From Bacillus sp. (in: firmicutes) (lineage in GTDB: Bacteria; Bacillota; Bacilli; Bacillales; Bacillaceae), in the NCBI GenBank assembly GCA_031180805.1, contig JAPSLL010000044.1:1-33098 (forward strand): a stretch of DNA of 33,098 bases, written 5' to 3'. Below the pieces are notes generated by a model. The model searched no databases. It worked only from the letters and a program-made list of their open reading frames with translations, and was not told the origin of the DNA. Every line of letters begins with the position of its first letter. The first letter of the stretch is position 1. The position numbers were made by a program, and so were the translations under genes. Positions 1-33,098 of this stretch are shown here, piece after piece.

Positions 1-86
1 TTCCCTTTCTCAAAGGTGAGATTGATCATATTTAAGGCATAATTGCTTCCGTATTTTTTCACTATGTCGCGTAATTGGATTGACAT
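1..86 (-). CDS. ABC transporter ATP-binding protein, N-terminus only (YhcG-like)
   Basis: The first 28 codons are present and the gene runs off the left edge. The start ATG is at 86-84, preceded by a strong GAGGAGGA site inside the end of the upstream gene. The peptide begins MSIQLRDIVKKYG and continues to a TFEKG segment, the usual beta-strand start of an ABC ATPase just before the Walker A motif, which lies outside the window. It starts 2 nt after the stop of the GntR gene, so it is the third gene of a permease-regulator-ATPase operon like B. subtilis yhcE-yhcF-yhcG. It should supply the energy for the permease at 461-1240. The family call rests on a short fragment plus context. Confidence 0.75.
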   Translation of the reverse strand, partial: MSIQLRDIVKKYGSNYALNMINLTFEKG

Positions 87-88
87 CG

Positions 89-457
89 TTATTGTTCCTC
101 CTCAAGATAAAGCTTCAAGCATGCCATCATTTGATCTTTCGTAACACCCATCTCACTCATTTTCTCGACAAAGGTTTTAATGATTTCGGTTTGGAGAGAG
201 CCTTTGATTTCGTTAAGAAGCTGTTCATTTTCTACAACAAATGTACCTTGTCCTCTTCTTGTTTCCACGATACCCATCCTTTCTAACTCAGAATATGTTC
301 GCTGGACTGTATTAGGATTAACCCCCATTTGGACGGCCATTTCCCGAACTGACGGCATTTTATCGCCGATTTTTTGCTTTCCTCTAATAATATCGATAAT
401 AATTTTGTCAACAATTTGCATATATATTGGCTTGGATGATTGAAACTCGTCTGACAC
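89..457 (-). CDS. yhcF: GntR-family regulator, YtrA/YhcF subfamily
   Basis: A 122-residue DNA-binding repressor. Residues about 10-75 form the GntR winged helix; PSVREMAVQMGVNPNTVQRT is the typical recognition region and RRGQGTFV the wing. The short C-terminal tail of about 45 residues, with no large ligand domain, is characteristic of the YtrA subfamily, which normally controls adjacent ABC exporter genes. It lies 3 nt after the permease gene and 2 nt before the ATPase gene, so the three are one transcript. The likely target is the long perfect palindrome at 1253-1290, which overlaps the operon promoter; this implies autorepression. The inducer cannot be read from sequence. In related systems it is often cell-wall or membrane stress, which is inference here. 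Confidence 0.88.
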   Translation of the reverse strand: MSDEFQSSKPIYMQIVDKIIIDIIRGKQKIGDKMPSVREMAVQMGVNPNTVQRTYSELERMGIVETRRGQGTFVVENEQLLNEIKGSLQTEIIKTFVEKMSEMGVTKDQMMACLKLYLEEEQ

Positions 458-460
458 TGA

Positions 461-1240
461 TTACACCTCTACTTTCCGTTCAAGTAATCTTGCAGCAGCT
501 AAAACGAGGATAATAGATAAAATGACGTAATAGAGAAAAGGTAGAACAGGTATTGTGCCTTCACCAAAGTTAACTACCCAGCCTCCTTTTTCATAAGAAA
601 ACTCAGGAGTTGAGATGATCTTTACGGAGTATTTTGTCATCCAATCATTGATAATCGTTATTTTTAATAAGAGACCTTCAAAAGTGTTATAAGCAATAAA
701 CATCGCTAAAATAATTAGCCATCTAAACGGCTTTAGCTTTGGATAATGTGCGCATGCATGGTAAAAAGCCCAATAGAAGCAGATCCAGCATGAGAAAAAT
801 ATCCCTAGTAGCAGTATGAAAATATTTAAATAAACAATTGCCTCGATGAAAAACCCAACACCTATTTGCTCATATACAGATTTTCCGAACCAATATAAGC
901 TAATTGCTCCATAAATCGATAAAAGAATTTGTAGGATCACTTGATAGGTAAGGATAACGATAAATTTTGATAAAAGTAAGGTTAGACTTGATCGCGGACT
1001 ATATAGCCATAGTTGATTTTTTCCCTCAATTTTTAAAACAGAAAACATCATCAATGGTGTGTAAAGGATGAGAGCTAACCCAGATAAAATAAAGATGACG
1101 AATGTTCCCGCATGTTGTTTCGCATAGGAAGAATAGCCAAAACCAGCTCCTAAAACGATAAGTAGGAGGATTAAAGATGTGAAAAACAGCCACCTAGAAA
1201 TTTTAAAATCCTTTTTTAATAAACCTGTTATTGGACCCAT
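461..1240 (-). CDS. yhcE: ABC exporter membrane subunit (YhcE-like)
   Basis: A 259-residue integral membrane protein with about six hydrophobic segments, starting with one at residues about 17-40 (LFFTSLILLLIVLGAGFGY). It has no ATPase motif and would pair with the ATPase that starts at 86. An upstream ATG at 1303 is open in frame, but I chose 1240: there AAGGAG sits 7 nt before the ATG, and the longer form would translate straight through the operator and promoter. It is the first gene of the operon with the GntR regulator. Substrate unknown. The name follows the similar size and gene order of B. subtilis yhcE-yhcF-yhcG, not a search. Confidence 0.72.
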   Translation of the reverse strand: MGPITGLLKKDFKISRWLFFTSLILLLIVLGAGFGYSSYAKQHAGTFVIFILSGLALILYTPLMMFSVLKIEGKNQLWLYSPRSSLTLLLSKFIVILTYQVILQILLSIYGAISLYWFGKSVYEQIGVGFFIEAIVYLNIFILLLGIFFSCWICFYWAFYHACAHYPKLKPFRWLIILAMFIAYNTFEGLLLKITIINDWMTKYSVKIISTPEFSYEKGGWVVNFGEGTIPVLPFLYYVILSIILVLAAARLLERKVEV

Positions 1241-1252
1241 AATAAGACTCCT

Positions 1253-1303
1253 TTGTATTAGTGTACTATTTGGATAGTACACTAATACAATGATATTCGT
1301 CAA
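1253..1303 (-). promoter_or_regulatory. Promoter and GntR-type operator of the yhcEFG-like operon
   Basis: On the minus strand there is TTGACG (1303-1298), an 18-nt spacer and TACTAT (1279-1274). The -10 lies inside a perfect inverted repeat with 17-bp arms, TTGTATTAGTGTACTAT, separated by TTGG (1253-1290). The core TAGTGTAC/GTACACTA matches the style of YtrA-subfamily operators. Binding there would block RNA polymerase directly. The regulator is presumably the GntR protein encoded at 89-457. Confidence 0.8.
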
Positions 1304-1426
1304 GTAAGGCTTAAATTTTTTGGAGGGAATATATATAAAGAAAAAAGAATGTTTATATCTTGAAATAATTTATTGCGCAAAATAAAATCGAGAAAAAATT
1401 GGAAATTATCAGAATTTCATAATATA

Positions 1427-1455
1427 TTGACAGTATATATCCCCTTTGATAAATT
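1427..1455 (+). promoter_or_regulatory. Sigma-A promoter for the brnQ T-box transcript
   Basis: TTGACA (1427-1432), a 17-nt spacer and TAAATT (1450-1455). Transcription would begin near 1462, about 50 nt before the base of Stem I of the T-box leader. The surrounding DNA (1304-1460) is very AT-rich and holds no gene that I can see. Confidence 0.6.
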
Positions 1456-1462
1456 ATTTTAT

Positions 1463-1711
1463 AATAATAAGAAATTTCAAAAATAGGCTGGCAAATTTAT
1501 TAAAGGTAACTAATGAGCGAAGAAATTTTGCAATCCTTTCGAATTGTGATTAGTTTCACCTGTGAATTCTGTTCGTTTCACGATATAAAAACTATGTTGG
1601 AATTCCTTCGTTATTAGGGGGAACGTTAATAGAGTGCCTTAAGCTTTATGGAATAAGGGTGGAAAAGCGAGATCATACTCGTCCCTATGCACGTACAGGG
1701 GCGGGTTTTTT
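1463..1711 (+). ncRNA. T-box riboswitch leader of brnQ
   Basis: The antiterminator can be drawn completely: AGGG (1656-1659) pairs with CCCT (1683-1686), GCGAG (1667-1671) pairs with CTCGT (1678-1682), and the 7-nt bulge between them is TGGAAAA. The competing terminator is CGTCCCT (1680-1686) with AGGGGCG (1697-1703) followed by six T. A plausible Stem I base is TAATGAGCGAAG (1511-1522) with CTTCGTTATTA (1606-1616). This is a classic uncharged-tRNA sensor that releases transcription into the transporter gene. The bulge departs from the family consensus TGGNACC, and its N is A, which would match a tRNA with U73. I could not assign the specifier codon. Confidence 0.85.
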
Positions 1712-1846
1712 AGTTGGTTAGGAAATGATCAATTGCTTAACAACAGCTTAGCGTTTAGCTCCTCCCAGGTCACATATTTGTGTTTTGTTTGTCAAAGCTA
1801 TTCAAGACGCATACGCTTTAGTCTGTTTAAAAGAAGGGAAAATAAA

Positions 1847-3157
1847 ATGAAGAAAATCGATACTGTTTTAATTGGACTTATGTTATTTTCAATGTTTTTT
1901 GGTGCGGGTAATCTTATTTTTCCGCCTTTTCTAGGATTGCAGTCTGGTACATCGTTTTGGGCTGCAATGATTGGTTTTATCGTAACGGGTGTCGGGCTTC
2001 CGTTTGCAGTATTGTTTGCAATATCGCTAGTAAAGGGTGGAGTTCAAGCAATTGGAGACAGAGTCCATCCTGTTTTTAGCACGTCATTTATGGTCATCAT
2101 TTATTTATGTATTGGTCCATTTTTAGCAATTCCACGTAATGCAAATGTGGCATATGAAATGGGGATTAAGCCTTTTTTAAGTGAGACTGCTCATTCGCCG
2201 ATTAGTTTGTTTTTGTTTACGCTCGTTTTCTTTGCACTCGTTTATTTTGTTAGTTTAAATCCAGAGAAAATGGAAAAGTATATGAGTCGCTGGATAACAC
2301 CAGTATTACTGATCTCAATGGTTATTTTATGTGTTGTCGGCTTTGTCAAGCTTGATGATGGGTTCCAAGCACCATCCACTGCTTATTCATCTGGAGCTTT
2401 TTCAAAGGGATTTATTGAGGGATATAATACAATGGATGCCCTTGCTGCTCTCGCATTTGGGATTGTTATTTTGACATCAATCCAAAAAAGAGGAGTGTCA
2501 GACCGAAAGCAACTAACAAACTATATGATAAAGGCAAGCCTGATTGCAGGTGGATTATTGTCGCTTGTTTATATTAGTTTAGGTGTGATTGGAGCAAGAA
2601 TGGCTCAAGTAGGGTCATATGAAAATGGAACAGATATTTTATCGTCTGCAGCAACGCTTTTATTAGGACAAGGTGGAAAGACATTACTAGGAATTATCTT
2701 TACGCTTGCGTGCTTTACAACAGTTGTCGGGTTAACGACTGCATGTGGTCAATATTTTTCAAATCTTATGTCAAAGGTTAGCTATAAAACGGTTGTCCGT
2801 TCAGTTACTTTAGTAGGATTGATTCTTTCAAATTTAGGTTTAAATCAAATTTTGAAAATTTCCGTGCCCTTCTTAGTTACGGCATATCCTTTAACAATTG
2901 TTCTAATTGCCTTAACGTTTTTTCATCGGTATTTTAAACATCCGCGAAAGGTATATGCGACGACAATTTTATTTACAGCAATTTTTGCGATAATAGGTGG
3001 ATTGAATGCCTTTGGATTGAATCTCGGTGTCCTGCAAGTCATGATTGGATATTTACCATTCGCTACGTACGGGTTGGAATGGATTGCGCCTGCGTTAGTA
3101 GGTTTGCTTCTTGGGCTAGTCTTAAGTCAATTTAGTAAAGTAGCAAAAAAAGCATAG
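1847..3157 (+). CDS. brnQ: Branched-chain amino acid carrier BrnQ (LIVCS family)
   Basis: A 436-residue polytopic membrane protein, the usual length for the family, with about twelve hydrophobic segments. The N-terminus, MKKIDTVLIGLMLFSMFFGA followed by GNLIFPP, is the strongly conserved first transmembrane segment of cation-coupled leucine/isoleucine/valine carriers. The frame is open back to 1733, but the ATG at 1847 has an AAGAAGGG site 6 nt before it and gives the family N-terminus; the upstream part encodes no recognisable protein. It lies 135 nt downstream of a T-box terminator, so expression should rise when a cognate tRNA is uncharged. It forms a single-gene unit closed by a terminator at 3202-3235. 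Confidence 0.92.
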   Translation: MKKIDTVLIGLMLFSMFFGAGNLIFPPFLGLQSGTSFWAAMIGFIVTGVGLPFAVLFAISLVKGGVQAIGDRVHPVFSTSFMVIIYLCIGPFLAIPRNANVAYEMGIKPFLSETAHSPISLFLFTLVFFALVYFVSLNPEKMEKYMSRWITPVLLISMVILCVVGFVKLDDGFQAPSTAYSSGAFSKGFIEGYNTMDALAALAFGIVILTSIQKRGVSDRKQLTNYMIKASLIAGGLLSLVYISLGVIGARMAQVGSYENGTDILSSAATLLLGQGGKTLLGIIFTLACFTTVVGLTTACGQYFSNLMSKVSYKTVVRSVTLVGLILSNLGLNQILKISVPFLVTAYPLTIVLIALTFFHRYFKHPRKVYATTILFTAIFAIIGGLNAFGLNLGVLQVMIGYLPFATYGLEWIAPALVGLLLGLVLSQFSKVAKKA

Positions 3158-3201
3158 GTTAGGTTGATAAAAATAACGTTCTTAATTGTATAAAAAGAAA
3201 T

Positions 3202-3235
3202 GAAACTCTCCTGTAATGGATGAGTTTCTTTTTTT
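3202..3235 (+). terminator. Rho-independent terminator after brnQ
   Basis: GAAACTC (3202-3208) pairs with GAGTTTC (3222-3228) around a 13-nt loop and is followed by a run of seven T. Confidence 0.8.
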
Positions 3236-3389
3236 GTCTTCTGGAATAAAATCGCGAATAGTTATCGAAATAAAATACTTCATAATGGATATTCTTCTAA
3301 AATGTGAATGGATATATATGTTAATATAGAATGATGAGAAAATTGGTAAGAAGAAAGAATTGATAGAAGTTAGTAATTGAGGTGTTTTA

Positions 3390-5012
3390 GTGGAGAGTAA
3401 ATTTATAAGAGGAACTTTCTTTTTAACAGCAGCAAGCCTAATATCTAAGATTTTGGGCTTCATTTATATTATTCCGTTCACGGCCTTAGTAGGGACACAA
3501 GGATATGCGTTGTATAAATATGCTTACGGTCCTTATACAATTTTGTTAAGTATTTCAACAATAGGTCTTCCACTTGCTGTTTCCAAATTTGTTTCGAAAT
3601 ATAATGAATTAGGTAATTATAGAGTTGGTTTAACTCTATTAAGATATGGAATGTATTTGATGCTTATAAGCGGTATTATCTCATTTACTGCTTTGTATTT
3701 AATGGCACCATTTCTAGCAGAAATATTAATAGACGCAAATGATCCAACAGGTAATTCGGTAGAGGATGTTCAATTTGTTATTCGTCTCGTCAGCTATGCT
3801 TTGTTAGTAATTCCAGTAATGAGTATTTTCAGGGGATACTTCCAAGGGAGCCAATCTATGGGCCCTTCTGCATTAAGTACAGTGATAGAGCAGGTAGTAA
3901 GGATTGTCTTTATCTTGGTAGGTGGATATGTAGCGATAAACTTTTTAGATAGCTCGCTAACAAATGCTGTCGGGATTGCAACCTTTGCTGCGTTTATTGG
4001 TGGAGTAGCGGGATTTGGTGTGTTATTAGTCGTTTTCTATAAACGAAGAAAATTAATAAAGAAACAAAGAGATATGAGTCTAAATAACGAAGACTTAAAC
4101 GTTCTTTCCATGTTTAAAGAATTGATTGGATATGCCATTCCCTTTGTTATTACAGGACTTACAATACCGATATATCAGAACATTGATACCTTTACGATTA
4201 ATGAATTGTTTCGGTCGATAGGTTACAAGCTAGATGAAGCAGAGACAATTAATTCAGTTATTGGCTTAGCGCAAATTCTCGTTATGGTTCCAGTTTCATT
4301 GGCAACAGCATTCGGTATGTCTTTAATACCAGGCATCACTTCAGCCTTTACTAGTGGAAGAGTGCAAGAAGTTCAAAGTAAGATAACTCAAACTATGCAA
4401 ATTCTAGTATTCTTTACTCTGCCAGCTGCAATGGGCCTATGTATTCTAGGAAAGCCAATTTATACGATGGTGTTTGGATTAGAAAACAGTCCTGAGTTAG
4501 GTGGGGGTATTTTACAATGGTACTCATTAGGTGCCGTTATTTTTGCATTGTTTACAGTAACAGCTGCCATTATGCAAGGGATAAACGAGCAAAAGAAATT
4601 AATCCTAGGAATTATTTTTGGGATTATTTTAAAGATAGCTTTCAACTTTCTACTCGTACAATATATAGGGGAAATCGGTCCAATTTTAGCTACATACATT
4701 GGGTTTATCGTCTCAATTCTATTTAACACAGTCTTCATTAAGAATAAACTCCAATACAAGGTATTGCCATTACTTCAAACATTAAAGGAAGTTTTCTTGT
4801 TAGTTTTGGTCATGTCTATCGCTGTTTGGATTGTGAAGTTTTTAACAGAGCTATGGCTACTTGAAGCTCTAGGCTTATATTCGAGATCATTTCTTACCTC
4901 AATCATTTCCATTTGTGCAGGGGTGTTCGTTTATTTAGGTATAGGATCAAGGCTAAAGATAGTAAAAGGATTATCATTGATAAAGAAACGAAATAAAAAT
5001 TCAAAAGGCTAG
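3390..5012 (+). CDS. ytgP: Putative lipid II/polysaccharide flippase, YtgP (MurJ)/SpoVB family
   Basis: A 540-residue protein with about 14 membrane segments, belonging to the MOP (MATE-like) superfamily. It starts SKFIRGTFFLTAASLISKIL with GFIYIIPF next, and contains IGLPLAVSKFVSKYNE and FRGYFQGSQSMGP, all hallmark regions of YtgP/SpoVB proteins that move lipid-linked cell-wall precursors outward. Length and these motifs fit YtgP (B. subtilis MurJ) better than SpoVB, though the two are hard to separate without a tree. The start is GTG at 3390 with GAGGTG 5 nt upstream. It stands alone between terminators. Residues about 215-240 form a basic cytoplasmic loop (KRRKLIKKQR). Confidence 0.78.
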   Translation: MESKFIRGTFFLTAASLISKILGFIYIIPFTALVGTQGYALYKYAYGPYTILLSISTIGLPLAVSKFVSKYNELGNYRVGLTLLRYGMYLMLISGIISFTALYLMAPFLAEILIDANDPTGNSVEDVQFVIRLVSYALLVIPVMSIFRGYFQGSQSMGPSALSTVIEQVVRIVFILVGGYVAINFLDSSLTNAVGIATFAAFIGGVAGFGVLLVVFYKRRKLIKKQRDMSLNNEDLNVLSMFKELIGYAIPFVITGLTIPIYQNIDTFTINELFRSIGYKLDEAETINSVIGLAQILVMVPVSLATAFGMSLIPGITSAFTSGRVQEVQSKITQTMQILVFFTLPAAMGLCILGKPIYTMVFGLENSPELGGGILQWYSLGAVIFALFTVTAAIMQGINEQKKLILGIIFGIILKIAFNFLLVQYIGEIGPILATYIGFIVSILFNTVFIKNKLQYKVLPLLQTLKEVFLLVLVMSIAVWIVKFLTELWLLEALGLYSRSFLTSIISICAGVFVYLGIGSRLKIVKGLSLIKKRNKNSKG

Positions 5013-5064
5013 TGAACACTCATAATTGCCCTTTTATTCGAAAAAACGGGCTAAAACTAGTAAC

Positions 5065-5098
5065 AAAGGGACATCCTTTAGCGGATGCTCCCTTTTTT
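5065..5098 (+). terminator. Rho-independent terminator after the flippase gene
   Basis: AAAGGGACATCC pairs with GGATGCTCCCTT across a TTTAGC loop, with a C/GC internal mismatch, and ends in a run of T. Confidence 0.8.
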
Positions 5099-5157
5099 AG
5101 TATGAAACCAAAAATAATTGATATTTAAATTTTATTCATTTTCAACAAAATAAGACA

Positions 5158-5219
5158 TTGAACAAAAAATCATGCTGGTATATAATGTGATCAAAGTTAG
5201 TTAACCGTTTAACCGGAGG
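5158..5219 (+). promoter_or_regulatory. Promoter and operator of the LacI-family gene
   Basis: TTGAAC (5158-5163), a 17-nt spacer and a perfect TATAAT (5181-5186) put the start of transcription near 5193. Just downstream lies TTAACCGTTTAA (5201-5212), one base from the perfect palindrome TTAACCGGTTAA, then the GGAGG ribosome site (5215-5219). A repressor bound there would sit on the first transcribed bases, which indicates autoregulation. Confidence 0.75.
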
Positions 5220-5223
5220 AAAT

Positions 5224-6249
5224 ATGAACGCAAAAATAACAATTAAAGATGTAGCTAAATATGCTGGCGTTTCTTCAGCAACTGTATCCTATGTCCTTAA
5301 TGGGGTTAATAAGGTATCAGATGAAACGAGAGAAAGAGTTTTATCAGCTATTGAGCAATTAAATTATCAGCCAGACTTTACTGCGATTAGTCTTTCGAAA
5401 AGAGAATCAAAAATGATCGGCGTCATTATGCCTTTGGTCGGTGATTCACTTGCACCGCTTTTTAAAGAAAATCATTATATTAGCGAGCTACTGAGTGGTG
5501 TCGAATATATGTGCAGGAAAAAGGGATATGATTTTCTCATATCGGGTATTTCAAAGGCTGAGGAATGCAAGACATGGGTAATGAAGCGTAATCTTGATGC
5601 AGTCATTGTACTCGGGAAGTTTCCGAAAAAAGTTTTCGATGAAATGAAAGCGTTGTCTACCCCACTCGTTTTTGTTGACTCGTTTGAACAGGATTTGGAT
5701 TCATTTCATAATATACGGATTGATGATGAGCATGGTGGCTATTTAGGTACGAAGCATTTAATCGAATTAGGACATCGGAAAATATGCTTCATCTCAAATG
5801 GCAGAGTGGACTCTGATGTTGATGGGCAACGATATCAAGGATTTAAGAGAGCATTAAAGGAAGCGAACATCGAATTAAATGAAGACATGGTCATGGAGGG
5901 AAGAATTAATTCATTTGAAAGCGGTTATAAGATAGGCGGAGAGATTGCAAAGGATAAGAGAATGACAGCTTTTTTTACTTCATCAGATATTACGGCACTA
6001 GGCATCATTAAATCTCTTACCGATTTAGGAATAAGCGTACCAGATGATTTTTCGATTGTCGGTTTTGATGACTTAATGGTTAGCCGTTATTCGTCACCAA
6101 GCTTAACAACTATCCGCCAAGATGTATTCCGTAAAGGAGCGGTCGCAGCAGAGACAGCGATAGATGTTATTGAAGATAAGAAGGGGATTCCGAAGCTTAC
6201 AGTGCTACCTGTTGAGATAGTTGTACGGAAAAGCACAAAGGCGATTTAA
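5224..6249 (+). CDS. LacI/GalR-family transcriptional regulator
   Basis: A 341-residue protein of typical length. Residues 5-24 form the LacI helix-turn-helix (TIKDVAKYAGVSSATVSYVL), followed by the hinge (NYQPDFTAISLSKRES) and a periplasmic-binding-protein-like sugar domain (residues about 60-335). The latter ends in the usual dimer and ligand motifs (PDDFSIVGFDDL, SPSLTTIRQD). Start ATG with GGAGG 4 nt upstream. It precedes the ThuA/Gfo/isomerase operon on the same strand, and near-identical operator cores lie before both units, so it most likely represses itself and the operon until a carbohydrate signal binds. Effector unknown; no CcpA-type site was seen nearby. Confidence 0.9.
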   Translation: MNAKITIKDVAKYAGVSSATVSYVLNGVNKVSDETRERVLSAIEQLNYQPDFTAISLSKRESKMIGVIMPLVGDSLAPLFKENHYISELLSGVEYMCRKKGYDFLISGISKAEECKTWVMKRNLDAVIVLGKFPKKVFDEMKALSTPLVFVDSFEQDLDSFHNIRIDDEHGGYLGTKHLIELGHRKICFISNGRVDSDVDGQRYQGFKRALKEANIELNEDMVMEGRINSFESGYKIGGEIAKDKRMTAFFTSSDITALGIIKSLTDLGISVPDDFSIVGFDDLMVSRYSSPSLTTIRQDVFRKGAVAAETAIDVIEDKKGIPKLTVLPVEIVVRKSTKAI

Positions 6250-6290
6250 GGAGGTGATTTTAAGCAAATAAGCAGGAAACGTAGCGAATG

Positions 6291-6302
6291 TTAACCGGTT
6301 CA
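6291..6302 (+). promoter_or_regulatory. Second LacI-type operator, ahead of the sugar operon
   Basis: TTAACCGGTTCA (6291-6302) is one mismatch from the same palindrome TTAACCGGTTAA as the site at 5201-5212, with the central CG typical of LacI-family operators. It lies in the 273-nt gap 6250-6522. I found no convincing sigma-A promoter in that gap, so read-through from the regulator or a weak promoter is possible. A small hairpin GAGC-CAA-GCTC (6437-6447) is also there. Confidence 0.65.
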
Positions 6303-6522
6303 CTAAATAGATAAATATTGTTCTAACAAACTGGTCACAGATCATATGATGAAAAAGAATTTATAAACTAAGATTGTCCGAATGACATCGAGTCATTCAA
6401 AATCAATGATAAAGCAATCAACAAAGGGAATGGGAGAGCCAAGCTCACGGAGGACAAGATTTCACTTTAGTAAATGTCATAGGTATCTCTTAAATAAACA
6501 AATAGATTAGGATGATGAAGAA

Positions 6523-7245
6523 ATGACAAGAGTTACAGTTTGGAACGAAAATAGACATGAACAGAAAAATCCAGTTGTCAGCGATATTTATCCAAAAGGA
6601 ATTCACGGTGCTATTGCTGATTTTTTACAAGAAGAAAATTACGAAGTGAAGACAGCTACTCTTGATGATCATGAGCATGGATTAACAGATGAGGTATTGC
6701 AAAATACAGATGTACTTGTTTGGTGGGGACATCTTGCGCATCACGAGGTTCAGGATGAAATCGTTTTAAAAGTGAAAGAGCGTGTCCTTGATGGAATGGG
6801 ACTTATTGTGCTACATTCAGGACATTTTTCAAAAATCTTTAAAGAGTTAATGGGTACGAGCTGTGATCTTAAATGGCGTGAAGCAGATGATAGAGAACGA
6901 ATTTGGGTCGTTGATCCGAGTCATCCGATTGCAGATGGAATTGGGGAATACATTGAGTTAGAGAAGGAGGAAATGTATGGCGAGCATTTCGATATTCCCG
7001 CTCCAGATGAACTAATCTTTACGAGCTGGTTTGAGGGTGGAGAGGTGTTTCGAAGTGGCTGTGTCTTTAAACGTGGTAACGGACGAATTTTCTATTTCCG
7101 TCCAGGTCATGAAACATATCCAACTTATCATAACGAGCAGGTTCAACAGGTTATAAAAAATGCAGTCGCTTATGTAAAGCCTGTATCTCGCAAGCGACCT
7201 GTTTACGGAAACGCAAAACCATTAGAAGCAATTTCTGAAAAATAA
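6523..7245 (+). CDS. ThuA-like (trehalose utilisation) domain protein
   Basis: A 240-residue cytoplasmic protein with the ThuA fold, a glutamine-amidotransferase-like alpha/beta sandwich lacking the catalytic cysteine. Visible features are the start [26 protein letters not shown] (residues about 64-76), [12 protein letters not shown] (93-104) and the C-terminal [18 protein letters not shown]. Family members accompany sugar oxidoreductases in disaccharide and glycoside catabolism (rhizobial ThuA/ThuB with trehalose), but their exact reaction is not settled. First gene of a four-gene operon; 33 nt separate it from the next gene. Its ribosome site (AGGATGATG) is weak compared with its neighbours. 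Confidence 0.82.
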
Positions 7246-7278
7246 TCTAGATAAACATACAATGGGAGGAATAGTCTT

Positions 7279-8310
7279 ATGAGTAAATTAAGAATTGGTG
7301 TTATCGGTTGTGGAAGTATTGCGAAATATCGTCATCTTCCAGAATATGCTGCAAATAAAGCTGTAGAAATCGTAGCGGTTTGTGACATTGTTGAAGAGCG
7401 TGTTAATGAAATTGCTAAAGTCTATCAAGCGAAGGCTTATACAGATTATAAAGAACTACTTGCAAGCGAGCAATTGGATGCAATCAGTGTATGTTTACCA
7501 AACTATTTACATGCACCAGTTTCAATTGAAGCTTTGAACAACGGTCTTCATGTTTTATGTGAAAAACCGATGGCAACATCTCAAGAAGAAGCAGATGCAA
7601 TGATTGAAGCTGCTAAGAATAACGGCAAAAAATTAATGATTGGGCATAACCAACGATTCGTTCGCTCACATCAATTAGCGAAGCAATTAATTGAAAGCGG
7701 TGCAATTGGGAAAATTTATAGCTTCCGTACTGCGTTTGGTCACCCAGGACCAGAGGGCTGGAGTGTTGACGGTCGTGAAAGCTGGTTTTTTGAAAAGGAA
7801 AAAGCATATATTGGTGCAATGGGTGATTTAGGTGTTCATAAAACAGACCTTGTCCGTTATTTGTTAGGTGAGGAAATTACAGAGGTTGGTGCCTTTATCG
7901 AAACATCAGCTAAGGGGAACACAGATGTTGACGACAATGCTGTATGTGCGCTGAAAACAGAAAGCGGCATCATTGGAACACTTGCAGCAAGCTGGTCTTA
8001 TACAGCGAAGGAAGATAACTCTACAATTATCTATGGTGAAAAAGCGATTTTACGCCTTGAGGATAACCCAACGTATTCACTTGTTGTCCAATATACAAAT
8101 GGTGAGGTTGTGAATTATGAGCTTGGTAAAATCCAATCCAATGAAGAAGATGGCCAAAATACATCACATGTAATTGATCACTTTGTTTCTTCACTTGTTG
8201 AAGATAAAGAGCCGCTCATTAATGGGGAAGAAGGAATGAAATCACTTGCTGTCATTTTGGCTGCCATTAAATCGAACGAAACAAAGACAATTGCTAAAGT
8301 GTTTGAGTGA
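7279..8310 (+). CDS. Gfo/Idh/MocA-family NAD(P)-dependent oxidoreductase (first)
   Basis: A 343-residue sugar dehydrogenase. The Rossmann domain has GVIGCGSIA (residues 7-15). The family signature EKP is at 95-97, with Lys96 the catalytic residue. The second-domain active site GDLGVHKTD gives Asp183 and His187. No signal peptide, so cytoplasmic. A good GGGAGG site precedes the ATG. Its stop overlaps possible starts of the next gene, a second member of the same family. Such pairs often oxidise a hydroxyl of one sugar and reduce the product of a later step, which fits the isomerase-like gene downstream. The substrate cannot be deduced. Confidence 0.88.
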   Translation: MSKLRIGVIGCGSIAKYRHLPEYAANKAVEIVAVCDIVEERVNEIAKVYQAKAYTDYKELLASEQLDAISVCLPNYLHAPVSIEALNNGLHVLCEKPMATSQEEADAMIEAAKNNGKKLMIGHNQRFVRSHQLAKQLIESGAIGKIYSFRTAFGHPGPEGWSVDGRESWFFEKEKAYIGAMGDLGVHKTDLVRYLLGEEITEVGAFIETSAKGNTDVDDNAVCALKTESGIIGTLAASWSYTAKEDNSTIIYGEKAILRLEDNPTYSLVVQYTNGEVVNYELGKIQSNEEDGQNTSHVIDHFVSSLVEDKEPLINGEEGMKSLAVILAAIKSNETKTIAKVFE

Positions 8311-8315
8311 TTGTG

Positions 8316-9329
8316 ATGAGTAAGCTACGAATCGGAATTATCGGGGTTGGCGGAATCGCTCAAGGTCGTCATATACCTGCATTTAAAGCGCTATCTGATG
8401 ATTGTATTATTACAGCAGTTAGTGATGTCATTATTGAACGTGCAAAAGAGGTTGCTCAAACGTATCAAATCGATCATGTTATTGAAGACTACAGACATTT
8501 ATTTAAAGAGGTAGATGCAGTTTGTATATGTACACCGAATAAATTTCATGCTGAAATCACTGTTGCTGCTTTAGAGGCAGGAGTCCATGTGATGTGTGAA
8601 AAGCCTATGGCACTTTCTTCAGATGAGTGTGAGAAAATGCTAGCAGCAGCAAGGGAAGCAAAGAAAACATTAGCAATTGCCTATCATTATCGGTTTATGA
8701 AAAACTCCCAAGCTGCGAAAAAACTAATGGAGCAAGTTGGTACACCGCTTGTTACGAGAGTTCAAGCATTACGGAGAAGAAAGGTACCAGGCTGGGGTGT
8801 ATTTACGAACAAATCGCTGCAAGGTGGTGGAAGCTTAATTGATTATGGCTGCCATTTACTAGATTTAGCCATTTGGTTAATGGGAAGTCCGAAGCATATT
8901 TTTGTTTCTGGCAGTGCCTATCAAGAATTAAGCAAGAAACCAGACAGTATAAATGAATGGGGCAGCTTTGACCATGAAACCTTTGATGTTGATGATCATG
9001 TTACAGCCTATATAAAATTTGAAACTGGAGCATCACTTTTACTAGAAACATCATGGGCGGCAAATATTTTAGAAGATAAAGAGCATTTAAGTATTTCGGG
9101 TGTTAACGGTGGAATCAATGTATTTCCCCTCGAGCTTTATACAGAATCCAATGGAATGCTGCTTAATAGTCAACCAGCATGGATACCAGGAGAAGAAGAC
9201 CCAGGGCTTGCACAGGCGAAGAATTTCCTTGATGCATGTCTCGGTCGTGCAGAACTCGTTGTGAAGCCAGAGGAAGCGTTACAAGTATCACAAATTATTG
9301 ATGAAATCTATCAATCTTCAACTAATTGA
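8316..9329 (+). CDS. Gfo/Idh/MocA-family NAD(P)-dependent oxidoreductase (second)
   Basis: A 337-residue paralogue of the preceding gene, with GIIGVGGIA (7-15), EKP (95-97) and GGSLIDYGCHLLD (170-182; Asp176 and His180 at the active site). The protein starts MSKLRIG, the same seven residues as the first paralogue. I chose ATG 8316; the frame is open from GTG 8307, which overlaps the previous stop. No clear ribosome site precedes it, so it is probably translated by coupling to the upstream gene. The two proteins clearly differ after the Rossmann domain, so they are likely to act on different intermediates rather than be redundant. Confidence 0.87.
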   Translation: MSKLRIGIIGVGGIAQGRHIPAFKALSDDCIITAVSDVIIERAKEVAQTYQIDHVIEDYRHLFKEVDAVCICTPNKFHAEITVAALEAGVHVMCEKPMALSSDECEKMLAAAREAKKTLAIAYHYRFMKNSQAAKKLMEQVGTPLVTRVQALRRRKVPGWGVFTNKSLQGGGSLIDYGCHLLDLAIWLMGSPKHIFVSGSAYQELSKKPDSINEWGSFDHETFDVDDHVTAYIKFETGASLLLETSWAANILEDKEHLSISGVNGGINVFPLELYTESNGMLLNSQPAWIPGEEDPGLAQAKNFLDACLGRAELVVKPEEALQVSQIIDEIYQSSTN

Positions 9330-9349
9330 AAAAAGGGGAGGAAATCAAA

Positions 9350-10318
9350 ATGAAATTAGGCGTTTTTACTGTGTTATTTAATGATAAATCATTTGAGGAA
9401 ATGTTAGATCGTGTAAAGGAAGCAGGTCTACATACAGTAGAAATTGGTACTGGGGGATATCCAGGGAATAAACACTGTGATTTAGATGGATTGCTTGAAA
9501 GTGAAGAAAAGCGAAAGGATTATCTAGCAAAAATACAAGAGCGTGGTTTATCAATTAGTGCATTTAGCTGTCACGCAAATCCAATTTCACCTGATAAGGA
9601 ATTTGCAAAAGAATGTCATGACACAATTTTAAAAACAATTAAACTTGCATCACTAATGAATGTCCCTGTAGTGAACACTTTCTCAGGAACACCTGGTGAC
9701 CATGAAGGAGCAAAATATCCGAACTGGCCTGTAACGCCATGGCCAAATGAATATGGTGATGTGTTGAAATGGCAATGGGAGGAAAAGCTGATTCCATACT
9801 GGAAAGAGGTTGGACAGTATGCACAGGAGCATAATGTAAAAATTGGACTTGAGCTACACGGCGGCTTCCTTGTTCACACACCATACACATTATTAAAGCT
9901 TCGTGAAGCAACATGTGATGCTATTGGTGCGAATCTTGACCCAAGCCATTTATGGTGGCAAGGTATTGATCCGGTTGCAGCAATCAAGATTTTAGGAAAA
10001 GCAAATGCTATTCATCATTTCCATGCAAAGGACACATATATCGACCAAGATAATGTGAATATGTACGGTTTAACAGATATGCAGCCATACGGAGAAGTAC
10101 AAACACGTGCATGGACATTCCGCTCTGTCGGATGTGGTCACAGCTTAACAGAATGGAATGACATCATGAGCGCCCTTCGTACTTACAACTATGATTACGT
10201 AGTAAGCATCGAACACGAAGACCCAATTATGTCAATCGATGAAGGCTTCGACCGTGCCGTAACAAACTTAAAATCAGTACTAATAAATGAAACACCTTCA
10301 CAAATGTGGTGGGTGTAA
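9350..10318 (+). CDS. Sugar phosphate isomerase/epimerase-like TIM-barrel protein (AP_endonuc_2)
   Basis: A 322-residue protein of the xylose-isomerase-like TIM barrel family. Likely metal ligands are Glu168 (GLELHGG), Asp197 with His200 (NLDPSHLWW), His225 (HFHAKD) and Glu288 (SIEHED). The start at 9350 has GGGGAGG 8 nt upstream; the frame is open to 9326 but adds only a lysine-rich leader overlapping the previous stop. It is the last gene of the operon. Proteins of this class isomerise or epimerise sugars, or act on 3-keto-glycosides (for example the DgpC component of C-glycoside deglycosylation). Which applies here is inference from its Gfo/Idh and ThuA neighbours. Confidence 0.85.
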   Translation: MKLGVFTVLFNDKSFEEMLDRVKEAGLHTVEIGTGGYPGNKHCDLDGLLESEEKRKDYLAKIQERGLSISAFSCHANPISPDKEFAKECHDTILKTIKLASLMNVPVVNTFSGTPGDHEGAKYPNWPVTPWPNEYGDVLKWQWEEKLIPYWKEVGQYAQEHNVKIGLELHGGFLVHTPYTLLKLREATCDAIGANLDPSHLWWQGIDPVAAIKILGKANAIHHFHAKDTYIDQDNVNMYGLTDMQPYGEVQTRAWTFRSVGCGHSLTEWNDIMSALRTYNYDYVVSIEHEDPIMSIDEGFDRAVTNLKSVLINETPSQMWWV

Positions 10319-10325
10319 TAAAAAA

Positions 10326-10438
10326 AGCGTAAGGGCCTCGAACAGCATAGGGCAAATAAGACGAGTGAGAAATGAAGGTGCAGTTTACCTTCAATTCTCA
10401 CTTGGCTTATGACTCGAGGTGCTAGGCGCTGGAGCTAG
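10326..10438. repeat. Imperfect long inverted repeat, Bacillaceae interspersed type
   Basis: A stem of roughly 45 bp per arm with interruptions. GAGTGAGAA (10363-10371) pairs with TTCTCACTT, and CCTCGAAC / ATAAGACGAG pair with GCTTATGACTCGAGG, ending in GCTAGGCGCTGGAGCT. Elements with a similar GCTTATGACxTCGAG...GGCGCTGGAGCT end are familiar in Bacillaceae intergenic DNA. It lies between the operon and its terminator and would fold into one large hairpin in the RNA. It occupies most of the 304-nt gap 10319-10622. Confidence 0.6.
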
Positions 10439-10487
10439 CCAAAGAAAAGCGTAAAAGCTCTACACACCCTCTACACTTCACTCACTA

Positions 10488-10520
10488 AAAGGAAAGGAGA
10501 CTCACTTCTTTCCTTTTTTA
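10488..10520 (+). terminator. Rho-independent terminator of the sugar operon
   Basis: AAAGGAAAG (10488-10496) pairs with CTTTCCTTT (10508-10516) and is followed by a T run. Confidence 0.75.
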
Positions 10521-10622
10521 TTTCTATCCCAAAATCTCAATTAAATTTTCCTTTTCATCGAATTATCGATATGATAGAGAATGCACATAATAAAATGACT
10601 ACGATAGAATGTTTGGTGAACT

Positions 10623-11813
10623 ATGACAAAAACAACTCGACTTAATGTAAAAAAGGATTTTGCAAAAATATTAAAATCAGGTTTTCCCCTTATTAGTAAG
10701 GATTCTATTACAGCCTACGAAGGAATACAGGAAGGGACTGTTATCGAGCTATTCGATGGTCAGCAATTTATTGGTAAGGGCTATTTTGGAGTTCAAAATA
10801 AAGGAATAGGCTGGATTCTAACGCGGAATCGTGATGAAAGTCTAGATCAACGCTTTTTTGATAAACGATTTAAGAAAGCATTTGAGAGAAGACAGGATCT
10901 TTTTAGCGATGAAACGACAACTGCTTTTCGTGTATTTAATGGTGAAGGAGACGGAATTGGCGGTTTAACGATCGATTATTTTGATGGTTATTACGTTGTT
11001 AGTTGGTATAGTGAGGGAATTTACACGTTTAAGAAGCAAGTCATTGATTCTCTGCTGTCTTTATTTGATGTAAAAGGAATATACGAGAAAAAACGGTTTG
11101 ATGTAAAGGGGAAATATATTGAGGATGATGACTTTGTTGCAGGTGAAAGAGCAACGTTCCCTCTGATAATTAAACAAAATGATATTCAGTTTGCTACCTA
11201 CTTAAATGAAGGTGCGATGGTTGGGGTATTTTTAGACCAAAGAGAAGTAAGAAATACAATTAAAAATAAATATGCAAAGGGTAAGCATGTGTTAAATACG
11301 TTTTCTTATACAGGTGCTTTTTCGGTAGCAGCTGCACTAGGAGGAGCAGTAAAAACAACGAGTGTTGATCTGGCAAATCGAAGTAAGCCTAAGACAATTG
11401 AGCAGTTTAAAGTGAACGGGATTGACGCTGAAGCACAGGATATTATTGTTGAAGATGTTTTTAACTATTTTCATTATGCTGTCCGAAAGAAGTTATCCTT
11501 TGATATGGTGATCCTTGATCCTCCAAGCTTTGCCCGTTCTAAAAAGCATACCTTTAGTGCAGGTAAGGATTATCCAGCTCTATTAGAACAGGCAATTGCG
11601 ATAACGAAAAGGGATGGAATCATCATTGCCTCCTCTAATTGCAGTACATTTGGCATGAATAAATTTAAAGGCTTTATTGAAAAGGCATTTAAAGAAACGA
11701 AGGGGAAATATAAGATAGTTGAGGAATATAGTCTACCGAGCGATTTTCCTACGATGAAAGAGTATAAGGAAGGAAATTACTTAAAGGTAGTTTTTATTCA
11801 AAAGCTAGGATAA
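10623..11813 (+). CDS. Class I SAM-dependent rRNA methyltransferase (RlmI-like, m5C)
   Basis: A 396-residue protein. An N-terminal PUA-like domain (residues about 1-75) is followed by a linking RNase-H-like domain and a Rossmann methyltransferase domain. Motif I, NTFSYTGAFSVAAA, starts near residue 224; the catalytic loop DPPSF near 299 is followed by ARSKKHTFSAGKDY. This layout is that of RlmI, which methylates C1962 of 23S rRNA in E. coli; B. subtilis YwbD is a related protein. The target here is inferred. Single gene, with a weak GGTGA ribosome site. It converges with the tRNA-like RNA 4 nt downstream; the first likely plus-strand terminator is beyond that RNA, at 12077-12117. Confidence 0.85.
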   Translation: MTKTTRLNVKKDFAKILKSGFPLISKDSITAYEGIQEGTVIELFDGQQFIGKGYFGVQNKGIGWILTRNRDESLDQRFFDKRFKKAFERRQDLFSDETTTAFRVFNGEGDGIGGLTIDYFDGYYVVSWYSEGIYTFKKQVIDSLLSLFDVKGIYEKKRFDVKGKYIEDDDFVAGERATFPLIIKQNDIQFATYLNEGAMVGVFLDQREVRNTIKNKYAKGKHVLNTFSYTGAFSVAAALGGAVKTTSVDLANRSKPKTIEQFKVNGIDAEAQDIIVEDVFNYFHYAVRKKLSFDMVILDPPSFARSKKHTFSAGKDYPALLEQAIAITKRDGIIIASSNCSTFGMNKFKGFIEKAFKETKGKYKIVEEYSLPSDFPTMKEYKEGNYLKVVFIQKLG

Positions 11814-11816
11814 GAC

Positions 11817-12018
11817 TGCCTCTGACGGGATTCGAACCCGCACTCACAATCAATGATTGTTTAGCTTAGGCTAGGGGGAACACGCTTCCCTACGGAATTT
11901 CACCGACAGGAATTCCACCTGTCTCAGCTAATTGCTTTTCGGTGCTTCTGAAACCCTTGCCTTGCGACCCGGTTCTACAATGTTTTCCGGCGCTCTTCCC
12001 TTCTGGAGCTACAGAGGC
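11817..12018 (-). ncRNA. Structured RNA with tRNA-like acceptor, D and T arms and a large internal insertion
   Basis: On the minus strand the ends pair as a 7-bp acceptor: GCCTCTG (12018-12012) with CAGAGGC (11824-11818). Next comes TA, then a D-like arm GCTC/GAGC (12009-11992) with GG in its loop, and at the 3' end a canonical T arm GCGGG-TTCGAAT-CCCGT (11841-11825). In place of an anticodon arm there are about 150 nt with hairpins CCGG/CCGG, GACAGG/CCTGTC, GGGAA/TTCCC inside TTAGCT/AGCTAA, and ACAATC-ATT-GATTGT. No CCA is encoded. A perfect TATAAT at 12033-12028 would start transcription about 3 nt before the acceptor. It lacks tmRNA tag codons and group I intron core sequences. Function unknown. 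Confidence 0.75.
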
Positions 12019-12027
12019 GTTTCTAAT

Positions 12028-12033
12028 ATTATA
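12028..12033 (-). promoter_or_regulatory. -10 element for the tRNA-like RNA
   Basis: TATAAT read on the minus strand, 9 nt before the first acceptor base. There is no good -35 hexamer at 17 nt (TACTCA is the nearest), so the promoter may depend on an activator or another sigma factor, or be weak. Confidence 0.5.
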
Positions 12034-12076
12034 TAGGAATATAAGGAAAATGAGTATTTGTTTTTGATTCTACTGT

Positions 12077-12117
12077 GCTGATGTTTGACAGCTTTGTTTG
12101 GCATCAGCCTTTCTTTT
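12077..12117 (+). terminator. Hairpin with T-rich tail, likely plus-strand terminator
   Basis: GCTGATG (12077-12083) pairs with CATCAGC (12102-12108), followed by CTTTCTTTT. It points on the plus strand, so its only candidate client is the methyltransferase gene ending at 11813; that transcript would run antisense through the tRNA-like RNA. It could also close the minus-strand gene at 12125-12355, but there no T run follows. Confidence 0.5.
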
Positions 12118-12124
12118 ATCAATA

Positions 12125-12355
12125 CTAACGCTCATAATTTAACACTTTTTTTCTATCATCATAAATAATAGAAAAAGTACGATAACGATTAAGTAACACT
12201 CTCCGTTTAGCTAAAAGCTCTTTGTATTCAATAAATAATTCGGTATTATCTCGATCTTGTAACCAAGCTGTAAAGGCCTGCTTACATTCCTTTGTAATAG
12301 CATCTATTTCAGCCTTTATTTTAGTTAGCTTTCTAACTTCTAGTATTTGTGCCAC
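12125..12355 (-). CDS. Small hypothetical helical protein
   Basis: A 76-residue open frame beginning at GTG 12355, with GGAGAAGA just upstream. The sequence is rich in charged residues with heptad-like spacing (VRKLTKIKAEIDAITKECKQ, then FIEYKELLAKRRVLLNRYR), suggesting an alpha-helical hairpin or short coiled coil. No membrane segment and no signal peptide. I do not recognise the family. It is divergent from the histidine phosphatase and upstream of the tRNA-like RNA on the same strand, with 106 nt between them. Codon use and the ribosome site make it likely real. Confidence 0.55.
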   Translation of the reverse strand: MAQILEVRKLTKIKAEIDAITKECKQAFTAWLQDRDNTELFIEYKELLAKRRVLLNRYRTFSIIYDDRKKVLNYER

Positions 12356-12664
12356 TCTTCTCCACGCCCTTCCAAATTATTTTTATATAAGAGACTTGTC
12401 GTCAGAACAAGGACTATACAATTTTTCATTTGTATTTTGCTAATACCCGGATAAAATTCGTCCTAAACAAACAAAATTGATAAGATAATAAAAAAATTAA
12501 CGTGTAGAGAAAGGGATTTTCCTTAAACAAACGTTTAATTAAGCGGGGATTTTAGCAGGAGATTGTATGTTTATGACGAAATCGAGTACATGTACTGTCC
12601 CTTACGACAAATAATTGATAAATTGAAATTATTTCTGGGGAAATATGACGAAAGAGTGTGAGAA
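12356..12664. other. Intergenic region with an inverted repeat and a possible 15-codon leader peptide
   Basis: This 309-nt gap separates two divergent genes. It contains a perfect 6-bp inverted repeat TTAAAC-AAAC-GTTTAA (12523-12538) and, 28 nt further on, a small frame ATG 12567 to TAA 12614 (MFMTKSSTCTVPYDK) preceded by GGAG at the right distance. Nothing else that I can support is visible. Confidence 0.35.
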
Positions 12665-13201
12665 ATGAAAATTGGTTTAGTAAGGCATCTTAAGGTAAAA
12701 AAGGAGAAGCCAACACAGTTCATGACAGAGAGTGAATTATTTCAATGGGTGCAGGAATATGATGTAGCTGAAATAGAGGATTATCGGGATCATATAGAAG
12801 AGTTAGAATGGGTACAATGTTATTCAAGTGATATGGATCGGGCTGTAAAAACGGCTAGCTACTTATTTCAAGGAGAAGTTAAACAGCTAAAGGAATTGAG
12901 GGAAATACCAATCTATCCATTTCATTTGCGAGATGTGAAAATGCCATTTGCTTTATGGATGTTTCTATTTAGATTTGCCTGGCTGCTAAATCATAAAACC
13001 CAAAAGGAGTCAAAAGCTGCTGTGAAACGTAGGGTTCACAAAGTAATCGATAAGATTGAGAGCGATAATGAGGGAGATACGTTAATTGTCAGCCATGGTG
13101 CTCTTATGATTTATTTAAATAAGGAACTAATTAAAAGAGGCTATATCGGACCAAAACTAACGAGAGCAAAAAATGGAGTCCTTTATTTATATGAAAAATA
13201 G
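12665..13201 (+). CDS. Histidine phosphatase superfamily protein (phosphoglycerate-mutase-like)
   Basis: A 178-residue cytoplasmic protein. The N-terminal KIGLVRHLKV (residues 2-11) is the RHG motif with His8 as the phospho-acceptor, although the glycine after RH is replaced by leucine. SSDMDRAVKTASYL (about 54-67) is the arginine-bearing phosphate pocket, and IVSHGALMIYL (about 141-151) carries the second catalytic histidine. Substrate unknown. The gene ends exactly at a GGGGACAGTCCCC repeat that begins with the last base of its TAG stop codon. Start supported by GTGAGAA upstream. Confidence 0.8.
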   Translation: MKIGLVRHLKVKKEKPTQFMTESELFQWVQEYDVAEIEDYRDHIEELEWVQCYSSDMDRAVKTASYLFQGEVKQLKELREIPIYPFHLRDVKMPFALWMFLFRFAWLLNHKTQKESKAAVKRRVHKVIDKIESDNEGDTLIVSHGALMIYLNKELIKRGYIGPKLTRAKNGVLYLYEK

Positions 13202-13213
13202 GGGACAGTCCCC
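13201..13213. repeat. GGGGACAGTCCCC repeat, single copy
   Basis: A 13-bp palindrome-like repeat at the stop codon of the histidine phosphatase gene. The same core occurs at 23509 and 23586, and as a GGGGTCAGTCCCC variant at 23451 and (inverted) 23640. Hairpin arms GGGGAC/GTCCCC are complete. Confidence 0.7.
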
Positions 13214-13312
13214 ATAATTAGTTTTGCTTTTCTTGATAAGAAACTGTACGATAGTGATGACTTAATGAACAATGATTTAAAGCAATTGTTTTCGTAAAGG
13301 AGAAAAATATAG

Positions 13313-14446
13313 ATGACTCAACTGAACTTAATTGAAGATGTAAAGCCGTTTATTCAAGCAAACTGGGAAAAGGCAGGCTTTGCTGAGGCTACTGCGATAC
13401 AAATAAAAGCAATTCCACTAATTGCCTGTGGGAAAGATGTGATAGCTGAATCACCGACAGGAACAGGAAAGACGTTGGCGTATGTTCTACCATTATTACA
13501 AAGGGTTGAAGAAACTAAGAAAAATACGCAAATCGTAGTCGTCGCACCTTCAAGGGAATTAGTAATGCAAATTTTTGATGAAATAAAAAAATGGTCTGAA
13601 GGAAGTAGTATTACAAGTGCATCGTTCATTGGCGGTGCGAATATTAAGCGTCAGGTTGAAAAGCTAAAGAAGAGCCCGCAAATTGTTGTTGGTACACCGG
13701 GACGAATTCAAGAATTGATAAAATTAAAAAAGCTTAAAATGCATGAAGTGAAGACGGTAGTATTAGATGAAGGAGACCAATTGCTTACTCCTGAACATAA
13801 AAATACAATAAAAGAAATTGTTAAGGCGACTCGAAGTGAACGTCAAATTGTTTTAGTTTCTGCGACCTTAAATGAAGGAACAGAATCGAGAGCAAGAGAT
13901 TTAATGAAAAAAGATCCTGAGATTATTCAGGTGGACCTTAATGAAGTTCCAATTGGTGATGTTAAGCATGTATACCTCGTTTGTGAACAGCGTGAAAAAG
14001 TCACCTTGCTTGAAAGGATAGCAAAGACGGTAAGAATGAAGGGATTAGGCTTTGTAAAGGATATCGGTAATCTTAATGTCATTGCTGAAAAGCTTGATTA
14101 TAAAGGTGTCGATTTACATCTTTTACATAGTGACACTAATAAGGATGAGAGAGAAAGAGCGCTAAAAGCGATGAGAAATGAAAATCAAGGCCTTTTATTA
14201 GCAACAGATGTGGCAGCAAGAGGACTTGATATTGCAGGACTTACTCATGTTATTCATTTTGATTTACCTGCAAATGTATCACAATACGTTCACCGTTCAG
14301 GAAGAACAGGCAGACAAGGAGCTTCAGGTACGGTCGTTTCAATTGTAACTGAACGTGAGGAGAGAGAATTAAAGAAAATGGCGAAGGAGCTTAATATTTC
14401 GCTGATTCGAAATAGATTATATAAAGGTGAATTAGTTGAAGATTAA
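13313..14446 (+). CDS. yfmL: DEAD-box ATP-dependent RNA helicase, YfmL-type
   Basis: A 377-residue two-domain RecA helicase. Motif I SPTGTGKT is at residues 47-54, motif Ib GTPGR near 127-131, motif II DEGD at 152-155 (in place of DEAD), motif III SAT at 183-185, TDVAARGLD near 298-306 and motif VI HRSGRTGR at 327-334. Length and the ESPTGTGKTLAY and KKLKMHEVKT stretches match B. subtilis YfmL, a small helicase implicated in ribosome assembly and cold tolerance. There is no C-terminal RNA-binding extension of the DbpA or CshA kind. AAAGGAG precedes the ATG. Single-gene unit closed by a terminator at 14458. Confidence 0.9.
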   Translation: MTQLNLIEDVKPFIQANWEKAGFAEATAIQIKAIPLIACGKDVIAESPTGTGKTLAYVLPLLQRVEETKKNTQIVVVAPSRELVMQIFDEIKKWSEGSSITSASFIGGANIKRQVEKLKKSPQIVVGTPGRIQELIKLKKLKMHEVKTVVLDEGDQLLTPEHKNTIKEIVKATRSERQIVLVSATLNEGTESRARDLMKKDPEIIQVDLNEVPIGDVKHVYLVCEQREKVTLLERIAKTVRMKGLGFVKDIGNLNVIAEKLDYKGVDLHLLHSDTNKDERERALKAMRNENQGLLLATDVAARGLDIAGLTHVIHFDLPANVSQYVHRSGRTGRQGASGTVVSIVTEREERELKKMAKELNISLIRNRLYKGELVED

Positions 14447-14457
14447 TTAATCTATAG

Positions 14458-14495
14458 CAAAACACGCCACTCGGTATGAGCAGGCGTGTTTTTTT
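14458..14495 (+). terminator. Rho-independent terminator after the helicase gene
   Basis: AACACGCC (14461-14468) pairs with GGCGTGTT (14483-14490) and continues into a T run. Confidence 0.85.
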
Positions 14496-14567
14496 CTGTG
14501 ATGTCGGTTCCTGATGTAATAATACTTTATGTTGGAAATGGCGTTGTTATACATCATTTTTACGATT

Positions 14568-15647
14568 TTAATCGTCTAGCTCCATTCGCATATATTTTCG
14601 AGTATTAGGACCATATATGCCATCATCAGCTAACGCAGCATACATTGATTGAAATCTTCTAACAGCATCTTCTGTATTAGGACCGTAAATACCATCAATT
14701 GCACCAGGATTGAAATTTATTTGTTTTAACGCTCGTTGAACTTGTCTTACAGCTTCACCTTGATTACCTCTTTTTAATACACCAGTAGGCAATGGGAAGT
14801 CTGATGCTGAAATCCTTTGATGATTTACTTCTTGAAGCTTATTAAGTGTAATCGGACCGACTAATCCATCAACAGATAACCCGTAATTTTTTTGGAATCT
14901 CATTACCGCATTTTCCGTTTCCTCACCAAAATGTCCGTCCGCTCCAAAGCGGGGAAGTCGATAACCGGCTTTCATTAATTCCTCTTGAATATCCTGTACA
15001 AATGGACCTGAATCACCTTCACCGATCGGCAGCTTTACTGTTGTTCCTTTTACAACAGATGCAGGTGGCTTCGATGTTGTTGGCGGCTTAGCAGGTGTTG
15101 TTGTATCTGGTGGATTTGAATTTCCGAAATTTTGTAACGCCTCAGCAACATCATCAATAAATACTGACCAAGAAATCCCATGATTACGCAAAATATTAAT
15201 CGGATCAGTACGCCTTGATGGGTCTAGTGTTGCGTGTGCGATAATATCATTTCTCGGGTTTAAGTTAAACTTGTCACAAAGGTATGCATGATACCATACA
15301 TAGCGGGCATAGGCTTGTTGAAAATTGATTTTTCCACCATGACATAATTCAACACCTATTGCGGCATCGTTTGCATTTACACCATATCTTCTATTATCAC
15401 CTGTTACGTTTGAACGGACGTGCCAGGCTTTTTCTGTTAATGGGATAATCTCCAAAATAAATTTATCATCAATAAAGGCGTGTGCTGAAGCGGATGGTTG
15501 CTGTCTGTCAAAATAGTTGCGGTTGCCGTAAGCAGTTGAGCCCGGATTGCCGGTATCATGACTGACGATAAATCGAACAGTTCCGATACGTTGACCTGAG
15601 CGGGAGTTACCAGTGCGTATATAGTCTCGTGTAATCTCGTAAACCAA
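14568..15647 (-). CDS. N-acetylmuramoyl-L-alanine amidase with two peptidoglycan-binding domains (endolysin-like)
   Basis: A 359-residue cell-wall hydrolase. Residues about 20-155 form an Amidase_2 (T7-lysozyme-like) zinc domain with His30 (SHDTGN), His138 (AHATLDPSRRTDP) and Asp148 as likely ligands. A Pro/Thr-rich linker (about 175-198) follows, then two PG_binding_1 repeats (about 205-275 and 288-356), each with DGxxGPxT-type turns. No signal peptide is visible, as in phage endolysins released by a holin; no holin or other phage gene is nearby. The start is TTG 15647 with AGGGGTG 8 nt upstream. It may be a domesticated lysin or a spore or mother-cell lytic enzyme. It cleaves the lactyl-L-alanine bond of peptidoglycan. 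Confidence 0.87.
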   Translation of the reverse strand: MVYEITRDYIRTGNSRSGQRIGTVRFIVSHDTGNPGSTAYGNRNYFDRQQPSASAHAFIDDKFILEIIPLTEKAWHVRSNVTGDNRRYGVNANDAAIGVELCHGGKINFQQAYARYVWYHAYLCDKFNLNPRNDIIAHATLDPSRRTDPINILRNHGISWSVFIDDVAEALQNFGNSNPPDTTTPAKPPTTSKPPASVVKGTTVKLPIGEGDSGPFVQDIQEELMKAGYRLPRFGADGHFGEETENAVMRFQKNYGLSVDGLVGPITLNKLQEVNHQRISASDFPLPTGVLKRGNQGEAVRQVQRALKQINFNPGAIDGIYGPNTEDAVRRFQSMYAALADDGIYGPNTRKYMRMELDD

Positions 15648-15744
15648 CGGATAAACACCCCTGTCATTTGATTTTACAAACTATTACGCTTTATTGTATG
15701 AACGGAGCTAGTAAATGGTGAGACCCGATTTAGTAGACAAGAAG

Positions 15745-15925
15745 TTATCAACAGTTTCCACAACCAATTAATGTTATATGGTTTATGAACTGAATATAAT
15801 GTGGATAAATTTATGTATGTACAGTACGGTTATAAACAGTTTATTCACAATATCCACAAAATTACCAGTATATTTATCCACAAAATATAAAAGGATTATC
15901 CACAATAGTTAATAAAAGTGGATAA
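15745..15925. promoter_or_regulatory. Cluster of DnaA boxes
   Basis: Three perfect TTATCCACA boxes: 15874-15882 (+), 15896-15904 (+) and 15800-15808 (minus). Four have one mismatch: TTATCAACA 15745-15753, TTATTCACA 15841-15849, ATATCCACA 15850-15858 and the minus-strand box 15917-15925. Two more have two mismatches (15754-15762, 15830-15838). All lie within 181 bp of AT-rich, gene-free DNA (the gap 15648-16028). There is no dnaA, dnaN or replication gene in the window, so this resembles the DnaA-box clusters that bind excess DnaA in Bacillus chromosomes, or a relic origin. The region also lies upstream of the amidase gene. Confidence 0.85.
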
Positions 15926-15991
15926 AAGAGATTATCGATTATTTTAGGTGATACGAAAGCTAGAGTTAATAGGGGGAAAAACCCAATAACA

Positions 15992-16025
15992 TTTTGAGGC
16001 TGTCTTATAATGGACAGCCTCAAAA
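15992..16025. repeat. Perfect 13-bp inverted repeat between yfhD and the DnaA boxes
   Basis: TTTTGAGGCTGTC (15992-16004) and GACAGCCTCAAAA (16013-16025) with an 8-nt loop, just after the yfhD stop. The arms end in A tracts on both strands, so no U tract follows the hairpin in either direction. It may be a processing or stability hairpin rather than a true terminator. Confidence 0.6.
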
Positions 16026-16028
16026 ATC

Positions 16029-16226
16029 TTATTTCCTTTTTTTCTTAGCCTTTTGACGCTGATCAGCAGCTTTTGCTCTTGCTTGTGCTTCGATATCGTC
16101 TTGATCAGCTAATTCTTGTGAAAACTCTTGATCAATTCCATCTCTTTTTAAATTTTTCGGTGTTTGTGGCAATGTATTTGTATTTTTATCACGTGAACCA
16201 TGACTATGTTTATTTCCGCGACCCAT
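16029..16226 (-). CDS. yfhD: YfhD family small protein
   Basis: 65 residues, highly charged and polar, beginning MGRGNKHSHGSRDK and containing DGIDQEFSQELADQDD then QARAKAADQRQKAKKKRK. This matches the conserved YfhD pattern (basic head, acidic EFS-ELAD core, basic tail). No membrane segment; probably intrinsically disordered and DNA- or RNA-associating, but no function is established. It is followed upstream on the same strand by yfhE, as in B. subtilis, which supports the call. Confidence 0.85.
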   Translation of the reverse strand: MGRGNKHSHGSRDKNTNTLPQTPKNLKRDGIDQEFSQELADQDDIEAQARAKAADQRQKAKKKRK

Positions 16227-16305
16227 GAAAAAAGCCCCCTAAAATAATATTGAACATATCGTTCAAGTTTAGGTTGGCTTATTTTCAAAAAAACATGATT
16301 GGAAA

Positions 16306-16434
16306 TTAGTGTTGACGTTTACTTATGTATCCACCTGCACGATCAGCCATTTTAAATTCGCGTTGATATGTTACTTCTTGGCTGCTAGATAATGTTGATT
16401 TTGTTCGATCTCTTCGCTTTTTTTCATTTGCCAT
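16306..16434 (-). CDS. yfhE: YfhE family small protein
   Basis: A 42-residue gene too short for ordinary ORF lists. It reads MANEKKRRDRTKSTL, then SSSQEVTYQREFKMADRAGG and YISKRQH. The segment SSxQEVTYQREFKxADRAGGY is the YfhE family signature as I know it. AAGGTGG lies 6 nt before the ATG. It sits 79 nt upstream of yfhD on the same strand. Function unknown; a small basic cytoplasmic protein restricted to Bacillaceae. Confidence 0.85.
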   Translation of the reverse strand: MANEKKRRDRTKSTLSSSQEVTYQREFKMADRAGGYISKRQH

Positions 16435-16571
16435 CGTTATCCACCTTCCAAACAAAATTATTCATCATTAGTTTGGACATTAGAGATGATTTTATTCAAA
16501 AATTTACCTTGAATTTTAATTGCTATCATTCACTCGTTAACTAGCGTGTCTTAAAAATTGTTATGCGTTTT

Positions 16572-16603
16572 ATAAAAAAAGATGTGGCTAACATATCCAC
16601 ATC
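16572..16603 (-). terminator. Rho-independent terminator of the GNAT gene
   Basis: On the minus strand GATGTGG (16603-16597) pairs with CCACATC (16587-16581), followed by seven T. It begins 3 nt after the stop codon. Confidence 0.85.
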
Positions 16604-16605
16604 TT

Positions 16606-17163
16606 TTAAGCTTCTTTAAGTTGTTGATCATCCATTTCCGTACCTTGTTGATACGTATAAAAGGTATAACGATCCTTTGTGATCTCAAAAAGATTGTATA
16701 GATCTTCACCATTGTTAATTTGCTCAAGTAATGTAGCTCTTGTTTCATTTGCATTTACGACATATGGAAGCTTTTCTGCTGCCTTTGTTGAACGAATATT
16801 TTGTTTGCGAATACGTAAAAAGATCGTTTCAATATCTAGCTCATAAAATAATTCATGAAAAAAAGCATCCTTGGCAAGCTTGTTATAGCCTTTGCCATGG
16901 TATGGTTTGCCTAACCAAGTACCTAAAAATCCAGCTTTATCCTGAATATCAAATAAGCTTATCGTTCCGATTGGAGAGCCCCATTCGTCTAAAATGGTAC
17001 GTGAGATTAATTCACCACGTTCTTCAGCCTCAATCGTTTGTTTTGTAATAAATAAATATTCATCAATCGAATTTGTTTTATGGCGCACAAAAGGGAAGAC
17101 ATCAGGGTGTACCATAAGTTCATAAAGTGCATGACTGTCATGAATATCACGTTTTTTTAGCAT
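16606..17163 (-). CDS. GNAT family N-acetyltransferase (RimJ/RimL-like)
   Basis: 185 residues of the GNAT_3/RimJ-RimL type. The features are LKKRDIHDSHALYELMVHPD at the N-terminus, GTISLFDIQDKAGFLGTWLG (beta4-beta5), the acetyl-CoA loop PYHGKGYNKLAKDAFFHELF (residues about 92-111), and IRKQNIRSTKAAEKL before the last strands. It should acetylate an amine of a protein or small molecule; substrate unknown. The start ATG has GGAGGG 6 nt upstream. It is not present at this place in B. subtilis, where recX follows yfhE and yfhF. Its leader is unusually long and structured (17164-17335), which suggests post-initiation control. Confidence 0.8.
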   Translation of the reverse strand: MLKKRDIHDSHALYELMVHPDVFPFVRHKTNSIDEYLFITKQTIEAEERGELISRTILDEWGSPIGTISLFDIQDKAGFLGTWLGKPYHGKGYNKLAKDAFFHELFYELDIETIFLRIRKQNIRSTKAAEKLPYVVNANETRATLLEQINNGEDLYNLFEITKDRYTFYTYQQGTEMDDQQLKEA

Positions 17164-17335
17164 CTGGATCCCTCCAATATGAGGGCAGACCCCACGTGTA
17201 TGGTTGTCTCCACCCTCGAAATTTTTTTATGAAAACTATAAAATCAAAAAATTTCGGGGTGGGAATCGAACCCACTAGAACCAGTAAAGCTGGTGGCGCA
17301 CCATTTGCCTTCCCATTACTAGATTTAATTGTCTA
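17164..17335 (-). promoter_or_regulatory. Structured leader of the GNAT gene with a tRNA-like segment
   Basis: In minus-strand order: a D-arm-like GGC/GCC (17309-17295), an anticodon-arm-like ACCAG-CTTTA-CTGGT (17294-17280) and a canonical T arm GTGGG-TTCGATT-CCCAC (17275-17259), but no matching acceptor. The 3' strand of the T arm also starts a 17-bp hairpin (17262-17246 with 17227-17210, one bulged base), so the two cannot form together. Finally, CCCTC (17185-17181) can pair with either GAGGG (17217-17213) or the ribosome site GGAGGG (17175-17170). This has the layout of a switch, but no known riboswitch class was recognised. Confidence 0.45.
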
Positions 17336-17654
17336 ATCATCAGTTGATCGTACTAATTCTCCTAAAGGATATAGTACCTCCTAGTTATGAACATTGATAT
17401 CTTCATGAAGTATAATACGTCAATTTAAATAAAAAAGATACTCCTTTTTTGTCGAATTTCAAAAAAAAAATATGTATCTTAGAATAGTTGTTGAAATCTA
17501 GCGGATTGGTAATTTTTAGAATAATTATTTTTGGCAATTCTAGCAATTTAATGCGTTAAAAAGGTAGAGGACATGAATTGGGCAATTTACGTAATTTAGC
17601 TAGTTTCGTTATTGAGAGACCAAATGATTATAATATTAAAATAATAATTTTCTG
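17336..17654. other. AT-rich gap between the GNAT leader and the amidohydrolase gene
   Basis: 319 nt with no convincing gene. A minus-strand TTGACG at about 17417-17422, followed by AT-rich sequence, may contain the promoter of the GNAT leader. AGGAGG-like and TTTAGGAG strings occur on the minus strand at 17360-17385 without a matching long frame. Runs of A (17461-17470) and of T are common. Confidence 0.4.
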
Positions 17655-18782
17655 TTAAATTTGATAAACGATTTCACCGTTAATCATCGTTAGCTGCGGC
17701 TTTGCAAAATAGTGGAAGGGGTGATAATTCCATAGAACTAAGTCAGCGTCCTTTCCGACCTCAATGCTTCCGATTCGATCTTCAACCTTTAAATTTTTTG
17801 CTGCAGCAATCGTAATTCCTTCAAGCGCCTTTTGCTCATCAAAGCCTTCACGCACAGCAATGGAAGCACAAATATTCAAGTATTGAATTGGTGTGTAAGG
17901 GTGATCTGTTGTAATTGAGACTTCAACACCTTTTTCTGATAATGCTTGATAGGTGGTCCAGCTTTTATTTTTTAATTCTATTTTTGATTTTCGCGTTAAC
18001 GTTGGCCCGATACAAACCTTTACTTGTTTCCCGACTAATTCATCAGCAATTAAATGTCCCTCTGTACAGTGCTCAATCCGATAGTCGAGGTTGAATTCCT
18101 CTGCAAATCGAATTGCACTCATAATATCATCTGCACGATGAGCATGAATTCGCACGGGGATTTCTCTGCTTAAAGCCTTTTTTAGAGGGATAACCCGAAA
18201 ATCCTCAAAGTCATCACTATACTTCGCTTTGTAAAAAGCTTCACGAAGCATCCCCATAATGCCCATCCTAGTAATGGATTCTTTATTTCCATGGCTATGC
18301 ATCCGTTTTGGGTTTTCTCCGAGTGCAATTTTTAACCCTGCAGTCTCCTTTAAAAGCATTTTTGAGATGTTTTTTCCGCAGGTTTTAATGACCGAGGTTG
18401 TACCTCCGATTACATTTGCACTTCCTGGCATAATGTGACATGTAGTAATGCCGTATTTTATTGCATCAGAAAAGGCTGGATCTAAAGGATGAACACCGTC
18501 TAATGCCCGAATATGTGGTGTTAATGGTTCAATCGTTTCGTTTGCATCATTGCCTGCCCAGCCTGTTCCTTCATCATATAATCCGATATGAGTATGAACA
18601 TCAATAAAGCCAGGGAATAAAAAATGATCCTTGCAAGGAATGACCTTCATTTCATTTGTAGCTTCTATATTGTTTGCAATTGCAATGATTTTGCCGTTTT
18701 CTATAAGGACATCTGTATCATATAAAACATTTGCCGTAACTGGATAAACAGTAGCTTGCTTAAATAAATATGTTTTTTTCAT
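17655..18782 (-). CDS. Amidohydrolase family protein (imidazolonepropionase-like)
   Basis: A 375-residue metal-dependent hydrolase. An N-terminal beta-sandwich (DVLIENGKIIAIANNIEAT) leads to the TIM-barrel metal site FPGFIDVHTHIGLYDEG (residues about 56-72). Further ligands are in RIHAHRADDI, YRIEHCTEGH and SITTDHPYTP, and the C-terminal signature is GSIEVGKDADLVLWN. Long GNDANETIEPLTP and IMPGSANVIGGTTSV stretches are as in the imidazolonepropionase-related group. The substrate is unknown; a cyclic amide or peptide-like amide is possible. The frame opens at 18794, but I chose ATG 18782 because GGAG lies 6 nt before it and the upstream ATG overlaps that site. Divergent from recX. Confidence 0.82.
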   Translation of the reverse strand: MKKTYLFKQATVYPVTANVLYDTDVLIENGKIIAIANNIEATNEMKVIPCKDHFLFPGFIDVHTHIGLYDEGTGWAGNDANETIEPLTPHIRALDGVHPLDPAFSDAIKYGITTCHIMPGSANVIGGTTSVIKTCGKNISKMLLKETAGLKIALGENPKRMHSHGNKESITRMGIMGMLREAFYKAKYSDDFEDFRVIPLKKALSREIPVRIHAHRADDIMSAIRFAEEFNLDYRIEHCTEGHLIADELVGKQVKVCIGPTLTRKSKIELKNKSWTTYQALSEKGVEVSITTDHPYTPIQYLNICASIAVREGFDEQKALEGITIAAAKNLKVEDRIGSIEVGKDADLVLWNYHPFHYFAKPQLTMINGEIVYQI

Positions 18783-19000
18783 AAATAACTCCATTTCAAA
18801 GATTTTCGTTACTTTTTCTTATATGAAATACCCTGCCTATCTATTCAGTTTTTTTACTACAGAAGTTTTTTCAGTTCATGGTAAAATAGGAACAACAATT
18901 CCTATTTAAAAACTTTTATACTACTATATACCCTGTAAATGAGAGAATTCCTTGTATGTATGATAAAAAAGTACAAGGGAAGTGGAAGGAAGGTGAAGAC

Positions 19001-19810
19001 TTGGCAATTATTACGAAAATTACTACACAAAAGCAATCAGATGACCGCTTTAATATTTTTTTGGACGATGGTAACGGTGAAAAGTTTGCCTTTAGTGTTG
19101 ACCAGGATGTTCTAATCAAATTTAATTTAAAAAAGGGCAAAGAGCTTGATGAATTTGATATTATTGAGATTCAATATGGTGATGAATTTAAAAAAGCGTA
19201 TAATAAAGCATTAGACTTTCTCAGTTATCGAATGCGCTCAATGAAAGAAGTCGAAGAGCATTTGAGAAAACATGAATATAATGATGCGATTATTCAAGAA
19301 ACGATTGGCAAGCTAAAGGATAATCGTTATGTCGATGATTTAGAATTTGCAATCGCCTATGTGAAAACAGGATGGCAAACAAATGGTAAGGGTCCGACTG
19401 TATTAAAGCGTGAGCTAGAAGCAAAAGGGGTCGCTAGTCTATTAATCGAACAAGCTCTTGAGCAATATGACCAAGAGGCACAAGTGGAAGAAGCGATTAA
19501 CCATGCAAACAAACTGCTGAAAAAGAATCATAATCTCTCAACTGTTTTATTAAAAGCAAAGCTAGAGCAGCATTTGTTACGAAAGGGTTATTCTTATTCA
19601 ATTATTTCAATTGCTTTAGATGAGGTTCAATTTGAACAGAACGATAACGAAGAAATGGGAGCTTTAATGAAACAGGCTGAAAAGGCAAAAAGGAAATATA
19701 GTCATGAGGAAGGCTATCTATATAAGCAAAAAATGAAGCAGTTTTTATATAGAAAGGGCTTTTCAATCGAATTAATTGAAAAATATCTTAATGAGGGATT
19801 AAATGAGTAA
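19001..19810 (+). CDS. recX: Regulatory protein RecX
   Basis: A 269-residue modulator of RecA filaments. The sequence shows the Bacillus RecX start ITKITTQKQSDDRFNIFLDD, DQDVLIKFNLKKGKELDEFD, and the repeated three-helix units (ALDFLSYRMRSMKEVEEHLR, then LKDNRYVDDLEFAIAYVKTG, with a second repeat set after residue 150). B. subtilis RecX is of similar length, 264 residues. I chose TTG 19001 because AAGGTGAAGAC precedes it at the right spacing and it gives the family N-terminus; the ATG at 18956 adds 15 residues without a good ribosome site. yfhH follows 12 nt later, so the two form an operon. Confidence 0.9.
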   Translation: MAIITKITTQKQSDDRFNIFLDDGNGEKFAFSVDQDVLIKFNLKKGKELDEFDIIEIQYGDEFKKAYNKALDFLSYRMRSMKEVEEHLRKHEYNDAIIQETIGKLKDNRYVDDLEFAIAYVKTGWQTNGKGPTVLKRELEAKGVASLLIEQALEQYDQEAQVEEAINHANKLLKKNHNLSTVLLKAKLEQHLLRKGYSYSIISIALDEVQFEQNDNEEMGALMKQAEKAKRKYSHEEGYLYKQKMKQFLYRKGFSIELIEKYLNEGLNE

Positions 19811-19822
19811 GGGGATATAATA

Positions 19823-20140
19823 ATGAATCAGAAACGATATAGTGAAATGACGGAGTATGAATTAAAAACAGAAATCGGTATGCTAAAGGAAAGGGCTCGA
19901 AAAGCGGAGCAATTAGGGATTATTAACGAATTTGCCGTGTTAGAGCGAAAAATTACGATGGCGAAATCTTACTTATTAAATCCTGATGATTATAAATCGG
20001 GTGAGGTTTATGAAATCGAAGGGGACCCTGGTGAATCGTTTAAAATTGATTATATGAATGGAATTTTTGCTTGGGGTAACCGATTATCGACACCAGATGT
20101 AGAAGAAGCGTTACCGATCTCAATGCTCGTAAAAAAATAA
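19823..20140 (+). CDS. yfhH: YfhH family protein (DUF1811)
   Basis: A 105-residue cytoplasmic protein with an N-terminal helical hairpin (EYELKTEIGMLKERARKAEQ, LGIINEFAVLERKITMAKSY) and a C-terminal SH3-like beta region (GEVYEIEGDPGESFKIDYMN, GIFAWG). The conserved GIINEFAVLERKITMAKSYL core and the ALPISML end identify YfhH. Function unknown. It is cotranscribed with recX in the arrangement found in B. subtilis. Confidence 0.9.
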   Translation: MNQKRYSEMTEYELKTEIGMLKERARKAEQLGIINEFAVLERKITMAKSYLLNPDDYKSGEVYEIEGDPGESFKIDYMNGIFAWGNRLSTPDVEEALPISMLVKK

Positions 20141-20163
20141 AACAGGGGGAAAAATCCCCCTGT
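20131..20163 (-). terminator. Strong terminator of sspK (convergent with yfhH)
   Basis: ACAGGGGGA (20142-20150) pairs with TCCCCCTGT (20155-20163) on a 4-nt loop. On the minus strand the stem is followed by TTTATTTTTTT, so it mainly stops sspK transcription. Confidence 0.8.
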
Positions 20164-20169
20164 AATTGG

Positions 20170-20334
20170 TTAGGAGTAAGGATTTTCTCGTTGTCCGGAG
20201 GCTCTCATTCGCTCCTGCGGGTGAGTATTTGTCGTTCCATCTGGTCGTTTTGAAGCATATTCTGCTTTCGCTCGCGGTTCCCCTTCTAATTTATTATCAC
20301 CGTGGTAAGGGAAGCCCTTTTCCTTGTTACGCAT
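20170..20334 (-). CDS. sspK: Small acid-soluble spore protein K
   Basis: A 54-residue minor spore-core protein. It begins [20 protein letters not shown] and continues [20 protein letters not shown] and [14 protein letters not shown], the diagnostic SspK pattern. The frame runs back to 20385, but the ATG at 20334 has GGGAGGG upstream and matches the family start. Expected to be expressed in the forespore under sigma-G; I did not find a promoter clear enough to mark. Monocistronic, between yfhH (convergent) and yfhJ (divergent). Confidence 0.92.
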
Positions 20335-20445
20335 CAAAATCCCTCCCCAATAAGTCATCAACTTCAGCAAACGTGAAGTGTACAATTAGTATGATGCTTT
20401 TATCATATGAATATAAGTAACGAATCCTTCCTAGAGGTGAGAATA

Positions 20446-20712
20446 ATGGAAATCTATTTTGAACGATTAACAAATGAATTATTAAGTAAAAACAAAACAC
20501 TATCCTATGCGCAAGCGAGAACTTGGGTTGAGCTTTTATGGGAAGATTTTGAATCAACACAGGCTAAAGCAGGAAGAAAATATCGAGGGCAGGAGATGAC
20601 AGAGCAAGTCGTCAGACAGATGATTACGAATTATGGTGAGAAGCTACATGAATTTATCGCAACAAATCCAAAATATAGCCATTTATTAAATGACGATTAT
20701 TTAAAGCATTAA
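20446..20712 (+). CDS. yfhJ: YfhJ (WVELL) family protein
   Basis: An 88-residue soluble protein containing LSYAQARTWVELLWEDFEST (residues about 19-38), the motif that names the WVELL family, followed by GQEMTEQVVRQMITNYGEKL. Mostly helical by composition; no function known. I chose ATG 20446, which has AGAGGTGA upstream and starts MEIYFERL as in relatives, rather than the in-frame ATG at 20407. Confidence 0.9.
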   Translation: MEIYFERLTNELLSKNKTLSYAQARTWVELLWEDFESTQAKAGRKYRGQEMTEQVVRQMITNYGEKLHEFIATNPKYSHLLNDDYLKH

Positions 20713-20887
20713 CGTTTTTTAACTAATGGCTACTGTAAAAGATGATTGTTGATTGGAACAGATGCATGAGACTTCTGCTTAGAAAAGCGTGCGGGAGGAT
20801 CCTACAGGAGCTTATCCCATACGGCGCGTGAAAAGAGAATGCTGCAAGAGTAACTTAACAACAAAGTTTAAAAGAGCGTAACCAATA

Positions 20888-20922
20888 AAATGGGCTATCC
20901 CTAACGGATGGCCCATTTATTA
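20888..20922. terminator. Convergent hairpin between yfhJ and yfhP
   Basis: AAATGGGCTATCC (20888-20900) pairs with GGATGGCCCATTT (20906-20918) with one mismatch. T tracts are short on both strands, so termination would be modest. The stretch 20713-20887 before it holds no gene that I can see. Confidence 0.6.
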
Positions 20923-20929
20923 CGATTAA

Positions 20930-21910
20930 TTATTCAGGGATCAGCTCTAGTTTTTTCCGAAGCTTTTCTTCACTGAAAATCCAGCCTGTATACGAGCTGA
21001 CAATATTTAAATTTGGATCAAGCTGAACGATCGCGACAAATGGATAATAATTTTTGCTGCGATAGCGTAAATCGATAAAACGCACTTCATAATGGTCTGA
21101 GAATTCCTCAACCTCCCAACGATAAACTGGAGAAAACGATAAAAATGCAGATATATTTTTATCCTTTTCAGCTGCTTTTATAATATCTGTTTGGGGGACA
21201 GGGACTCGTTCGAATTCATCCAAAAAATGAATCGTACCTTCAACTGCTCTTGCTACATGAAATCGATCTTTTGTCGTAATCGCGATATGCCATTGTCTAA
21301 ATTTCATTGTAGGTGAAATCGTTATTTGCTCAATGTCTTCAAGAAGCTCGTGTAATTGATGTATAATTCTTCTTTGCATAAAAAAGCGAACGATGTAATA
21401 GAAGATTAAAACGGCGTATACACCTAAAAAGGTATAACCAGGAGGTGCGCCTACTAACCAAATGATAATTCCGATGATATGTGCTATAAAGATAAAAGGG
21501 TCAAATGTATTAATCATTCCTAATGCAACCCATTTTTTAGAAAACGGCCTTAATGCTTGTGTGCCGTATGCATTAAAAATGTCAACAAATACGTGAAGGA
21601 CTATCGCAAAAAGTGTCCATAGCCATAGATGCAATAAATTGCTTTCAGGGAAAAATATTGTGATCATTCCTGTGATCAGAACAGACCAAATAAAGATGGC
21701 TGGAATCGAATGGGTGATTCCACGATGATTTCGAATATATCTTGCGTTATTGCTAAGTTTAAGAATTGTATCGAGATCAGGAGCCTGAGAACCAAGAATC
21801 GTTCCAAGCATGACAGCATGTGCTGTTGGATTATCAATTCCGACAACAGGATCTAAAGTTGCAAGTCCTCCTAATGCGATTCCCATCACGATATGTGTTC
21901 CGGTGTCCAA
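20930..21910 (-). CDS. yfhP: YfhP family membrane protein (metal-dependent hydrolase-like, YdjM/LexA-binding family)
   Basis: 326 residues, the length of B. subtilis YfhP. The N-terminal half is a four- to five-helix membrane domain with HIVMGIALGGLATLD, then GSQAPDLDTILKLSN and NHRGITHSIPAIFIW. These histidine/aspartate clusters are the metal-binding signature of the YdjM-type membrane hydrolase family. The C-terminal half (from about residue 190) is soluble and carries YRWEVEEFSDHYEVRFIDLR. B. subtilis YfhP has been described as a negative regulator of the neighbouring yfhQ (mutY) and related genes. The start is TTG 21910 with AGGAGG 8 nt upstream. Divergent from mutY. Confidence 0.85.
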   Translation of the reverse strand: MDTGTHIVMGIALGGLATLDPVVGIDNPTAHAVMLGTILGSQAPDLDTILKLSNNARYIRNHRGITHSIPAIFIWSVLITGMITIFFPESNLLHLWLWTLFAIVLHVFVDIFNAYGTQALRPFSKKWVALGMINTFDPFIFIAHIIGIIIWLVGAPPGYTFLGVYAVLIFYYIVRFFMQRRIIHQLHELLEDIEQITISPTMKFRQWHIAITTKDRFHVARAVEGTIHFLDEFERVPVPQTDIIKAAEKDKNISAFLSFSPVYRWEVEEFSDHYEVRFIDLRYRSKNYYPFVAIVQLDPNLNIVSSYTGWIFSEEKLRKKLELIPE

Positions 21911-22195
21911 AAATGTAACCTCCTAGTATTTACTCATAAGGTGAATAATGAGTATTAAACGAAATGGAAATTTTACTTTTTAATTGTCTCTTATTATAAA
22001 GTTTTCAATTGAATGTATATGTACTCATCCTGTCCAATGTGAGGAATTCTTATTACTTTTCATAAATTCTTGGGAAGCAATTAAATAAATTGGAAGTTTC
22101 ATTCTATAGTTTGTCTGATTTTTATATTTTGTTGCTTAAAAATTTAGATTGTCAGTGATTCGTTTTCAAAAAATCTTTACAATAGACTATTTCGT
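21911..22195. other. AT-rich intergenic region upstream of yfhP
   Basis: Contains the yfhP ribosome site and, directly before it, a perfect 7-bp inverted repeat TACTCAT (21931-21937) / ATGAGTA (21948-21954) that could be an operator or a hairpin in the yfhP leader. Beyond it I see only AT-rich sequence. Confidence 0.4.
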
Positions 22196-22324
22196 AAACT
22201 TTGTGGGTTTTTGGTAGTCGTTTTGGTTCATTACCTCGTGTAGTGCTCACTTATCAAGGGAATGGGCAAGCCTTAACACCTGTGGGGTCTCGCATTTACG
22301 CTCTTTTTGACCTCTACAAAGTTT
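22196..22324. repeat. 129-bp segment bounded by 9-bp inverted repeats
   Basis: AAACTTTGT (22196-22204) and ACAAAGTTT (22316-22324) are perfect inverted copies. The interior is visibly less AT-rich than the DNA around it and contains GTGGG and GTGGGGTCTCGC strings. It is open in one frame (GSRFGSLPRVVLTYQGNGQA) but lacks a ribosome site. Possibly a MITE-like insertion or the leader RNA of mutY. Confidence 0.4.
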
Positions 22325-22363
22325 TGCTTAATAACAACATTATTTATTATCGGGGGAAAAGAC

Positions 22364-23473
22364 ATGAACGATATAAAGGAGAAGCTTCACGGCTTTTCGG
22401 TTAATGAATTTCAGCAGGATTTAATTAATTGGTTCCTTGCTGAAAAACGAGATCTTCCTTGGCGGAAGGATCAGGATCCGTATAAAGTCTGGGTTTCTGA
22501 AATTATGCTTCAGCAAACTCGAGTAGATACGGTTATACCTTATTTTAACTCATTTATAACAAAATTTCCTACAATTGAAGTGTTAGCTGACGCTGATGAG
22601 GAGGAAGTATTAAAGGCGTGGGAAGGATTAGGCTATTATTCCCGAGTAAGAAACCTTCAGGCTGCCGTTAGAGAGGTTAAGGAGGTTTATGGTGGTGTTG
22701 TTCCTAACAATCCAGAGGAATTAGGAAAGCTTAAGGGAGTCGGCCCATATACAAAAGGGGCAATTTTAAGCATTGCTTATAATATTCCTGAACCAGCAGT
22801 TGATGGGAATGTGATGAGAGTAATCTCAAGAATTTTATCAATCTGGGAGGATATCGCAAAACCGAAGGCGAGAAAGCTATTTGAAGAGGCTATTTATGAA
22901 CTAATTGATAAAGAGGATCCGTCATCCTTTAATCAAGCACTAATGGAATTAGGTGCTCTCATTTGTACACCGACTTCACCATCTTGTTTATTATGTCCGG
23001 TACGAGAGCATTGTTCGGCCTTTGAAGAAGGTGTCCAAGCTGAATTGCCGATTAAAAGTAAGAAAAAGAAGCCGAAGCCATTACAAATGGCAGCGGTCGT
23101 TCTTTACGACAACGAGGGCAATCTTTATATCCATAAACGACCTTCAACAGGGCTACTCGCAAACCTATGGGAGCACCCAAATGTCGAAGTAACTCAATCA
23201 AAATCAAAAACATATAGAGAGCAACTAACCGAGTACCTAGAAAGCGAATATGAAGCAAAAGTCAACCTTTCCGAATTAATCGGAACAGTCGAACACGTCT
23301 TCTCTCATCTCATCTGGAACATATCCGTCTACAGCGGGGAAGTAAAAAACAAACCAAAAGAAACACTTAAACGCATCACAAAACAAGAACTACAACAATA
23401 CGCATTCCCCGTATCACATCAAAAAATAACAAAAATGTGGGGAGAACAAGTTGGGGGTCAGTCCCCAAAATAA
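22364..23473 (+). CDS. mutY: A/G-specific adenine glycosylase MutY
   Basis: A 369-residue base-excision repair enzyme that removes A mispaired with 8-oxoguanine. Catalytic Glu46 is in SEIMLQQTR, the helix-hairpin-helix is [13 protein letters not shown] (residues about 123-135; Tyr129), and Asp147 is in AVDGNVMRV. The 4Fe-4S ligands are Cys201, Cys208, Cys211 and Cys217. The C-terminal third is the NUDIX-like 8-oxoG recognition domain ([20 protein letters not shown]). The start at 22364 follows CGGGGGA; an upstream in-frame ATG at 22307 is not supported. The last codons (VGGQSPK) are made by a GGGGTCAGTCCCC repeat, so the native C-terminus may have been altered. Confidence 0.93.
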
Positions 23474-23653
23474 GAAGAATGGACAAAAAAAGGGTTCATT
23501 GCTTGGGTGGGGGACAGTCCCCAATTAGTGTGAACCCAGCAAAATCAAGGGGATACCACTATAAAGTGGGGGGAACTCAACAAAAGGGGGACAGTCCCCC
23601 AATACAAAGTGTATCTCATTTTGAGCATTCACTTAATATGGGGGACTGACCCC
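23451..23653. repeat. Module of GGGGACAGTCCCC / GGGGTCAGTCCCC repeats
   Basis: Four copies in 203 bp: GGGGGTCAGTCCCC (about 23453-23466), GGGGGACAGTCCCC (23509-23522), GGGGGACAGTCCCCC (23586-23600) and GGGGGACTGACCCC (23640-23653). The last is the inverted counterpart of the first, so the module is flanked by inverted ends. It fills exactly the space between the convergent mutY and yfhS stop codons. A further copy lies at 13201-13213. The organisation resembles REP/REPIN elements; no transposase gene is in the window. Confidence 0.75.
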
Positions 23654-23877
23654 TAATCGTATTGAGGTTTTGTGCCTTGGGTGTAGGTGGCTTGTTTTTG
23701 GTTTAGGCCGCCGCGGGAGGTGATTTCTTCGATGATTTCTCGATGGATTGTCTGCCCTTCAGCGTTAAGGTATGGGACAACCTGCTGTAATGAGTGGTGG
23801 AAATAAGCAAGCTCAGAGTCTTCCCACTCTTTTTTTGACATCATTGATAATTCTGTCATATCCCGGCCAACGTACAT
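23653..23877 (-). CDS. yfhS: YfhS family protein
   Basis: A 74-residue small protein beginning MYVGRDMTELSMMSKKEWED, then SELAYFHHSLQQVVPYLNAE, GQTIHREIIEEITSRGGL and ending TQGTKPQYD. This matches B. subtilis YfhS in length and in the SELAYFHH core. Function unknown; mainly helical and cytoplasmic. Its TAG stop shares its last base (23653) with the end of the repeat module. A good GGAGGG-type site (AAGGAGGGTTCAC before the ATG) supports the start. Confidence 0.88.
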   Translation of the reverse strand: MYVGRDMTELSMMSKKEWEDSELAYFHHSLQQVVPYLNAEGQTIHREIIEEITSRGGLNQKQATYTQGTKPQYD

Positions 23878-24010
23878 GTGAACCCTCCTTGGTAATGTGT
23901 TTTTGTCCTTACATAATGTGTAATATCAATATCGTAATGAATGATGATTAGCAATTAGAAGTTTCACTATATTATCTGATACAATATAAACATCTATTCG
24001 ATTGTTTTAA

Positions 24011-24784
<774 letters not shown>

Positions 24785-24802
24785 AAAAATTTTTTGAAAT
24801 CA

Positions 24803-24833
24803 TGGATATAAAACAAACCTCTGGGACAATCTA
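24803..24833 (+). promoter_or_regulatory. Possible sigma-G (forespore) promoter of the gamma-type SASP gene
   Basis: TGGATA (24803-24808), an 18-nt spacer and CAATCTA (24827-24833) approximate the sigma-G consensus (TGNATA, CATNNTA). The expected start is about 15-20 nt before the strong GGAGGTG site. The assignment leans on the gene identity. Confidence 0.45.
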
Positions 24834-24856
24834 AATGTCGTGGAGGTGATATCAAG

Positions 24857-25051
24857 ATGGCACAAAATAATCGTGGTAAAACAACATCAGGTACTAACAT
24901 CCAAGAAGTAAGACAACAAAACGCTCAATCAGCTCAAGGCCAAGGTGCAACTTCAGGTCAATTCGGTACTGAATTTGCTAGCGAAACTAACGTTCAAGAC
25001 GTTAAAAAACGTAACCAACAAGCTGAACAAAACAAAGGCCAAAACTCTTAA
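24857..25051 (+). CDS. sspE: Gamma-type small acid-soluble spore protein
   Basis: 64 residues, rich in Gln, Asn, Gly and Ala, with two related units: TNIQEVRQQNAQSAQGQ and TNVQDVKKRNQQAEQNKGQ. Between them TEFASETN carries the site cut by the germination protease GPR. Gamma-type SASPs do not bind DNA; they serve as an amino-acid store degraded on germination. B. subtilis SspE is longer (84 residues) and has more repeat; the short form is common in relatives. Strong ribosome site (GGAGGTGATATCAAG) and terminator. Directly downstream of fabL as in B. subtilis. Confidence 0.92.
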   Translation: MAQNNRGKTTSGTNIQEVRQQNAQSAQGQGATSGQFGTEFASETNVQDVKKRNQQAEQNKGQNS

Positions 25052-25059
25052 TTTTGTTT

Positions 25060-25098
25060 AAAAGACACCTCTCTCAATCGTCGAGAGGTGTCTTTTTT
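25060..25098 (+). terminator. Rho-independent terminator of sspE
   Basis: AAGACACCTCTC pairs with GAGAGGTGTCTT on a 9-nt loop, followed by a T run. Confidence 0.9.
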
Positions 25099-25266
25099 AT
25101 GTATAGGTAAAATCTATAGGCGTAAAAAACATACTTTTCCAAAAAGAAATTTCTTAAACGACAAAACCTCCTTTCCCTCTACATAAGTAGTCAAAGGATA
25201 GAAAGAGATTATGGAGAATTAAACAGTATGAAAAATATATTCTCTTTATTTGAAAGGAGAGGAACA

Positions 25267-25521
25267 ATGAGTTTTGAACAACTAGTTGGCGAGCAATTAA
25301 AGACGATGGATAAATTATTATATTTGCAATCAGAAATAGAGCGATGTCAAGATATAAAAACACAATTAAATGTATTACAGGATAAGGCAAAGCTTCAATC
25401 TATACAGGAAGAAATTATCGAAATGAAGAAGGAATTAAACCATATTCAACAGGTTTTTGAGAAGCAAACAGAAGAAGTGATTCGCTCGTATGAAAAGCAA
25501 AGGTTTGAAACAGTATCTTAG
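25267..25521 (+). CDS. ygaB: YgaB family coiled-coil protein
   Basis: 84 residues forming an almost continuous charged helix (MDKLLYLQSEIERCQDIKTQ, then LQSIQEEIIEMKKELNHIQQ), suggesting a coiled coil. No membrane segment. The in-frame ATG at 25228 is possible, but ATG 25267 has AAAGGAGAGG at the right distance. It lies between sspE and ygaC, as in B. subtilis. Function unknown. Confidence 0.85.
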   Translation: MSFEQLVGEQLKTMDKLLYLQSEIERCQDIKTQLNVLQDKAKLQSIQEEIIEMKKELNHIQQVFEKQTEEVIRSYEKQRFETVS

Positions 25522-25662
25522 TATCAGATGAGAGTCATTTCTATGTAAATGGCTCTTTTATTTTGTTTTTTTTAGGACAAACGTTATAATAGAAAGAAGT
25601 ACATAAAATCATTCATTAAAATTTCGTTTTACGATTCGAATAGTTGAAAGAAGGGGAGAAAA

Positions 25663-26193
25663 GTGGGTATTCCCAGGGAAGGAGACAAAATCCAAATTCA
25701 TAGCTATAAGCATAATGGATATATACATAGAGTCTGGGATGAATCGACTGTATTAAAAGGCTCTCAGCATTGTATAATCGGTGGAAATGACCGGACTGTC
25801 GTGACAGAGTCGGACGGTAGAACATGGGTTACGAGAGAACCGGCGATTTGCTATTTTCATGCGAGGCATTGGTTTAATATTATAGGCATGCTAAGAGATG
25901 ACGGTGTTTATTATTATTGTAATATAAGCTCACCTTTTGTTTGGGATGATGAAGCATTAAAATATATCGACTATGACTTAGATGTGAAAGTGTATCCTGA
26001 TATGACTTATACGATACTTGATGAGGATGAGTATGAGCAGCACAGCAAAGAAATGAACTATCCTGAAGTCATTGATTTGATATTAAAGAAAAATTTAGAA
26101 ACATTGCTCAGGTGGATTCGGCAAAAAAAAGGTCCGTTCGCTCCAGAATTTATTGATGAGTGGTATGAACGTTACTTAACATATGTAAAATAA
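25663..26193 (+). CDS. ygaC: DUF402 nucleoside tri-/diphosphate phosphatase (YgaC)
   Basis: 176 residues with the conserved DUF402 core: [20 protein letters not shown] near the start, [20 protein letters not shown] (residues about 55-74), then [20 protein letters not shown] and [20 protein letters not shown], whose acidic residues bind Mg2+. Staphylococcal homologues hydrolyse nucleoside tri- and diphosphates; that activity is inferred here. Start GTG 25663 with AGGGGAG 5 nt upstream. Followed by a large hairpin (26198-26261) and then ygaD. Confidence 0.9.
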
Positions 26194-26197
26194 GAGT

Positions 26198-26261
26198 AGG
26201 GTTGACTCAGGCAGTTCTTCAGTTATCCAGATAATTGAAGTGGAAGAGGGTCAGCCTTTTT
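26198..26261 (+). terminator. Rho-independent terminator of ygaC
   Basis: A long stem: AGGGTTGAC with GTCAGCCT at the base and an inner CTTCAGTTAT / ATAATTGAAG hairpin, then five T. Confidence 0.75.
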
Positions 26262-26282
26262 ACATAGAAGAATTTTAAAAAA

Positions 26283-26377
26283 GGAAAGCTAATGACCAAA
26301 GCTTTCTGAATGTAGAAATAAACGCCTTGCCCTTTTTGTAGTTACGTTGGGGCTGTTAAAGGCGTCTGCGCTTTTTT
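26283..26377 (+). promoter_or_regulatory. Hairpins in the ygaD leader
   Basis: GAAAGCT (26284-26290) with AGCTTTC, followed by AACGCCTT (26321-26328) with AAGGCGT (26359-26365) and, 5 nt later, CTTTTTT. The second looks like an intrinsic terminator just before ygaD, so it may attenuate the gene; no antiterminator could be drawn with confidence. Confidence 0.4.
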
Positions 26378-26394
26378 AGAAACGGGGGATTTAT

Positions 26395-28137
26395 TTGGGG
26401 TCTATAAAACGATATATGGAGTTTGTTAAGCCATATCGAATTCAAATCGTGGGGACGATTATTATTGGGATTATTAAGTTTTCTATCCCACTTCTTTTAC
26501 CATTGCTAATTAAGCATGTTGTTGATGACATTATTGGAGGAACAGGTTCACCAGACGAGAAAACAAGGACACTATTAACGATTATGGGAATTATGTTTGT
26601 TCTGTTTGTCGTCGTCAGACCGCCGATTGAATATTATCGGCAATATTTCGCACAATGGGTAGGCAGCAAGATTTTATACGATATCAGGGATCAGCTATTT
26701 ACACATTTGCAAAGGCTTAGCTTGCGGTATTATGCAAATACCCGTGCTGGTGAAATTATTTCGCGAGTTATTAATGATGTTGAGCAAACAAAGAATTTTG
26801 TCATTACTGGATTGATGAATGTGTGGCTTGATGTTGTCACGATTGTGATTGCAATAGGTATCATGCTAACAATGGATATAAAGCTTACACTTGTTTCAAT
26901 TATTTTATTCCCGTTTTACGGAATTTCAGTGAAATATTTTTACGGAAAGCTGCGCCATTTAACGAGGGAACGCTCACAGGCATTAGCCGAAGTGCAAGGA
27001 CATTTACATGAGCGTGTTCAAGGAATGCCTGTTATTCGAAGCTTTGCAACTGAGGATTTTGAACAGCAACAATTTGCGAAGGAAAATTCAAATTTTCTAA
27101 AAAAGGCACTTGATCATACGAGCTGGAATGCGCGCACTTTTGCTGTCGTTAATACGTTAACAGACATTGCACCATTAGTCGTCATTACATATGCTGGCTA
27201 TCACGTTATTCAAGGCACTCTCTCAATTGGAACGATGGTTGCTTTTATTGCATATATTGAACAGCTATATGGTCCGCTTCGTCGTTTAATCAATTCTTCG
27301 ACAACGTTAACACAAGCATTTGCATCAATGGATCGTGTTTTTGAATTTATTGATGAGCCATATGAGGTAGTTGATAAGTCAAATCCGATTATTGCTAAAA
27401 ATGTAAAGGGTGAGGTTGAGTTTCAAAATATATCATTTCGTTATAATGAGAACGAACCTCTCATTTTAGAAAACCTTTCACTCCAGGTTAAAAAAGGGGA
27501 AACAATTGCCTTAGTCGGAATGAGTGGTGGAGGAAAATCTACCCTTGTTAGTTTGCTCCCGCGATTTTATGATGTAACGGCAGGGAGAATCTTGTTAGAT
27601 AACATCGATATTAGAGATTACCAAGCACAGAGCTTGCGTGAACAAATCGGGATGGTGCTTCAGGATACATTTTTGTTTAGTAACACGGTTCGTGAAAATA
27701 TTTTAATTGGTAAGCCTGATGCAACAGAAGAGGAAGTAATCAATGCGGCAAAAGCTGCAAATGCACATGATTTCATTATGAAGCTTCCAAATGGCTATGA
27801 TACAAAAGTTGGTGAAAGAGGAGTTAAGCTATCAGGTGGTCAGAAGCAAAGGGTATCAATTGCTCGCGTCTTTTTGAAAAATCCACCGATCCTCATCCTA
27901 GACGAGGCAACCTCAGCGCTTGACTTAGAAAGTGAACATCTTATTCAAGAAGCGCTTGAAAAGCTCGCAAAAAATCGCACAACCTTTGTTGTCGCACATC
28001 GATTATCAACGATTACACATGCTGATAAAATTGTCTTAATAGAGGATGGAAAGGTAGTCGAACAGGGAAGTCACCAACAGCTAATGGATAAACAAGAAAG
28101 TTATTATAAGCTGTTCCAAATTCAGCAGCTTGATTAA
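26395..28137 (+). CDS. ygaD: ABC exporter, fused membrane and ATPase domains (YgaD)
   Basis: 580 residues, a half-size type IV (MsbA/BmrA-like) exporter. The six-helix membrane domain (about residues 10-310) starts with [20 protein letters not shown]. The nucleotide-binding domain (about 335-575) has Walker A GMSGGGKS, the Q-loop VLQDTFLFS, signature LSGGQKQR, Walker [13 protein letters not shown] and the switch histidine AHRLST. It would act as a homodimer or pair with another half. Substrate unknown; drugs or lipids are typical. TTG start at 26395 with CGGGGGA upstream. Its place after ygaC agrees with B. subtilis. Confidence 0.9.
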
Positions 28138-28144
28138 CGATTTG

Positions 28145-28291
28145 AGGCTGGGAAAAAGGGTTTTCAGCCAAAAGAAAATCCGAACTATTATTTGAAATTC
28201 TAATTTGAATTTCGTATTAGTTCGGATTTTTTTAATGTTTTTCAATGTTCGGCTTTCTTTTGGAAGATTTTCATTATGTCCCAGCCTTTTT
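28145..28291 (+). terminator. Nested inverted repeats after ygaD, including a terminator
   Basis: Inner stem ATCCGAACTA (28178-28187) / TAGTTCGGAT (28218-28227) with a T run gives a normal terminator. It is enclosed by CCAAAAGAAA / TTTCTTTTGG and by an outer stem AGGCTGGGA (28145-28153) / TCCCAGCCT (28279-28287) with its own T run. Confidence 0.75.
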
Positions 28292-28311
28292 GGGTTGTTT
28301 TATAAGAAAAA

Positions 28312-28380
28312 AAGCAAAAAAGAAGCTATCGAAAAATGATCAGCCCCTCACACGGAGGAGTTTAGACCTTTTTAGATAGC
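28312..28380 (-). terminator. Probable terminator of ygaE
   Basis: GCTATC (28325-28330) and GATAGC (28375-28380) form a stem with a 44-nt loop holding a small CCCCTC/GAGG hairpin. On the minus strand it is followed by T-rich sequence. Confidence 0.5.
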
Positions 28381-28390
28381 CTATTTTTAT

Positions 28391-29455
28391 TTACCCGACA
28401 TCGATTTTTACTTCATTTTCTTTTTTATGATAGCTATGGAAGCTTGAAATCAGTGTTTCTAAATGCTCGATTTGTTCACTGTAATCTATAATCGTTGAGA
28501 TAAGCGGTAATAGATGATGATATTCTGTTGGATGGTCTTTATAGTAGTCCATAAAGGCATCCATGAGCTGCTTCTTGTTAAATTTCCCTTCATCAATCAG
28601 CTTTGTTGACGGTTGGGTTTTAATTTTCCCGATAAACCGAAGCAGTGTTTCCTCGTGAACATAAAGTAAATATTCTAGCTCATCAAATAGCCCTTTTTGT
28701 AGGTTCTCAGGCAATTGGACAAGTTCATTTTCCAAGCGGTGAAGTCTTTTTAATGTAAAGAATGCCCTGTTTGTCGTTGTAATCATTTGTCTGAAAAGGA
28801 CTAGCTTTCTTGATTTCGCATAGGATTCTCTCTTAAAATAATTTCGTTCCTCTTTATAATTTCGATAGAGGATATCTTGCTTAAGCATTTCATCCTTTAG
28901 TTTATCAATTTCATCCTTTAATATATTATGCTCAGACGATTTTCGAAGGCTGATTCGAATCCATTTTATAATATTTTCAGCATTTTCCGTAATCCGCAAA
29001 TATAGCTTTTTCTCATATTTAGGTGGTATAAAAACGAGGTTTACGATAAAGGCTGCAAGTACACCAAGTAAGATGGTGAAAAAGCGAATTAAGGCAACCT
29101 CCGTAAAGTTTTCCCCAGGACTTTCTAATATCGCAATGACTGTGACAAGTGCGACTGGAATTGTATTTTCAGATTTTAGTTTAATGTTAAGTCCAATGAC
29201 GATAATCGCTGTAATCCCAGTTATAACAGGGTGTGAGCCAAAGATAAGCCCGAAGCTTATCGCTAAAACAGCACCGATGATATTTGCTTGGATTTGTTCA
29301 ATAATTGATAGATATGAGCGATAAATTGTCGGTTGGATTGCAAATATTGCTGAGATTCCTGCAAAAGCAATCGAAGGTAATTGAAAGGCTGTTGCTAAAA
29401 TTAATGCCAGTGTTATAGCAATCCCTGTTTTGAGAATGCGAGCACCTAGTTTCAT
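28391..29455 (-). CDS. ygaE: Aromatic acid exporter (ArAE/FUSC-like) family protein YgaE
   Basis: A 354-residue protein. The N-terminal half has about five to six membrane helices (KLGARILKTGIAITLALILA, IAFAGISAIFAIQPTIYRSY, IIGAVLAISFGLIFG). The C-terminal half from about residue 150 is a charged helical cytoplasmic domain (ENAENIIKWIRISLRKSSEH and onward). This is the layout of short Firmicute aromatic-acid exporter relatives such as B. subtilis YgaE. The start is uncertain: ATGs at 29488, 29470 and 29455 are in frame. I give 29455 because relatives begin MKLGARI, although the best ribosome site (AAAGGA) is 15 nt away. Substrate unknown. Confidence 0.8.
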   Translation of the reverse strand: MKLGARILKTGIAITLALILATAFQLPSIAFAGISAIFAIQPTIYRSYLSIIEQIQANIIGAVLAISFGLIFGSHPVITGITAIIVIGLNIKLKSENTIPVALVTVIAILESPGENFTEVALIRFFTILLGVLAAFIVNLVFIPPKYEKKLYLRITENAENIIKWIRISLRKSSEHNILKDEIDKLKDEMLKQDILYRNYKEERNYFKRESYAKSRKLVLFRQMITTTNRAFFTLKRLHRLENELVQLPENLQKGLFDELEYLLYVHEETLLRFIGKIKTQPSTKLIDEGKFNKKQLMDAFMDYYKDHPTEYHHLLPLISTIIDYSEQIEHLETLISSFHSYHKKENEVKIDVG

Positions 29456-29620
29456 GTATGTGAATGACATTCCTTTCTTAGATATCATATTTGTCTACAT
29501 GTAAATATCAATATAACGATCGATTTACTTTTAGACCAATAACGTACTATACAACCTTTAGATGCTTTATACAAGATGTAAAAATACATTTTAACAAAAA
29601 AGAAAAAAGAGTGTATTTTC

Positions 29621-29665
29621 AAAAAATTAAAAATGAGGATACTTGCTTAGAGTATCCCCATTTTT
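29621..29665 (-). terminator. Rho-independent terminator of gsaB
   Basis: AAATGAGGATACT (29631-29643) pairs with AGTATCCCCATTT (29651-29663), with one mismatch. On the minus strand it is followed by TTTTTAATTTTTT. Confidence 0.8.
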
Positions 29666-29680
29666 AGCGTTATTTGCTTA

Positions 29681-30976
29681 TTATGCATCAATTAATTGAC
29701 TAAATGCATGTTCAACGGCTTTTAGTGTTATTTCGATGTCTTCCTTAGTATGTGCAATTGTTAAGAACCATGCTTCATATTTTGAAGGAGCGAGGTTTAT
29801 TCCTTGCTCAAGCATAAGCTTGAAGAATTTCGCGAACATTTCGCCATCAGTATTTTCTGCTTGCTCGTAATTTGTAATTTGTTCGTTAGTAAAGTAAACA
29901 GTAAGTGCACCTTTAAGACGATTAATCGTGATTGGAATACGATATGTATGAGCGTGCTTAAGAATCCCTTCCTCAAGAATAGATCCAAGCTCATCAAGCT
30001 GCTCATATACACCTTCCTGCTTTAACACCTCTAAGCAAGCAATCCCTGATAAAATCGATGCTGGGTTACCTGCCATTGTTCCTGCTTGATATGCCGGACC
30101 TAGTGGGGCAACCTGTTCCATAATCTCTTTACGTCCACCATAAGCACCGATCGGCAGACCGCCACCAATAATTTTTCCTAATGCTGTTAAGTCAGGGTAG
30201 ACACCTAAAAAGTCTTGAGCGCCGCCATACATAAAGCGGAAAGCTGTAATAACTTCGTCGTAAATGACAAGTGCACCAGCTTCATGAACTAATTCATTTA
30301 CCTTTTCCAAAAATCCAGGCTTAGGCTCTACAATCCCGAAGTTACCGACGATTGGCTCAACTAAAATCGCTGCTACTTGGTCACCCCATTTGTCTAATGC
30401 TTCTTTTAATGGCTCTATTTCATTAAATGGAACAGTGATGACTTCTTGAGCGATACTGCTAGGTACACCAGCTGAATCTGGTGTACCTAATGTTGAAGGG
30501 CCAGAGCCTGCTGCTACGAGGACGAGGTCAGAATGTCCGTGGTAGCATCCTGCGAATTTAATGATTTTATTGCGACCTGTATACGCTCTTGCGACGCGGA
30601 TTGTCGTCATAACTGCTTCCGTACCAGAATTTACAAAACGAACCTTATCTAATGCTGGCATAGCCTCCTTTAGCATTTTTGCAAAGGTAACCTCAAACGG
30701 AGTAGGTGTCCCATATAAAACCCCGTTTTCTGCTGCCTTTTGGATCGCTTTTGTAATGTGTGGATGAGCATGTCCAGTAATAATTGGACCATATGCTGCT
30801 AAATAATCGATATACTTATTCCCATCAACATCCCAAAAATAAGCACCCTTTGCTCTTTCCATAGCAACTGGTGAACCGCCGCCAACAGCTTTATACGAAC
30901 GTGAAGGTGAGTTCACCCCACCGACAATATGTTGTAATGCTTCTTCATGTAACGCGTTTGATTTAGAAAATTCCAT
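29681..30976 (-). CDS. gsaB: Glutamate-1-semialdehyde 2,1-aminomutase
   Basis: 431 residues, a PLP-dependent class III aminotransferase-fold enzyme that makes 5-aminolevulinate for haem synthesis. Features are [20 protein letters not shown] at the N-terminus, [52 protein letters not shown] (PLP aspartate), and the PLP lysine in [25 protein letters not shown] precedes the ATG. Its place next to ygaE and outside a hem operon indicates the GsaB paralogue rather than HemL. Monocistronic. Confidence 0.92.
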
Positions 30977-31196
30977 AATTGCCTCCTACTTTCTTACGAG
31001 TCCTTTTCATTTTAGCATAAGAAAAGCGGATAAAAAATTTCCTTGTTTTCCGGGCAGAGCTTTTTAATAGGCACGTAAAAAAATATATAGTATGAAACAT
31101 AACTTAAGATATTTGACGAAAGCCAGCGCATAGTATTTGTTGGATTTAGAAAAATTAGTTAAACTATTCGTTGTGATGAAACGTGGAGGGAAAATC

Positions 31197-32213
31197 ATGT
31201 CAAATATTATCGAAGTTAAAAAGCTTAGAAAAGAGTTTAAGTCGTATTCAAGTCGCCAAGGGCTTAAGGGTGCGTTTCGCGATTTGTTAAACCGACAATA
31301 TAAAGTTGTTCCTGCTGTTAACGATGTTACCTTCTCTGTTAAGCAAGGAGAAATGGTTGGCTATATTGGCGAAAATGGTGCGGGGAAATCAACCTCAATT
31401 AAAATGCTAACAGGGATTTTAACTCCTACGTCAGGAGAAATTCTCGTCAATGGAATGAACCCACATAAGGAAAGAGAGCGGTTTGTAAGGTCGATTGGGG
31501 TTGTCTTTGGTCAGCGCTCACAGCTTTGGTGGGATATCGCTGTCCAGGAATCGTTTCGCTTATTGAAAAAGGTATATAAGGTTTCGGACGCAGATTATAA
31601 CGAGCATATGGACCATGTGATTAAGACATTGGATATTGGTCCGTTACTTGATAAGCCGGTTAGAAAGCTATCTTTAGGTCAAAGAATGCGATGTGAGCTT
31701 GCTGCTGCCTTAATTCACAATCCGCCATTGCTATTTTTGGACGAGCCGACAATTGGCTTGGACGTTTTAGTTAAACTGAAAATCCGACAATTTTTAAAAG
31801 AAATGAACGAAAAATATAAAACAACAATTCTGCTGACTACACATGATCTTTCCGATATTGAGGCTTTATGTGAAAGAGTTGTCATGCTTGATGAAGGAAA
31901 GGTCATTTATGATGGGGCGCTAGAAAAATTAAGAACCCATTGGGGAGATGGGAAGCAAATTCAATTTCAATTTGCTGACGAAGTGGCGGAAAGCAGCTTG
32001 TCTTCCTTAACGGCGAATTTAGATGTAACGTGGCAAAAGGGTGATAAATTGAATGTATGGACTGCGGTTGTTAGCGATAAGGAAGCGCAAATGTCTGAGA
32101 TTATTGGCCGAATTGTCGGAGCACATCAAATCCTTGATTTAACGGTTGCAGAAATCTCAACTGAAGAGGTCATCCGCAAAATTTACGAAAAGGGAGAAGC
32201 GTTAACTAGCTGA
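31197..32213 (+). CDS. ABC-2 exporter ATP-binding protein
   Basis: 338 residues. Walker A GENGAGKS lies near residue 60, the Q-loop region VVFGQRSQLWWDIAVQESFR follows, then signature LSLGQRMR, Walker B LLFLDEPTIGLD and the switch histidine TTHDLSD. The C-terminal 90 residues are a regulatory extension typical of NatA-like exporters. The QRSQLWWD stretch is characteristic of ATPases paired with DUF990 permeases. I chose ATG 31197 (GTGGAGGG upstream) over the in-frame start at 31137. First of at least three genes; 9 nt separate it from the permease. Substrate unknown. Confidence 0.88.
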   Translation: MSNIIEVKKLRKEFKSYSSRQGLKGAFRDLLNRQYKVVPAVNDVTFSVKQGEMVGYIGENGAGKSTSIKMLTGILTPTSGEILVNGMNPHKERERFVRSIGVVFGQRSQLWWDIAVQESFRLLKKVYKVSDADYNEHMDHVIKTLDIGPLLDKPVRKLSLGQRMRCELAAALIHNPPLLFLDEPTIGLDVLVKLKIRQFLKEMNEKYKTTILLTTHDLSDIEALCERVVMLDEGKVIYDGALEKLRTHWGDGKQIQFQFADEVAESSLSSLTANLDVTWQKGDKLNVWTAVVSDKEAQMSEIIGRIVGAHQILDLTVAEISTEEVIRKIYEKGEALTS

Positions 32214-32222
32214 GGTGGAATG

Positions 32223-33014
32223 ATGGATAAATATATTGAAATGATTCGAATCCGCTTTTTAATGATGCTTGCTTATCGAACGAATTATTATAGCGGAATT
32301 TTAATTTATAGCATTAATATCGGCGCTTATTATTTCCTTTGGACAGCGATTTACGGTGGCAAGGAATCAATTGAAGGACTATCTGCTATACAAATGACGA
32401 CATATGTAGCAGTTTCCTGGATGGCGCGCGCTTTTTATTTTAATAATATTGACCGTGAAATTGCTTTGGAAATTAAGGAAGGGAAGGTAGCGGTTGAACT
32501 CATTAGACCTTATAACTATTTAGGAATGAAAACGATGGCAGCCTTTGGTGAAGGGATATTTCGCTTAGTATTTTTCTCTGTTCCAGGAATGGTGATCGTC
32601 GGCCTCGTGTTTCCGATGGAGTTTTCATCAAATGGAACAACATGGCTGTTATTTGCGTGCTCGCTTTTATTTAGCTTCATTATTAATACACAGATTAACT
32701 TAATTACAGGGATGCTTACGTTTTTCTTATTTAATAATGATGGGTTAATGAGAGCAAAACGTGTGATTATTGATTTATTTTCCGGACTACTTTTACCAAT
32801 TAGCTTTTATCCAATGTGGGCTCAGGAGATCATGAATTATCTTCCGTTCCAAGCGATTAGCTATATTCCAAGTATGATTTTTACTGAGGGGATAACCGGA
32901 GATGAGGTTCTATACAAGATCTTTTTACAGTGCTTGTGGGCAATTGTGTTGCTCATCCCAATTCAAATGCTTTGGTCATTGGCGAAAAAACAAATGATTA
33001 TACAGGGGGGATGA
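32223..33014 (+). CDS. ABC-2 family permease (DUF990-type), first subunit
   Basis: A 263-residue, six-helix membrane protein. It begins MDKYIEMIRIRFLMMLAYRT, followed by helix NYYSGILIYSINIGAYYFLW. The region INTQINLITGMLTFFLFNND and the end FLQCLWAIVLLIPIQMLWSL fit the DUF990/ABC2_membrane_6 family, usually found as two unequal permeases with one ATPase. Two ATGs adjoin (32220 and 32223); 32223 is better spaced from GAGGTGG. A second permease begins 4 nt after the stop. Confidence 0.85.
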   Translation: MDKYIEMIRIRFLMMLAYRTNYYSGILIYSINIGAYYFLWTAIYGGKESIEGLSAIQMTTYVAVSWMARAFYFNNIDREIALEIKEGKVAVELIRPYNYLGMKTMAAFGEGIFRLVFFSVPGMVIVGLVFPMEFSSNGTTWLLFACSLLFSFIINTQINLITGMLTFFLFNNDGLMRAKRVIIDLFSGLLLPISFYPMWAQEIMNYLPFQAISYIPSMIFTEGITGDEVLYKIFLQCLWAIVLLIPIQMLWSLAKKQMIIQGG

Positions 33015-33018
33015 GGGA

Positions 33019-33098
33019 ATGTTCTACTTTTCAATGTTTACCCAATATGTTGGTCAATATATGAAAACAAGGCTTCAATACCGCGCAGATATGGTTGT
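33019..33098 (+). CDS. ABC-2 family permease (DUF990-type), second subunit, N-terminus only
   Basis: Starts at ATG 33019 after GAGGGA and reads MFYFSMFTQYVGQYMKTRLQ before YRADMV at the window edge. The basic, amphipathic start with QY(M/L)KxRLxYRAD is typical of the second DUF990-type permease. With the two preceding genes it would complete a three-subunit exporter. Confidence 0.75.
   Translation, partial: MFYFSMFTQYVGQYMKTRLQYRADMV

Follow-up and report, generated by a model that had tools for sequence, protein, structure and literature searches.

An apparently new family of tRNA-like RNAs with a structured core from Bacillales and large phages

Known tRNA-domain RNAs and the RNA of the window

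To our knowledge, only few bacterial RNAs contain a tRNA domain, i.e. tmRNA, which acts in ribosome rescue, and YrlA, which serves Ro60; the latter RNA is reportedly the subject of work by Chen et al. 2014. The idea has been raised that the tRNA-like domain of YrlA may inhibit an anticodon nuclease (PMC7790460), and abundant phage ncRNAs near an Rsr-like gene of a Listeria phage have been suggested to be Y RNAs (PMC12282133); the portions of both articles that were covered do not describe the RNA family reported here. A description of the family was also not found in the portions covered of the open PMC literature and of PMC8632094, by which an unpublished status is not proven.

The RNA under study is located on the minus strand at 11817..12018 of the window (the whole 33,098-base stretch of DNA that was analyzed), has a length of 202 nt (G1 at 12018, discriminator A at 11817) and is a single copy in its genome. 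No Rfam family matched at its gathering threshold in the window, i.e., the newness considered in the sequence-only reading of this DNA survived the comparison; at E up to 10, the region of the RNA gave seven matches, all far under the gathering scores, and the only tRNA-related one linked the T-arm hairpin (15 nt) with tmRNA (12.4 bits versus a gathering score of 47). ARAGORN called neither a tRNA nor a tmRNA in the window; at the loci L016, L133 and L218, the RNA itself yielded only weak, sub-gathering matches of the T arm to tRNA or tmRNA in addition to chance matches. Among the assignments that had been offered at the outset, those to a tRNA mimic and to a new class have therefore held, whereas a relationship of the window RNA to a known large ncRNA is not supported. 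That the RNA and its family are real is close to certain, and the family is very probably new.

Structure of the RNA and its conservation

The tRNA-like parts that had been read from the letters are all present on the minus strand: the acceptor is formed by GCCTCTG (12012..12018) and CAGAGGC (11818..11824) and is followed by the discriminator without CCA, the TA linker corresponds to U8 and A9 (12011-12010), the D arm GCTC-CAGAAGGGAA-GAGC covers 11992..12009, and the T arm GCGGG-TTCGAAT-CCCGT covers 11825..11841. The position of the anticodon arm is occupied by P1 (11969..11990), a 4-bp stem (CCGG/CCGG) with the 14-nt loop AAAACATTGTAGAA; an anticodon arm with a 7-nt loop was found in none of 63 aligned sequences, which have the 4-bp stem and a loop of 12-17 nt. 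The claim that a core replaces the anticodon arm thus stands as far as the insert is concerned (114-127 nt between P1 and the T stem in the Bacillales sequences, the whole RNA measuring 189-202 nt), but not as a plain absence of the arm, since a covarying stem is found there. The core comprises P2 with its 5' strand AGGC-A-AGGG (11954..11962) and 3' strand CCCT-A-GCCT (11868..11876); the conserved core motif GGTTTCAGAAGCACCGAA (11938..11955), which is common to the phage RNAs (e.g. GGTTGCGGATGCACCGAA), GCACCGAA having been a part of the search pattern that recovered most of them; the P3 hairpin (11905..11923), the 7-nt loop of which (TGGAATT; family TGNAANT) appears T-loop-like as judged from its letters; and the nearly invariant segment TCCGTAGGGAAGCGTGTTC (11878..11896), which differs slightly in L132 and L141. 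The letters GTAGGGAAGCG..GTT or near variants are present in all subtypes. A pseudoknot is proposed between AAGCG (11883..11887) and AGCTA (11862..11866; TGCTT in most relatives), two of the five pairs of which fail to form in the window's own copy. The variable-arm hairpin ACAATC-ATT-GATTGT is located at 11846..11860 and carries a GNRA-like cap in most relatives.

Upstream of the acceptor, the -10-like promoter element TATAAT (12028..12033, minus strand) ends 9 nt before G1, in agreement with the earlier reading. Perfect TATAAT 3-25 nt 5' of G1 was present in 37 of 62 relatives (6.4% of shuffles), and a combined -35/-10 score of at least 10 in 23 of 62 (2.1% of shuffles). Terminator-like hairpins up to 60 nt downstream were present in few copies (12 of 63 versus 2 of 63 shuffled), so that the 3' end of most copies probably derives from processing. 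A further hairpin, GCTGATG/CATCAGC, lies upstream of the RNA on the minus strand (12077-12108); no T run follows it, and its loop is shorter in M. niabensis.

The Bacillales alignment A1 included 63 of the 70 distinct full copies. The seven excluded rows were L023 (3' end taken by a prophage), the degenerate L021, and L022, L044, L055, L063 and L095, in which an internal deletion has removed about 16 nt between two GGTGAAA repeats; one T-loop-like hairpin is gone in these copies, the remainder being largely intact. As the folding energy was only mildly unusual (z -1.94; 8 of 200 shuffles equally good), the case for the structure stands on comparison. Standard pairs were formed in 99.0% of the pair cells of the 63 sequences, and 14 of the 47 pairs (78 cells) were changed on both sides, values that none of 500 shuffles matched; pairing fell to 32-48% when the partners were slid by 1-3 columns. 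In the acceptor, 100% of the cells were paired and columns 4-7 were all compensatory. An unsupervised mutual-information ranking placed proposed pairs first (top six: 68-155, 104-121, 170-184, 4-209, 33-52 and 6-207): the P2 pair 68-155 exhibited 13 both-side changes and the top covariation of all column pairs, the P3 pair 104-121 had 22 both-side changes, and the closing pair of the variable arm (170-184) alternates between CG, GC and AT, with both-side changes in 10 sequences; three of the four P1 pairs also revealed both-side changes. In consequence, acceptor, P1, P2, P3 and the variable-arm hairpin are backed by covariation. The D arm (97.2% of cells paired) and the T arm (99.0%) showed no both-side change in Bacillales. 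The CACC/GGUG and AGC/GCU pairings and the AAGC/GCUU pseudoknot hardly vary (the pseudoknot was paired in 97.5% of cells with no compensatory change) and are regarded as unproven; an alternative structure lacking CACC/GGUG and the pseudoknot performs equally well.

Letters of importance in tRNA (U8, A14, R15, GG, A21 and TTCGAAT) are kept in the A1 columns; as the discriminator, 46 of the 63 sequences have A and 17 have U. The absence of an encoded CCA and of a tmRNA-like tag frame, both claimed in the sequence-only reading, was borne out: CCA is encoded neither in the window RNA nor in any of the 63 A1 relatives, though some distant relatives do encode it, and stop codons were present in 61, 63 and 63 of the 63 sequences by frame, with no open frame common to all of them and sequence lengths that fall into all three residue classes modulo 3. 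An antisense frame recurs in nine loci (L011, L016, L023, L028, L065, L082, L084, L086 and L095; e.g. PDGIRTR in L086), which we take to be a by-product of the RNA letters and not a protein. Eighteen consecutive columns (131-148) were invariant across the 63 Bacillales sequences; 55 of these were recovered by an exact pattern within the nearly invariant 3' core segment, so that copies differing there are under-sampled and the invariance is partly built in. The eight rows recovered by other routes carry the identical 18 letters.

The phage RNAs provided an independent test. Alignment A4 consisted of ten compact phage RNAs (eight as well as those of phages Kela and Alone3, the latter two rows with some end bases missing) and contained no Bacillales sequence. 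In A4, 18 of 37 pairs were changed on both sides; no shuffle out of 500 equaled this count, the pairing or the covariation score, whereas the number of pair types was reached by 16 of 500. All four P1 pairs and four of the five T-arm pairs covary in the phage RNAs; in the comparison for compensatory changes that the earlier reading had suggested, acceptor and core pairings thus were kept in Bacillales and the T arm covaries among the phage relatives. The covariance model derived from A4 (R2) matched the window RNA at exactly 11817-12018 on the minus strand with 75.5 bits over model positions 1-155 of 155 (E 1.2e-16, E-values of R2 and of the Bacillales model R1 being rough by the tool's own statement). 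Further R2 scores were 79.9 (L016), 85.4 (L132), 68.0 (L133), 56.1 (L134) and 80.6 bits (L218), 84.0-86.4 bits for four Bacillales plasmid copies and 44.9-80.1 bits for the nine longer phage RNAs, i.e. 44.9-80.6 bits for the test set of ten phage RNAs outside A4; in L235, L236, L239 and L240 the match begins inside the RNA. Because R2 contains the tRNA-like ends, these scores have to be set against plain tRNAs, which reached up to 39.1 bits with R2 and up to 32.4 bits with R1 (tRNA-Leu, L131). In 18 other loci, R2 found nothing at E 1e-6.

Occurrence in Bacillales, plasmids and large phages

Among 60 genomes related to that of the window, 14 matched (own genome included), 12 of them with a full-length or nearly full-length copy. 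A scan of genome contigs with the 18-letter core motif gave 75 stretches, 10 without and 65 with the RNA or a part of it, the latter all from Bacillales according to their titles as read. R1, the covariance model built from the 63 distinct Bacillales copies, exceeded 60 bits in 37 of 397 genomes of the order; only matches above this value were counted, which still include the partly decayed L136 and L137. The other matches reached at most 34 bits, and those inspected were tRNAs or remnants; the weak matches in L151, L153 and L155 proved to be ordinary tRNAs. Matches of R1 are rare beyond the order: at an equally rough E of 1e-6, it matched 11 of 398 genomes of a class sample and 5 of 398 of a phylum sample, each including the own genome and order members, and a plain tRNA-Leu accounts for one of the five. 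Plasmids carried the RNA in 17 of 72,556 records (Listeria 8, Cytobacillus 5, Peribacillus 2, and also Priestia and Bacillus); none of the 17 records listed a feature under the RNA, the gene table of this collection being incomplete.

The neighboring proteins vary from locus to locus, and clustering of the open reading frames of 70 loci revealed no recurring protein neighbor beyond closely related loci. The site in the window adjoins an rlmI-like gene (named by our own reading), where M. niabensis has the same RNA. By eye, only the decayed last ~80 nt are left at this site in another Metabacillus genome, a more decayed trace is present in one further genome and none is visible in two; five more genomes of the genus carry the RNA at other sites. 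The RNA behaves as an accessory gene that is gained and lost. In L041 (2646-2719), L071 (2304-2376) and L079 (2173-2246), a ~74-nt 3'-terminal fragment is located about 2 kb upstream of the full copy on the same strand; these fragments are perhaps decayed duplicates. In L099, a prophage contig matching Siminovitchia fordii, the RNA (3498-3694) is flanked by genes at 3042-3497 and 3809-4486; the latter starts with MCGRFTL, is an SOS-response-associated peptidase gene by our own reading, and has a similar counterpart near the RNA in L160.

On plasmid pCFSAN008100 (L023, 8195 onward), the last acceptor bases of the RNA are joined to a PSA-like prophage of Listeria, just as prophage junctions are found at the 3' end of tRNA genes; related plasmids with the same left flank (L016) contain the RNA without the prophage. 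A PSA-like prophage is apparently present at the RNA 3' end of the IMG/VR contig L100 as well. In the PSA record, the corresponding position is annotated as a tRNA-Arg gene; tRNA-Arg is the site used by this phage.

Outside the order, the Bacillales-only R1 gave 90.2 bits for L133, which belongs to a genome of another order. The element that harbors the RNA has at its edge a serine recombinase and a comM-like gene (names by our own reading); the RNA follows directly after tRNA-Glu, tRNA-Ile(UAU) and tRNA-Trp, and has its CCA encoded, as has L132. The tRNA-Ile of this array (1798-1893, minus strand; anticodon UAU) measures 96 nt and has a long variable region.

A blastn search with the window RNA gave no match in 50,697 phage records, and the phage relatives surfaced only through short conserved motifs. 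IMG/VR yielded a 423,825-base phage contig (L215/L218) and, on contigs of 10,479-512,571 bases, 19 additional loci; after removal of two duplicates, 18 of the 20 RNAs were distinct, with lengths of 152-243 nt. CACCGAA and AGGGAAGC, which were partly the search basis, are spaced by 17-22 nt in 18 of 18. Acceptors were completely paired (7/7) in 16 RNAs and 6/7 in two, the 5' end having been picked for best pairing (two by hand), and the T stem had 5/5 pairs in 17 of 18, where the pattern behind most members ends in T-arm letters. CCA follows three of the 18 (L235, L240 and L248); the discriminator is A, G or C. Each of the 19 newly fetched loci (two pairs of which share one RNA) contained tRNA genes, 2 to 29 in number. 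For the 423,825-base contig, the score of L215 with R1 (26.3 bits) was no better than that of plain tRNAs, and a core-only letter alignment of L218 against types I and II, reached by 1-8 of 1000 shuffles, is weak alone; L218 also has two extra 8-mers, which occurred together in none of 200,000 shuffles, and these, along with its 80.6 bits with R2, settle its membership. The matches in L213, L214 and L216 were tRNA-Leu and are not members. Among the 50,697 records, 23 matched one query and 13 another in overlapping sets of named Streptomyces phages; in two records of the first set and one of the second, a "hypothetical protein" is annotated at the place of the RNA, and the remaining 21 and 12 have no feature there. 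The third query, L240, matched one phage record.

Possible role, rival explanations and comparison with known systems

The family unites acceptor, D and T arms in normal order with a conserved structured core and with an open-looped stem in place of the anticodon stem; homologues are present in tRNA arrays of large phages, in an integrated element, on plasmids and in Bacillales chromosomes, and TATAAT precedes most Bacillales copies. The R2 match and the phage tRNA arrays point to tRNA mimics that are not permuted and constitute a new family, one that is apparently carried by phages and has been captured by Bacillales. We consider it about an even chance (roughly 50%) that the window RNA is an untranslated tRNA mimic of an undescribed phage-associated family which serves mobile elements by way of tRNA-acting enzymes. 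The RNA would be made and trimmed like a tRNA, with RNase P forming the 5' end and either RNase Z or the addition of CCA the 3' end, with which the CCA encoded in L132, L133 and three of 18 phage RNAs is in accordance. A tRNA-cleaving, -repairing or -decaying enzyme might bind the tRNA-like body, and the core could block or tether the bound enzyme and thereby protect the translation of the mobile element; Bacillales would have captured the gene as a stand-alone accessory gene. A decoy or tether for tRNA-acting enzymes is the likeliest form of such a role, the balance tilting slightly against it. The same reserve applies to the wider proposal of phage-encoded, unpermuted tRNA mimics across bacterial phyla that would join tmRNA and YrlA as a further bacterial tRNA-domain RNA, lie largely without annotation in phage tRNA arrays, act as decoys or tethers against tRNA-cleaving defense or in tRNA repair or decay and were domesticated as a stand-alone gene by Bacillales and their plasmids, to which we give a little less than even odds. 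In phage Comrade, RNA ligase and polynucleotide kinase genes are located 2.4-4.3 kb downstream of the RNA. A tRNA array would, however, keep any RNA with tRNA-like processing, i.e., this context is no proof of role, and having no anticodon loop to be cut, the RNA would have to compete by its elbow or acceptor.

A partnership with Ro60 (Rsr) in the manner of Y RNAs, in which the RNA would tether the Ro ring to a nuclease or aid tRNA quality control and the Bacillales copies would use another RNA-binding protein, is suggested by two phage loci. In the jumbo-phage locus L218 (minus strand; 2333-4514 and 4929-6863), tRNA-Ala, tRNA-Arg and tRNA-Met are followed in this order by a YrlA match (50.4 bits versus a gathering score of 69), another YrlA-like piece of 24.1 bits, the family RNA and a TROVE gene, the YrlA matches being beside the family RNA and not on it; the TROVE match (16.7 bits) is under the 23-bit cut-off, the von Willebrand-like part was assigned by our own reading, and the protein has 47% identity to a TROVE-annotated protein of Myxococcus phage Mx1. 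In phage Alone3, a Ro-like gene is located 2.9 kb downstream of the RNA in the same tRNA array. Against this, none of 60 genomes related to that of the window contains TROVE, and neither R1 nor R2 located a family member up to ~3 kb from Ro in 12 other Ro-phage loci, chosen among the matches listed (60 of 164 records), by which Ro60 was rejected as a general partner; in addition, the window region, L016 and L133 gave no YrlA (RF02553) match at E up to 10, and YrlA is permuted, in contrast to the window family. This explanation is thus judged unlikely. For phage Kela, the 10 kb inspected contain no annotated Ro gene. A tRNA array that adjoins a Ro-like gene is present in Gordonia phage GMA2 (L224), where it includes a tmRNA together with matches to the Pistol ribozyme and to tRNA-Sec, the last annotated as tRNA-Ser (4695-5106, 5416-5472 and 7091-7175).

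If instead the core (GCACCGAA ... GUAGGGAAGCG.GUU and the T-loop-like hairpins) were the working part of a catalytic or ligand-sensing RNA, the ends of which merely mature or stabilize it, the stricter conservation of core letters than of helices (18 invariant columns, partly a product of the search) and the motifs that 18 phage RNAs share, 17-22 nt apart, would be accounted for, and pairs of T-loops are found in RNAs that contact the tRNA elbow; yet no known ribozyme or riboswitch family matches, and the acceptor, not the core alone, is under compensatory change, so that we regard this as rather doubtful. Entry into the ribosome as a tRNA mimic, for tmRNA-like rescue or for inhibition, would agree with the tRNA-like acceptor, the elbow letters, the CCA of some relatives and the tmRNA genes at two of the 19 IMG/VR loci and in Comrade (2.7 kb upstream of the RNA), but is improbable given the missing tag frame and a discriminator which varies (A/U in Bacillales; A, G and C in phages) and thus indicates no fixed aminoacylation identity. 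A selfish integration (att) site that mimics a tRNA gene and is kept for its DNA might be read from the PSA-like prophage at the RNA 3' end on pCFSAN008100 and apparently L100; it is very improbable, as the compensatory pair changes show selection on the RNA fold, TATAAT is found in 37 of 62 relatives and no integrase is adjacent at most loci inspected. A broken tRNA gene with the remnant of a group I or group II intron is hardly conceivable: CCGAAAAGC..GCTGA resembles domain I of the Ll.LtrB group II intron, whereas R1 with filters off gave a best E of 0.59 on two Ll.LtrB-type introns, no Rfam intron matched at E up to 10 (in accordance with the group I core found lacking at the outset), removal of the core leaves no normal anticodon loop, and the entire RNA is conserved across phages. 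By eye, no reverse transcriptase was seen beside the window RNA. A group II-related motif search matched 43 of 299 genomes; about half of the 45 places are the family RNA by their letters.

A further tRNA-domain family with normal topology, strong covariation, a highly conserved core and a place in phage tRNA arrays would pose the question why phages carry tRNA mimics, which can be tested in laboratory Streptomyces phages; if the RNA indeed counters tRNA-cleaving defenses, it would represent RNA-only anti-defense. The analysis also points out a gene that is missing from the annotation of sequenced Streptomyces phages as well as of plasmids from Listeria and Bacillales.

Compared with the known systems, the likeness to domain I of the Ll.LtrB group II intron is restricted to short letter runs in the core (E 0.59-0.63). 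The family shares with tmRNA (RF00023) the tRNA-like ends around a large structured insert and differs from it by its paired D arm, the anticodon-stem substitute, the lack of a reading frame and a length of 152-243 nt. The alanine acceptor identity of tmRNA is G3-U70; in 63 of 63 A1 sequences this position is C3-G70, i.e., the tmRNA alanine identity is not present. With tRNA (RF00005) it has in common the acceptor, the UA linker, the D and T arms and their invariant letters, in contrast to which it has no anticodon and, in Bacillales, 114-127 nt inserted before the T arm. YrlA (RF02553) is likewise non-coding, carried by phages and equipped with tRNA-like acceptor, D and T arms, which according to the model consensus are permuted (T arm, acceptor hairpin and D arm within the Y stem); unlike in YrlA, the ends of the window family RNA form the acceptor stem as in tRNA.
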